A model generated the notes under the pieces. The model made no database searches. It had not been told where the DNA came from and saw nothing but the letters and a program-made list of their open reading frames with translations. The position numbers and the translations under genes were made by a program. Shown here piece after piece: positions 1 through 64,000 of a DNA stretch of 64,000 bases. Source of the stretch: an uncultured Pelagibacteraceae bacterium (GTDB taxonomy: Bacteria; Pseudomonadota; Alphaproteobacteria; Pelagibacterales; Pelagibacteraceae). The number at the start of each line of letters is the position of its first letter. Within the stretch, counting starts at the first letter, position 1. The stretch is from positions 43,688 to 107,687 of the forward strand of contig CABZSS010000002.1 of assembly GCA_902528375.1 (NCBI GenBank), given 5' to 3'.

Positions 1-372
1 GTCAATTGGCATTACTGATAATCTACTTTGTTTAATAAGGGGGATTGTACTTAAAGAGCTATTTTTTTTAATATCCTCCAATTTTATGGTATTTTTTAAT
101 TTTTGCTTAAATCTTACCATGACAGCAACGAACATTTTTTTTTTATCTGTTGGATCTAAAAAGGCTTCTTTTATCACTTCTACTATACCAACGATTTCTT
201 TTCCAATATTTGAATGATAAAAGAAACAAAGATCACCATTTCTCATTTTTTTTAAATTATTTCTTGCTTGATAATTTCTTACTCCATCCCATATCGTCCC
301 TTTGACACCTGCTTTTTCTTGTTGAGTGAGAGACCATACATCTGGTTCAGATTTTATTAACCAATATTGCAT
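1..372 (-). CDS. EVE domain protein (truncated by window edge)
   Basis: Minus-strand reading from the ATG at 372: MQYWLIKSEPDVWSLTQQEKAGVKGTIWDGVRNYQARNNLKKMRNGDLCFFYHSN...; typical EVE (PF01878) N-terminus; open to window start. Confidence 0.9.
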   Translation of the reverse strand, partial: MQYWLIKSEPDVWSLTQQEKAGVKGTIWDGVRNYQARNNLKKMRNGDLCFFYHSNIGKEIVGIVEVIKEAFLDPTDKKKMFVAVMVRFKQKLKNTIKLEDIKKNSSLSTIPLIKQSRLSVMPID

Positions 373-1443
373 TTAAATTTTTACTCCAGCACCTTTAAGA
401 AACTTTGCTTTGTTATCTAATTGCCACCTTGGATTCACTTCAAAATTATGTTTGTCAAATTTTTTCTTCTTGTATCTCTCCAGACCTGCTAACGCTATCA
501 TCGCTGCGTTATCAGTACATAATTTTAAATCAGGAAAATAAACTTTAAATTTTTCTTCTTGGCATAATCTTTTTAAAGTAATTCTGATTTGTTTGTTAGC
601 AGCAACACCACCCGCAACTACAAAAGTTTTATTTTTCGGATAAAGCTCCAAATGTTGTTCAATAGCTTTTTTCGTTTTTTTATACAAAATATCAAGAACT
701 GTTTTTTGAAAACTTGCTGCAAGATCGTTTTTATCTTTGTCCGTCTTTATGGACTCTTTTACTCTTAAGATTGCTGTTTTCAGACCAGCAAAAGATAAAT
801 TACATCCACCTCTATTTAAAATAGGCTTTGGTAGCATGAACCTATTTTTATCACCGATCCTTGCCAATTCTTCTATCTTAGGTCCACCTGGGTAACCAAG
901 ATTTAAAAGTTTTGCTGTTTTATCGAATGCTTCACCGAGCGCATCATCTATCGTTGTACCAAGCCTTTTGTAGTCACCTAATTTTTTAACTGTTAAGTAT
1001 TGAGTGTGTCCACCTGAAATTAAAAAAAGTAGATATGGATATTTGATATTAAAATTTAATTTTGGGCTTAAGGCATGTCCCTCTAAATGATTGACAGCTA
1101 TAAAAGGTTTTTTTAACGATAAAGACAAAGCTTTTGCAAAATTTAAACCAACTGATAAACAAACTATCAAACCAGGCCCAGCAGTTGCCGCAACAGCATC
1201 AATATCTTTCAATTTTACTTTACTAATTTTTAAAGCTTTCCTTGTCATAATGTCAATCTTATCAAGGTGTGCTCTTGCAGCTAAATCTGGAACTACACCA
1301 CCAAATTTTTTATGAATTTCAAATTGACTTGAAACAACATTCGATAAAATTTTTGGTCTATTTTTTCCATTATCTCTCAATATGGAAACAGCAGTCTCAT
1401 CACAACTAGTTTCTATGCCAATAATGATTGTTTTTTTTTTCAT
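373..1443 (-). CDS. tsaD: tRNA N6-adenosine threonylcarbamoyltransferase TsaD
   Basis: IGIETSCDETAVSI..., GGVVPDLAARAHLDKI, SGGHTQYL motifs. Confidence 0.97.
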   Translation of the reverse strand: MKKKTIIIGIETSCDETAVSILRDNGKNRPKILSNVVSSQFEIHKKFGGVVPDLAARAHLDKIDIMTRKALKISKVKLKDIDAVAATAGPGLIVCLSVGLNFAKALSLSLKKPFIAVNHLEGHALSPKLNFNIKYPYLLFLISGGHTQYLTVKKLGDYKRLGTTIDDALGEAFDKTAKLLNLGYPGGPKIEELARIGDKNRFMLPKPILNRGGCNLSFAGLKTAILRVKESIKTDKDKNDLAASFQKTVLDILYKKTKKAIEQHLELYPKNKTFVVAGGVAANKQIRITLKRLCQEEKFKVYFPDLKLCTDNAAMIALAGLERYKKKKFDKHNFEVNPRWQLDNKAKFLKGAGVKI

Positions 1444-1493
1444 AAAAGCTTTTTATTAATGTAATTTACTCTAAAAATAAAAAAATTAAATAA

Positions 1494-2393
1494 ATGGAAA
1501 AACTTATAATTGGTTCTCGAAGAAGTAAATTGGCATTAAAATACGCTGAAATTGCAAAAAAAGCTTTTCTTAAAGAACTTGATATTGATATAGAAATTAA
1601 AAAAATTATCACAGATGGTGATTTAGTTTTAGATAGAAGGACTAGTGAAATTGGAGGCAAAGGAGAGTTCATAAAAAATATTGAAAAAGAACTTATTAAT
1701 AAAAATATTGATGTAGCTGTTCATTCTTTAAAAGACGTTCCATCCGTTAAAACTAAAGGTCTTAGGATGGAGTGTTTTCTTAAAAGAAATGACCCCCAGG
1801 AAGTTTTAATTAATAAAGAAAACTTAACATTTGATAAAATTAAAAAAAATTCAATAATTGGCACTTCTTCATTAAGAAGAGAATTTCAGTTAAAATATTT
1901 TAGATCAGACTTGAACTTTAAATTAATTAGGGGGAACATTGACACCAGAATTAAAAAATTAGATGAGGATCAATATGACTCGATTATATTAGCAAGGGCC
2001 GGTCTATCGTCTTTATCTATGGAAAACAGAATATCAGAGGTTTTTGAATGTAAGAAAATAGTTCCTCCAGCTGGTCAAGGAACAATTGTTATACAGTCTA
2101 GAGAAGACGATGATAAATTAAATAGCATTCTTTCAAAAATTAACCATTTTGAAACTTCAATCGAGGCAAAAGTTGAAAGAAAAATTTTAAGTACTTTAGA
2201 GGGTGACTGCAACACTGCAGCTGGTATATATGCTAATGTAATAGGTAAGAATTTAAATATTATAGCTGAATTATTTTCTAATGATGGAAATAAAAAATTT
2301 ACTTTTGAAGATGAATGTAAAATAGAAGAAGCTCTAAAAATTGCTGAAAAAGCTGGTGATGATTTAAAAAAACAGTTCGAGATGGATAAATAA
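1494..2393 (+). CDS. hemC: Hydroxymethylbilane synthase
   Basis: IGSRRSKLAL..., AVHSLKDVPS, GDCNTAAG motifs. Confidence 0.96.
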   Translation: MEKLIIGSRRSKLALKYAEIAKKAFLKELDIDIEIKKIITDGDLVLDRRTSEIGGKGEFIKNIEKELINKNIDVAVHSLKDVPSVKTKGLRMECFLKRNDPQEVLINKENLTFDKIKKNSIIGTSSLRREFQLKYFRSDLNFKLIRGNIDTRIKKLDEDQYDSIILARAGLSSLSMENRISEVFECKKIVPPAGQGTIVIQSREDDDKLNSILSKINHFETSIEAKVERKILSTLEGDCNTAAGIYANVIGKNLNIIAELFSNDGNKKFTFEDECKIEEALKIAEKAGDDLKKQFEMDK

Positions 2394-3092
2394 ATGCATG
2401 TTTTGTTAACTAGACCTTTAGAAGACTCAATAGATTTAATTAAGAGATTTAAAGACAAAGGTTTTACTGTATCTCATCTTCCTTTAATTAAAATAAATAA
2501 AATAGACTATCCAAAACTTAATAGTTCTGAATATAAGACCATCGTTTTTACAAGTTCAAATGCAATCAGAAATTTAGATACAAAAGATTTTGATAAAAAA
2601 AGTTTATGTTTTTGTGTTGGCGATGCAACAGAAAAAACTGCAAAACAAAAAGGTTTCCATAATACATTTTCGGCCGGTGGAAATGTAAAAAATTTGCAAG
2701 AATTAATCTTGCAAAATTTAGAAAAAAAAACTGAGAAAATTTTGTATATTAGCGGAGAATTAGTTTCATATGATTTGGATAAAGACCTCATCAAAGAAGG
2801 ATTAAATGTTCAAAGATTAACTAATTATAGCGTTTCTCACATTGAGGATTTAAGTTCTAATTTTTTAAGTGAACTTAAAAAAAAAATTCCAGATATTGTT
2901 TATATATATTCTCAAAATAGCGCTGTAAGTTTTTTAAATTTGATTAAAAAATACCAGTTGGATGATTATTGGATGAAAACCAATTTAATGTGTATAGGTG
3001 AAAAAACTTCATCGGTGTTAAATGAGCTAAAATGGAAGAAAATCTTCCTATTTAATCCTGGTGAAGAAGAATTTTTATTATATAAAATTTAG
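2394..3092 (+). CDS. hemD: Uroporphyrinogen-III synthase
   Basis: Directly abuts hemC; MHVLLTRPLEDS, IVFTSSNAI motif. Confidence 0.88.
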   Translation: MHVLLTRPLEDSIDLIKRFKDKGFTVSHLPLIKINKIDYPKLNSSEYKTIVFTSSNAIRNLDTKDFDKKSLCFCVGDATEKTAKQKGFHNTFSAGGNVKNLQELILQNLEKKTEKILYISGELVSYDLDKDLIKEGLNVQRLTNYSVSHIEDLSSNFLSELKKKIPDIVYIYSQNSAVSFLNLIKKYQLDDYWMKTNLMCIGEKTSSVLNELKWKKIFLFNPGEEEFLLYKI

Positions 3093-3094
3093 AT

Positions 3095-4180
3095 ATGGAA
3101 GTTTTTATAAATTTTAAAGATCTATTTCTTTCTGTTTGGGACCAAGGAATTTTAGGAATTGATATTGGTCAAATCTTAATTGGTCTAGGAATATTTCTGA
3201 TTTTTTTAATTTTTAGAGGCCTTATAAGCAAACTAATTCTTAAAAAATTAGAAATTATATCTAAGAAAACAACGAATAAACTGGATGATACGTTTGTAAA
3301 ATCTTTGGTTGGTCCCGCAAGATTCTTGCCAGTGGTATTAGGTTTCTTTTTTGCAAGTTATTATATGACCTTTAGTGATGAAACCAGTTCATTCGTTGAT
3401 AATGTTAATAGAACATTAATTACTATATTGTTGTTCTGGATTATTCATCAGATAATAGAACCAATATCATATATCTTAAGCGGATTAGATAGAATTTTAA
3501 CTCGTGAATTAATTGGCTGGATAATTAAATCATTAAAGATACTTATTTTTATACTTGGTGCTGCAGCCGTATTAGAATTATGGGGAATTAAAATTGGTCC
3601 AATCATTGCAGGACTAGGTTTATTTGGTGTTGCAGTTGCGCTAGGTGCACAAGACTTATTTAAAAATTTAATATCAGGGATATTAGTACTTGTTGAAAAA
3701 AGATTTAAAATGGGTGACTGGATTTTAGTTGAAGGCACTATAGAGGGCATTGTTGAAAAAATTGGATTTAGATCTACTACAATTAGAAAGTTCGATAAAT
3801 CATTAGCTATAATTCCAAATTTTCAATTTGCTGAAAATGCTGTAATAAACATAAGCCAAACTACAAACTGGCTTATAAGCTGGACAATTACACTTCAGTA
3901 CGACACTACTATAGAGCAACTTAAAAATGTGCGAGATCAAATTGAAAATTTTATTAAAGAAAGTAAAGATTTTGATACAAAAGTTGGTTTAGCGGTAAGA
4001 GTAGATAAATTTTCTGACAGTTCAATAGACATGTATGTTAGATGTTTTACTCAAACAGGTAGCTGGAATGAGTGGCTTAAGGTTAAAGAAAGATTGGCTA
4101 TTGGTATTAAAGAAATTGTAGAACAAAACAAAGCATCGTTTGCATTTCCTAGTCAATCAATTTACGTAGAGAAAAAATGA
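3095..4180 (+). CDS. MscS-family mechanosensitive ion channel
   Basis: GLGLFGVAVALGAQDLFKNLISGILVLVEKRFKMGDWI pore/beta-domain signature. Confidence 0.92.
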   Translation: MEVFINFKDLFLSVWDQGILGIDIGQILIGLGIFLIFLIFRGLISKLILKKLEIISKKTTNKLDDTFVKSLVGPARFLPVVLGFFFASYYMTFSDETSSFVDNVNRTLITILLFWIIHQIIEPISYILSGLDRILTRELIGWIIKSLKILIFILGAAAVLELWGIKIGPIIAGLGLFGVAVALGAQDLFKNLISGILVLVEKRFKMGDWILVEGTIEGIVEKIGFRSTTIRKFDKSLAIIPNFQFAENAVINISQTTNWLISWTITLQYDTTIEQLKNVRDQIENFIKESKDFDTKVGLAVRVDKFSDSSIDMYVRCFTQTGSWNEWLKVKERLAIGIKEIVEQNKASFAFPSQSIYVEKK

Positions 4181-4464
4181 TAATAATTTACATAGTTGCT
4201 ATGACCATTCTAAAATATTATTCATACATAGTGATTGCAAATGTTGTTTTAAGTTGGTTAGTAGCTTTTAATGTAATTAATACCGGAAATAGATTTGTTT
4301 ACTCTGTTTTGGACTTCACATACCGAATGACTGAACCTTTTTTAAATAGGATAAGGGCTTTTTTACCAAATCTTGGTGCATTTGATATTTCTCCTATAAT
4401 ATTACTTATGTTGATATGGATTATGCAAATGTGTATGGAGTATTATATTAGACCAATAATATAA
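4177..4464 (+). CDS. YggT family membrane protein
   Basis: Small two-TM protein with the YVIANVVLSWLVAF...YRMTEPFLNRIRAFLPNLGAFDISPI motif. Confidence 0.88.
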   Translation: MIIIYIVAMTILKYYSYIVIANVVLSWLVAFNVINTGNRFVYSVLDFTYRMTEPFLNRIRAFLPNLGAFDISPIILLMLIWIMQMCMEYYIRPII

Positions 4465-4470
4465 AAAATC

Positions 4471-5319
4471 ATGAATTTAATTGATGGAAAAAAAATTGCT
4501 GCTGAATTAAAAAACAAACTAAAGGTGGAAGTTGATGGTATTAAGAAAAAATTCAAAAAAGTTCCAGGGTTGACAGTAATTTTAATTGGTGATTTAGCAC
4601 CAAGTCAAATTTATGTAAAGAACAAAGAAAAATCCGCTAAGGAAGTTGGATTAAATTCTGAAGTAATAAGATATGCAAACGATGTAGATGAAAATACTAT
4701 TTTAAAAAAAATTAATGATTTAAACGAAGATAAATCGGTATCTGGAATTTTAGTTCAACTTCCTTTACCAAAACATATTAATAAAAAAAAAGTAATAGAG
4801 TCTATTAGTCCCAGCAAAGATGTTGATGGTTTTCACCCAATGAATGTGGGAAATTTGTCCTCTGGTTATGAAAGTTCAGTGCCTTGCACACCTCTTGGAT
4901 GTTATCTTCTTCTAAAAAAAATTGAACCTAATTTAAGTGGTAAAAAAGCAGTAATCATAGGTAGATCCAATTTGAATGGAAAACCAATGGCTCAATTACT
5001 TTTAAAAGAAAATTGTACTGTTACAATAACTCATTCTAAAACAAAAAATTTAAAGTCAGAATGTCTATTAGCAGACATCATAATTGCAGCTGTGGGTATC
5101 CCACAATTGGTAAAAGGTGATTGGGTAAAGAAAGATTCAATAATAATTGATGTAGGTATTAATAAAATTGATAAAGGAATTGTAGGAGATGTAGATTTTG
5201 ATCAAGTTTCTAAAAGGGCAAAAGCATTAACACCTGTTCCAGGAGGAGTTGGCCCAATGACTATTGCTTGTTTGATAAAAAATACAATTGACTGTTTTAA
5301 AAGAATTAATTCAAATTAA
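4471..5319 (+). CDS. folD: Bifunctional methylenetetrahydrofolate dehydrogenase/cyclohydrolase
   Basis: VILIGDLAPSQIYVKNKEKSA, GILVQLPLPKH, DVDGFHP, PVPGGVGPMT motifs. Confidence 0.97.
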   Translation: MNLIDGKKIAAELKNKLKVEVDGIKKKFKKVPGLTVILIGDLAPSQIYVKNKEKSAKEVGLNSEVIRYANDVDENTILKKINDLNEDKSVSGILVQLPLPKHINKKKVIESISPSKDVDGFHPMNVGNLSSGYESSVPCTPLGCYLLLKKIEPNLSGKKAVIIGRSNLNGKPMAQLLLKENCTVTITHSKTKNLKSECLLADIIIAAVGIPQLVKGDWVKKDSIIIDVGINKIDKGIVGDVDFDQVSKRAKALTPVPGGVGPMTIACLIKNTIDCFKRINSN

Positions 5320-6991
5320 ATAAATCTAATATAACTTTATTAAATTCTAAACCTGCTTTTTTTGTATCAAATAACTTTTCCTCAGCGGCTTTTCTGTATT
5401 TACTTTTCAATTCACCAATATCATCTCTATTTGCATAGTTAACGGCTAGATCAACATAATTTGGAATGTTCTCGGCTATTGGTGGATCCTTGATCTCCAT
5501 TTGCTTATATGCGCCTAACACTAATCTCGATTTAATATGCTCAGTCGGGAGTGTTACAGATGGTGTTCCAAAAAGCATGGACTCAAAAAAAGAATTCCCT
5601 GCGCCATAATAGATGGGATCGAGCAGTACAGAGGCCTTCCCAAGATGAAGAAGATAATCATGATAATTTAGAGGATCTAGAAAAATAATTCTATTCGAGT
5701 CGTATTTTTCACTGCCGCTTAATCGATTTATTAATTTCTTATACCAAACTTTATTTTTATCTTTAATAAAGTAAACGATAGCTTTTCTGTCTTTGTGAAG
5801 TATATCAAAGATTATTTGATCAAAATCGGGATGAAGCTTAAATAAAGTTTGTGGACAAGAATAAATATTTTTTCTCTTAAGAACATTCTCAGAGAGTTTT
5901 TTTTTACAGACTGGTTTTGAATAGATCATTGGCAAATGCTCAATTAAAAGTAGTTTTTCAGAATAGTGTTTTTGAGTGTTGTCATTTACACAGTTTTTTG
6001 AAATTAAGTAATAGTCTATAGATTTACTACCCGTTGTTTCTGGATGACCGAAAGTAGTAATTTGATATTTTGCCAATCTAATTAAGGCAAGGTAATAAAA
6101 TTCTATGGACATTCCAATATCAGGATAAAAAATTATATCGAGCTCAAAATATTTAATTACGTTTATTTTCTCAGAGAGTTTAACTGGAAGTATTTCATTT
6201 TTTAACACACCTTCTTTCTCTTTTTCCTTAAATTCATTAAATATGTTACCTGGGTGAGTTTTCTGAGAATGGAAAATAAATGTTTCAAATTTAGTTCTAT
6301 CGAGACTAAAGATAAGATTTTTATAAAGTTTTCCAATCGTATGGTCAGTAAAAAATTCAGATATTATTCCAATTCTAATTTTTCCTTCAATTACTTCGTT
6401 GGCACGTGTTTCTTGATTTAAAACTTTGTACAATTTTTTAAATGCCTGCACATTTCTTTTGTTTAAATCAAGGTTATCCCAATCACTGTATGATAGGTCA
6501 ACATGAGGAGGAACTATTATTTGATCTTTGTCATAATCTAATTTTTTTTGAAAATTTACATTTAGTATTTTCTCAATTTCCTTCTCTATTTTTTGTCTAT
6601 ATTTTTTAATTTCCTCTTTGTTAAATGGAATTTTTGGAAAAAATAAATTTTTTTGTATTTCCCATTTTTCATTTATTAAATTTTTTTTTAAACCTTCATC
6701 TACAACTGAAATTGCGTCTTCTAACTTGTCCTGATCTTTTAAAGTTGAAGCTAAAATTTGATATACAAAAGGTTCATCCGGTTTAATATTAATAATTTTT
6801 CTTAAACAGTTTTCTGTTTTTTCAAATTCTTTCAAGTGAGCATAGCAGTGAGCTAAGTTTCTTAATATAGACAAATTATCTGGATGATTTTTTACAAGTT
6901 TTTCAAAAAGTCCTGCAGATTTTTCATAGTCTTTTTTTTGTAAATGACTGTAAGCTATTTTAAAAAGTTCATCTGCAGAATATTTCTTCAC
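5306..6991 (-). CDS. TPR protein with SPINDLY/O-GlcNAc-transferase-like (GT41) C-terminal domain
   Basis: N-terminal TPR-like repeats; C-terminal FGHPETTGSKSIDYYL...IFLDPLNYHDYLLHLGKASVLLDPIYYGAGNSFFESMLFGTPSVTLP. Confidence 0.8.
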   Translation of the reverse strand: MKKYSADELFKIAYSHLQKKDYEKSAGLFEKLVKNHPDNLSILRNLAHCYAHLKEFEKTENCLRKIINIKPDEPFVYQILASTLKDQDKLEDAISVVDEGLKKNLINEKWEIQKNLFFPKIPFNKEEIKKYRQKIEKEIEKILNVNFQKKLDYDKDQIIVPPHVDLSYSDWDNLDLNKRNVQAFKKLYKVLNQETRANEVIEGKIRIGIISEFFTDHTIGKLYKNLIFSLDRTKFETFIFHSQKTHPGNIFNEFKEKEKEGVLKNEILPVKLSEKINVIKYFELDIIFYPDIGMSIEFYYLALIRLAKYQITTFGHPETTGSKSIDYYLISKNCVNDNTQKHYSEKLLLIEHLPMIYSKPVCKKKLSENVLKRKNIYSCPQTLFKLHPDFDQIIFDILHKDRKAIVYFIKDKNKVWYKKLINRLSGSEKYDSNRIIFLDPLNYHDYLLHLGKASVLLDPIYYGAGNSFFESMLFGTPSVTLPTEHIKSRLVLGAYKQMEIKDPPIAENIPNYVDLAVNYANRDDIGELKSKYRKAAEEKLFDTKKAGLEFNKVILDLFNLN

Positions 6992-7044
6992 AATATTTAA
7001 AAGAATATATTATTTTTGCAAAAATGGTATTTTAATAATCTAGA

Positions 7045-7761
7045 TTAAGTTAATTTTGATCTTCCACCGTCCACACCTATTATTTGTCCTGTTATCCAAG
7101 AACTTTCATCGGTTAATAAAAACTTCGCCATTGCTGCAGCATCTTTACCTTCACCAATCCTTTTCATAGGATGTGCTTTAGCTATACCTTCAGCAATTAA
7201 TTTATTTTTCAGCATTGGTTCAGCAATTTTTGACTTTGTTAAGCTAGGCGCTATGCAATTAACTCTTATGTTTGGAGCGAATTCAGCTGCTAAAGAAACT
7301 GTAAGACCTTCTAAAGCACCTTTAACTGAAGCAATAATACTATGATTTGTAAAACCTCTTCTGACCGCAACCGTCGAAAATATTACAACAGAGCCCTTAT
7401 TTTTTTTTAGACTTTCTTGGAAATTTTTAATCGTTTCCACAATAGGATAAAAGTTTAAATCAAAACATTTTTGAAAATCTTCTTTTTTTACCATTCTCAA
7501 CGGTTTTAAATCAATTGAACCTACACAATATGCAATACCTTTAATTTCGTCATTCGCAAATTGACTTTTTAAGTCTTCAATTTTTTTGGGATCAAGCACG
7601 TCAACAACAGTAAATTTACAACCTGTCTCCGAAGAAATACTTTTTAAACTTTCTTCGCTTCTTCCAATAAGCTGAACATCATTGTTATTTTCAGCCATCA
7701 TTTTTGATAAATTTGAGCCTATAGAACCTGTCGCACCAAATATTAAATATTTTCCTGACAT
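7045..7761 (-). CDS. Short-chain dehydrogenase/reductase
   Basis: GATGSIGSNL nucleotide motif, N-terminal Rossmann fold, C-terminal ITGQIIGVDGG. Confidence 0.9.
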   Translation of the reverse strand: MSGKYLIFGATGSIGSNLSKMMAENNNDVQLIGRSEESLKSISSETGCKFTVVDVLDPKKIEDLKSQFANDEIKGIAYCVGSIDLKPLRMVKKEDFQKCFDLNFYPIVETIKNFQESLKKNKGSVVIFSTVAVRRGFTNHSIIASVKGALEGLTVSLAAEFAPNIRVNCIAPSLTKSKIAEPMLKNKLIAEGIAKAHPMKRIGEGKDAAAMAKFLLTDESSWITGQIIGVDGGRSKLT

Positions 7762-7789
7762 ATCATATAATAGTATTTATAAACAAATT

Positions 7790-9277
7790 ATGAAATTGTT
7801 TATTACACTTGGAAATCAACTATTTCCATTAAAATACTTAAGCCGCTTCAAAAATGACCATCTTTTTTTTATGGCGGAAGACCATGGCTTATGTACTTAT
7901 GAAAAGCACCATAAGCTAAAAATATTACTATTTTTATCTTCAATGCGATCATACGCAGAAGATTTAAAAAAAAATAATTTTAAAATAATTTACTCGAAGA
8001 TTGATAACCCTGCCTTTAAAAACGACTATGTTACAAAAATACATAAGGTTATTAAAAAGAATAAAATTAAAGAAATTTCCTTTTTTGAAATTGAAGATAA
8101 ACCGTTTGAGAAGAAAATTTTGGATTTTATCAAAAAAAATAAGATTAAACTAAACATAATAAGAACTCCAATGTTTTTAAATTCAAGAGATGATTTTAAA
8201 AAATATTTATCTAAATCAAAAAAACCATTCATGGCAGTGTTTTATAAGGAAACAAGAAGAAAGATGAATATTTTAATGAATGGTGAAGATCCAGTTGGGG
8301 GCAAATGGAGCTTTGATGAAGATAATAGAAAAAAACTTCCCAAGGGAACAAAAATACCAGCTTTCCCAAAAATAAATGAAACCACTCATACAAAAAACTT
8401 AAAAGCGATAATAGAAAAAAATTTTTCGAAACATCCTGGTTCAACAAAAAATTTTTGGTTTGCGACAGAATTTAAAGATGTAATTAAACTATTAGATTTT
8501 TTTATCGAAGAAAAATCAAATTTATTTGGGGATTACGAGGATGCTGTCGATCAAACCAATAATATATTATTCCATAGCGCACTTAGTCCTTATTTAAATC
8601 TAGGAATAGTTACACCTGAAATAATATTAGATAGGATTTTAACTAGTCACAAAAAGAAAAAAATAAAGATAAATTCTCTAGAGGGTTATATTCGCCAGGT
8701 AATTGGTTGGCGTGAGTTTATGAGAGGAATCTACCAAAATTTCGACTCGAAATTAGAGACAGGAAATTTCTTCAAACATAAACGAAAAATGAAGGCCTCA
8801 TGGTATGAAGGAAACACTGATTTACCACCTTTAGATTATGCAATCAAAAATGCTAACTATCATGGTTGGTCTCATCACATAGAAAGACTAATGATATTAT
8901 CTAACATAATGAACCTTTGTGAGATTAAACCAATTTATGTTTATAAATGGTTTATGGAAATGTTTGTTGACTCGTCGGATTGGGTAATGTCACCAAATGT
9001 TTATGGCATGGGATTGTTTAGTGATGGAGGAATATTTGCAACTAAACCATATATTTGTGGTTCAAGTTATTTTTTAAAAATGATGGATTTTAAAAAAGGA
9101 GATTGGTGCAATATTATGGATGGTCTTTATTGGAGATTTATCAACAAAAACAGAAAATTTTTTTTAAAAAATCCAAGACTATCAATGATGGTAAGAATTT
9201 ACGATAAAATGAACTTAGATAGAAAGAAACTGATATTAAAAGAAGCTGATAATTTTATTAAAAAAAATACTTTTTAA
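7790..9277 (+). CDS. Cryptochrome/photolyase family protein (FeS-BCP / bacterial (6-4)-type relative)
   Basis: MKLFITLGNQLFPL...HHKLKILLFLSSMRSYAEDL and IRQVIGWREFMRGIY, DWVMSPNVYGMGLFSDGGIFATKPY. The track start at 7682 is overextended into the divergent SDR; ATG at 7790 is in frame. Confidence 0.88.
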   Translation: MKLFITLGNQLFPLKYLSRFKNDHLFFMAEDHGLCTYEKHHKLKILLFLSSMRSYAEDLKKNNFKIIYSKIDNPAFKNDYVTKIHKVIKKNKIKEISFFEIEDKPFEKKILDFIKKNKIKLNIIRTPMFLNSRDDFKKYLSKSKKPFMAVFYKETRRKMNILMNGEDPVGGKWSFDEDNRKKLPKGTKIPAFPKINETTHTKNLKAIIEKNFSKHPGSTKNFWFATEFKDVIKLLDFFIEEKSNLFGDYEDAVDQTNNILFHSALSPYLNLGIVTPEIILDRILTSHKKKKIKINSLEGYIRQVIGWREFMRGIYQNFDSKLETGNFFKHKRKMKASWYEGNTDLPPLDYAIKNANYHGWSHHIERLMILSNIMNLCEIKPIYVYKWFMEMFVDSSDWVMSPNVYGMGLFSDGGIFATKPYICGSSYFLKMMDFKKGDWCNIMDGLYWRFINKNRKFFLKNPRLSMMVRIYDKMNLDRKKLILKEADNFIKKNTF

Positions 9278-9304
9278 AATCATAATAGTGTACAAAAGTT
9301 AAAG

Positions 9305-10012
9305 ATGTCTAATTCTTTGCAGATTTTAATGCCCGCTTACAATGAGGGTAAAAATATTAAAAATCACATAACGAAAATTAATAATATTTTAAAAAAGAAA
9401 ATTAAATATTCATTCTTAATTTGTGAGGATGGTAGTTCTGATAATACGTTAGAAATTCTAAAAAAATTGAAAAAAAAATTTAAAATTCAAATATTGTCTA
9501 AAAAAATAAAACAAGGGTACTCTACAGCGGTGATGTCCGGTATCAAAAAAGCTAATGCTGATTATTTATTAATAATGGACTCAGATGGTCAATGTGACCC
9601 AAGACAAATCTTTAAGTTTTGGAATGTACGAAAAAAAGCTGATTTAGTTGTTGGATATAGAATAAAGAGAAGAGACTTTTTATATAGAAAATTTTTTTCA
9701 GATTTCGCAAAGTTTGTCTACGGATTTTTTTTTAAAGTTAAACTTAAAGATCCAAGTTTTGCCTTTTCTCTAATTCGAAAGGATGTTTACAAATCTCTTC
9801 AAAGCTTCACTCCATCTATGCCAGAGGGATTTTTTTGGGAATATAACGCCCGGGCAATCTACAAGGGTTACAAAATATTAGAAATAGGAATTAAACACAA
9901 AAAAAGAAAATATGGTGAGACCCAAATTTTCCGTGTTTGGAGACTACCAAAAATTGCACTAATAAATTTTATAGGATTGCTGAGAATAAAGTTTGATCTA
10001 TTAATGAATTAA
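9305..10012 (+). CDS. Glycosyltransferase family 2 (dolichol-phosphate-mannose-synthase-like)
   Basis: LQILMPAYNEGKNI..., CEDGSSDNT, DSDGQCDP motifs. Confidence 0.87.
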   Translation: MSNSLQILMPAYNEGKNIKNHITKINNILKKKIKYSFLICEDGSSDNTLEILKKLKKKFKIQILSKKIKQGYSTAVMSGIKKANADYLLIMDSDGQCDPRQIFKFWNVRKKADLVVGYRIKRRDFLYRKFFSDFAKFVYGFFFKVKLKDPSFAFSLIRKDVYKSLQSFTPSMPEGFFWEYNARAIYKGYKILEIGIKHKKRKYGETQIFRVWRLPKIALINFIGLLRIKFDLLMN

Positions 10013-10013
10013 T

Positions 10014-11243
10014 ATGATTGAGAATATAAAAAAAGATTGGACAAATTACTTCCAAATTTATGTCTTAATACTTATTTTTTTTGGAATTTTTTTTCTTTAT
10101 TCAAAACACGATGTTGGAAATGACTCTAGTCTTTCAGATTGGCTTATAAACTATGAAGGAGGTTTTGTTCGCCGGGGATTAATAGGAGAAATAATAACAA
10201 ATTTTTCAACCATACTGTCTATAAACTTAAGAGACTCAATATTAATTTTTCAAATAATTTTTTTCTTAAGTTATTATTTTTTGATTATGTTCTTTTGTAA
10301 AAAATTAATTCTAAATAGATTATTAACTTTAGCGATTTTTTCTCCAATTTTAATTTTATACCCAGTCGCAGAGATAGAAGTATTGGGACGAAAAGAATTA
10401 ATAATTTTTACTATTTTTTTATCTTATCTATTCTTTGATATTAAAAATTTAAAGATTCAATATATCTATAAATTAATTTTATTTCCAATAAGTATTTTAA
10501 CATGGGAGCCAGTATTTTTATTTTTTCCCTTTATTCTTTTAATTGATCTATTTGTTTTTAAAATTCAGAAATTCGATAAAAAACTTTTATATATTGCACT
10601 CAGTTATTTTGTATCAATATTTTTCGTTATACTAATTTATCTAAATCCATTCTCCCAGGAGAATTATTCTGTAATGAGTGATTTTCTCAAAAATCAATTT
10701 GGTGAAAAATGTTATATGTCCTGTCACTTTGTTGGAAATCAATCTGCAAATTCTTTCTCTGAACTTTTTCAAAATTTTTTAAATAAATTTAAATTCACTT
10801 ATGCTTTAAGATATTTAATTATAATTGTGGTTGGATTTTTTCCTCTGTGTCTACTCTTTGTTTATTCCTCAATTAATGGTAAAAATCAGATATTGATTAT
10901 TTCAAAATCTAAAAATCTTTTTTTTCCTTTTTTATTAGCTTTTTTACCAAGTACGGTCTTATATTTAGTTATGTATGATTGGGCAAGAGTAGTTCATATT
11001 AGCTACACTTTTTCCCTATTAACATTTTTGTATTTACTAAAAGAAAATTTTATTCAACTTTCAAATCAAAAAATTCAAACAAATTATTTTTCGAAAATAC
11101 CAAAAAAATTTTTTATAATAGTATTTTTTTTATTTGCATTTGGCTGGAACCCAAAAGTTGTTATGGTTGATGATGTGGCGTCAAAGCCTATTTATGCAAC
11201 TCCCTATAAATTCTATAAATATTTTATTAAAGGTAAATTTTAA
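10014..11243 (+). CDS. Polytopic membrane protein of unknown function
   Basis: Multiple hydrophobic segments; adjacent to GT2; GGFVRRGLIGEI segment near the N-terminus. Confidence 0.6.
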   Translation: MIENIKKDWTNYFQIYVLILIFFGIFFLYSKHDVGNDSSLSDWLINYEGGFVRRGLIGEIITNFSTILSINLRDSILIFQIIFFLSYYFLIMFFCKKLILNRLLTLAIFSPILILYPVAEIEVLGRKELIIFTIFLSYLFFDIKNLKIQYIYKLILFPISILTWEPVFLFFPFILLIDLFVFKIQKFDKKLLYIALSYFVSIFFVILIYLNPFSQENYSVMSDFLKNQFGEKCYMSCHFVGNQSANSFSELFQNFLNKFKFTYALRYLIIIVVGFFPLCLLFVYSSINGKNQILIISKSKNLFFPFLLAFLPSTVLYLVMYDWARVVHISYTFSLLTFLYLLKENFIQLSNQKIQTNYFSKIPKKFFIIVFFLFAFGWNPKVVMVDDVASKPIYATPYKFYKYFIKGKF

Positions 11244-11614
11244 TGAAGATAAAAGTTTTTTTTAACAATTCATGTAATATCTGCAAAATGGAAATCGACC
11301 ATTACAAAAAACATTCAAATGATAATTTAGAATGGGTTGATATTACAAATAATCAGGAAGCAATAAATCTTACTTCAAAGTCGTCAGCAGAATTATTAAG
11401 AAGATTACATGTAATCGATAACGGCGAAGTTATAGGGGGAGCAAAAGCTTTTGTAATTATTTGGTCTAAAATTCCAAAATATAAATTTTTAGCTAAATTA
11501 TTTAGTTTCAAACCTTTTTTTATAATTTTTCATTATCTTTATGAATTTGTTGCTTACTTTCTTTTTTTGAAAAACAAACATCAACTAAATGAAGAAACAA
11601 AATCTACCAACTAA
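11243..11614 (+). CDS. DUF393 / DCC family thiol-disulfide oxidoreductase-like protein
   Basis: [23 protein letters not shown] CxxC-type N-terminus; overlaps upstream gene by 1 nt. Confidence 0.78.
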
Positions 11615-11717
11615 ATTATGCCCAGTTTGTGAAAGACCTTTCAAATGGAGAAAAAAATGGAGACTGAATTGGGAAAAAGTAAAATACTGCTCCAAAAAAT
11701 GCTCATCAAAAAGGTAA
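11589..11717 (+). CDS. DUF2256 domain small protein (42 aa)
   Basis: Manual translation: [42 protein letters not shown]; paired CxxC...CSKKC motif. Below the track size cutoff. Confidence 0.85.
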
Positions 11718-13144
11718 ATTACCTAAAAAAAATTTTAATAACTTCCTTTCTAATATTACCAATAAATAATTCTAGTGCAGAATTTTTTCGAGATCTATCG
11801 AATATTATAGAGTTTAACGAGACAAGACTTAGTTATGGGGTATCAGTGACAGATATTAATATGGATGGAAATTTTGAGTTTATAGTTACAGGTTTTGGTT
11901 ATCCAAATCTAGCATTAACTTATATTGATGGTAAATTGAAGAATATAGCTCAAGATGAAATTTTTATAGATCAATTTAGAAAAACTATTGGGGTCGCAGC
12001 GTGTGATATTGATAAAGATGGCTATGAGGAGATTTATTTTTTAAATACTGATACTTACAGCGGAACAAAAAAATATTCTGATAGATTAATTGATAAAAAA
12101 GATGATTATTATTTTGATCTATTCGAAATTGAAAAAAATAAAGAAAGTCTAAATTTAACTGCAGGTAGATCTGTAGTTTGTGTCGACAGAAAAGGTACTG
12201 GTGAATATGGTATTTACGTAGCGAATTATGGTGGACCTACAAGATTTTATGAATTTGAAAATTTTAAGATAATAGACAAAGCTGGCTACCTAAATTTAAG
12301 AAATGTAACAGGTGGAAGAGCAGTAGTCTCAGGACATATATTAACTGACAGAGCTGATATATTTGCTGCAAATGAAAGAGGTGCGAATTTTCTTTTAAAA
12401 AATAATAATGGAAATTTTGAGGATGTCGCATTTGATTACAGAGTTGATGATGTAATTCAGAATGGAAGGGGAACTGCATTGTCAGATATTTATTATCGAG
12501 GAAGATTAGATATTTTGAGTGGAAATTGGTTAGGTTATCATAGAGCCTATGTTTTAGAAAATAACAAATTTAAAGATATAGGAAACAAAGATTTTGATAA
12601 ACCCTCAAAAATTAGAACAATTATTTCTGCAGACTTTGATAATGATGGATTTGACGAAGTTTTTATGAACAACATTGCAGAACCAAATAAGTTATTTAAA
12701 ATAACTGAAAAAGGTAAGTTTGAGGAGATAAAATTAAAAACAGCACTTGAAACTGAAGGATTTGGAACTGGAGCAGCAGTTGCTGATATTGATAATGATG
12801 GAATTCTTGAATTACTGGTTTCTCGAGGAGAAAGTAAAGCTCAATCTTTGACTTTGTATAAAGCAAATGTTGAAAAACAAAGTAAATTTTTAAGAATTAA
12901 ACCAATCAACAAATTTGGGGCTCCTGCAAGAGGCGCTACCGTAACCTTGATATCTAACAAAAGAAAACATTCAAAAACAATAGACGCTGGCTCAGGTTAT
13001 TTATGCCAAATGGAACCTGTGGCACATTATGGAATTCGAAAAAATGAAAAAAATTTTAAAGTAGAGGTCAAATGGACTAATGGGAAAATAGATTTTATTG
13101 ATAAAATTAAACTTAATCAAACAATTACCATAAATCAAAAATGA
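11699..13144 (+). CDS. Secreted VCBS/FG-GAP repeat protein with C-terminal ASPIC/UnbV-like domain
   Basis: Repeated [48 protein letters not shown] motifs; C-terminal [24 protein letters not shown] at 11699 gives a signal peptide; the 11645 start overlaps the DUF2256 ORF. Confidence 0.83.
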
Positions 13145-13827
13145 AAAAAATTTTAATTAAATGCCTATTATTAGTAGTTTTATTTCAAATTGAAGTGGTT
13201 GCTGAAGAAAAGAATTATCATAAAGAGCTAATAACTGATTGGTCTAGAATATTTCCAGATAAAAATAGAAATGCTGCTGGACCTAAATTTTTTAAGTATA
13301 TTATAGACAAAGAAAATACTTATAAAGATTTCATCGAGTATAATAAGTTATTTTGTGCTGTTTCTGGATCATTAATTGATCCTGATAGTGACTCGGAGTT
13401 TTTATTTGTTAAAGAGAGTAAATCAAATAGTAAAATCTGTGGCAATTATTACAGATGTTGTGTTCCATGCTCTTGTGATGTCATGAAGTATTCGGAAGTT
13501 CAAAAGATGAAATATAAATTTACAGATGGTCTAAAAGAATTTTACGTTATAACAATTAAAAATCCATGTAACAAAACTGATTTTCCAAATAGAGTAAACA
13601 AGAATTATTTTTGTAATGGGAAAAAAATCAATAGTAATCAAGTATATAATCTAGATAACAGAATAGTTATAGGTTTATTGCACAACGGAAGACTTTGTAA
13701 AAAAGATGATATAAATTTGGTCAAAAGTCATCAAATTACTGGTCAATATTGTGAATTGAGAAATAATACACCCCTTGAGAAATTAGATGCTGGTATGGGT
13801 GATATTTTTATTAAGCTTGCAAGATAA
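13141..13827 (+). CDS. Secreted Cys-rich protein of unknown function
   Basis: Signal peptide [37 protein letters not shown] cluster; overlaps upstream ORF stop by 4 nt. Confidence 0.6.
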   Translation: MKKILIKCLLLVVLFQIEVVAEEKNYHKELITDWSRIFPDKNRNAAGPKFFKYIIDKENTYKDFIEYNKLFCAVSGSLIDPDSDSEFLFVKESKSNSKICGNYYRCCVPCSCDVMKYSEVQKMKYKFTDGLKEFYVITIKNPCNKTDFPNRVNKNYFCNGKKINSNQVYNLDNRIVIGLLHNGRLCKKDDINLVKSHQITGQYCELRNNTPLEKLDAGMGDIFIKLAR

Positions 13828-14962
13828 ATTTTGATATTATTTTAGGAATATAATTTTTAAAATTAAAAAAACCTTTATTACAATATTGCCAGGAATACTC
13901 ATCGAGCTTTCTGTACAAAAAGTTAAGTTTAATGTTATTTGAATTTAAATAATCTAAATTTTCACCAACTGAGGGATATAAACCTATTATATTTTCACCT
14001 ATTCTTTTGACTTCACTTACATCTATAATTTCACAATCAATCGATTGATCTTTTAATCTTTGCTCCTGATCTTTAGTTAAATGTGACTTAAATTTAATAA
14101 CTTTTTCACTAAGTTTTATGGATCTATTTTCATTTTTATTTGAAACCAAATAGACTTTTTTAAATTTATTATCTTTAAAATCAGTATTTTCAAGAGAGAG
14201 ATTGTTTTCAAAAACTAATAAGTTATTTTGACTAATATCTTGAGGATTAGCAAAATTTTGTTTTATGATTGAGTATGTCTTTTCAGAAACTTTTGGTGGC
14301 GCGTTTTCATTCAATTTAATATTGTTGAATCTATTATTTGTAAATTTTTTGATATTCCATTCACTTGCTAAATAATGTTTTCCTTGAGTTTGTACTCCGG
14401 CAACCCATCTCCATCCAAGTGTATTTGATGCAGCATCACCATCATAGAGATGTTGCATAAAAAATTCTGCACCTAGTTGCCAAGGTAAATTTAATGTGAA
14501 TATCCAGATACTTGCAAACCACATTCTCGTGTGATTATGAAGATAATTGTTTTCTTTTAGTTCTTTAACCCATTCATTAAAGCATTCGATATTAGTATTT
14601 CCCTCTATCGCATTTAAGTATACTTTATTTTCCACGAATTTTTTTCTTATGCCGTTCAAGCTTACTAAATAGTCAGTCCATACGTTTGGTCTTAACTCAA
14701 GCCAACCCTTCCAATAAGTTCTCCAAAGAACCTCCTGTATAAACTTTTCATTTTTTGAAAAGGAAAACTTCGCAAGTGACTTTTTGATAATTTCAATTTC
14801 ATTAAGAACTCCATGAGTTACAAAAGGCGATAAGCAGGAGACGTTATCTCTTTTATCAGGACCAAAATCAAAGTTTCTCAATCTTGAATACTCAGACAAA
14901 TTACTTTCGATAAATTTATCTAAATTTTTTAAAGCAGTTTTTCTTGAAGGTTCAAAATTCAT
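13811..14962 (-). CDS. Photolyase FAD-binding-domain protein with atypical C-terminal extension
   Basis: FIQEVLWRTYWKGWLELRP, NNYLHNHTRMWFASIWIFTLNLPWQLGAEFFMQHLYDGDAASNTLGWRWVAG photolyase FAD domain; no N-terminal antenna domain precedes it. Confidence 0.85.
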   Translation of the reverse strand: MNFEPSRKTALKNLDKFIESNLSEYSRLRNFDFGPDKRDNVSCLSPFVTHGVLNEIEIIKKSLAKFSFSKNEKFIQEVLWRTYWKGWLELRPNVWTDYLVSLNGIRKKFVENKVYLNAIEGNTNIECFNEWVKELKENNYLHNHTRMWFASIWIFTLNLPWQLGAEFFMQHLYDGDAASNTLGWRWVAGVQTQGKHYLASEWNIKKFTNNRFNNIKLNENAPPKVSEKTYSIIKQNFANPQDISQNNLLVFENNLSLENTDFKDNKFKKVYLVSNKNENRSIKLSEKVIKFKSHLTKDQEQRLKDQSIDCEIIDVSEVKRIGENIIGLYPSVGENLDYLNSNNIKLNFLYRKLDEYSWQYCNKGFFNFKNYIPKIISKFILQA

Positions 14963-15013
14963 AACAAGGCCAAGAGATATATAATTGTTTTAATTCAATC
15001 TCCAGGCCTTGTT
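14963..15013. repeat. Inverted repeat AACAAGGCC(aa)GAGAT ... ATCTC(ca)GGCCTTGTT
   Basis: Perfect 9-bp arms 14963-14971 / 15005-15013 plus inner 5-bp arms 14974-14978 / 14998-15002. Confidence 0.85.
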
Positions 15014-15021
15014 GACGCATA

Positions 15022-15720
15022 TTATATTGCTATATCTTGATGATAATTTTCATATCCACTTGCTTCTCTTAAATAATTGCAATGTGAACAACTATTTCCT
15101 GCCGCAGGAATTTTATCTTGTGACAGGAGCGCTGTTACTTCTCTTAAAAATTCAAAGAAAGCTTCATCATTCCTCGGTATTTCTTGCCAACTAACACTAT
15201 TTTTAAAATAGTAATCTTTATTCTCTTTAAGAAGTTTAGTTGGTTCTACAACAAAAAGACCAAGTCTGCTTACAGGTGCAAGAGCTGGTTTTCCCTCTGC
15301 AGCGTTCTCTAAACATAAAGCATAAGAATGTAATTGTCTCGAATACCTTTCAACATTAGAGTCTTTCACACTTGATGTTTTAAAGTCAACAACTCCAAAA
15401 CTTTTATCATCAAACCCAAGAACAGTATCGCTCTTACCTTTTAGATAAATGCTATTTCCTGTTCTACGGTCCTTGAAAGTTTTAGATTGCAACCAACGGT
15501 CTCCAAAAATTACTTTTCCAGCAGGTAATGATGGATCAATATCTCTTGGAGATTTTCCCTCAAAGTGATCTTTCATTATGCCGTCTATTTTAATAAAGAT
15601 GGTTGGCATGATACCCCTAGGTCTTGATAGACCTTCTTTAACTTTAAGATAGAAACATCGAGGACATTCCGAATAAAGAAATGTTAAGTCACTCGGGCTT
15701 AGTTTAAACAATTTGCTCAT
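15022..15720 (-). CDS. PD-(D/E)XK superfamily nuclease (Cas4/RecB-like) with N- and C-terminal CxxC motifs
   Basis: SECPRCFYLK near N-terminus, GKSDTVLGFDDKSFGVVDFKTS catalytic-like core, YSRQLHSYALCLE, C-terminal CSHCNYL. Confidence 0.8.
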   Translation of the reverse strand: MSKLFKLSPSDLTFLYSECPRCFYLKVKEGLSRPRGIMPTIFIKIDGIMKDHFEGKSPRDIDPSLPAGKVIFGDRWLQSKTFKDRRTGNSIYLKGKSDTVLGFDDKSFGVVDFKTSSVKDSNVERYSRQLHSYALCLENAAEGKPALAPVSRLGLFVVEPTKLLKENKDYYFKNSVSWQEIPRNDEAFFEFLREVTALLSQDKIPAAGNSCSHCNYLREASGYENYHQDIAI

Positions 15721-15734
15721 AAATATATATTGAT

Positions 15735-15778
15735 TTTAAACTCCCAGCAGCATTACTGCTGCTGGGCATGAGTTTAAA
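15735..15778 (-). terminator. Large hairpin, probable terminator of the GIY-YIG gene
   Basis: TTTAAACT-CCCAGCAGC-ATTACT-GCTGCTGGG-catg-AGTTTAAA; 9-bp GC-rich stem plus 8-bp outer arms; directly after the 15774 stop on the minus strand. Confidence 0.82.
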
Positions 15779-16502
15779 TAACCAACCCTCCTTCAGTTTT
15801 AAGCACTGGTGGAAGCACTTTGTTATATTTAGGAAAAGTTCCATACTTATCTTTGAAAGAACAAATATGTTTCCTCTCTATCTTAAACCTCTCCGCTTTA
15901 TCATCGATTATCGAATATTGAATACAATCAAAATCCAATTTATCTTTGATATGCTGAGAAGCTCTTAGCCGTAGATTGTTTGTTGAACCAATTTCAACAA
16001 CGTGGCCCTCTTTAAGATATCTATAGACCCCCCCTTTTTTAGGAAGCTCTTTGTAACTTTGAACCTTATTTTCAAAATTTGCTTCAATAGTTACTTGATA
16101 GATATTGTCCTGTATTTGCTTTACAAACAACCTTCTCTCAGATCTGCTAGATGAGTTACGCATTGCATCAAATCTAGGAACTCTATCAATGAGTTCCTTG
16201 CATGAAACGAAGAAACGAGGTGTTCCACCATTGTTTCTTTGCGCATGAGTAAGAGGTAATGTTGTACCTCCATTCTCAATTTCCTCATTAGTAAGAAGAA
16301 TGAACAAATTGTTTGCTGTGCTATAGTCATCTCCTTTGATATCTAAAGCAAGCTTACAACGCTTATATCCACTCTTGATTATTTTTCTGCTGAAAGCCGT
16401 ATTAAAACTAAGACCTTGCTTCAGCACCACTATTTGAGGCTCATCCATTAAAAGATGAGATTGCCTTTTAAAAAAAGTAAGATTATTTATATCTACTGAC
16501 AT
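15774..16502 (-). CDS. Unknown N-terminal region fused to GIY-YIG-like nuclease domain
   Basis: C-terminal GGVYRYLKEGHVVEIGSTNNLRLRASQH...FKIERKHICSFKDKYGTFPKYNKV fits the GIY-YIG pattern (GVY, EIGSTxNLxxRxxxH, E, N). Confidence 0.68.
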   Translation of the reverse strand: MSVDINNLTFFKRQSHLLMDEPQIVVLKQGLSFNTAFSRKIIKSGYKRCKLALDIKGDDYSTANNLFILLTNEEIENGGTTLPLTHAQRNNGGTPRFFVSCKELIDRVPRFDAMRNSSSRSERRLFVKQIQDNIYQVTIEANFENKVQSYKELPKKGGVYRYLKEGHVVEIGSTNNLRLRASQHIKDKLDFDCIQYSIIDDKAERFKIERKHICSFKDKYGTFPKYNKVLPPVLKTEGGLVI

Positions 16503-16825
16503 AAACCCTCCTTTTTCATAACCTCAGAAACATCAATTGCTATAAAGCTAATCTGAACATCGCCATCAAGCTTATCAGTCAACTTTCTTACAATAGGTGG
16601 AGTTGCAGCAATGCACTCAATTTTAGCGACAAATGTTGCCTCTATCATTTCAGCTATTTGCTTAACCCATTCCTGAGGTCTTTGATATTCATCCTTTGTC
16701 AAAGTAATAGATCTTTTAACAACGTTAAGAATACCTGTTGTTTCTTCACCTGTTTTTATTTTTACTGGAACAGGTAATAACTCCAGATTACTTGGTTTTT
16801 CCATTTTCTTCATGGTTTTCTCCAA
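16493..16825 (-). CDS. Hypothetical protein, 110 aa
   Basis: ORF overlapping the GIY-YIG ORF start by 10 nt, suggesting coupling; no recognised domain. Confidence 0.6.
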   Translation of the reverse strand: MEKTMKKMEKPSNLELLPVPVKIKTGEETTGILNVVKRSITLTKDEYQRPQEWVKQIAEMIEATFVAKIECIAATPPIVRKLTDKLDGDVQISFIAIDVSEVMKKEGLCQ

Positions 16826-16840
16826 AGTGCCAAAAACTTT

Positions 16841-16890
16841 TTTTCAAAGACTAAGTTTTTGAACATTAATTTAATGTCTTGCTTTGAAAA
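16841..16890. repeat. Nested inverted repeats upstream of the 16825 gene
   Basis: TTTTCAAAG (16841-16849) / CTTTGAAAA (16882-16890) enclosing palindrome ACATTAATTTAATGT (16863-16877). Confidence 0.75.
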
Positions 16891-16936
16891 TAATGAATGG
16901 ATTTTTAAAATTCTTTCAAAAAACTGGTTTATATTT

Positions 16937-17776
16937 TTATAAAATATCGCAGTTTTTTAAAAAATTTTCTATTTTTTCATAACAGTTGTTATAAAGGTCT
17001 GTCTCGTTAGATATACTTTGAGGAATAGTGAGAGTTTCTTGCTCTTTCTCGCCAAAGTTTAAAAAATTAAAACTTCTAAATTGTATAAATATTTTGATAA
17101 TGCTGTTTTTCTTAGTTGGATATTCACGGAAATCAAAGTCAAAAGGAACTAAAAAATTTCTAGATCCAGCGAAAACATCAATTTTTTCTTTGTTTAGTAA
17201 TTCAAAAGCTTTTCTTGAAACTTGAAAAGAGCGAACATAATGGGATCTATCAACAAATTTTACTCCATCAACCGAATATTGTCTGCCCAAACAATCAGCA
17301 ATTATAGCGGCATTATTTGTAGAACTTTCATTAATATTTTTACTAATATTAATATTCAGAGACCTGTGGAAATTAGGTAAAAAGTAAACATTTTTATTAT
17401 TTTTGAATCGTTCTTTGATAATTTCTTTTGATATTTCAAAACTTCTTTCCAATCTTTTTTCTGCATTATGCCATAGTTGATCCCACAAATGATCAAATGT
17501 CTCAAACTTAATTAAATCTATTTCTCGATCTAAATTATCTTGTACTTTTAGATCTTTATATTCAGGTAGTTTGATAAATCCTTGATCATATAGCTCGGAT
17601 AATAGTTCGTTAAATTTATGACTAGTAATGTCGTCATTCTCTTTTTTTACCTTGTATAAATATGGGCGGTTATGTTTTGAGATACCCTTTTCATCTGATG
17701 TAAGGTCTTCTTTGTTTTCGATTAATTTATTTAGTTGTTTAACTATTTTAAGAGGTGCATATTTTAAGCTATCCAT
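16937..17776 (-). CDS. Hypothetical protein, 279 aa
   Basis: Long minus-strand ORF at local AT-rich composition; no recognised domain. Confidence 0.65.
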   Translation of the reverse strand: MDSLKYAPLKIVKQLNKLIENKEDLTSDEKGISKHNRPYLYKVKKENDDITSHKFNELLSELYDQGFIKLPEYKDLKVQDNLDREIDLIKFETFDHLWDQLWHNAEKRLERSFEISKEIIKERFKNNKNVYFLPNFHRSLNINISKNINESSTNNAAIIADCLGRQYSVDGVKFVDRSHYVRSFQVSRKAFELLNKEKIDVFAGSRNFLVPFDFDFREYPTKKNSIIKIFIQFRSFNFLNFGEKEQETLTIPQSISNETDLYNNCYEKIENFLKNCDIL

Positions 17777-17813
17777 CTTAATTATTTAGTAATTAGCTAT
17801 TATATTTCAATGA

Positions 17814-17948
17814 CTATTTTACTCTAAACTTTTTTGAAGCTTTAAAACCTGCCATGTAGTGCTTTGCAAGAGATTTAGGCCTTTTATGACCTCTTCTTTT
17901 ATATTCTGCTGTTACAGATGCTAACGTAGGTTGTTTCTTTTTCTTCAT
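17814..17948 (-). CDS. Small basic protein, 44 aa
   Basis: Manual translation: MKKKKQPTLASVTAEYKRRGHKRPKSLAKHYMAGFKASKKFRVK*; ATGA overlap with the argG stop (17945-17948). Confidence 0.65.
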   Translation of the reverse strand: MKKKKQPTLASVTAEYKRRGHKRPKSLAKHYMAGFKASKKFRVK

Positions 17949-19126
17949 AACTTATTCTTATGAAATTTTATAAATCTTTCAACGTTTGATTTGTTAAAAG
18001 TTTTATTCTCTTCAAAAGAAACTTTTTTCATTGAGTAAGCACTGCTTTTTGTCACTCTCGATTGAATTGTAACATTACCTTTGTAAAGTTTAAGCTTAAT
18101 ACTTCCATTTACCTTGGTTCTTTTTAGATCCACTATTTTTTGTAATTTAAATCTTTCTTTTGAGAACCAATAACCGTTATAAATTAATTCCGCATATCTT
18201 GGCATAATAGAATCTTTTTTATGCATAGTATCTTTATCTAATGTTACAGACTCCATTGCTCTATGAGCAATTAAAAGCAATGTTCCACCTGGTGTTTCAT
18301 AAACTCCTCGTGATTTAATTCCGATAAATCTGTTTTCAACTAAATCAACTCTTCCAACTCCATTTTTTCCACCGATTTGATTTAATTTTTCTAAAAGTTT
18401 TTCTGGATTTAATTTTTTTCCGTTAATACTAACCGGATCACTGTTTTTGAAACCAATGGAAACATATGTGGGTTTATTAGGTGCCTTTTCCGGTGAAGTT
18501 GTTCTTTGAAAAATAAATTCCGGGGCTGAATTTTTTGGATTTTCTAAAACTTTACCTTCAGTTGATGTGTGAAATAAATTATCGTCTACTGAAAAAGGCG
18601 GTGCACCTTTTTTATCTTTTGGAATTGAGATGTTATGTTTTTTTGCATAATTAATTAAATCTGTTCTTGATTTTAATTTCCAGATTCTCCAAGGAGCTAT
18701 CACCTTTATTTTTGGGCCAAAGTAATGATATCCAAGTTCAAATCTCACCTGATCATTTCCTTTACCTGTTGAACCATGCGAAACAGCGAAAGCTTTAAAT
18801 TTTTTTGCGACCTTAATTTGATCTTTTGCGATTAATGGTCTCGCAATTGATGTCCCAAGAAGGTAAACCCCTTCGTAAATTGCATGACCTCTAATCATTG
18901 GGAAGACATATTCTTTTACAAACGTATTTTTTAAATTGTTAATAATTATTTTTTTAACACCAAGTTTTTTTGCGTTTTTAACAATTTTCTTTCTGTCCAT
19001 TTCTTGACCAATGTCTGCAGTGTAGGCAATTACTTCGCTATCGTAATTTTCCTGTAACCATTTTAAAATAATAGATGTATCAAGTCCGCCTGAGTAGGCT
19101 AAAACAATTTTTTTGTTTTTTTTCAT
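17945..19126 (-). CDS. argG: Argininosuccinate synthase
   Basis: VLAYSGGLDTSIILKWL, HGSTGKGNDQVRFELGY motifs. Confidence 0.97.
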   Translation of the reverse strand: MKKNKKIVLAYSGGLDTSIILKWLQENYDSEVIAYTADIGQEMDRKKIVKNAKKLGVKKIIINNLKNTFVKEYVFPMIRGHAIYEGVYLLGTSIARPLIAKDQIKVAKKFKAFAVSHGSTGKGNDQVRFELGYHYFGPKIKVIAPWRIWKLKSRTDLINYAKKHNISIPKDKKGAPPFSVDDNLFHTSTEGKVLENPKNSAPEFIFQRTTSPEKAPNKPTYVSIGFKNSDPVSINGKKLNPEKLLEKLNQIGGKNGVGRVDLVENRFIGIKSRGVYETPGGTLLLIAHRAMESVTLDKDTMHKKDSIMPRYAELIYNGYWFSKERFKLQKIVDLKRTKVNGSIKLKLYKGNVTIQSRVTKSSAYSMKKVSFEENKTFNKSNVERFIKFHKNKL

Positions 19127-19134
19127 TTAAGATA

Positions 19135-19641
19135 TTAAGCGCAACTTTTTTTTGCAGTATTATAAGCCTTTGTGAAACCCATTAAAGAATAGTGATCAAT
19201 TGTTTGAGATCCAGATTGATTATATCCCGTAATCATAATTCTTGATCCCTTTTTCATAACATTAACCATCTTTCTTTCTAAACCTGTGTCGCCTATCCAA
19301 GCAAAATTTTCTTTTTTAACATCAAACTTAATTTTATTTTTTCCAGATTTAGCTGTAATTGAATTTTGAGTGTTATATTGGTAACCAGATGTAATACTTA
19401 CTTCATCTTTAATTTTATCAGCTGGTCTGAAACTAATAAATAATCTTGCCTCTCTTGGATTTTTTTTCGGTGATTGTAAAACTGGTTTTGATTGAGCAAA
19501 GCAAAGTTTTTTTGATCCATCAGTAACTACTATCGTTTCCCAGTCTTTGAATTTGCCAACTTTTTTAATTTCCTGAGCTGAGGCTTCAGAGACAATTAAA
19601 AGACAAAATAATAATACTGTGATTTTATTTATTAAGGACAT
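19135..19641 (-). CDS. Invasion-associated locus B (IalB) family protein
   Basis: Signal peptide; FKDWETIVVTDGSKKLCFAQSKP...FISFRPADKIKDEVSI pattern. Confidence 0.85.
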   Translation of the reverse strand: MSLINKITVLLFCLLIVSEASAQEIKKVGKFKDWETIVVTDGSKKLCFAQSKPVLQSPKKNPREARLFISFRPADKIKDEVSITSGYQYNTQNSITAKSGKNKIKFDVKKENFAWIGDTGLERKMVNVMKKGSRIMITGYNQSGSQTIDHYSLMGFTKAYNTAKKSCA

Positions 19642-20672
19642 GGATTTGGATATATTTTTTGAACTTCGTTAATTTCATTAATAATTTCATTGTTCAATTT
19701 TACATTTACACTTTCTACATTTGTTTTCAACTGTTGCATAGTCGTAGCACCAATTATTACACTTGTTACAAAAGGCTGTATTTCACAAAATTTTATGGAC
19801 ATTTGAGCAAAATCCAAATTAAATTTTTGAGAAATTTTGTAATATTCCTCAATAGCTTTAATGCTATTTTCATTATTGTAGCGAGTGAAATCTTTAAAAA
19901 GATCTATTCTTGAACCTTTTGGCATATTATTATTTCGATATTTTCCTGTGAGGTAACCAAAAGCTAATGGGGAATAAGCCAACAAACCACTTTGTTCTCT
20001 GACCGAGATTTCGGCAAGACCAACTTCATAAGTCCTATTGAGTAAGTTGTAAGGATTTTGAACAGCCATCATCTTGGGTAAATTTTTTAACTTTGAAAGC
20101 TCAAGACATTTTGCTAAACCCCATGCAGTTTCGTTTGAGAGGCCCACATATCTAATTTTACCTGCATCCACGAATTTTTTTAAATTTTCTAAAATCTCCT
20201 CAAAAGCAATCCAATTTTTTTCATTTGAATCGTGTTCGTATCCTTGCTTACCAAAAAAATTAGTATTCCTTTCAGGCCAATGTAATTGATATAAATCGAT
20301 ATAATCAGTTTGCATTCTTTTTAAACTTTTCTCTAATGCCTCTGACATACTTTTTTTATCATAACTGCATCCACCACCTCTAATATATTCCTTACTTGAG
20401 GGACCCGAAACCTTGGTAGCTAAAACGACTTTGTCTCTCTTTTTTGTTTTTTTGAACCATTCACCTATGATGTTTTCGGTCTCACCATAAGTTTCTTCTC
20501 TCATTGGTATCGCATAGATTTCTGCCGTGTCCCAAAAATTTACACCATTATCAATTGCATAATCCATTTGCTCAAAACCATCTGCCTTTGAATTTTGCTC
20601 TCCCCAAGTCATGGTCCCGAGACAAATTGTACTCACATCTATGTCTGTACTGCCTAGTTTCTTATAATTCAT
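19632..20672 (-). CDS. Aldo/keto reductase (Tas-like)
   Basis: MNYKKLGSTDIDVSTICLGTMTWGEQNS..., FWDTAEIYAIP, DLYQLHWPERNTNFFG. Confidence 0.93.
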   Translation of the reverse strand: MNYKKLGSTDIDVSTICLGTMTWGEQNSKADGFEQMDYAIDNGVNFWDTAEIYAIPMREETYGETENIIGEWFKKTKKRDKVVLATKVSGPSSKEYIRGGGCSYDKKSMSEALEKSLKRMQTDYIDLYQLHWPERNTNFFGKQGYEHDSNEKNWIAFEEILENLKKFVDAGKIRYVGLSNETAWGLAKCLELSKLKNLPKMMAVQNPYNLLNRTYEVGLAEISVREQSGLLAYSPLAFGYLTGKYRNNNMPKGSRIDLFKDFTRYNNENSIKAIEEYYKISQKFNLDFAQMSIKFCEIQPFVTSVIIGATTMQQLKTNVESVNVKLNNEIINEINEVQKIYPNPCP

Positions 20673-20737
20673 AAAAATATTATATTTTGGTACCTTTAGA
20701 CCATTGAAAATTTTTGTAAAATTTATATATTCTATAT

Positions 20738-21490
20738 ATGGATTTTAACAGACAAAACATCTTCCAAGCAACCTCTGCAAAAACTGCAGTTTGGGATGCT
20801 GGTTTAAGAGCTTACATGTTGAAAGTGTATAACTACATGGCAACTGGAGTGCTTTTAACTGGAATAATTTCATTAATTTCATTTAAAATGTCTGTTGTTA
20901 CAGATTCTGCAGGAACGATCGCTTCATTTACAAGTTTCGGTAATGCAATTTTCTTTTCAGGTTTAAAATGGGTAATTATGCTAGCACCTCTAGCAATAGT
21001 TTTTTATATGAGTTTTGGTATTAACAAAATGTCAGCAGCCAAAGCACAAACGGTTTTCTGGGTATTTGCTTCTTTAATGGGATTATCATTATCGTGGATA
21101 CTTTTAGTTTACACAGGAGTAAGTGTTGCAAGAGTATTTTTTATTACATCAGCAACTTTTGGAGCAATGAGTATTTATGGTTATACGACTAAAAGAGACT
21201 TAACTAAGTTTGGTTCATTTTTAATGATGGGCTTGATAGGAATTATAATTGCTTCACTAGTAAATATTTTTCTAAAATCTGCCATGATGTATTTTGTAAT
21301 TTCAATTTTAGGTGTTTTAATTTTTGTTGGTCTAACAGCATATGACACACAAAAAATTAAAAATATGTATTCAGCTTCAGATACTGTCGAAATATCTGGC
21401 AAAAAAGCAATAATGGGTGCATTAACACTTTATTTAGACTTTATAAATCTGTTCATCATGCTTCTAAGACTTTTTGGTCAAAGAAGATAG
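20738..21490 (+). CDS. Bax inhibitor-1/YccA family membrane protein
   Basis: Seven-TM pattern; LKVYNYMATGVLLTG..., TAYDTQKIKNMY, GALTLYLDFINLFIMLLRLFG. Confidence 0.94.
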   Translation: MDFNRQNIFQATSAKTAVWDAGLRAYMLKVYNYMATGVLLTGIISLISFKMSVVTDSAGTIASFTSFGNAIFFSGLKWVIMLAPLAIVFYMSFGINKMSAAKAQTVFWVFASLMGLSLSWILLVYTGVSVARVFFITSATFGAMSIYGYTTKRDLTKFGSFLMMGLIGIIIASLVNIFLKSAMMYFVISILGVLIFVGLTAYDTQKIKNMYSASDTVEISGKKAIMGALTLYLDFINLFIMLLRLFGQRR

Positions 21491-21829
21491 TTAAAGTTTT
21501 TTCCAATTTATTTTGTTAATCAAATTTTCAAGATCGTGTGAATTTTTTAATATACGTCCCCTGCTATCAGTAATACAATACTTTAAGTTTTTGCTATTTG
21601 GCTTGAAATTTTTGCAAATATTATAAATTGCGTTTTCAGCAGCATTTTTAAAAACACTAAAGCTTACTTGTTTGTTTGAAATATTAAGACCATAATCTTT
21701 CCACGAACCGTTTGAAACCATTTTTGCGTATAAATCTAAAATTATCTTAAGTTCTCCTTTTTCGAAAAAAAATTTTTCTTCGTATTTTTTTATCGAGTTG
21801 TTAATTACTAATTTTAAATTTCTATTCAT
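21491..21829 (-). CDS. DUF2794 family protein
   Basis: FEKGELKIILDLYAKMVSNGSWKDYGLNI...VSFSVFKNAAE pattern of the alphaproteobacterial family. Confidence 0.8.
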   Translation of the reverse strand: MNRNLKLVINNSIKKYEEKFFFEKGELKIILDLYAKMVSNGSWKDYGLNISNKQVSFSVFKNAAENAIYNICKNFKPNSKNLKYCITDSRGRILKNSHDLENLINKINWKKL

Positions 21830-22373
21830 TTTGTGAGTACTTTTTGATTAATGGAATTTGAAAAGCTGTAAAAATAAAAGTAATCGGTAGCATGCCCCAC
21901 ACTTTAAAATTTACCCAAAATTCCTCAGTTTGTGTTCTCCATATAACTTCATTCAGAATGGCTAATGCGAAAAAAAACCATATCCATCTAAAATTTAAAA
22001 TATTCCATCCTTCATCATTTAAAGGTAATGATTTTCCCAAAATTAATTTTAAAAGAGGCTCTTCGGTGAAATATTTTCCAAAAAAAAGTGATAAACCAAA
22101 TAAAATATTAATTATTGTAGGCTTCATATAAATAAAAATTGGGTTGTTGAAGTAGATAGTTAATCCTCCAAAAAGAGTTATAAGAATACCTCCCGCAAGG
22201 GGCACCATAGGAATTTTTTTTTCAAAAAACCACACAATCAAGACAGAAATTATTGTCGCAACTATAAGAGGGGGTATAGCTACCTGAAGATCTTTCCCAG
22301 AATTATAGTAAAAGAAAAAGAAAATTACTAATGGACCAAAGTCAGTTAAAAATTTTATTAGCGACTTATTCAC
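21822..22373 (-). CDS. Septation protein A / YciB (IspZ) inner membrane protein
   Basis: LIKFLTDFGPLVIFFFFY, WIWFFFALAILNEVIWRTQTEEFWVNFKVWGMLPITFIF. Confidence 0.93.
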   Translation of the reverse strand: MNKSLIKFLTDFGPLVIFFFFYYNSGKDLQVAIPPLIVATIISVLIVWFFEKKIPMVPLAGGILITLFGGLTIYFNNPIFIYMKPTIINILFGLSLFFGKYFTEEPLLKLILGKSLPLNDEGWNILNFRWIWFFFALAILNEVIWRTQTEEFWVNFKVWGMLPITFIFTAFQIPLIKKYSQNE

Positions 22374-22451
22374 AACTTAATATTACCAGATTTATAAATT
22401 TTTAATAATTTTTTTATTGATTTTTTATCCTAAATACCCATATTATTTATT

Positions 22452-22772
22452 GTGAGTGTTCAAAAAGCAAAATTTTCAATTGGCGATGTTGTAAAGCACA
22501 AGCACTTTGATTTCAGAGGTGTTATTTACGATGTAGACTTTGAGTTTAATAATTCTGAAGAATGGTATGAGTCTATACCTAAAAATGTAAGACCTAGAAA
22601 AGACCAACCATTTTATCACCTGTTGGCTGAAAATGAGGATGTAACTTATGAAGCATACGTTTCTGAACAAAATCTTCTTAAAGACGACTCAAAAGAACCA
22701 ATTAAACATCCATTGATTAATGAGATATTTTCCGGAAAAAAAGGCTCATCATACTTCAAACAGTCAAATTAA
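22452..22772 (+). CDS. hspQ: Heat shock protein HspQ
   Basis: KFSIGDVVKHKHFDFRGVIYDVDFEF...RPRKDQPFYHLLAENEDVTYEAYVSEQNLL. Confidence 0.92.
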   Translation: MSVQKAKFSIGDVVKHKHFDFRGVIYDVDFEFNNSEEWYESIPKNVRPRKDQPFYHLLAENEDVTYEAYVSEQNLLKDDSKEPIKHPLINEIFSGKKGSSYFKQSN

Positions 22773-22840
22773 TTAGAAGGGTCATCATTTTAACACAATT
22801 CTCTCAAATCTTAGACATATCTTTGGTCTATATTTTATAT

Positions 22841-22898
22841 ACTGATCAAGGATGTTAAATATTTCCTAACATTATCTCCCTCAACGTTCTTGATCAGT
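22841..22898 (+). other. Long imperfect inverted repeat / hairpin between hspQ and ccmC
   Basis: ACTGATCAAGGATGTT / AACGTTCTTGATCAGT (16 bp with two G-U pairs); loop can form alternative ATGTTA...TAACAT stem. Confidence 0.75.
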
Positions 22899-22934
22899 TA
22901 ATTTCTTTATAATAAAATCTTTTTAATTACAAAA

Positions 22935-23642
22935 ATGTTAAACAAAATTTTTGAAACACTAAAAATAATTTCACTCTCAAAATTAACGAGAATAATTGTA
23001 TTTTCTCTTTTCGTTATATTCCTTACACTTGGTCTATTTGAGTCTTTATTGTTATCACCAGAAGATTATATCCAAAGTGATGCAGTGAGAATTATGTATG
23101 TACATGTTCCAGCAGCATGGATTTCTCTAGGAATATTTTCATTCATAGCTTTCCTATCTTTAGGTATTTTTATTTTTAAAAATAAAAATTTTGTAATCAT
23201 TGCAAAAAGCTTTGCTCCATCAGGCTTAGTTTTTAACCTTATTGCTTTAGTGACAGGTTCTATTTGGGGTAAACCAACATGGGGAACATGGTGGGCTTGG
23301 GATCCTAGAATTACTTCAATGTTGGTCCTATTTTTGTTTTATATTCTTTATATTGCCTCGTGGAGATTATTTGAAAATGATAAAGCTGCAAAAATTTCGA
23401 GTTTAGTGGCCATTGCTGGTTTTGTTAATGTGCCTATAATTAAATTTTCTGTAGATTGGTGGGCGAGTCTACACCAACCTTCTTCAGTTAAAATTCTTTC
23501 CGAAACTACAATTCATTCCTCGATGTTGACACCATTATTGCTCATGACTGCGGCATTTGCACTATTCTCAGTATTAATTTTTTTAATGAAATATAATATA
23601 GAATTGATAAAGATTAAGACTAAAGGATTAGATAGATTGTGA
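22935..23642 (+). CDS. ccmC: Haem exporter protein CcmC
   Basis: MYVHVPAAWIS, GSIWGKPTWGTWWAWDPRITSMLVL, SVDWWASLHQP. Confidence 0.96.
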   Translation: MLNKIFETLKIISLSKLTRIIVFSLFVIFLTLGLFESLLLSPEDYIQSDAVRIMYVHVPAAWISLGIFSFIAFLSLGIFIFKNKNFVIIAKSFAPSGLVFNLIALVTGSIWGKPTWGTWWAWDPRITSMLVLFLFYILYIASWRLFENDKAAKISSLVAIAGFVNVPIIKFSVDWWASLHQPSSVKILSETTIHSSMLTPLLLMTAAFALFSVLIFLMKYNIELIKIKTKGLDRL

Positions 23643-23869
23643 TTAACTTATTATTAATGAATGGATACGGATTATTTGTGTGGTCAGCGTTTGTGTTTAC
23701 ACTAATAAATTTCTTCGGATTGTATGTTATAATTTACCGACAATTAATAAAAGAAAATAAAAAATTTGAATTAAAATTTAGTCATTTAGAAAAAATAAAA
23801 TATACAGAGGCCTATAAACAAAGAACTAACCAGGTATTGGTTTCAAGCAACGCTGCACAAAAAATTTAA
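23639..23869 (+). CDS. ccmD: Haem exporter protein CcmD
   Basis: Small single-TM protein between ccmC and ccmE. Confidence 0.8.
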   Translation: MINLLLMNGYGLFVWSAFVFTLINFFGLYVIIYRQLIKENKKFELKFSHLEKIKYTEAYKQRTNQVLVSSNAAQKI

Positions 23870-23878
23870 TCTAAAATA

Positions 23879-24295
23879 ATGTACAGCAAAAAAGTTAAGT
23901 TAAGATTTTTATTCATCGTTGTATTTTTATCATTAATAGTACTCACTATATTCATAGTCTTCAAAGTTTTAAAAGATAATGTTGTATACTTTAAATCTCC
24001 AAGTGAAATTAATCTTCAAATGGAGATTTCAAAAAAGAAAATTAGAGTCGGTGGTATGGTAAAAAAAAATTCAGTAAAAATGAACAACAATAAAATTGAT
24101 TTCATAATTACTGATTTTAAAAATGAACTATATGTAACTTTTTCTGGGACAGTTCCAAACTTATTTGAAGAAGAAAAGGGAGTTGTAGCAGAAGGATTTC
24201 TCAATGATAAAAAATTTTTGGTAGCAGATAAAATTTTGGCAAAGCATGATGAAAATTATATGCCACCAGAAGTTAAAAAATCTTTAGGAGAATAA
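23879..24295 (+). CDS. ccmE: Cytochrome c maturation protein CcmE
   Basis: VYFKSPSEI..., [43 protein letters not shown] (haem-binding His). Confidence 0.96.
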
Positions 24296-24296
24296 A

Positions 24297-26183
24297 TTGA
24301 TTATTTCACAATTAGGATATTATTCATTAATTTTCGGATTGTTGACATCAATATTTATTTTTTTTAATTCCTCAATTCAATTAAAAAAAAACAACTTGGT
24401 TATTTCTAATAAAACATTTGGTTTAATTGGTTTCCAGTTTCTTTTTGTTTTTATATCCTTTATTTCTTTAATTTATTCTTTTATAATTTCAGATTTTAGC
24501 AACGAGACTGTTTATAATAACTCTCACACAACAAAACCTTTGTTTTATAAAATTACAGGAACCTGGGGAAATCATGAAGGCAGTTTACTTTTATGGTTAT
24601 TGGTTCTAACTGGAGTGTTATTAGGATTTATTTTTAAATCTAGTAACGAACCAAAGAATTACAGACTGTTAACTACGTTATTTCAACAAATTATTGTAAT
24701 TGGTTTTTTCATCTTTGTTTTGAAAACATCAAATCCTTTTAACGGAATTTTTCCAGTTCAAACAGAAGGACTTGGACTTAATCCTATTTTACAAGATCCT
24801 GCATTGGGTATTCACCCTCCAATTTTATATTTGGGTTATGTTGGAACATCGATAATTTTTTCAGCTGCATTAGCTTCAATGATTTCAAATTATGTGAACA
24901 AAAGTTGGGCTAAAAATATTAAATTTTGGATTTTATTTTCTTGGATTTTTCTGACAGGCGGAATTCTATTAGGTTCAATTTGGGCATATTATGAACTTGG
25001 ATGGGGCGGTTTTTGGTTTTGGGACCCAGTTGAAAACGTATCTTTAATGCCGTGGCTAAGTTTAACTGCATTGCTTCACTGTATTTTAACTTTAGAAAAA
25101 AGAGAGCTTTTCAAAAAATGGACAATTGTTTTATGTATAATTACTTTTGCATTAAGCATGGTTGGAACTTTTTTGGTAAGATCTGGAATTCTAAATTCGG
25201 TTCATACTTTCGCGAACGATCCATCTAGAGGAATTTATATATTAACATTTTTATTAGTTTTAGTTTTATTATCATTTGCAATATTTATAATTTATGAAAA
25301 TAAAAACTTTACTCAAAAAAGTGAAATTTTTACATTAAGTAAAGAAACTGCGGTTCTGATAAATAATTGGTTTATATTGTATTTTTTAAGTGTTGTTTTA
25401 ATTGGTACGATTTACCCAATATTCCTTGATGTAATATTAGATGAGCAAATTTCGGTGGGGCCACCGTTTTATAATAAGCTAATTTTACCTTTCCTTATTC
25501 CATTCGTTCTTTTTATGTCTATTGGACCTAGCATGAAATGGATTAAAACAAACTTTAAGATTGGAGTTAAAAGTTTTCTTGTTATCGTATTTACACTAAT
25601 TTTATCCTTTATTACCGTTTATTATATTGGAGAAAAAAATATGTTTGTTCTTTTATTATTTGTTGGTTTTTTTTATTTACTTTTTAAAAGTTTAGAACAA
25701 TTTAGAGAAAAAACAAAAAATTATGCACAAATATTTTCACATACTGGATTTTCGTTACTTCTAATATCTATATTATTAAATAGTTTTTCATCAAAAGAGA
25801 TAGTGAAGAATATTCAAGTTGGAGAAAGTTTTACACTTAAAAATGAAAAGATAATTTTTAAAAAAATCGCAGTAGAAAAAGAAAAAAATTACGAATCAAT
25901 TATTGGTTTTTTTGAAGTACTTGATGAGAAAAATAAAATTATTAACCTTCAACCTGAAATTAGAATTTATAATGAACCAGAAACGGCCACTAGTGAAGCA
26001 TCAATAAAAACTACGTTATTTAAAGACCGATTTATTACAATTAACATAATTAAAGATCAAAATTTTTTTAACGTGAGATACCAACATAAGCCTTTTATGA
26101 TTTGGATATGGATTTCAACTTTAATAATTATGCTAGGAGGGATGTTTGCAATTTTTAGAAAAAATAAAGAAGTCAATATTTAG
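24297..26183 (+). CDS. ccmF: Haem lyase CcmF
   Basis: GTWGNHEGSLLLW, YELGWGGFWFWDPVENVSLMPWL; TTG start. Confidence 0.96.
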   Translation: MIISQLGYYSLIFGLLTSIFIFFNSSIQLKKNNLVISNKTFGLIGFQFLFVFISFISLIYSFIISDFSNETVYNNSHTTKPLFYKITGTWGNHEGSLLLWLLVLTGVLLGFIFKSSNEPKNYRLLTTLFQQIIVIGFFIFVLKTSNPFNGIFPVQTEGLGLNPILQDPALGIHPPILYLGYVGTSIIFSAALASMISNYVNKSWAKNIKFWILFSWIFLTGGILLGSIWAYYELGWGGFWFWDPVENVSLMPWLSLTALLHCILTLEKRELFKKWTIVLCIITFALSMVGTFLVRSGILNSVHTFANDPSRGIYILTFLLVLVLLSFAIFIIYENKNFTQKSEIFTLSKETAVLINNWFILYFLSVVLIGTIYPIFLDVILDEQISVGPPFYNKLILPFLIPFVLFMSIGPSMKWIKTNFKIGVKSFLVIVFTLILSFITVYYIGEKNMFVLLLFVGFFYLLFKSLEQFREKTKNYAQIFSHTGFSLLLISILLNSFSSKEIVKNIQVGESFTLKNEKIIFKKIAVEKEKNYESIIGFFEVLDEKNKIINLQPEIRIYNEPETATSEASIKTTLFKDRFITINIIKDQNFFNVRYQHKPFMIWIWISTLIIMLGGMFAIFRKNKEVNI

Positions 26184-26688
26184 TTTAATCATATTAATTC
26201 TTTTAATAATATCATTTTTTGTTTTAAAATTTGCACTTCAAAAAGAAAAAATTTACTCCCCCAAAATGAGTGAAAATCAAATTTTTACTGATTTTAAAGT
26301 TGTAGAATTAATTGAGGAAAAGCAAATAAATTTTAACAAAGTTCTTTTTGGAAAAAAAATTTATTTGATAAATATTTGGTCTTCGTGGTGTGAACCTTGT
26401 AAGGATGAAAGTGACAAACTTTTAGAATTAAAAAACGATACTTCAATTATGATGATTGGAATAAATTATAAAGATAAAAAGAAAAATGCGTTAAACTTTT
26501 TAAAATTATATGGAGATCCATTTGACCAAATTTTTATTGATAAACAAGGAACGATATCAATTAATTTTGGTGCTTACGGGGTTCCAGAAACTTTTTTAGT
26601 TAATGAGGACAATAAAGTGTTGAAAAAATATATAGGACCATTAAATGACGAGGATGTTTATGAAATCAAAAAAATTACTAACAATTAA
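26146..26688 (+). CDS. ccmG: Thiol:disulfide interchange protein CcmG/DsbE
   Basis: LINIWSSWCEPCKDES, YGVPETFLVNEDNKVLKKYIG. Confidence 0.92.
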   Translation: MQFLEKIKKSIFSLIILILLIISFFVLKFALQKEKIYSPKMSENQIFTDFKVVELIEEKQINFNKVLFGKKIYLINIWSSWCEPCKDESDKLLELKNDTSIMMIGINYKDKKKNALNFLKLYGDPFDQIFIDKQGTISINFGAYGVPETFLVNEDNKVLKKYIGPLNDEDVYEIKKITNN

Positions 26689-27049
26689 AATTTTAATAAT
26701 TTTTATTTTTATTTCTTTTAATTTAAAAAGTATAGCTATGGCATCAACTTTTTATGAAGAGCAAACTATAAACATTACTAAAAATCTGAGATGCTTAATT
26801 TGTCAAGGTCAAACAATTCACGAGTCTAACTCAGATTTTGCCGAAAGTATGAAAAAATATATTAAAGGCGAATTAGAGAACGGGAAAACCGATGAGGAAA
26901 TATTTTCATCTCTTGTCGAGAAATACGGCCAGTGGATAGTATATGATCCAGGTATATCAAGAAATACCCTTTTATTGTGGGCTTTGCCCTTATTGTTATT
27001 TTTAATTGGAGGTGCCATAATAGGAAAAAGAATTTTAAAAAAAATATGA
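26660..27049 (+). CDS. ccmH: Cytochrome c maturation protein CcmH
   Basis: NLRCLICQGQTIHESNSDFAESMKKYI (LRCxxC motif), C-terminal TM. Start set to the in-frame ATG giving the signal peptide. Confidence 0.92.
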   Translation: MKSKKLLTIKILIIFIFISFNLKSIAMASTFYEEQTINITKNLRCLICQGQTIHESNSDFAESMKKYIKGELENGKTDEEIFSSLVEKYGQWIVYDPGISRNTLLLWALPLLLFLIGGAIIGKRILKKI

Positions 27050-27564
27050 ATAAAATAATAATTAAAATTTTAGTGGCTATTATAATACTCATTGGACTTA
27101 CCAAGAGTGTTTATACCGATGAATTAAAGCCCAAAGATAATCATCAATTTAGTTTTTTTTCAGGAGTCTTTGATTTTAGTGATAAAGGAAAAAATTCTGA
27201 GATAATTGGTGTACAACATTTAAATGAGGATTTATTTAGAGATAGTTTTTTAGGTAAAATTAGACCAGTTACAGGATTTATGATGACGGCAGACTCTGCA
27301 AGTTATTTTTATACCGGAATTCAGACAGAATATGATTTAGGTAAATTAAATATTACACCAAGCTTTACACCCGGTTTGTATTCTGAGGGTGATGGAAAAG
27401 ACTTGGGTCATCCTATAGAATTTAAAAGTGAGCTTCAACTTTCACTTGACGTTTCACCAAATTCTGAGCTGGGTTTCTCATATAATCACTTATCAAATGC
27501 AAGTTTAGGGGAAAAAAATCCTGGGGCAAATAGTTATATGTTCAATTTTATGAAAAGTTTTTAA
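27046..27564 (+). CDS. Acyloxyacyl hydrolase / PagL-like lipid A deacylase
   Basis: Signal peptide; FSYNHLSNASLGEKNPGANSYMF matches the PagL HxSNA catalytic region; ATG at 27046 overlaps ccmH stop. Confidence 0.8.
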   Translation: MNKIIIKILVAIIILIGLTKSVYTDELKPKDNHQFSFFSGVFDFSDKGKNSEIIGVQHLNEDLFRDSFLGKIRPVTGFMMTADSASYFYTGIQTEYDLGKLNITPSFTPGLYSEGDGKDLGHPIEFKSELQLSLDVSPNSELGFSYNHLSNASLGEKNPGANSYMFNFMKSF

Positions 27565-27573
27565 ATTATACTT

Positions 27574-28722
27574 ATGAGACTTTCAAATTGTCATAACTTT
27601 AGAGATTTTAGGAAACTAGCTAAGAAAAAACTTCCATCACCGATATTCCATTATATTGATGGTGCGGCGGATGATGAAATTACTTATGCTAGAAACACAA
27701 GTGCGTTTGACGATGTAGATTTAGTTCCAAATGTCCTTAGAGGTGTAGAGAATGTTGATTTATCAACAACTATATTTGGAAAAAAACTTGATCTACCTTT
27801 TTACTGTTCACCTACAGCACTTCAAAGACTTTTTCACTACGATGGAGAAAGAGCAGTTGGAAAGGCAGCTCAAAAATTTAATACAATGTTTGGAGTTTCA
27901 GCTTTAGCTACAGTAAGTGTAGAGGAAATATCTTCAATGATCGATACTCCTAAGATGTTCCAATTTTATTTTCATAAAGACAGAGGATTAAATACTTCGT
28001 GTTTGGAAAGAGCAAAAGCTGCAAAGTTTGATGTTATGGCTCTAACAGTTGATACTATTACTGGAGGAAATCGTGAAAGAGATTTGAGAACTGGTTTTAC
28101 ATCACCTCCCAAATTAACATTATCAAGTTTATTTAGTTTTGCTACTAAACCAATGTGGGGAATTAACTACTTAACAAAAGGTAAGTTTGAATTACCTCAC
28201 CTTCAAGATTTCGTGAAGGAAGGCACAAGCACAAATTCTTCTATCGGAAATTATTTTTCTACCATGTTGGATCAATCTATGAATTGGAAAGATGCAGAAA
28301 AACTTTGCTCTCAATGGGGAGGCCATTTTGCATTAAAAGGTATAATGAGTGTTGAGGATGCCAAAAAAGCTGTTGATATTGGATGCACAGGAATAATGGT
28401 TTCAAATCATGGTGGAAGACAACTTGATGGCTCAAGATCTCCTTTTGATCAACTTGCAGAAATAGTGGATGCAGTCGGAGACAAATTAGATGTTATCTGT
28501 GAGGGTGGATTTCAAAGAGGAACACATATGTTAAAAGCGTTATCTCTTGGCGCTAAGGCTTGCGCAGGAGGAAGATTATATCTTTACGCTTTAGCTGCAG
28601 CTGGTCAAGCAGGTGTTGAAAGGGCTTTAGGACAATATAAAGCAGAATTACAAAGAAATATGAAATTAATGGGCTGTACAAAAATTTCTGATCTTAACAG
28701 AAGCAATTTAAGATTTAGATGA
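27574..28722 (+). CDS. FMN-dependent alpha-hydroxy-acid dehydrogenase (LldD-like L-lactate dehydrogenase)
   Basis: YIDGAADDEITYARN, LPFYCSPTALQRLFHYDGE, GIMVSNHGGRQLDGSRSP. Confidence 0.92.
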   Translation: MRLSNCHNFRDFRKLAKKKLPSPIFHYIDGAADDEITYARNTSAFDDVDLVPNVLRGVENVDLSTTIFGKKLDLPFYCSPTALQRLFHYDGERAVGKAAQKFNTMFGVSALATVSVEEISSMIDTPKMFQFYFHKDRGLNTSCLERAKAAKFDVMALTVDTITGGNRERDLRTGFTSPPKLTLSSLFSFATKPMWGINYLTKGKFELPHLQDFVKEGTSTNSSIGNYFSTMLDQSMNWKDAEKLCSQWGGHFALKGIMSVEDAKKAVDIGCTGIMVSNHGGRQLDGSRSPFDQLAEIVDAVGDKLDVICEGGFQRGTHMLKALSLGAKACAGGRLYLYALAAAGQAGVERALGQYKAELQRNMKLMGCTKISDLNRSNLRFR

Positions 28723-28766
28723 TAAAGAGTTGAATAGTTTGAAATTAATTTATAGGATAATTTTTT

Positions 28767-29930
28767 ATGAAACTAGCTAGAAGCTTAGATAGGTTAGGAA
28801 CTGAGTCTGCATTTACCGTCCTTGCAGAAGCAAAAAAATTGGAGGCTCAAGGTAAACCTATGATCCATTTAGGATTAGGTCAACCAGATTTTAAAACTCC
28901 AAAACATGTTGTTGAAGCAGCCAAGAAAGCACTTGATGATGGACATCATGGATATGTAATGTCAAATGGTATTCCTGAATGTCGTCAGTCAGTCACAAGG
29001 TGGATAAAAAGACGTTACAATGTTGATATTGATTTTAACAGAATTCTCATCATGCCAGGTGGAAAACCTACCATGAGCTATGCAATCCAATGTTTTGGTG
29101 AACCTGGAGCAGAAATAATACATCCTACACCTGCATTCCCAATATATGAGTCGATGATTAATTATACTGGTTCAACATCTGTACCTTATGATTTAACAGA
29201 AGATAAAGATTTAAAATTCAACCCAGATAAAATACTATCTTTAATTACTGACAAAACTAGATTGCTAGTCTTAATTAATCCAAACAATCCTACAGGAAGC
29301 TTTGTTGAAAAAAAAGATATTGATTTCTTAGCCGATGGTTTAAAAAAATATCCTCATGTAACAATATTAAGTGACGAAATTTATAGCAGACAAATTTTTG
29401 ATAATAAAGAAATGCCATCTTTTTTCCATTATCCAGAATTAAGAGAAAGATTAATTGTTTTAGAGGGATGGAGTAAAGCTTATTCAATGACAGGTTGGAG
29501 GCTTGGTTGGAGTTTTTGGCCTCAACACTTAATCGAGCACGTTAATAAATTATTAATCAATAGCGTTTCATGTGTTAATGCTGCAGCTCAGTTTGCAGGT
29601 ATTGCTGCATTAGATGGACCAGATGATTCAATTAATGTAATGATGGAAAAATTTACTCAAAGGAGAGATTTAATTTATAAAGGGTTAAATGATTTACCAG
29701 GTGTTGAATGTAGCTTACCAGGTGGAGCATTTTATGCATTTCCAAAAGTAATTGGAACTGGCATGAACGGTGCTGAATTTGCAAGGAAGGCTATGCATGA
29801 AGCAGGTGTAGCAATAGTTCCTGGATCAGCTTTTGGCGAAACTTGCCAAAATTATGTTAGATTCAGTTTTGCTGCTTCAAGAGATAATATTTCTCAAGCA
29901 TTAGAAAATATCAAAAAAATGCTTAAATAG
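28767..29930 (+). CDS. Pyridoxal-phosphate-dependent aminotransferase (class I/II)
   Basis: LGLGQPDFKTPKHVVEAAKKAL, NPNNPTGS, GWSKAYSMTGWRLGW. Confidence 0.93.
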   Translation: MKLARSLDRLGTESAFTVLAEAKKLEAQGKPMIHLGLGQPDFKTPKHVVEAAKKALDDGHHGYVMSNGIPECRQSVTRWIKRRYNVDIDFNRILIMPGGKPTMSYAIQCFGEPGAEIIHPTPAFPIYESMINYTGSTSVPYDLTEDKDLKFNPDKILSLITDKTRLLVLINPNNPTGSFVEKKDIDFLADGLKKYPHVTILSDEIYSRQIFDNKEMPSFFHYPELRERLIVLEGWSKAYSMTGWRLGWSFWPQHLIEHVNKLLINSVSCVNAAAQFAGIAALDGPDDSINVMMEKFTQRRDLIYKGLNDLPGVECSLPGGAFYAFPKVIGTGMNGAEFARKAMHEAGVAIVPGSAFGETCQNYVRFSFAASRDNISQALENIKKMLK

Positions 29931-29973
29931 TTTTGATAGTATTTCCAAAAAATATTAGATAATATCAAATCTT

Positions 29974-31347
29974 ATGAACACCATTCTTCAACAAGAATTA
30001 AAAAAAATTTTGAATGGCAGATTTTCTCAATCAGAGTCTACACGCTTAAACTATTCTAGAGGAGAGGATACTTACGATCCGATTTTATCTAAAGCAGTAG
30101 CTTTTCCAGAAACAAATGAAGAGGTGTCGAAAATACTAAAGCTTTGCAATGAATATAAAGTACCAGTCGTTCCTTTCGGAACCGGCACATCCCTTGAAGG
30201 AAATGTAGTTGGTAATGATAAAGGAATAACAATTTCTTTAGAAAAAATGAATAAGATTTTAAGTGTTAACACCCAAGATTTTGACTGTAGAGTTCAAGCA
30301 TGTGTAACAAGAGAACAACTAAATGATTATTTAAGAGAAGATGGTATTTTTTTCCCAATTGACCCTGGTGCAAACGCTGCAATAGGAGGCATGGCTTCGA
30401 CATCTGCGTCTGGAACGATGGCAGTTAAATATGGAACCATGAAAACTGTTGTAACCGGTTTAACAGTAGTTCTTCCAAATGGCGAAATAATGAATACGGG
30501 AGGAAGAACAAAAAAAACTTCTGCTGGTTATAATTTAACAAATTTATTTGTAGGATCTGAAGGTACTTTAGGAGTTGTCACAGAAGTTCAGTTAAGATTA
30601 TCTCCTATTCCAGAAAGTATAATGAGTGCTGTTTGTCATTTTCCATCATTAGAAGATGCAGTAAAAACTGCACAAGAAGTTATTCAATATGGTATCCAAA
30701 TTGCTCGAATTGAAATGCTTAATAAAGATCAAATGGAAATAAGTATAAACTATTCAAAATTAGAAGATGTTAAGGCGCTACCGACATTATTTTTTGAATT
30801 TCATGGTTCAGAGGCATCAAATAAAGAATCCATCAAAACAGTAGAGGAATTATCAAAAAATAATAATGGAAGTTCATTCAAGTGGGCAAAAAGTTTAGAG
30901 GAAAGAAATAAACTATGGAAAGCCAGATGGGATGTATATTACTCAGTTAAGGCTTTAATAGACAGTGGAAGGGTTTATTCAACAGATGTGTGTCTTCCAA
31001 TTTCAAAAATAACAGAATGTGTGAAATTTGCCGAGGAAGAGGTTAAAAAATTTGGATTAAGAGCCCCAATGGTAGGGCATTTAGGAGACGGAAACTTTCA
31101 TGTTTTACTTCCATATAATCCTAAAAAAAAAGAAACCTATGAAAAGATAAGAAAATTCAGCGACCTTTTAATAGAGAAAACATTAGAGCTCGAAGGAACA
31201 ATTACCGGAGAACATGGAGTTGGATTACATAAAAAAGAGTATCTCAAAAAAGAACATGCAGACAATCTTCCAACAATGAAATTAATTAAAAGAACCATGG
31301 ATCCTAACAATATAATGAATCCAGGTAAAATTTTTGATCTAAACTAA
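29974..31347 (+). CDS. FAD-binding oxidase (GlcD / D-lactate dehydrogenase type)
   Basis: PFGTGTSLEGNVVG, VGSEGTLGVVTEVQLRL, GHLGDGNFHVLL, GEHGVGLHKKEYL. Confidence 0.93.
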   Translation: MNTILQQELKKILNGRFSQSESTRLNYSRGEDTYDPILSKAVAFPETNEEVSKILKLCNEYKVPVVPFGTGTSLEGNVVGNDKGITISLEKMNKILSVNTQDFDCRVQACVTREQLNDYLREDGIFFPIDPGANAAIGGMASTSASGTMAVKYGTMKTVVTGLTVVLPNGEIMNTGGRTKKTSAGYNLTNLFVGSEGTLGVVTEVQLRLSPIPESIMSAVCHFPSLEDAVKTAQEVIQYGIQIARIEMLNKDQMEISINYSKLEDVKALPTLFFEFHGSEASNKESIKTVEELSKNNNGSSFKWAKSLEERNKLWKARWDVYYSVKALIDSGRVYSTDVCLPISKITECVKFAEEEVKKFGLRAPMVGHLGDGNFHVLLPYNPKKKETYEKIRKFSDLLIEKTLELEGTITGEHGVGLHKKEYLKKEHADNLPTMKLIKRTMDPNNIMNPGKIFDLN

Positions 31348-31354
31348 ATCTTTT

Positions 31355-32308
31355 ATGAAAAAAATACTAGTTACCAGAAAATTACTTGACTCAAATGAGG
31401 ACAAATTAAAAAAACTTTATGATGTGCAACTTAACTCAAATGATGAATTGTATTCTCAAAAAAAATTAATTGAAATGAGCAATGGATGTGAGGGTATTCT
31501 TTCTGCATTAACTGATAAATTAGACAAGGAAACTATAAATTTGTTACCAGACAGTGTAAAAATTCTTTCCAATTTTGCGGTTGGATTTGGAAATATTGAT
31601 CTTGAGGCTGCAAAAAAAAGAAATATTACCGTTACAAATACACCAGAAGTTTTAACAGATGCTACAGCAGAAATAGGCATTCTTTTAATACTTGGAGCAT
31701 GCAGAAGAGCCTCAGAGGGAATAGAGGGAGCAAGAGCTGGTGACTGGAAGTGGTCAGCAGACTATTTGATTGGAAAACAGCTAACAGGATCAAGATTAGG
31801 TATTTTGGGAATGGGAAGAATTGGTCAAAAAATCGCTAAAATTGCAAAATCGTTAGGAATGATTATCCATTATCACAATAGATCAAAATTAAATTCCGAA
31901 AGAGAGCAAGGGGCCATCTATCATGAAAAATTAGAAAGTTTGTTGTCTGTTTCAGATGTCCTTTCAGTTTGTTGTCCTGCTTCACAAGAAACAGTTAACT
32001 TAATCAATAAAGATAGTTTAGAGCTTTTACCAAAAGGTGCAGTTGTTACCAATGTTGCAAGGGGAGATATTGTAGATGATGAAGCTTTAATAGATGCATT
32101 AAATAGAAGAAAAGTTTATGCGGTTGGATTGGATGTTTATAAAAATGAACCAAATTTAAACCCTGGGTATTTAAAACACAAAAGTGCTTTTATTCTTCCT
32201 CACTTAGGAAGCGCCACGAAAGAAACCAGAACTGCAATGGCAAATCTAGCTATTGATAACATTAGCGAATTTTTCCAAACAGGTTCGTGTAAAAATAAAG
32301 TAAACTAG
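31355..32308 (+). CDS. D-isomer-specific 2-hydroxyacid dehydrogenase (glyoxylate/hydroxypyruvate reductase-like)
   Basis: VTNTPEVLTDATAEIGILLIL, LGILGMGRIGQKIAKIAKSLGM, VYKNEPNLNPGYL. Confidence 0.92.
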   Translation: MKKILVTRKLLDSNEDKLKKLYDVQLNSNDELYSQKKLIEMSNGCEGILSALTDKLDKETINLLPDSVKILSNFAVGFGNIDLEAAKKRNITVTNTPEVLTDATAEIGILLILGACRRASEGIEGARAGDWKWSADYLIGKQLTGSRLGILGMGRIGQKIAKIAKSLGMIIHYHNRSKLNSEREQGAIYHEKLESLLSVSDVLSVCCPASQETVNLINKDSLELLPKGAVVTNVARGDIVDDEALIDALNRRKVYAVGLDVYKNEPNLNPGYLKHKSAFILPHLGSATKETRTAMANLAIDNISEFFQTGSCKNKVN

Positions 32309-32397
32309 CAAAATAATACTACTCATAGTTGTAAATAAATTACCTACGCGCGAATTAACAGTAGGACTCTTTTTCATTATTGTGCTTAAATAGTTTC

Positions 32398-32411
32398 AAG
32401 TTAATTAACTT
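32398..32411. promoter_or_regulatory. 14-nt perfect palindrome AAGTTAATTAACTT upstream of dctP
   Basis: Self-reverse-complementary 14-mer just upstream of the AGAGGAG Shine-Dalgarno of the TRAP gene. Confidence 0.5.
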
Positions 32412-32428
32412 AACAAGAGGAGAAAATA

Positions 32429-33583
32429 ATGATTAAAGAAAAAAAATCATTGAAGGGAAAAATTCCTTCAAGACGAAAGTTCTTTAAGGCAGCAGCAGCA
32501 ACTGGTGCAGCAGCAACAGCAGCAGTAGCAATGCCAAACATTGCATTTGGAGCGCCACAAACTCTAAAAATGCAAGCAGCATGGCCAAGTGGAGCTAACA
32601 TCTTTTTTGAAATGGCAGGAGACTATTGCAAAATGGTTAGCGACATGTCAGGTGGATCACTTAAAATTGATCTTCAACCTGTAGGGGCAGTTGTAAAAAC
32701 AAGTGAGATCGGACAAGCAGTAAGCTCAGGTGCCGTTGATATGGGACACTGGGTAACTGCGTATTGGTATGGTAAAAATCCAGCCGCATCTTTATTTGGA
32801 ACTGGACCATCTTACGGAATGTCATCTCAAGAAGTTATGGGATGGATGGAGTATGGTGGAGGAAGAAAACTGTATGAAGAAACAATTGCGAAAGTTGGTT
32901 TTGATTATACAGGTGTTTTCCATATGCCAATGCCAGCTCAACCGTTTGGTTGGTTTAAAAAGAACGTAACAAAAGTATCTGACGTTAAAGGTATGAAGTA
33001 TAGGACAGTTGGTCTTGCTACTAACGTTCTTACTGCAATGGGAATGGTCGTAAGACAGTTACCAGGTGGTGAAATTCAACCAGCTATGAAGACTGGTTTG
33101 ATTGAAGCAGCTGAGTTTAACAACCCAACATCAGACTCTCAATTTGGTATGCAAGATGTTTCTAAGCATTATCACTTAGGAAGCTTCCACCAATCACAAG
33201 AGATGTTTGAAATACCAATTAACAACAAAACGTTTAACAGTCTATCACCAGCGAATAAAGCAATATTGAAAAATGCTGCTTACGCTGCTAATACAGATAA
33301 CTACTTTAAAGCATTAGTAAGATATTCAGCAGATTTATCTAAATTAATGAACCAACACAAAGTAAACGTTTATCAAACGTCTGATGAAATTTTAGCTCAA
33401 CAATTAAAAGGTTGGGATAAAGTTATCGGTGATTTTACTAAGAAAGATGCTTTCTTTAAGAAAGTCGTCGATTCTCAAAAAGCATATGCTAAGAGAGTAA
33501 TGAAGTACTTGTTGATGAATCAACCTAATTACAAATTAGCTTATGAAAATGAGTTCGGACCTATTGGTAAAGTAAAAATATAA
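32429..33583 (+). CDS. TRAP transporter solute-binding protein (DctP family) with twin-arginine signal
   Basis: SRRKFFKAAAATGAAATAAVAMPNIAFG; QAAWPSGANIFFEMAGDYCKMVSDMSGGSLKID. Confidence 0.93.
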   Translation: MIKEKKSLKGKIPSRRKFFKAAAATGAAATAAVAMPNIAFGAPQTLKMQAAWPSGANIFFEMAGDYCKMVSDMSGGSLKIDLQPVGAVVKTSEIGQAVSSGAVDMGHWVTAYWYGKNPAASLFGTGPSYGMSSQEVMGWMEYGGGRKLYEETIAKVGFDYTGVFHMPMPAQPFGWFKKNVTKVSDVKGMKYRTVGLATNVLTAMGMVVRQLPGGEIQPAMKTGLIEAAEFNNPTSDSQFGMQDVSKHYHLGSFHQSQEMFEIPINNKTFNSLSPANKAILKNAAYAANTDNYFKALVRYSADLSKLMNQHKVNVYQTSDEILAQQLKGWDKVIGDFTKKDAFFKKVVDSQKAYAKRVMKYLLMNQPNYKLAYENEFGPIGKVKI

Positions 33584-33604
33584 TATTAGTTTTACGCAAT
33601 TTAA

Positions 33605-33630
33605 GGGGGCCTAAAGGCCCCCTTTTTTTT
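33605..33630 (+). terminator. Rho-independent terminator between dctP and dctQ
   Basis: GGGGGCC-TAAA-GGCCCCC-TTTTTTTT. Confidence 0.95.
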
Positions 33631-33668
33631 GTTTGATTAATAGGTAGAATTTAACATAAAGTAGTGTA

Positions 33669-34256
33669 ATGAAATCTTTCATAAAATTTGCAGACACTCT
33701 AAGTGCCTCAATGGGTAAGGCGTTTTCGTGGTGTATTGTAATTTTAATGGGGGGAACGTGTTATGAAGTAATAATGGCCTATGCTTTTAACAGTCCAACT
33801 TTATGGAATTTTGACTTTAGTTTGCAAATGTATGGAGCAATTTTTATGATGGCAGGTGCTTATTGTTTATCAACTGAAGCACATGTTAGAGGGGATGTTA
33901 TTTACAGATTATTTCCAACAAGAGTTCAAGGTTGGATTGATTTAATTTTATATTTTATATTTTTCTTTCCAGGAATATTAGCTTTAGTGTTTTATGGATA
34001 TGAGTACGCAGCACTAGCTTGGAAAATTAAAGAAACTAGCTGGAACAGTCCAGCACAAATACAAATTTATATGGCAAAATCTATAATACCTTTGTCAGGA
34101 TTATTGTTAGCGATCCAAGGTATCAGCGAAGTATTTAGAGCAATCATTTGCATAAGAACAGGTCATTGGCCAGCAAGATTATCAGCAGATGCTGAGGAAA
34201 CAGAAAAAGTATTAATGAGAACTTCACAAAAGGACGAAAAAGCAGATGTTATTTGA
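33669..34256 (+). CDS. TRAP transporter small permease (DctQ)
   Basis: Four-TM protein, TLWNFDFSLQMYGAIFMMAGAYCLSTEAHVRGDVIY. Confidence 0.92.
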   Translation: MKSFIKFADTLSASMGKAFSWCIVILMGGTCYEVIMAYAFNSPTLWNFDFSLQMYGAIFMMAGAYCLSTEAHVRGDVIYRLFPTRVQGWIDLILYFIFFFPGILALVFYGYEYAALAWKIKETSWNSPAQIQIYMAKSIIPLSGLLLAIQGISEVFRAIICIRTGHWPARLSADAEETEKVLMRTSQKDEKADVI

Positions 34257-35607
34257 ATTAACAAATCCTGAGATAGCAATATTAATGATGAGTCTATTTT
34301 TATTTGCAGTCTTATTGGGCTTTCCAATTGCATTTACTTTACTAGCTATGGGAGTTGGATTTGGTTATTACGCATACTTCGATCCTTCAAGGATGGATCA
34401 TTTACTCGATAATCGGATATTTTCTTTATTGGTCCAGAACACTTACACCATTATGGATAACACTGTTTTGACCGCTGTCCCCTTATTTTTATTTATGGGT
34501 TATTTAGTTGAAAGAGCTGGTATAGTTGCAAAACTATTTTTTGCAATAAGACTTGCCTCTCATAGACTACCTGCATCAATGGCTGTAGCTGCTTTAGTTA
34601 CATGCGCTTTATTTTCAACAGCCACAGGAATCATTGGAGCAGTAGTAACTTTAATGGGCCTTTTAGCTTGGCCTGCAATGATTAGAGCTGGATATGACAA
34701 AAAATTTGCTTCTGGAGTAATATGCTCGGGTGGTTGTTTAGGAATTTTAATACCTCCAAGTATAATGCTTATAGTTTATGCAGTAATTGCTCAATTATCA
34801 CCACTTAGACTTTTTGCTGCAGCTATATTTCCTGGTCTTATGTTGGCTGGACTTTATATTCTATATGTAATTATAAGAGCGTACTTTAACCCTTCACTAG
34901 CACCCAAACCTGCGGCAGAGGAAATCCCTCCAAGAGCAGAAATTTTAAAAGAAGTTTTAGTATCTTTTGTACCATTGTTTTCATTAATAATTTTAGTTTT
35001 AGGAACAATTCTAGGAGGTTTGGCAACTCCTGCAGAGGCTGCGGCTGTCGGTGCATTCGGTGCACTAGTTTTATCTTATTTTTATAAATCATTAAAATGG
35101 AAAAATTTTAAAGAATCAGTTTTTTTAACTGCAAAAACCAGTGCTATGATTATGTGGTTATTTGTAGGATCTTGGACATTTGCCTCAGTATTTTCATATT
35201 TAGGTGGTCACGAAGTTTTTGAACAATTTTTTAAGTCAATGGATATTCAACCGTGGCAGTTCTTAGTTATAACTCAAATAATTATATTCTTACTTGGTTG
35301 GCCATTGGAGTGGACAGAAATATTAATTATTTTTGTACCAATATTCTTGCCACTTGTAGAGTTTTTCGGTGTAAACCCTTATTTTTTTGCAATGCTAATA
35401 GCTTTAAATTTACAGACTTCTTTTCTAACACCACCGATGGCAATGTCTGCATATTATCTAAAAGGTGTTCAAAGTAGAAACGTAGAGCTAATGCAAATTT
35501 TTAGGGGCATAATGCCTTTCCTTGCAATAGTAATTTTTGCAATGGTATTGATGTATATGTTTCCTGGGATCGCACTTTGGTTACCTGATACGTTATTTGC
35601 AGAATAA
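34246..35607 (+). CDS. TRAP transporter large permease (DctM)
   Basis: LLGFPIAFTLLAMGVGFGYYAY, SGGCLGILIPPSIMLIVYAVIAQ, ATPAEAAAVGAFGAL. Confidence 0.95.
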   Translation: MLFELTNPEIAILMMSLFLFAVLLGFPIAFTLLAMGVGFGYYAYFDPSRMDHLLDNRIFSLLVQNTYTIMDNTVLTAVPLFLFMGYLVERAGIVAKLFFAIRLASHRLPASMAVAALVTCALFSTATGIIGAVVTLMGLLAWPAMIRAGYDKKFASGVICSGGCLGILIPPSIMLIVYAVIAQLSPLRLFAAAIFPGLMLAGLYILYVIIRAYFNPSLAPKPAAEEIPPRAEILKEVLVSFVPLFSLIILVLGTILGGLATPAEAAAVGAFGALVLSYFYKSLKWKNFKESVFLTAKTSAMIMWLFVGSWTFASVFSYLGGHEVFEQFFKSMDIQPWQFLVITQIIIFLLGWPLEWTEILIIFVPIFLPLVEFFGVNPYFFAMLIALNLQTSFLTPPMAMSAYYLKGVQSRNVELMQIFRGIMPFLAIVIFAMVLMYMFPGIALWLPDTLFAE

Positions 35608-35612
35608 TTTTT

Positions 35613-36950
35613 ATGTCTAACGTCTTTTCATTAAAAGTATCTGAAATTGCAGATAAAATAAGAAATTCAAACTTAACTTCTGTTGAGTTATGTAATTTGT
35701 ATATTGATCAAATTAATAAGTTTGAAAAAGATGTTAAAGCTTGGGCCCATTTTGACAAAAAACTTCTTATAGAAAAAGCTGAAGAAGCAGATAATCACAG
35801 AAGGGCTGGAAAAGTAGTTGGTCCGCTTCATGGGATACCGGTTGCACTCAAAGACATTATAGGAACCTATGAAATGCCGACTGAATGTGGAACTGTTTTG
35901 AGAAAAGGTAAGACAGAGTCACAAAATGCAGAAATAGTAGATTTGTTAAAATCAGCTGGAGCTATAATAATGGGTAAAACTAATACGTCTGAACTTGCTT
36001 ATCTTGCTCCTCCAAAAACTAAAAATCCACACGATTATTCTAGGACTCCCGGGGGATCTTCAAGTGGATCTGCTGCTGTTATAGCTTCTCATATGGCACC
36101 ATTATCTATCGGTTCTCAGACAGGAGGTTCAGTTATCAGACCAGCCTCTTATTGTGGTGTTGTGGGTTATAAACCAAGCTATGGATTAATTTCTCGTAAT
36201 GGGGTTTTAAAAACATCATATAATTTAGACCACATAGGTGTATTTGGCAGAACAGTTGAAGATGTTGCTCTACTTGCAAAAGTTTTAATTAAAAAAGATC
36301 CTTACGATAAAGCTACAATTCACTTTTCATCAGAATTTATGTTGGAAGAATGCAAAAAAGGTCCAATGTTTGACCCTAAATTTATTTTTTACAAAACAGA
36401 AAGCTGGAAAAAAATTGACAAAAAATCAAGAGATGCTTTTGAATTTTTTATCAAATCATTTAAAAAAAATATCGAAGTCTTTGATACACCTTCATATTTC
36501 AAAGATATAGACAAATATCATCGAATTATTCATGAAACTGATTTAGCTAATAATTTTCAAGTTTATTATAAAAAATCTAAAAATAAACTTTCAAAAGAAA
36601 TGCAAGATGCAATTTCAAGAGGTATGAAATATTCAGCAAAAGAATATCTTGATGCGGTAGATTTTATGGATAGAAGCTACGAGTCTTACAAGGAAGTATT
36701 TGAGGATTATCACGGAGTTTTAAGTCCATGTAGTACTGGTGTTGCTGATAAAGGCTTAAAGAGTACAGGTAATGCAGACTTTAATAGAGTCTGGTCTTAT
36801 ATGCATACACCAGCTATCTCTCTACCTTTACTTCAAGGAGAAAATAATTTACCATTAGGTGTACAATTAATTGGTGACAAGTATGATGATCATAGATTTT
36901 TAGGAGTTGCTAATTGGTTAGAGAAAGAAAGTAAAAAATTTAATGAATAA
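35613..36950 (+). CDS. Amidase (amidase signature family)
   Basis: GPLHGIPVALKDII, GGSSSGSAAVIASHMAPLSIGSQTGGSVIRPASYCG. Confidence 0.93.
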   Translation: MSNVFSLKVSEIADKIRNSNLTSVELCNLYIDQINKFEKDVKAWAHFDKKLLIEKAEEADNHRRAGKVVGPLHGIPVALKDIIGTYEMPTECGTVLRKGKTESQNAEIVDLLKSAGAIIMGKTNTSELAYLAPPKTKNPHDYSRTPGGSSSGSAAVIASHMAPLSIGSQTGGSVIRPASYCGVVGYKPSYGLISRNGVLKTSYNLDHIGVFGRTVEDVALLAKVLIKKDPYDKATIHFSSEFMLEECKKGPMFDPKFIFYKTESWKKIDKKSRDAFEFFIKSFKKNIEVFDTPSYFKDIDKYHRIIHETDLANNFQVYYKKSKNKLSKEMQDAISRGMKYSAKEYLDAVDFMDRSYESYKEVFEDYHGVLSPCSTGVADKGLKSTGNADFNRVWSYMHTPAISLPLLQGENNLPLGVQLIGDKYDDHRFLGVANWLEKESKKFNE

Positions 36951-37119
36951 AATTACAATAATAGTCGGTTTATCTTTTGCGATCTTTTTTTTGGTTGGAC
37001 TAGCAACAACATTAACCAGATCAATGATGATTGGGTTTTTAGATGTATTACCAGTTTACATATTAATGGGAATAGCAATTGCAATGATGATTTACGAGTC
37101 CTTCTTTGATAAGTCCTAG
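36943..37119 (+). CDS. Small two-TM membrane protein, 58 aa
   Basis: Manual translation: MNKITIIVGLSFAIFFLVGLATTLTRSMMIGFLDVLPVYILMGIAIAMMIYESFFDKS*; overlaps amidase end by 8 nt. Below track cutoff. Confidence 0.6.
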   Translation: MNKITIIVGLSFAIFFLVGLATTLTRSMMIGFLDVLPVYILMGIAIAMMIYESFFDKS

Positions 37120-37125
37120 TAAATA

Positions 37126-38010
37126 GTGAAAAAAAAGGACTTTTTACCCTACTCATTACTTCTAATTCAACCTATTTTTATGGCAAGTAATCTTGTGGTG
37201 GCCAGAGGAGGGGTAGAACATGTCCCGCCGATTTCCTTAGCATTTTGGAGATGGTCAACAGTATTCTTCTTGCTGATTTTATTTAATTACAAAATTTTTA
37301 ATAAAAAAAAAATATTGTTAAAAGAATATAAAGAATTGTTTTTTTTAGGTCTCATGGGGTGCGGAGTCTGTGGAGCCTTCCCCTTTATAGCTGGTCAAAC
37401 AACAACAATAATAAATATGGGTATAATTTACACCTCATCTCCAATTTTTATTATTTTACTTTCTTATTTCTTGTTTAAAGAAAAAATGAACTTATTTAAA
37501 TTGATAGGATTATTTGCTTGCTTATTTGGAGTTTTAATCATTATTATTAAGGGTGAATACTTATCATTGATATCTTTAAAATTTACAAAAGGAGATTTAT
37601 GGATGTTAGGAGCGTCTATTGGATGGGCATTATACTCTATATTTTTATTTAATTGGAAATCATCTTTAAACGTTTTTGAAAGATTTACAGCCATTTCTTT
37701 TTTTGGAGCTTTAAGTTTATTACCTTTTTATATTCTTGAACAAAATTTTGTAGTTAGCACGATATTTGATATGAAATTTTTGTTTTGGATTTTTTTTGCA
37801 GCAATATCTCCAGGTATAATTGCTTTTATTTTATACACTTATACCCAAAAGTATCTTGGTGCTACAACCACTGGATTTACTTTATATCTATTTACAGTTT
37901 ATGGCGCATTTTATGGAATTTTATTTTTTGGCGAAACCCTAGAACTATTTCACCTATATGGAACGTTTCTAGTTTTTCTTGGAGTTTATCTTGTAAGAAA
38001 AAAGGCTTAG
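37126..38010 (+). CDS. EamA/DMT family transporter
   Basis: Ten-TM pattern; VPPISLAFWRWSTVFFLL, TTIINMGIIYTSSPIFIILLSYFLFKEKM. Confidence 0.92.
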   Translation: MKKKDFLPYSLLLIQPIFMASNLVVARGGVEHVPPISLAFWRWSTVFFLLILFNYKIFNKKKILLKEYKELFFLGLMGCGVCGAFPFIAGQTTTIINMGIIYTSSPIFIILLSYFLFKEKMNLFKLIGLFACLFGVLIIIIKGEYLSLISLKFTKGDLWMLGASIGWALYSIFLFNWKSSLNVFERFTAISFFGALSLLPFYILEQNFVVSTIFDMKFLFWIFFAAISPGIIAFILYTYTQKYLGATTTGFTLYLFTVYGAFYGILFFGETLELFHLYGTFLVFLGVYLVRKKA

Positions 38011-38011
38011 A

Positions 38012-38824
38012 ATGTTTAATAAAAAAATTATGCTTTTCCTAAGTTCTTTAATTTGTTTAGTTATCGTTTATTTAATTATCTGTTTGGTAATTTTTCTGTC
38101 ACAAAGAAAATTATTGTACCATCCTAATGAAAACAATTATTTAGATGAAAACAAACTAACTCATAAAATTGAAAAAGTATTTGTTGAGTCAGATAATAAA
38201 ATAATTGGTTGGTATCATTTTAAAGATAAAAAGAATAAGACAATACTGTTTTTCCATGGGAATGCAGGAAACTTACAAAATAGAATTTACAAGTTAAACG
38301 AGATAGCTGAACTAGATTTAAACTACTTAATAATTGCTTATAGAGGTTTCAGTGGAAATGAGGGAAAACCAACAGAAAACGGTTTGTACAATGACTCAAT
38401 GGCAGCAAAAAGGTGGTTAAATTCAAAAAAAATTGATGATGGCAAAATTATTCTTTTCGGAGAGTCTCTCGGGACAGCTGTTGCAGTGGACCTTGGTTCT
38501 AAGTTTCCATTTGCGGGAATAATTTTAGAGTCCCCTTTTACCTCAATGGTAGAACTTTCAAAAATTTATTATCCTTATTTACCAGTGAACTTATTATTAA
38601 AAGATAGATATGACTCAATTAATAAAATTAGCAAAATAACTTTCCCTAAACTCGTTATGCACGGAGATAAAGATAACATTGTTCCATTTAGTATGGGAAA
38701 AAGAATGTTTGAAAGTTTTTCAGAACCAAAATTTAGTTATTTCAAGTCAGGCGATGATCACATGATGGATTTTGACCAAGAACTTTTAGAGAATATAAAA
38801 AATTTTATTAATGAATTAAATTGA
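38012..38824 (+). CDS. Alpha/beta hydrolase (BEM46/YfhR-like)
   Basis: LFFHGNAGNLQNR, YRGFSGNEGKPTE, LFGESLGTAVAV, MHGDKDNIVPF. Confidence 0.9.
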   Translation: MFNKKIMLFLSSLICLVIVYLIICLVIFLSQRKLLYHPNENNYLDENKLTHKIEKVFVESDNKIIGWYHFKDKKNKTILFFHGNAGNLQNRIYKLNEIAELDLNYLIIAYRGFSGNEGKPTENGLYNDSMAAKRWLNSKKIDDGKIILFGESLGTAVAVDLGSKFPFAGIILESPFTSMVELSKIYYPYLPVNLLLKDRYDSINKISKITFPKLVMHGDKDNIVPFSMGKRMFESFSEPKFSYFKSGDDHMMDFDQELLENIKNFINELN

Positions 38825-39745
38825 TTTTTCTAAATTTAAAAAATTTTCTGCAAAAGTTTCAGCATCAAAAGACTGTAAATCGTCCTCTTTTTCTCCAAGA
38901 CCAATTGCAATTATTGGAAGTTTAAATTTTTTTGCAGCAGCAATTAGTATTCCTCCTTTTGCGGTTCCATCAAGTTTTGTCATAACAAGGCCAGTTAAAG
39001 GGATAATGTTATTAAATTCAGTTACTTGATTTATTACATTTTGTCCTGAGGTTGCATCCAAGATTAGAACGACATCATGAGGCGCATTGTTATCAACTTT
39101 TTTAACTACACTTGCAATTTTTTTATACTCATCCATCAAATTTTTCTTGTTCTGCAATCTACCAGCTGTATCTATCAAAACTGTATGAATTTTATTTTTT
39201 TTTGAATATTCCATTGCCTTAAAAGCGACAGACGCAGGATCACTTCCTGCCTCTGATTTTATTATCTCACTTCCAACTTTTTTTGACCAGTTTTCTAATT
39301 GATCTATTGCTGCAGCTCTAAATGTGTCACAAGCAGCTAGTACAGTTTTATTATTACTATTTTGAAATATTTTAGACATTTTTCCAATTGTGGTTGTTTT
39401 TCCCACTCCATTCACACCCGAAACTAAAATTGTTCTATTCTCATTGGATTGATGAAAAAAATTTTTATTTTCTAAAGGTTTCATTAATGAGAGAATATAT
39501 TCTTTAAGAATTTTGTTAATCTCATCAAGTTTATTTTCACTTGGATCAATTCTGCCATTAGCTATTTGTTGTCTAATTTCCGATGAAGCCTCAACACCAA
39601 CGTCTGATTGAATTAAAAATTCCTCAATTTCTTCTAAAGTTTTATCGTCAATTTCTTTGTTAACTACAATATCTTTTATACCTTTTGAAAAATTTGACGT
39701 AGTTTTTTTTAAACCATCCTTAAATTTTTGAAAAATATTAATCAT
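38816..39745 (-). CDS. ftsY: Signal recognition particle receptor FtsY
   Basis: VSGVNGVGKTTTIGKM, AACDTFRAAAIDQLENW, DTAGRLQNKKNLMDE, TKLDGTAKGG. Confidence 0.97.
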   Translation of the reverse strand: MINIFQKFKDGLKKTTSNFSKGIKDIVVNKEIDDKTLEEIEEFLIQSDVGVEASSEIRQQIANGRIDPSENKLDEINKILKEYILSLMKPLENKNFFHQSNENRTILVSGVNGVGKTTTIGKMSKIFQNSNNKTVLAACDTFRAAAIDQLENWSKKVGSEIIKSEAGSDPASVAFKAMEYSKKNKIHTVLIDTAGRLQNKKNLMDEYKKIASVVKKVDNNAPHDVVLILDATSGQNVINQVTEFNNIIPLTGLVMTKLDGTAKGGILIAAAKKFKLPIIAIGLGEKEDDLQSFDAETFAENFLNLEKSI

Positions 39746-40554
39746 AAATTTACGTCAATATTTTCAATTTTTGAGACCAAACCTTCCATAATAACATTTC
39801 CTTGTTCATCTTTATTGATTCTAATTATTCCTAATTTAAATTCTATTTCAGTTGGAAATTTTGAAATACCATTAATTTCACCAGCTACAGCAGTTGCACA
39901 TGCTGCTGTTCCACATGCTTTTGTAAGACCAGCTCCTCTTTCCCAGTGCAATACTTTAAAATGATTTTTACTTTGCTCTTTTGCAAAAGTAACATTAACT
40001 TTTTCAGGAAATAATTCATGATTTTCTAAGATCGGTCCAACTTTTTCAATTTCAATCTTTTCTAAATCGTTTATAAAAAAAATAATGTGAGGATTTCCAA
40101 CATTAATTGCTGTTCCTAAAAACTCAATATCACCAACCTTAACTTTTATTTTTTTTGTATCAATTTTCTCGCTTAGAGGTATTTGATCCCAATTAGTATT
40201 TGGTTTACCAATATTCGTCTGGACTAAATTATTTTTTAATATTTTCGACTCTAATTTTCCTGATGAAGTTTCAACAGTAATAAAGTTTTTTGAACTTTCT
40301 TTTGATAATAAGCTAGCTACACATCTAGTTCCATTTCCACATGCCGCTGAGTCCGAGCCATCTGAATTTTTAAAGGTTAAAAATGCATCAAATTTATCAC
40401 TTTTATTTATAAGAATTAGTTGATCACAACCAATATTGCCTCTGTCACAAATTTTTTTTATTTGAGATTTGTTTAGATCATATTTTTTTTCACGTTGATC
40501 AATTATGACGAAGTCATTTCCAAGTCCATCCATTTTATAAGCTTTAAAATCCAT
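39742..40554 (-). CDS. dapF: Diaminopimelate epimerase
   Basis: KMDGLGNDFVIID, NSDGSDSAACGNGTRC, ERGAGLTKACGTAACA. Confidence 0.97.
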   Translation of the reverse strand: MDFKAYKMDGLGNDFVIIDQREKKYDLNKSQIKKICDRGNIGCDQLILINKSDKFDAFLTFKNSDGSDSAACGNGTRCVASLLSKESSKNFITVETSSGKLESKILKNNLVQTNIGKPNTNWDQIPLSEKIDTKKIKVKVGDIEFLGTAINVGNPHIIFFINDLEKIEIEKVGPILENHELFPEKVNVTFAKEQSKNHFKVLHWERGAGLTKACGTAACATAVAGEINGISKFPTEIEFKLGIIRINKDEQGNVIMEGLVSKIENIDVNL

Positions 40555-40607
40555 ATAATAATACTTAACTTATTTATTGACTTTTTGAACCTCTATTATA
40601 GTTTCTC

Positions 40608-40711
40608 ACAACTTCCGCAAAAACAGCATTTTGCGGTGTCTTTGGAAACAAAGAGATCGACACCAGTCAGCGAGGGTTCGCCCACTGGTGCGATTGCTGC
40701 TGGAAGAAATT
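40608..40711 (+). ncRNA. Candidate structured 5' leader RNA upstream of ffh
   Basis: CCGCAAAA-acagca-TTTTGCGG; GGTGTCTTTG-GAAA-CAAA-gagatc-GACACC; alternative CACCAGT/ACTGGTG with GGG-TTCG-CCC apex; outer CTTCC/GGAAG and CAGCA/TGCTG pairings. Confidence 0.65.
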
Positions 40712-42070
40712 ATGTTTGAAAATTTGACAAATAAATTCGAGGGAATACTCGATACATTTAAAAAGGCGCCATCTCTAAATGAAAAACAAGTTGATGAGGG
40801 TCTTAAGCTTATTAGACAAGCTTTACTAGAAGCAGATGTATCGCTTGAGGTAGTAAAAGATTTTGTAACAAAAGTTAAACCAAAATTATTAGGAAAAGAA
40901 ATAATAAGATCCACAGCTCCAGGACAAATGGTTGTTAAAATTGTTCACGATGAACTTGTTTCATTTTTAGGTGATAGTAATCAAGAAATTAATTTAAAGT
41001 CCAATCCACCAGTGACAATAATGATGGTTGGTTTACAAGGTTCAGGAAAAACAACCACAGCAGCAAAACTCTCAAAATTTTTAGAAAAAAATAATAAGAA
41101 AAAAATTATGATGGTAAGTTTAGATATTTATAGACCAGCTGCTCAGGAACAACTAAAAATTTTAGGTGATCAAAATAATATTCAAACCTTACCAATGATA
41201 AAAGATCAAATTCCAGCTGACATTTGCAGAAGAGCCTTATCTGCAGCTAATTTAAATGGTTCTGATGTAATTATTTTTGATACAGCTGGAAGAACTCAAA
41301 TAGATCTACAGATGATGTCTGAGATAAAACAAATCGAAGAAGTAATAAAACCATCAGAGACTATACTTGTTGCGGACTCATTAACTGGACAAGTAGCAGC
41401 GAGTGTTGCAAAAGAATTTTCCAATACAGTAAAGGTTACCGGAATAATACTAACTAGAGCAGATGGTGACGGTAGAGGTGGAGCTGCATTGAGCATGAAA
41501 CATATTGCCAATGTTCCAATTAAATTTTTAGGTATCGGAGAAAAAATAGAAAACTTTGAAAGTTTTCATCCTGATAGAATTGCTAACAGAATTTTAGGAA
41601 TGGGGGATATCGTATCTCTCGTTGAAAAAGCAGCAGATGAAATTGATGAGAAAAAACTAAAAGAAACCGAGGAGAGTTTAAGGAAAGGTCAGTTTTCTTT
41701 AGAAGACTATCTATCACAATTAAGACAAATGAAAAAAATGGGAGGATTAGAAGGTGTGATGTCTTTTTTACCAGGAGTTTCAAAAATAAAATCTCAAATG
41801 GATCAGGCTGGTGTTGATGAAAAAATAATTACACAAAATGAAGCAGTAATACTTTCAATGACCAAAAAAGAGAGAGAAAATCCAAAAATTATCGATGGTT
41901 CAAGAAAAAAAAGAATTGCTAATGGCTCTGGAACAGACATTGCCACTATCAATAAATTGTTAAAACAATTTAAAATGATGTCTGACATGATGAAAAAGAT
42001 GTCAAAAGGAAACACAAAAGGCTTAACGGAAAAAGGAATCCCACCTGAGCTATTCAATCAACTTAAATAA
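40712..42070 (+). CDS. ffh: Signal recognition particle protein Ffh
   Basis: MFENLTNKFEGILDTF..., VGLQGSGKTTTAAKL, DIYRPAAQEQLKIL, DTAGRTQID; ATG at 40712 (track start 40631 lies in the structured leader). Confidence 0.97.
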   Translation: MFENLTNKFEGILDTFKKAPSLNEKQVDEGLKLIRQALLEADVSLEVVKDFVTKVKPKLLGKEIIRSTAPGQMVVKIVHDELVSFLGDSNQEINLKSNPPVTIMMVGLQGSGKTTTAAKLSKFLEKNNKKKIMMVSLDIYRPAAQEQLKILGDQNNIQTLPMIKDQIPADICRRALSAANLNGSDVIIFDTAGRTQIDLQMMSEIKQIEEVIKPSETILVADSLTGQVAASVAKEFSNTVKVTGIILTRADGDGRGGAALSMKHIANVPIKFLGIGEKIENFESFHPDRIANRILGMGDIVSLVEKAADEIDEKKLKETEESLRKGQFSLEDYLSQLRQMKKMGGLEGVMSFLPGVSKIKSQMDQAGVDEKIITQNEAVILSMTKKERENPKIIDGSRKKRIANGSGTDIATINKLLKQFKMMSDMMKKMSKGNTKGLTEKGIPPELFNQLK

Positions 42071-42083
42071 GAAGGAGAAATAA

Positions 42084-42563
42084 ATGTTAAAGTTAAGATT
42101 ATCAATGGGAGGAACAAAAAAGAGACCAGTTTATAAAATCGTGGTTGCAGATAGTAGATTCCCTAGAGATGGAAGATTTATCGAAAAACTAGGTTTTTTC
42201 AATCCTCTACTTCCTAAAGAAAAAAAAGAAAGAGTTGGACTACAGTCAGAAAGAATAAAGTATTGGCTGAGTCAAGGAGCAAAGCCAACAACTAGAGTTG
42301 CTCGATTACTTGGAGAAAATAATTTAATGGAAATTCCAAAACCAGGAAATAATCCAAATAAAGCTATTCCAAAAAAAGATAGAAAGAAGGATACTTCTGA
42401 GGCACCTAAAGAAGAAAAGAAAGCAGACGCACCTAAGGAAGAGAAAAAAGCAGACGCACCTAAGGAAGAAAAGAGAGCAGAAGCACCAAAGGAAGAAAAG
42501 AAAGCAGACGCACCTAAGGAAGAAAAGAAAGCAGAAGCACCTAAGGAAGAGAAAAAAAAATAA
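42084..42563 (+). CDS. rpsP: 30S ribosomal protein S16 with repetitive Lys/Glu-rich C-terminal tail
   Basis: [44 protein letters not shown] Shine-Dalgarno. Confidence 0.97.
42402..42563 (+). repeat. 27-bp tandem repeat encoding [10 protein letters not shown] within rpsP
   Basis: Five full units plus a partial: gcacctaaggaagaaaagaaagcagac-type. Confidence 0.93.
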
Positions 42564-42565
42564 TT

Positions 42566-43252
42566 ATGTTTCAAGCGAAAATTTTTACTTTGTATCCTGA
42601 ATATTTTCCAGGACCTTTCGAGATAGGTATTTGCAAAAAAGCTTTTGAAAAAAAACTTTGGGATTTAAAACTTATAAATATTAGGGATTACGCAAATGAT
42701 AAACACAAAACAGTTGATGATACGCCATATGGTGGCGGCGTTGGTATGTTAATGAGACCAGATGTAGTTGCAAAATCTTTGGACGCAAATTTGAAGGAAA
42801 AAGAGACAGTTTATTATCTAACACCTAAAGGAAAAATTTTTAATCAAGATATTGCAAAGGATATTGTTAAAAAAAATAAGGTAAATATTTTGTGTGGGCA
42901 CTTCGAGGGAGTTGATCAACGAGTTCTAGATTCAAGAAACGTAGAGGAGATAAGTATAGGAGATTTCATACTCTCTGGAGGAGAGATGGCTTCTTTTATT
43001 GTTTTAGATACAGTTTTAAGATTAGTTCCTGGAGTATTAGGAAATCTAAATTCCACAAAAGATGAAAGTTTTGAAAATGGGCTTTTGGAGTATCCACAAT
43101 ATACCAAACCTCAAATATGGGAGAAATTAAGTGTTCCTGACATACTTTTATCTGGAGATCATAATAAAATTAAAAGCTGGCGTTTATCACAATCTGAGGC
43201 TATAACACGGCACCGAAGACCAGATTTGTGGCAAAAATATAAAAAGGATTAA
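42566..43252 (+). CDS. trmD: tRNA (guanine-N1)-methyltransferase
   Basis: [46 protein letters not shown]. Confidence 0.97.
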
Positions 43253-43254
43253 AA

Positions 43255-43803
43255 TTGCAAAATTTAGATATGAAAAATATAGAAGATATAAATAAAGCAA
43301 ATGTTAAAAAAATTTCAGCTGAAAAAAAACTCCCAGAGTTTTTTCCAGGAGATATTATAAAAGTAGGCGTAAAAATAACTGAAGGAAAAAGAGATAGAAT
43401 TCAGTATTTTGAAGGTGTTTGTATAGCAAAGAAAAATAGAGACTTAAATTCATCCTTTACAGTTAGGAAAATTTCTTTTGGAGAAGGTGTTGAAAGAACT
43501 TTTGCTCTTTATAGTCCAATAGTTGATACAATCAAAGTTATTAGATCTGGTAAAGTAAGACGTGCAAAATTATACTATCTAAGAGAAAGAACCGGCAAAT
43601 CAGCAAGGATTGCAGAAAAGATCAAAAAGAAAATTGGCATCGATATTGAGGCTAAACCTGAGCAAGTTACAGAGGAAAATGTGTTACCAGCAACAGAACA
43701 AAAGAATATTGAGGAAAAAGTAGAAACAAAAGTCGCTGAGACACCCAAAAAACTTGAAGAGAAAAAAGAAGATAGTAAGATTTCTACTGAACTAAAAAAA
43801 TAA
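43255..43803 (+). CDS. rplS: 50S ribosomal protein L19 with charged C-terminal tail
   Basis: [49 protein letters not shown] start at 43255 or ATG at 43270. Confidence 0.95.
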
Positions 43804-43814
43804 TCTTTTTTTAA

Positions 43815-45218
43815 ATGCCAAAGACTTTATACGATAAAATCTGGAGTGATCACTTAGTCCACCAACAGGATGATGGGACATCTTTACTATTTGTTGACAG
43901 ACATTTGATACATGAGGTGACTAGCCCCCAAGCTTTTGAAGGACTTAGAAACAGCAAAAGAAATGTAAGACATCCAAACTTAACTCTTGCTGTTGTTGAT
44001 CATAATATACCTACGACTGATAGATCTAAAGGAATTGATGACAACGACTCTAGAATTCAAGTAGAAACACTTGAAAAAAATTGTAAAGATTTTGATATCA
44101 AACTTTTTGGAATGAACGATAAAAGACAAGGAATAGTTCATATAGTAGGACCTGAACAAGGCTTTACTCAACCAGGAACAGTTATTGTTTGCGGGGACAG
44201 TCACACTGCAACTCATGGCGCTTTTGGGGCTTTAGCGTTTGGAATAGGAACCTCAGAAGTTGAACACGTTTTAGCAACACAAACACTTGTTCAGAAAAAA
44301 GCAAAAAATTTTAGAATTAATGTTAATGGAAAACTTCCTTTAGGTGTAACTTCAAAAGATGTAATTCTTCAAATTATTGGCAAAATTGGAACCGCCGGGG
44401 GAACGGGATGTGTTTTAGAATATGCTGGTTCAGTTATATCAAATCTTTCTGTCGAACAGAGAATGACTATTTGTAACATGTCTATAGAAGGTGGTGCAAG
44501 AGCAGGATTAATCCAACCTGATGAAAAGATTTTTAATTATTTAAAAGATAAACCAATGTCTCCAAAAAAAGAAAATTGGGAAAAAGCTCTTGATTATTGG
44601 AGTAAATTAAAAAGTGACAACGACGCAAAATTTGATAAAGAAATTAATTTAAAAGGCGATGAAATAGCACCTATGGTTACATGGGGAACTTCACCAGAGG
44701 ATGTGGTTTCAATAAGTGGAAAAATTCCTAATCCAGAAAATGAAAAAAATATTGATAAAAAGAATTCTATAAACAGGTCTCTTGATTATATGGGGCTTAA
44801 ACCTGACGTGAAAGTTCAGGACATTAAAATTGATAAAGTTTTTATAGGAAGCTGTACGAATGGAAGAATCGAAGACTTGAGAGAGGCTGCGGAAATATTG
44901 AAGAATAAGAAAAAAGCTTCACATGTACATGGAATGGTTGTTCCTGGTTCTGGTTTAGTTAAAGCGCAAGCAGAACAAGAAGGTCTTGATAAAATATTCA
45001 TAGAGTCTGGTTTTGAATGGAGAGAACCTGGATGTTCAATGTGTTTAGCAATGAATGCTGATAAATTAAAACCTCAAGAAAGATGTGCATCTACTTCGAA
45101 TAGAAACTTCGAAGGAAGACAGGGAAGAGGAGGAAGAACCCATTTGGTTAGCCCAGGTATGGCAGCAGCTGCAGCTATCGCAGGAAATTTAGATGATGTA
45201 AGAAAATATCAAAATTAA
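43815..45218 (+). CDS. leuC: 3-isopropylmalate dehydratase large subunit
   Basis: [56 protein letters not shown]. Confidence 0.97.
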
Positions 45219-45829
45219 TGAAAAAATTTACCTCACTTAAAAGTATTCCGGCTTATTTACCAATTGTAAATGTAGATACGGATATGATTATTCCTAAACA
45301 ATTTTTAAAAACTATTAAACGTACAGGATTAGGAAAAAACCTATTTCACGAAATGAGATACGATGATGATGGAAAAAATATAGATAATTTTATACTAAAC
45401 AAATCTCCTTACAACAATTCAAAAATTTTAATAGCCGGAAATAATTTTGGCTGTGGATCATCGAGAGAACATGCTCCATGGGCACTTTTAGACTTTGGAA
45501 TAACATGCGTAATAAGCTCAAGTTATGCAGACATTTTTTATAATAATTGTTTTAAAAATGGGATTTTGCCGATAATTCTCGATGAAGAAAAAATAAAGGA
45601 ACTAGCTGAATATTCAAAAAGAAAAGAAGAAATTCAAATTGATTTAAAGGAAGAAAAAATTTTTTTTGGAAATAGTGAATTAAAATTTAAAATAGACCCT
45701 TTTAAAAAGAAATGCTTGATTGAAGGTCTAGATGATATCGCTTTATCGTTAGAAAAATCATCACATATAAACGAGTTTGAAAAAAGGGTTAAGTCAGCAA
45801 GGCCTTGGATTTTTAATGATCAAAGTTAA
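45218..45829 (+). CDS. leuD: 3-isopropylmalate dehydratase small subunit
   Basis: [42 protein letters not shown]. Confidence 0.97.
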
Positions 45830-46925
45830 AAAAAGGAAAATTCTTCTCTTGCCTGGAGATGGAATAGGCCCCGAAGTTATTGCTGAAGTTAAAAAGATTA
45901 TTCAGTGGTTTAACAAAAATAAATCTCTAGATTTTGAAATTGATGAAGATCTTGTTGGTGGAGCAGCATATGATAAATACAAGACACCAATTACAGATGA
46001 AGTATTTTACAAAGCTTTGGAAAGTGAGGCGGTAATACTTGGCGCTGTGGGTGGACCTAAATGGGACAAGCTAGAATTCTCAAAAAAACCTGAAAGAGCA
46101 CTTCTTAAACTTAGAAAAGAATTAAAGCTATTTGCTAATTTAAGACCTGCAATTTGCTTTAAGCAATTAGTAGACGCGTCCAGTTTAAAACCAGAAATAG
46201 TTTCAGGTTTAGATATAATGATAGTAAGAGAATTGACAGGTGGAATATATTTTGGAGAACCAAGAGGTATCAAACCAATAGATAATGGTGAACGAAAGGG
46301 TATTAATACTCATACTTACACTACGAAAGAAATTGAAAGAGTTGCACGAGTTGCTTTTGATCTTGCTAAAAAAAGAGATAATAAAGTTACATCATGCGAA
46401 AAATCAAATGTGATGGAAGCTGGCCAGCTTTGGAAAGAAGAAGTTCAAATTCTACATGACAAAGAATATAAAGATGTAGAGTTAACACACATGTTAGCGG
46501 ATAATTGTGCAATGCAATTATTAAGAAATCCAAAACAATTTGATGTAATCGTAACTGATAATTTATTTGGGGACATTTTATCAGATGAAGCTGCAATGTT
46601 GACAGGCTCTTTAGGTTTATTACCATCTGCCTCATTAGGAGCCAAAGATAAAGATGGAAATATAAGATCGATGTATGAGCCTGTACATGGTTCAGCTCCT
46701 GATATAACTGGGAAAGGCATTGCAAATCCTATTGCAACTATATTAAGTTTTTCAATGGCATTAAAATATTCATTAAATTTAGGTAAGGAATCTAAAGCTT
46801 TAGAAAGTGCTGTTCAAAAGGTATTAGATGATGGATTAAGGACAAAAGATATTATTTCTAAGGGAAAAAAAGAAGTTTCTACTTCAGAGATGGGAGATGC
46901 GATTATTGCGTGTTTGCAAAAATAA
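45816..46925 (+). CDS. leuB: 3-isopropylmalate dehydrogenase
   Basis: [46 protein letters not shown]. Confidence 0.97.
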
Positions 46926-46958
46926 ATAAATTATCTTACCTTAGACAATAAAAAAAAT

Positions 46959-48719
46959 ATGACTATTTATACAGCACCAATTGAAGAAATGATGTTTCTC
47001 TTTGACAATCTTAAGGATAATCAAAGATATAAAGAAATTGAAAAATACAAAGAAATAAATTCGGAACTTGTTAAAGGGATTTTAGAGGAGGCAGCAAAAA
47101 TAAACCAAGAGCTGATTTTACCATTAGCTAAAGCAGGGGATGAAAATCCATGCTTATATGAAAATGGAGTTGTCAGAACACCTCCGGGCTATAAAGAAGT
47201 TTATAAAAAATTTATAGATGATGGCTGGACTTCTCTTTCCTGTGACCCAAAATATGGAGGTCAGGGTATACCAAAAACTGTAAGTACTTTTTTTGAAGAA
47301 ATGCTGTCATCATCAAGTTTAGCATTTAAATTATATAGTGAACTTAGTATTGGGGCTTATAATTGTATACTTACCCATGCTGAGCAAAGCATAAAAGATA
47401 AATTCCTTCCAAAAATCGTAGAGGGAAAGTGGAGTGGTACAATGTGCTTAACAGAACCACAGTGTGGGACCGATTTAGGTTTATTAAAAACTAGAGCAGT
47501 CCCAAGAGGTGATGGAACCTATGAAATAACTGGACAAAAAATTTTCATTACTTCTGGAGACCATGATTTAACGGAAAACATAATTCATTTAGTTTTAGCA
47601 AGAACAACGGATGCACCAAAAGGAACAAAGGGAATAAGTTTATTTCTTGTACCAAAATTTGAGGTCAGCGACGATGGAGTTGTAGGTTCTAGAAATGGTG
47701 TCAGTACAAACTCAATTGAGAGCAAGATGGGAATTAAAGGTTCTCCAACTTGTGTTCTAAATTTTGAAAATTCAAAAGGTATTATGATTGGACCTGAAAA
47801 CAAAGGTTTGAACTCCATGTTCACAATGATGAATTTAGAAAGAATTGTAGTGGGTGTTCAAGGTTTAGGAATTGCAGAAACCGCTTATCAAAATTCTGTT
47901 GCATATTCTAAAGAAAGAAAACAAGGAAAAGCAAACAATAGTAAGAATGGCGAAACAGATTTAATAATAAAACATGCAGATATCAGGAGAAGCTTAATGA
48001 ACATGAAATCAATTATCGAGGGTCAAAGATCTTTTGCTTTTTGGTTATCTCAACAAATTGACGTAAGTTTATCTCATGATGATAAAGATGTAAGAAATGA
48101 TGCGTCAAATATGGTTGCTCTACTTACTCCTGTTATAAAATCATTCTTCACGGACAATGGTGTAGAAATTACTAATGATGCAATTCAGGTATTTGGCGGA
48201 TACGGCTATACAAAAGATCAAGGGATAGAACAATTATTTAGAGATAATAGGATAACACCAATTTATGAAGGTACAAACTCTGTGCAAGCAATTGATCTTG
48301 TTTACCGAAAAATTTCTTCAAAGGATATATTTGAAAACTTTATAAAATCAATGGATAATGAAATCAAAAATTATAAAAATGAAAAAAACCTAGTGAGTTT
48401 TTTAGATATCTTTGAAAAATATAAAGAAATCTTAGTATCTTTTACAAAGTGGACGAGAGAAAAAATCAATTCAAATAAGGATGATGCAAGTGCAGCATGT
48501 AATGATTATTTAAAAGTATTAGGTTACACAGCCTTAGCTTTTGCTTGGATTAAAACTTTAAAAGTAAGTTTTGAAAAACAAAATACAAATAAAGATTTTT
48601 ATGAGGATAAAATAAATACAGGAAAGTATTATTTTGAAAAAATTTTACCAAGAGCACAGTCACATTACGTAGTTGGAACAAGTGGTAGCCACACAACTAT
48701 GAATGCCAAATTTAATTAA
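46959..48719 (+). CDS. dmdC: Acyl-CoA dehydrogenase, probable methylmercaptopropionyl-CoA dehydrogenase (DmdC)
   Basis: ~586-aa acyl-CoA dehydrogenase (GTMCLTEPQCGTDLG, QVFGGYGYTKDQGIEQLFRDNRITPIYEGTNSVQAIDL) in an operon with dmdA. Confidence 0.82.
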   Translation: MTIYTAPIEEMMFLFDNLKDNQRYKEIEKYKEINSELVKGILEEAAKINQELILPLAKAGDENPCLYENGVVRTPPGYKEVYKKFIDDGWTSLSCDPKYGGQGIPKTVSTFFEEMLSSSSLAFKLYSELSIGAYNCILTHAEQSIKDKFLPKIVEGKWSGTMCLTEPQCGTDLGLLKTRAVPRGDGTYEITGQKIFITSGDHDLTENIIHLVLARTTDAPKGTKGISLFLVPKFEVSDDGVVGSRNGVSTNSIESKMGIKGSPTCVLNFENSKGIMIGPENKGLNSMFTMMNLERIVVGVQGLGIAETAYQNSVAYSKERKQGKANNSKNGETDLIIKHADIRRSLMNMKSIIEGQRSFAFWLSQQIDVSLSHDDKDVRNDASNMVALLTPVIKSFFTDNGVEITNDAIQVFGGYGYTKDQGIEQLFRDNRITPIYEGTNSVQAIDLVYRKISSKDIFENFIKSMDNEIKNYKNEKNLVSFLDIFEKYKEILVSFTKWTREKINSNKDDASAACNDYLKVLGYTALAFAWIKTLKVSFEKQNTNKDFYEDKINTGKYYFEKILPRAQSHYVVGTSGSHTTMNAKFN

Positions 48720-50347
48720 TGAACAAATACGATCAAAATTTAGATAAAAATAATGCTAATTTTGTACCACTAACACCTTTAAGTTTTTTAGAAAGGGCAA
48801 AAGATATATATCCAAATTATGAGGCACTGGTATACGAAAATCGTTCTTATACCTGGTTACAAATTTATAATCGCTGCATTAAGTTTGCTAGTGCGCTTGA
48901 GAAGATAGGAATTAAAGAGGGAGATACTGTTTCGGTAATGGCTTTCAATACTCCTGAAATATTTGAAGCTCACTATTCTGTGCCAATGACAGGAGCAGTT
49001 CTTAATACTATTAATACGAGATTGGATGCAAAAACAGTTTCCTATATATTAGACCACGCAGAGGCAAAAGTTCTTATAGTCGATAGACAACTTCACTCAG
49101 TAATAAACAAAGCATTAGGAAGCGTAAAATCTAAGCCTTTAATAATCGATATCCAAGACGATAAAGCAGATCAATCTTTGCTTAAAAAAATTGGTGATAA
49201 AGAATATGAAGATTTTTTAAATACAGGAGATGAAAATTATACCTGGAAAAAACCAAAAGATGAATGGCAAGCAATTTCATTAAGTTATACTTCGGGCACA
49301 ACAGGTAATCCAAAAGGTGTAGTTTATCATCATCGTGGTTCTTATCTAATGTCTACTGGGAGTGCAGTTGCTTGGAATATGCCTAATAGATTAAATTTTT
49401 TAACAGTCGTTCCAATGTTTCATTGTAATGGATGGGGATATCCTTGGACAATTCCAATGTTGAACGGAAAAACTATATGTTTAAGAGCTATAGATATTAA
49501 AAAAATTTTTGAATTAATTGAAAAACATGACATCAGTCACTTCGGTGGTGCACCAATAGTTCTTAATATGATCACTGGTGCTTCAGAATCCGAGAGGAAA
49601 AAGTTGAAGAAAAAAGTTTTTGTTTTAACTGCTGGTGCCCCGCCCCCAAGTATTATTTTTAAGAAAATGGAAAATTTAGGTTTTGAAGTAATGCACGTGT
49701 ACGGATTAACCGAAACGTATGGTCATATTTTACAATGTGCATGGAATGACGACTGGAACTCTTATGATGAAGATAAAAAAAATGAAATTAAAGCCAGACA
49801 AGGTGTAAGATATCCAAATACAGAGGACACAAAAGTAATTAATCCAGAAACTATGAGTCCTGTGCCCAAAGATGGCAAAACGATTGGCGAAATCATGATT
49901 AAAGGAAACATAGTTATGAAAGGTTATTTTAAAGATAAAGAAGCAACTGACAAAGCTATGGCTCACGGCTGGTTTCACTCCGGAGATTTAGCCGTAGTGC
50001 ACCCGGATGGCTACATAAAGATCAAGGATAGATCAAAAGATATAATTATTTCTGGTGGTGAGAACATATCTTCTATAGAAATAGAGAATACTTTGGCCAA
50101 ACACCCTAGTGTTTCAATAGCAGCAGTAGTTGCTAAACCAGATGAAAAATGGGGTGAGGTTCCTTGTGCATTTATAGAAAAAGTAAAAGATAAAGAAACA
50201 AGCGAGAAAGAACTTATGGATTTTTGCAGAGAAACATTAGCTGGCTTCAAAATTCCAAAAAAAATCGCTTTTTGCGAATTGCCAAAAACTTCAACAGGAA
50301 AAATTCAGAAATTTGAGTTAAGGAAAAAGGCCAAGGAATTAACTTGA
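48719..50347 (+). CDS. dmdB: AMP-dependent acyl-CoA ligase, probable methylmercaptopropionate-CoA ligase (DmdB)
   Basis: LSYTSGTTGNPKGVVYHHRG, FHCNGWGYPW, YGLTETYGH; operon with dmdA/dmdC. Confidence 0.82.
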   Translation: MNKYDQNLDKNNANFVPLTPLSFLERAKDIYPNYEALVYENRSYTWLQIYNRCIKFASALEKIGIKEGDTVSVMAFNTPEIFEAHYSVPMTGAVLNTINTRLDAKTVSYILDHAEAKVLIVDRQLHSVINKALGSVKSKPLIIDIQDDKADQSLLKKIGDKEYEDFLNTGDENYTWKKPKDEWQAISLSYTSGTTGNPKGVVYHHRGSYLMSTGSAVAWNMPNRLNFLTVVPMFHCNGWGYPWTIPMLNGKTICLRAIDIKKIFELIEKHDISHFGGAPIVLNMITGASESERKKLKKKVFVLTAGAPPPSIIFKKMENLGFEVMHVYGLTETYGHILQCAWNDDWNSYDEDKKNEIKARQGVRYPNTEDTKVINPETMSPVPKDGKTIGEIMIKGNIVMKGYFKDKEATDKAMAHGWFHSGDLAVVHPDGYIKIKDRSKDIIISGGENISSIEIENTLAKHPSVSIAAVVAKPDEKWGEVPCAFIEKVKDKETSEKELMDFCRETLAGFKIPKKIAFCELPKTSTGKIQKFELRKKAKELT

Positions 50348-51120
50348 ATCTTGAAATAGATAAGAGGCAGGTATTTGCATCTACAGCAGGTAAAGATTTT
50401 GATCCAGAAAAACAAACAGTTTTTCTTTTGCATGGAAGTGGACTCTCACATATTGTGTGGTCCCTTACAGAACAATTTTTATCTAATAAAGGTCTAAATA
50501 TTTTATCTTTAGACTTACCTGGTCATGGAAATTCAGAAGGTCCTTGCATAGATTCAATTGAAAAAATTGCAGATTGGATCGAAAGTGTAAGACTTTTTTT
50601 AAAAATTGAAAAAGTTTCAATAGTAGGACATTCCCAAGGGTGTTTAGAGGCTTTAGAGTATGGTTCCCGTTTTAAAAAAAGTATTTTTAAATTAGTTTTT
50701 CTTGCGGGCTCCTACAAAATGCCTGTTAATCAAGATTTAATAGATCTAGCAGATTCTGGGGACAAAAAAGCAGTTCATTTAATGATGAAATGGGGTTACG
50801 AAGGTTCAAGAAAATTTATTGGAGGTAATCCTGTCGAAAAAATTATTAATTCTTCTAGAGAGGTAAAGGAAATATTGGCCACTGATTTAAAAGCTTGTAA
50901 TAATTACAAAAATGGAAAAGAGGCATCTGCCGCCATAGAATGCCCTACTTTATTAATTTTTGGGGCTTTAGACAAAATGGTACCATCTGAAAATGGAAAA
51001 AAATTCGCAAATTTAATTAAAAATTCAGAGACACAAATAATAAATGAGTGTGGACATATGATTATGTTTGAAAAAGCTTTTGAAATGAGAGAAAAGGTAG
51101 CAGAATTTTTAAAAAAATGA
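50344..51120 (+). CDS. Alpha/beta hydrolase in the dmd operon
   Basis: [34 protein letters not shown] nucleophile elbow, [13 protein letters not shown]; overlaps both neighbours by 4 nt. Confidence 0.9.
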
Positions 51121-52226
51121 AAAATTTTCCTATTATAAAATCTAGAAGATTAAGAAGCACTCCTTATACTGATAGGATCGAGGCCCACGGAGTAAGCGGA
51201 TATACAGTATACAACCACATGTTATTACCAGTCACTTTTAAATCTGTAGAAGCAGATTACGAGCATTTAAAAAAGTTTGTTCAAATTTGGGATGTTTCTG
51301 CAGAAAGACAAGTTGAAATTTCGGGTAAGGACTCTGCTAAACTTGTTCAATTAATGACATGTAGAGATTTATCAAAATCAAAAGTTGGAAGATGCTATTA
51401 TGCACCTCTGATTGACGACGGCGGCTGTCTAGTCAATGACCCAATAATAAATAAATTAGCTGATGACAAATGGTGGCTTTCAATAGCAGATGCTGATGTA
51501 ATATTTTTTGCAAAGGGCTTAGCTGCAGGGCATAAGTTCGATGTAAAGATTCACGAACCTAACGTAAATATACTTGCTATCCAAGGTCCCCTTTCAGATG
51601 ATTTAATGGCTAAGTTATTTGGTGAGGAAATTAGAAATCTTAAATTTTTTAATTTTAAATACTTTAATTTTAAAGGAAATAATTATTTTATAGCAAGATC
51701 GGGATGGTCAAAGCAAGGAGGCTTCGAAGTTTATGTTGAAGACAATAAGGCAGGTCAAGATTTATATGATTACTTGTTTGAATATGGTAAAGAATTTAAT
51801 GTAAGAGCTGGTTGCCCTAATTTAATTGAGAGAATTGAGTCAGCTTTATTGTCTTACGGCAGTGATTTTGACAATAGAGATAATCCATTTGAAGCAAACT
51901 TTGACAAATTCATTAATTTAGACTCTGATGTAAATTTTTTAGGCAAAGAAAAATTAAAAAAAATTCAAAAAGAAGGGGTATCTAGAAAATTGATGGGTGT
52001 AAAAATCGATCATAATAAAATTGATATGTATTGTGAGAAAACATTATTAGATGATAATAATAACATTGTTGGATATGTTAGATCAGCTGCATATTCACCA
52101 ACTTTTAAAAAGGTTATTGGCATTGCAATGATTAACAAACCTTATTGGGATAGCAAACATCAGTTTAAGATAGATATTAATGATAAAATATTTTTAGGAA
52201 CAGTTTGCGATTTACCCTTCATTTAG
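51117..52226 (+). CDS. dmdA: Dimethylsulfoniopropionate demethylase DmdA (GcvT-like fold)
   Basis: [90 protein letters not shown] is recognisably SAR11-type DmdA. Confidence 0.92.
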
Positions 52227-52241
52227 TATAAGTTAATCATC

Positions 52242-53234
52242 ATGAATATTGCAATCGTAGGTGCCACAGGAAATGTTGGTAGGAAAATAATTGAAGTTAT
52301 ACATAAAAAGAAAATTTCAATAGATAGTCTATACTTTGTTGCATCATCCAAAAGCGCTGGATCAGTTTTAGAATTTGGTGACAAAGAAATTAAAATTGAA
52401 AATTTAGAAAATTTTGATTTTTCTAAAGTAGATCTCTCTTTTTTTTGTGCTGGAAAAACAATTTCCGAAAAATATGTACCTTTAGCAGCTAAACATTCAG
52501 TTGTTATTGATAACTCAAGTTTTTTTAGAATGGACCCTGATGTACCTCTGATAGTTCCCCAAGTAAATAAAGATCATTTAAAAAATATTAAAAAAAATAT
52601 AATTGCAAATCCTAACTGCTCTACTGCACAACTGGTTATTGTTTTAAAATCGCTTAATGACTCTTTTAAGATTAAAAGAGTAGTTATTTCCACTTATCAG
52701 TCTACCTCAGGAGCTGGAAAAAAACCTATGGATGAACTAATTGATCAAACAAAGTCTATATTGAATAATAAAAATTTTGAATCTAAAAACTTCACAAAGC
52801 AAATTGCGTTTAATGCAATACCTCATATAGATAGTTTTTCTGATGATGGTTACACTAAAGAAGAGTTAAAAATGATTCATGAAACAAACAAAATACTTGG
52901 CACCAAAATTGACATTACTGCGACATGTGTCAGAATTCCAGTTCTTGTTTCTCATGCAGAGTCAGTAAATGTTGAATTTGAAAATGATTTTAATATAAAA
53001 AAAGTAAAAGAATTATTAAGTACTGCTGAGGGCTGTAAGGTGGTTGATGAGAATTCTGATGGTGGTTACATAACACCAGTTGAAGCAGAAGGTAAAAATG
53101 AGACTTTTATTTCAAGAATTAGAAAAGATAATAGTAAAAAGAATGCCTTAAATATGTGGATTGTTTCTGATAATCTATTGAGGGGGGCAGCTTTAAACGC
53201 AGTTGAAATTGCGGAGGCTTATATTAAAAGATAA
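52242..53234 (+). CDS. asd: Aspartate-semialdehyde dehydrogenase
   Basis: AIVGATGNVGRKIIEVI, NPNCSTAQLVIVLK, VISTYQSTSGAGK. Confidence 0.96.
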   Translation: MNIAIVGATGNVGRKIIEVIHKKKISIDSLYFVASSKSAGSVLEFGDKEIKIENLENFDFSKVDLSFFCAGKTISEKYVPLAAKHSVVIDNSSFFRMDPDVPLIVPQVNKDHLKNIKKNIIANPNCSTAQLVIVLKSLNDSFKIKRVVISTYQSTSGAGKKPMDELIDQTKSILNNKNFESKNFTKQIAFNAIPHIDSFSDDGYTKEELKMIHETNKILGTKIDITATCVRIPVLVSHAESVNVEFENDFNIKKVKELLSTAEGCKVVDENSDGGYITPVEAEGKNETFISRIRKDNSKKNALNMWIVSDNLLRGAALNAVEIAEAYIKR

Positions 53235-53241
53235 TATAATT

Positions 53242-53628
53242 ATGAAAGAAAATAATCCATTATCTCCTCACATTCAGATATATAACTGGCATGTGTCATC
53301 CCTTGTTTCTATTTCACATAGAATAACGGGCATTGTAAATTATTTTCTGTTAATTTTTATTTGCATTTGGGCAAGTAGTTTATTTTTTGGTGAAGGTGCC
53401 TATGAGATTTTTAAATTATTTTTAAGCTCAGTAATTGGGAAATTTTTTATAATCAGCTTAATATGGTCTTACACTTTTCAGATTTTAAGCGAAGTAAGAC
53501 ATTGGTTTTGGGATATTGGATTAGGTTTCGAATTAAAAACAACAAAAATAACTGGGCTTCTGGTTATCTTTGGTTCCTTCCTATTAACAATTTTAATCTA
53601 TTCTTCTAGAGGTTTTTTACAATTATGA
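53242..53628 (+). CDS. sdhC: Succinate dehydrogenase cytochrome b556 subunit
   Basis: NPLSPHIQIYNWHVSSLVSISHRITGIVNYF; ATG at 53242 (track start overextended). Confidence 0.93.
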   Translation: MKENNPLSPHIQIYNWHVSSLVSISHRITGIVNYFLLIFICIWASSLFFGEGAYEIFKLFLSSVIGKFFIISLIWSYTFQILSEVRHWFWDIGLGFELKTTKITGLLVIFGSFLLTILIYSSRGFLQL

Positions 53629-53948
53629 TTAAAGCAACAAAGAAATGGCTTTTTTTAAAAATATCCTCTTTAGTAATGGTTCCTCTAATGTTGTGGTTTT
53701 TACTAAATTTCGTTTCACTTTTTGATTCTAATTATGGTGAAGTCTTAGCGTTTTTGTCTTCTCAACCTTCAAAATTATTTTTTTCTTTATTTCTTGTTTC
53801 AATGTTTTTTTATTCCGCTTTAAGTATAAGTGAAGTTTTTGAAGACTATATTCACGTAGAGAGCACCAAAAAGCTCCTAAATATTGGTGTTTTTTTGTCA
53901 TCTTTGATTATTCCATTATTTACAATAATACTTATATCTAATTTATAA
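53625..53948 (+). CDS. sdhD: Succinate dehydrogenase membrane anchor subunit
   Basis: Three-TM protein between sdhC and sdhA. Confidence 0.88.
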   Translation: MIKATKKWLFLKISSLVMVPLMLWFLLNFVSLFDSNYGEVLAFLSSQPSKLFFSLFLVSMFFYSALSISEVFEDYIHVESTKKLLNIGVFLSSLIIPLFTIILISNL

Positions 53949-53951
53949 ATT

Positions 53952-55727
53952 ATGAAATCTTACAAAATTATTGACCATGAATATGACGTAGTTGTCCTTG
54001 GTGCAGGTGGCTCAGGTTTGAGAGCCGCTGTAGGTTTAAGTGAAGCAGGATTAAAAACTGCGTGTGTGTCAAAAGTTTTTCCAACTAGAAGTCATACTTC
54101 TGCTGCTCAAGGTGGGATCTCTGCAGCCTTAGGTAACATGGGTGAAGATGATTGGAGATGGCATATGTACGATACAGTTAAAGGTGCTGATTGGTTAGGT
54201 GATCAAGATTGTATAGAATATTTATGCAAAGAAGCTCCTAGAGCAGTTTTAGAATTAGAAAAATATGGTGTACCCTTCAGCAGAACTGAAGATGGAAAAA
54301 TATATCAGCGTCCATTTGGAGGAATGACTAAAAATTATGGTAATGAACCTGTTCAAAGAACATGTGCAGCAGCAGATAGAACTGGACATGCAATACTGCA
54401 CACTTTATATGGTCAGGCCTTAAAACATAAAACAGAATTTTTTATCGAGTATTTTGCTTTGGATCTTTTAATGAAAGATGGTCAGTGCAAAGGACTAATT
54501 GCGTGGAACTTAAATGATGGGACTATACACAGATTCAGATCACACATTACAATAATTGCAACAGGTGGTTATGGAAAAGTTTATTACTCTGCAACTTCAG
54601 CACATACTTGCACAGGAGACGGAAATGCAATGGTGCTTAGAGCTGGTTTACCTTTACAGGATATGGAGTTCGTACAATTTCACCCAACAGGAATTTATGG
54701 TCACGGGACTTTAATTTCTGAAGGCGTAAGGGGTGAAGGTGGTTACTTAGTAAATTCTAAAGGAGAGAGATTTATGGAGAGATATGCTCCAAAAGCTAAA
54801 GATCTTGCCTCAAGAGATGTAGTAAGCAGGTCAATTGCGGTTGAAATTAATGAGGGAAGAGGAGTTGGAAATGAAAAGGATCATGTTCATTTACACCTAA
54901 ACCACTTAGACCCAAAAGTTATAGAAGAAAGACTTCCAGGTATATCAGAGTCTTCAAGATTATTCGCGAACGTAGATGTAACAAAAGAACCTATACCAGT
55001 GGTTCCAACCGTTCACTATAACATGGGAGGTATCCCTACAAATTACAAAGCTGAAGTTTTAACTTTAAATGGATCAGAAAAAACTGTTCCGGGATTGATG
55101 GCAATTGGAGAAGCAGCCTGTGTGTCAGTTCATGGGGCTAACAGACTTGGATCAAACTCTTTAATTGATCTAGTAGTTTTTGGGAGAGCTGCAGCTAAGA
55201 GAGCGGCAGAGTTAGTAAAACCAGGCACACCTCATGAGGAAATTTCTCAATCTGAGACTGATAAATGTTTAGAGAGATTTGATAAACTTAGAAATGCATC
55301 TGGAACAAATAATACTGCAGATTTAAGAATGGCAATGCAAAAAACAATGCAATCTAAGTGTGCTGTTTTCAGAACTGAAAAGACACTAAAAGAGGGTGTA
55401 AATGAAATTAGAAAACCTTTTGAGGGTATGGATGACCTCTCGGTAAAAGATAAATCTCTAATTTTTAATACTGATCTAGTAGAGACATTAGAATTTGATA
55501 ATTTGATTAGACAAGCAATAACTACAATGGACTCCGCTTATCACAGAAAAGAAAGTAGAGGAGCTCACGCTAGAGAAGATTTTCCAAAGCGAAATGACGA
55601 AAAATTTATGCAGCATACATTATCCTGGTGTGATGGCAAAAAGACTAAAATTGACTATAGACCTGTTCACAGATCAACACTTTCAAATGACGTTCAATAC
55701 TTTCCACCTCAAGAAAGAGTTTATTGA
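53952..55727 (+). CDS. sdhA: Succinate dehydrogenase flavoprotein subunit
   Basis: [66 protein letters not shown]. Confidence 0.98.
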
Positions 55728-56497
55728 TGGTTCAAATAAACTTACCACAAAATTCTAAAGTTGAAAAAGGTAAGTTTTTTAAAGACAAGACTGGCTCAAA
55801 AAACATACGCAAAGTAAATATTTATAGGTGGGATCCATCTACAGGAGAAAATCCAAGGATTGATACTTACGAAGTAGACATGGATAATTGTCCTTCGAAA
55901 GTTTTAGATCTATTAAATAAAATTAAAAATGAGATAGATCCATCAATTGCTTACAGAAGGTCTTGTGCGCATGGAGTATGTGGTTCTTGTGCTATGAATA
56001 TGGATGGTAAAAATGGATTAGCTTGTACGAAGCCACACTCTGAGATTAAAGGAGATATTAATATTTATCCGTTACCACATTTGAAAGTTTTAAAAGACTT
56101 GATAGGTGATCTCAGTACTTTATACAAACAATATGAATCGGTTGAACCTTGGTTAAAGACAACCTCAAAAACTGAAAAAGAGAATATTCAATCCAAGGGG
56201 GACAGAGCAAAACTAGATGGGCTTTACGAGTGTATAATGTGTGCATGCTGTTCAACTTCTTGTCCAAGTTATTGGTGGAATGGTGATAAATACTTAGGGC
56301 CTGCCGTTCTTTTACAGGCTTATAGATGGATAATTGATTCAAGAGACGAAGATAGAAAAGAGAGATTAAAAAAAGTTGCAGATGAACTTAAGTTATACAG
56401 GTGCCATACTATTATGAATTGTACTAATGCTTGCCCCAAAGGTTTAAATCCAGCAAAAGCAATAGCCTCAATTAAGAAAATGCTTGCAACTAGCTAA
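55727..56497 (+). CDS. sdhB: Succinate dehydrogenase iron-sulfur subunit
   Basis: [48 protein letters not shown] overlap with sdhA. Confidence 0.97.
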
Positions 56498-56521
56498 TTA
56501 CTTAATTAAATAATTTCGCCG

Positions 56522-58990
<2,469 letters not shown>

Positions 58991-58991
<1 letters not shown>

Positions 58992-60151
58992 TGAATATTC
59001 ACGAACACCAGGCTAAACAATTATTAAAAAAATTTGGTGCCATTGTTCCTAATGGAGAAGCTTGTTTTACTGTACAAGAAGTTTTAGAAAAAGCAAAAAA
59101 ACTCAATCTTAAAAAATATGTTCTAAAAGCACAAATACATGCAGGCGGGAGAGGTAAGGCAGGTGGAGTTAAAATACTAGATAATTTATCTGATCTAGAA
59201 AAAGCTGCAAAGGACTTATTAGGAAAAAAATTAGTTACACATCAGACAGGACCAAGTGGCAAAGAAGTTAAAAGACTTTATCTAGAGGAGCCATCCAACA
59301 TAAAAAAAGAATTCTATTTGTCCTGTCTCATTGATAGGGCAAGTTCTAAAATTGCTTTTATTTCTAGCGATCAGGGTGGAATGGACATCGAAGAAGTTGC
59401 AAAAAATGATCCTAATAAAATCAATACTGTAAAAATTAGCTTTAAGGAAGATATTGAAGATGAAGACTGTAAAAAAATTATTCGTAATTTGAATTTAGAT
59501 GATGATGCTAGTCTAAAATGTATCAATATAATAAAATCAATTTATAAAACATTTGTTTCTACCGATGCAAGCTTAATTGAAATCAATCCACTAATACTTA
59601 CAAAGGAAAACAATATTGTTTGTCTTGATGCAAAAATAAGTTTTGATGATAACGCAATTTTCAAACATCCAGAATTACTGGAATTAAGAGATTTGAATGA
59701 AGAAGATCCTACGGAAATAGAGGCAAGCAAACATGATTTAGCTTACATAAAATTAGATGGATCTATTGGATGTATGGTAAACGGAGCAGGATTAGCAATG
59801 GCAACAATGGATATAATCAAACTACATGGTCAAGAACCTGCAAATTTTTTAGATGTAGGAGGTGGTGCATCTAAAGAAAAAGTTGCAGCAGCGTTTAAGA
59901 TAATTTTATCAGATAAAAACGTAAAAGGAATACTGATAAATATTTTTGGAGGGATTATGAGGTGTGATGTCCTTGCACAAGGAATTGTAGAGGCTGCAAA
60001 AGAAACCAAAATAAATATACCTATTGTAGTAAGACTTGCTGGAACAAATTCCAAAGAAGGAAAAAAAATATTAGATGAATCTGGATTAAAAATAATCTCT
60101 GCTAACGACCTAGGGGATGCAGCAAAAAAAATTGTAAAACAAGTGGAATAA
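58991..60151 (+). CDS. sucC: Succinyl-CoA synthetase subunit beta
   Basis: [49 protein letters not shown]. Confidence 0.98.
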
Positions 60152-60152
60152 A

Positions 60153-61028
60153 ATGTCAGTTCTAATAAATAAAAATACTAAACTTATATGCCAAGGGTTC
60201 ACAGGCGCCCATGGAACATTTCATTCTGAACAGTCAATAAAATATGGGACAAATCTAGTTGGAGGTGTAACTCCTGGCAAAGGTGGACAAAAACACTTAA
60301 ACAAACCTGTTTTTAATTCTGTAAAAGAAGCAAAAGATAAGACTAATGCAAATGCAACAATGATTTACGTTCCTGCAAAATTTGCTGCTGCGGCAATAAT
60401 CGAGGCAATTGAGGCTAAGATCGAATTGATAGTTTGTATAACTGAAGGGATTCCTATCTTGGACATGTTAAAAGTAAAAGAAAAATTATCAAAATCAGCT
60501 TCAAGGCTAATTGGACCAAATTGCCCAGGAATTATTACTCCAGACGAGTGTAAAATTGGTATCATGCCAGGAAATATTCATCAGAAGGGATCTGTTGGTA
60601 TAGTCTCAAGATCAGGGACTCTAACTTATGAGGCCGTTGCTCAAACAACTGAAAACGGATTAGGTCAGTCAACATGTATTGGAATAGGAGGTGATCCAAT
60701 TAATGGAACCAATTTTATAGATTGTTTAGACTTGTTTTTAAACGACCCAGAAACGAAGTCTATTTTGATGATTGGTGAAATTGGGGGAACTGCAGAGGAA
60801 GAATCAGCAGAATTTATTAAAAATCATAAAATCAAAAAGCCTATGGTAGGATTTATTGCTGGTATCACAGCACCTCCAGGACGAAGAATGGGACATGCAG
60901 GAGCAATAATTTCTGGTGGCAAAGGTGGAGCTTCAGATAAAATTGATACAATGACAGATGCAGGTATTACCATTGCAAAATCTCCTGCAGAAATGGGAAT
61001 TACATTAAAAAATAAATTGGGTCTTTAA
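60153..61028 (+). CDS. sucD: Succinyl-CoA synthetase subunit alpha
   Basis: [45 protein letters not shown]. Confidence 0.98.
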
Positions 61029-61059
61029 TATTTTAATGTTACTACTATAATAATCGTAA

Positions 61060-63918
61060 ATGAGCTCTTCAAAAAATCTAGAATTTAAGCAGCAGTCTTT
61101 TCTTAATAAATCTAATAGCCAGTTCATAGAGGAAATGTATGTAAGATTTATGGAGAATGACCCCAAATTACCAGATAGTTGGAAAAAATACTTTAGTGAT
61201 TTAAATGAAGATCTAAATTCAGTTTCAAAAGAAATTTCAGGACCTTCATGGAGTCCAAAAAAGATATCGATAGATCTAAAAAAAAATAAAAGACTTGAGG
61301 AAAATCTAAATGGTTCCGAGAGGGAGAAAATAGACTCTATTAAAGCAATCGCATTGATAAGGGCATATAGAATTAGAGGTCATCTTATAGCAAACCTCGA
61401 TCCTCTTGGTTTAATGAAAAGAGAATATCTTTATGAATTACATCCTAATGATTATGGATTTAAAACTGAGGATTTCGAAAGAAAGATATATTTAGATTCA
61501 TACATGGATATAGGTTATGCCTCAATAAGTGAAATTATAACTAAATTAAGAAAAGTATATTGTTCAACAATTGGTGCAGAATATATGCACATCACAAACC
61601 CGAAAGAAAAAATTTGGTTTAGGGAAAGAATGGAAAAAGAGGAAAATCAATTAAATTTTACTGAAAAAGGAAAAGACGCAATATTAAATAAGATTATTCA
61701 AGCTGAGGGTTTTGAGAAATTTTTAGCAAAAAAATATGTTGGAACAAAAAGATTTGGACTTGATGGTGCAGAGTCTTTAATACCAGCGCTAGAGCAAATT
61801 ATTAAACGAGGGGGCCAATTAGGAGTTAAAGAAATTAAAATTGGAATGTCACATAGGGGAAGATTAAATGTCTTAGCAAATGTCCTACAAAAATCTTATA
61901 AAAGAATTTTTAATGAATTTGCAGGTGAATTTGCTTCCTCAAGTGAGGACTCTACAGGTGATGTTAAATACCATTTAGGTGCTTCATCAGATAGAACTTT
62001 CGATGGAAACTCTGTACATGTAAGTCTTACTGACAACCCTTCTCATTTAGAGGCAGTTAATCCTGTTGTTCTTGGTCAAACAAGAGCGAAGCAATATTTT
62101 CATAGCGACTCAGAAAGAAAAAAGGTGATACCATTACTTATTCACGGAGATGCTGCATTTGCGGGACAAGGTGTTGTTGCTGAGTGTTTTGCTATGTCAG
62201 GTTTAAAGGGTCATAACACAGGTGGAACTATTCATATTATTGTAAATAATCAAATTGGTTTTACCACTAGCCCAAGGTTTGCTAGATCAAGCCCATACCC
62301 ATCTGATTTAGGAAAAATTGTAGAAGCTCCTATTCTTCATTGTAATGGAGATGATCCAGAGGCAGTTGTTCATTGTGCTAAAATCGCAATTGAGTTTAGA
62401 CAAAAATTTAACAAAGATGTTGTAATTGACATGATTTGCTACAGAAGGTTTGGTCATAATGAAGGAGATGAGCCTTCTTTTACACAACCTTTAATGTACA
62501 AAAAAATAAGATCACATCCATCTACTTTAAATATATACGGGAAAAAACTTATCGAAAATAACAGTATAACTGAAGATCAATTCAAAAAGAAAGTTAATGA
62601 TTTCAAAAATCTTTTGGATGAACAATTTAAAAATGCGAATGATTACAAACCAAAACTAAATTGGTTTGAAGGTACTTGGTCAAGATATCAACCGAAGAAA
62701 GGTAAGGATAAAAGAGGGCAGACAGGGGTTGATACGACGAAATTAAAGAAACTCTCTGCAAAAATAAACCTTTTAAGACCAGAGCTTAATATTCATAAAA
62801 CTATACAAAAAGTTTTTGAAAATAGAAATAAGTGTGTTCAAGAGGAAAAAAATATTGATTGGTCTAATGCAGAAACACTAGCATTTGCAACATTACTCGA
62901 AGAGGGATTTCCTGTGAGATTAGTCGGTCAAGATAGTGGTCGTGGTACGTTTAGCCAAAGACACTCAGTTTTACGAAATCAAATAGATAACTCAAGATAC
63001 GTGCCGTTAGATCATGTATCTACAAAACAGAAAAAATTTGAAATTGTAGATAGTTTTTTATCTGAATTAGCAGTGCTTGGATTTGAGTATGGATATAGCT
63101 TAGTAGAACCAGAAACTTTAACGATTTGGGAGGCGCAATTTGGAGATTTTGCAAACGGAGCTCAAGTTGTAATTGACCAATTCATTGCCTCTGGAGAAAG
63201 GAAATGGTTTAGAGCTTCGGGGCTAGTTTTATTGCTTCCGCACGGCTATGAAGGACAAGGACCTGAGCACTCTTCAGCAAGACTTGAAAGATTTTTGCAA
63301 CTTTGTGCTCAAGAAAACTTGCAAGTGCTTAATTGCACAACTCCAGCAAATTATTTTCATGCTCTTAGAAGACAGATTCACAGAGAATTTAGAAAGCCAC
63401 TTGTCATAATGACTCCAAAATCTTTGTTGAGAAACAAATACTGTGTTTCAAACATAGAGGATTTTGATAAAAATAATTCATTTCATAGAGTTTTACAGGA
63501 TCAAGCCTTAGATAAAAAGAATGAATTGATTGAATTAAAAAAACCAAAAAAGATTAGGAAAGTCATTCTATGCTCTGGAAAAATATATTTTGATCTTTTG
63601 GCGGCAAGAGAAAAAGAGAAAATTGACGATGTTGTTTTTATAAGAATAGAGCAACTTTATCCATTCCCAGTAAGGTCTTTGACAAAAGCAATTAAACAAT
63701 ATGCTGAATACGCTAAATTTATTTGGTGTCAAGAAGAACCTAAAAATATGGGTGCTTGGTTTTCGGTAAGAGATTATATTCAATGGACTTTAGATAATTT
63801 AGAGGTTAAAAAGAAATTAAAGTTTATTGGCAGAAATCCTTCAGCTTCACCAGCTACTGGATATGCGAAAAGACATGCAAAACAACAAAAAGAAATTATA
63901 GATAAAATTTTAGAATAA
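61060..63918 (+). CDS. sucA: 2-oxoglutarate dehydrogenase E1 component
   Basis: FGLDGAESLIPALEQII, GMSHRGRLNVLANVL, HGDAAFAGQGVVAECF, EGQGPEHSSARLERFLQL. Confidence 0.98.
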   Translation: MSSSKNLEFKQQSFLNKSNSQFIEEMYVRFMENDPKLPDSWKKYFSDLNEDLNSVSKEISGPSWSPKKISIDLKKNKRLEENLNGSEREKIDSIKAIALIRAYRIRGHLIANLDPLGLMKREYLYELHPNDYGFKTEDFERKIYLDSYMDIGYASISEIITKLRKVYCSTIGAEYMHITNPKEKIWFRERMEKEENQLNFTEKGKDAILNKIIQAEGFEKFLAKKYVGTKRFGLDGAESLIPALEQIIKRGGQLGVKEIKIGMSHRGRLNVLANVLQKSYKRIFNEFAGEFASSSEDSTGDVKYHLGASSDRTFDGNSVHVSLTDNPSHLEAVNPVVLGQTRAKQYFHSDSERKKVIPLLIHGDAAFAGQGVVAECFAMSGLKGHNTGGTIHIIVNNQIGFTTSPRFARSSPYPSDLGKIVEAPILHCNGDDPEAVVHCAKIAIEFRQKFNKDVVIDMICYRRFGHNEGDEPSFTQPLMYKKIRSHPSTLNIYGKKLIENNSITEDQFKKKVNDFKNLLDEQFKNANDYKPKLNWFEGTWSRYQPKKGKDKRGQTGVDTTKLKKLSAKINLLRPELNIHKTIQKVFENRNKCVQEEKNIDWSNAETLAFATLLEEGFPVRLVGQDSGRGTFSQRHSVLRNQIDNSRYVPLDHVSTKQKKFEIVDSFLSELAVLGFEYGYSLVEPETLTIWEAQFGDFANGAQVVIDQFIASGERKWFRASGLVLLLPHGYEGQGPEHSSARLERFLQLCAQENLQVLNCTTPANYFHALRRQIHREFRKPLVIMTPKSLLRNKYCVSNIEDFDKNNSFHRVLQDQALDKKNELIELKKPKKIRKVILCSGKIYFDLLAAREKEKIDDVVFIRIEQLYPFPVRSLTKAIKQYAEYAKFIWCQEEPKNMGAWFSVRDYIQWTLDNLEVKKKLKFIGRNPSASPATGYAKRHAKQQKEIIDKILE

Positions 63919-64000
63919 TGTCAGACAAAATTGTAGTTCCAGTTTTAGGAGAAAGTATAACAGAAGCAACCGTAGCTAAATGGTTAAAAAATAAAGGTGA
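63918..64000 (+). CDS. sucB: 2-oxoglutarate dehydrogenase E2 component (truncated by window edge)
   Basis: MSDKIVVPVLGESITEATVAKWLKNKG; ATG at 63918 overlaps sucA stop. Confidence 0.93.
   Translation, partial: MSDKIVVPVLGESITEATVAKWLKNKG

Follow-up and report, generated by a model that had tools for sequence, protein, structure and literature searches.

The fold of the UvrC N-terminal domain and of T4 endonuclease II recurs in the C-terminal domain of a nuclease that is common to the SAR11 cassettes described here; this UvrC-type domain is weak by sequence and is recognized by structure (Foldseek probability 1.00 to UvrC GIY-YIG, best E 2.5e-3), and it has an hmmsearch match to endonuclease II (2wsh, 2e-4). 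The catalytic Y, R, E, and N of GIY-YIG nucleases are shared, but the cassette protein differs by a novel N-terminal domain of about 145 residues, by the frequent loss of the first Tyr of the YIG motif, and by its association with a dedicated small partner and a leader. Cas4 and the RecB-family Fe-S nucleases share RecB motifs and four invariant cysteines with a second nuclease of the cassette, but the cysteines of the latter are arranged 2+2, its score of 24 bits lies below the cut-off of 65 bits of the Cas4 model TIGR00372, and no cas-like ORF is found in the insert or the adjoining ORFs. HerA-NurA and other HerA-nuclease defence systems are linked to the cassette by a distant GIY homologue between NurA and HerA, whereas neither an ATPase nor a helicase is encoded in the cassette itself. 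A pseudoknot RNA upstream of a potentially toxic gene is a feature of the type III toxin–antitoxin RNAs and of the tisB toxin mRNA that is controlled by a pseudoknot (PMC7708055). The cassette differs from these by a single, sequence-variable predicted pseudoknot that directly adjoins the ribosome-binding site of a nuclease operon with two or three genes, with no tandem RNA repeats, and we do not class it as a type III system, as the pseudoknot is single and the nuclease is of the GIY-YIG and not of the ToxN-type RNase kind. Both the protein family and the RNA leader are absent from the libraries searched, and no paper on the cassette was found in a literature search whose scope excludes most subscription journals and all preprints.

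The window, the 64,000-nt stretch of DNA analyzed here, comes from an 865-kb SAR11 genome of the Pelagibacteraceae that is 68.5% complete (G000), and its relevant features are listed in Table 1. We propose that the cassette is a modular SAR11 nuclease system that has not been described before and that may act as an anti-phage defence operon, a reading to which we give about even credence on the basis of sequence comparisons. Its layout is that of a variable regulator-like gene, a leader predicted to form a pseudoknot, a small protein, a GIY-YIG nuclease, and a facultative last gene, which encodes a RecB/Cas4-like nuclease in the window.

Table 1. Insert, flanking genes, and leader elements in the window, and sites of the cassettes in SAR11 chromosomes.
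Feature	Position	Strand	Remarks
Photolyase-like gene	13811–14962		flank of insert
Whole insert	14963–17944	−	between argG and photolyase gene
Hairpin abutting photolyase start codon	14963–15013	−	16-nt arms, 88% complementary, fold z −5.6
RecB/Cas4-like PD-(D/E)XK nuclease gene	15022–15720	−	232 aa; PDDEXK_1
Strong GC-rich hairpin	15730–15780	−	at GIY stop, before second nuclease gene; inverted repeat 15735–15778, fold z −5.9
GIY-YIG nuclease gene	15774–16502	−	242 aa; novel N-terminal domain 1–145 and C-terminal GIY-YIG domain
Small protein gene	16493–16813	−	106 aa; precedes GIY gene in 18/18 cassettes
Leader RNA, predicted H-type pseudoknot	16814–16893	−	about 80 nt; pseudoknot just upstream of small-gene ribosome-binding site
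Leader strand a	16882–16890	−
Leader hairpin	16862–16878	−
Leader strand b	16853–16862	−
Leader strand a'	16841–16849	−
Leader strand b'	16830–16839	−
GGAG	about 16820–16824	−
Variable regulator-like gene	16937–17776	−	279 aa; swapped block in G201: 16894–17814
44-aa basic ORF	17814–17948	−	MKKKKQPTLASV...; start overlaps argG stop
argG	17945–19126		flank of insert
argG/photolyase site			window, L083, L085
Site beside second photolyase-like gene			L088, L131
recA/tolC site			L028–L031, L082, L130, L142
fabI/pnp site			L086, L129, L136
trmE/mnmG site			L087, L089, L140

The insert and its genes

A gap of only 10–15 nt separates argG from the photolyase gene in ten relatives, and therefore the whole interval of about 3.0 kb between the two genes in the window represents an insert; such an empty site in close relatives had been proposed as a check in the initial annotation. 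The same annotation described a compact unit of three minus-strand genes, and all three are real, but the unit is larger than that: a regulator-like gene and a 44-aa ORF had been missed, which together with the leader, the small gene, the GIY-YIG gene, and the PD-(D/E)XK gene make up the content of the insert. The 44-aa ORF, which has no match in Pfam, is retained in all three argG-site cassettes and is missing from the empty sites. The insert contains no structural, integrase, or lysis gene, and a methyltransferase partner, as restriction–modification would demand, was seen neither in the insert nor in the other cassettes read. The name of the photolyase is supported by Pfam, and argG, recA, tolC, fabI, pnp, trmE, and mnmG were named by inspection of the protein sequences. 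Seven other relatives (L096, L098, L100–L103, L117) carry a different two-gene insert between argG and the photolyase gene, which encodes a protein of 152–167 aa and a 126-aa PsiE family protein; the gap is an insertion hotspot.

The GIY-YIG-like protein was confirmed by its AF2 model (pLDDT 83) together with the UvrC match mentioned above, and no structural match was found by Foldseek for its N-terminal domain. Residues Y160, R180, E209, and N227 are invariant in 14 sequences. The position of the first Tyr of the YIG motif is Glu170 in the window protein and also Glu in the other argG-site members, Arg in several recA-site members, and Tyr in most others, and because of this replacement by Glu or Arg, GIY catalysis might be altered. 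The small gene indeed overlaps the GIY gene, by 10 nt, and its product belongs to no known family; within the ORF 16493–16825, the ATG at 16813 behind the GGAG is a likelier start than the TTG at 16825. Its AF2 model (pLDDT 70) has a beta-alpha-beta-beta-beta arrangement, and a PDB fold search with this model gave no significant match. The PD-(D/E)XK nuclease, finally, matches Pfam PDDEXK_1 with an E-value of 4.7e-13 (50.1 bits, cut-off 22), its RecB-like motifs D98, D112-x-K114, and Q129-x3-Y133 and the cysteines C19, C22, C211, and C214 are all invariant, and its best PDB sequence match is 4ic1, a Sulfolobus Cas4.

Two other observations of the initial annotation had to be adjusted. A higher GC content was noted, and the counts of 28/60 (15241–15300) and 22/60 (15481–15540) are exact, but the neighbouring line (17401–17460) has 13/60 and the excess of whole genes is modest (0.346–0.351 versus a mean of 0.308, sd 0.035, in 65 ORFs; z about 1.1–1.2, ranks 8–11), with a raised third-position GC only in the small and GIY genes (z about 2.3–2.4); the higher GC is weak evidence of acquisition. 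The structured repeats that had been reported for all gaps exist in all three of them, but they are three different kinds of element, namely a conserved, putatively translational leader, a hairpin behind the GIY gene that most cassettes share, and, ahead of the photolyase gene, a hairpin specific to this locus. The position of the second is occupied in nearly all members, but not in L088; the third has an identical sequence in L083, and L085 has another hairpin there.

Distribution and exchange of cassette parts

The core of leader, small gene, and GIY gene was found in 18 cassettes, all of them in SAR11 and at five chromosomal sites, and the cassette is present in a few per cent of SAR11; at recA/tolC, about 20 relatives have an empty site. 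A profile of the GIY protein recovered 16 full-length members from 397 genomes of the order, with UvrC accounting for most of the remaining matches, and a profile of the N-terminal domain recovered eight members, three of them new, from 399 genomes of the genus, and nothing but the window genome from 385 genomes sampled across the class. Twelve loci, all in Pelagibacteraceae, came from a scan of 84,980 species genomes, which reaches close relatives only. Four more GIY homologues (L032, L033, L084, L090) have neither small gene nor leader, and two of these, L033:8488–9150 and L084:7612–8274, lie alone between fabI and pnp, the site of L086, L129, and L136.

The slot behind the GIY gene is variable. 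The RecB-like nuclease occupies it in 5 of the 18 cassettes, a short DUF4177-like gene (E 0.009, below cut-off) in most recA-site cassettes, and elsewhere it holds an acetyltransferase-like gene (L129) or is empty. The DUF4177-like gene, of 57–67 aa in L028–L030, L082, and L142, is missing from empty recA/tolC sites and is therefore part of those inserts. In other surroundings and without a GIY gene, the RecB-like family was also found in about 30 of 197 genomes. In the SAR11 islands L034–L047, the RecB/Cas4-like family with four cysteines lies beside other small genes (the 160-aa c5 family, the 98-aa c8, the 94-aa c24, and the RHH-like c23), and this family is apparently a separate multi-context nuclease. 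The IMG/VR ‘viral’ contig L079 (7269–8657) combines the RecB-like gene with a c5-like neighbour, an arrangement that recurs in genomic islands of SAR11, and this contig may be host DNA.

Pairwise comparisons revealed how the cassettes change. The window and L083, which carries the nearest relative of its cassette, are 95.6% identical at the DNA level over 13836–16893 and 93.7% identical from 17815, with no similarity between these blocks, and therefore the regulator alone has been replaced; the two regulators share 25.7% of their amino acids. The dS values of the RecB-like (0.096), GIY (0.092), and small genes (0.047), with dN near 0, are far below those of the flanking photolyase (0.44) and argG (0.34) genes, and the cassette has therefore been shared more recently than its surroundings. 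In L028/L029, the GIY proteins are identical and regulator, leader, and small gene are replaced; in L030/L142, L086/L129, and L088/L131, the replacement covers regulator and leader, and its breakpoint lies near the start codon of the small gene. The replaced blocks are sharp-edged in the pairs compared, with a regulator identity of about 25% in four pairs and 35% in L029/L082, and with GIY proteins that are 77–100% identical. These alignments show replacement of the control half of the cassette and purifying selection on its nuclease half. A helix-turn-helix is supported only in type-B regulators, by a match to Pfam HTH_3 (E 1.3e-3) that does not reach the curated cut-off, and we do not claim homology of type-A regulators, the window's type, and type-B regulators, because their profile comparison gave no significance. 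A frameshift interrupts the regulator gene of L031 (256–1394), which points to a pseudogene, a sequencing error, or a programmed shift. Promoter matches are at chance level.

In the GIY tree, L136 from the fabI site lies inside the recA-site clade with a support of 100/100, which shows movement of the cassette between sites. Together with the empty sites, the five insertion sites, and the low cassette dS, this one clear site change supports the suspected horizontal acquisition. Homologous recombination accounts for the swaps but not for the first insertions, and there is no integrase to account for the movement.

A predicted pseudoknot upstream of the small gene

The inverted repeat 16841–16890 (TTTTCAAAG/CTTTGAAAA) has a weak fold alone (z −1.85) and is significant only when compared with relatives; it is predicted to form one helix of an H-type pseudoknot. 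The cassette leaders have two crossing sets of paired strands, the last of which is near or overlaps the ribosome-binding site: L030 pairs GGCTGCAGAC with GTCTGCAGCC and GGTAGGT with ACCTACC, and L089 pairs CCTGAGGGC with GCCCTCAGG and ATTCGG with CCGAAT. Between L088 (GCAACACCCAGA/TCTGGGTGTTGC) and L131 (GGTAAGCTCGGA/TCCGAGCTTACC), the helix is wholly rewritten, and the nuclease and small proteins around it are 77–97% identical. Since MAFFT leader alignments did not align the helices, tests of self versus cross pairing were chosen. In 12 relatives, the paired strands vary in sequence with their complementarity retained, the mean score of the 3' strand being 21.7 with its own upstream region and 13.3 with those of others (permutation p = 5e-6); in the leaders of the recA, fabI, and trmE sites, the pseudoknot helix gave p = 5e-6 and the first hairpin (P1) p = 8e-4. 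Crossing-helix scores of 11 leaders, several of which are non-significant singly, were compared with dinucleotide shuffles and gave a Fisher p of 6.5e-8. The leaders of L136, L140, and L142 fit the topology by eye, but their shuffle p values are only 0.04, 0.23, and 0.21, the L140 leader having been cut by the ribosome-binding-site rule used in this test, and therefore their support for the model is weak. No family of Rfam 15 reaches its gathering score with the leader. A switch of the window leader, with CTTTGAAAA and the ribosome-binding site CTTTGGAGA as alternative pairing partners of TTTTCAAAG, is attractive, but we do not claim it, as it is not retained in L085.

We infer that the leader acts in RNA, as a translational switch. 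The regulator and the paired strands are both fast-varying, and three of six pairs show a joint replacement of the two that breaks off near the start codon of the small gene, as would be expected if the strands were DNA operators for the variable regulator and not an RNA leader. We nevertheless regard such operators as rather unlikely, as the leader is retained between the window and L083 despite the full replacement of the regulator, and the crossing topology, the spacing of 30–80 nt, and the fixed position by the ribosome-binding site suit RNA better. The window/L083 homology block starts at 16893, beside the first pseudoknot strand, so that the leader can accompany the nuclease genes upon regulator change. 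It is a distinctly improbable idea that the leader, besides being a translational switch, is a functional RNA partner, a variable pseudoknot that is diversified by exchange and that joins small protein and GIY nuclease in an RNA-inhibited or RNA-programmed complex.

Candidate functions of the cassette

Of the functions considered in the initial annotation, a defence system is plausible, on indirect grounds. We consider defence the most likely role, with addiction and homing as its main rivals, because of a NurA-GIY-HerA relative, the sporadic presence, the exchange, and the two nuclease folds, and the fast turnover of the regulator was also counted toward it. The relative is the GIY homologue of L032 in genome G074, which is flanked by NurA (Pfam E 5e-6) and HerA (PADLOC E 4e-48). 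An AAA_15 (OLD-like) ATPase is encoded upstream, and it is possible that the region (L032:3202–11242) is a HerA-NurA-GIY defence locus of SAR11; the homologue is distant and belongs to another subfamily than the cassette GIY. The PADLOC check that had been suggested found no system that fits the insert: the matches were Cas4-like only, for the second nuclease, with nothing at E 0.01 or better for the GIY or small proteins and E 1e-3 or weaker for the regulators.

In such a defence operon, the regulator would keep expression low or respond to infection, and the leader would form a pseudoknot that, with its 3' strand next to the ribosome-binding site, holds back translation of the small and GIY genes as long as it is neither displaced nor bound. 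As its partner, the small protein would have the GIY nuclease, which would itself be translated from the overlapping start. The GIY nuclease would cut invading DNA, the RecB-like nuclease, where present, would degrade the cut ends, and regulator turnover could reflect an arms race or the avoidance of cross-regulation.

A toxin–antitoxin or addiction module, in which a toxic GIY-YIG nuclease is held in check by either the small protein or the leader RNA, the element is maintained because its loss kills, and defence is secondary or absent, would explain that the small gene lies upstream and overlaps the nuclease gene, that the leader suggests tight translational control, that insertions are sporadic and intergenic, and that no known defence system matches. 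We consider it doubtful, since wholesale exchange of small gene and regulator next to an identical GIY (L028/L029) is odd for a dedicated pair, and the GIY gene stands alone, with neither small gene nor leader, in L033 and L084. Free-standing GIY-YIG homing enzymes are known and set a precedent for a selfish element whose two nucleases cut the empty site, so that repair copies the cassette in; a content of nucleases only, precise intergenic insertions, and movement between sites agree with this. Yet at least five unrelated target sites are involved, the regulator and leader are unexpected for a homing gene, and it is the control half and not the nuclease half that turns over, which makes homing quite unlikely. 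A phage remnant, another candidate of the initial annotation, is very improbable: the PD-(D/E)XK protein matches phrog_31195 and has distant relatives on viral contigs, but no GIY relative was found in 50,697 phage records, 72,556 plasmid records, or IMG/VR, and phage genes of the structural, integrase, or lysis kind are lacking in the insert. Equally far-fetched is a housekeeping repair operon linked to photolyase: two type-A sites adjoin photolyase-like genes, but most relatives lack the cassette at the site and thirteen cassettes lie at recA/tolC, fabI/pnp, or trmE/mnmG.

In an analysis of 172 Ca. Pelagibacter genomes with DefenseFinder, no more than 19 gave a match, in all cases to restriction–modification (PMC11066056), and therefore systems that have not yet been described are to be expected in this group. 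SAR11 are among the most abundant cells of the sea and are heavily infected, yet almost no defence genes have been detected in them (PMC11066056). If our reading is true, the cassette would be a concrete and testable candidate for a SAR11-specific immunity, and it would exemplify an effector that stays fixed under exchangeable control.
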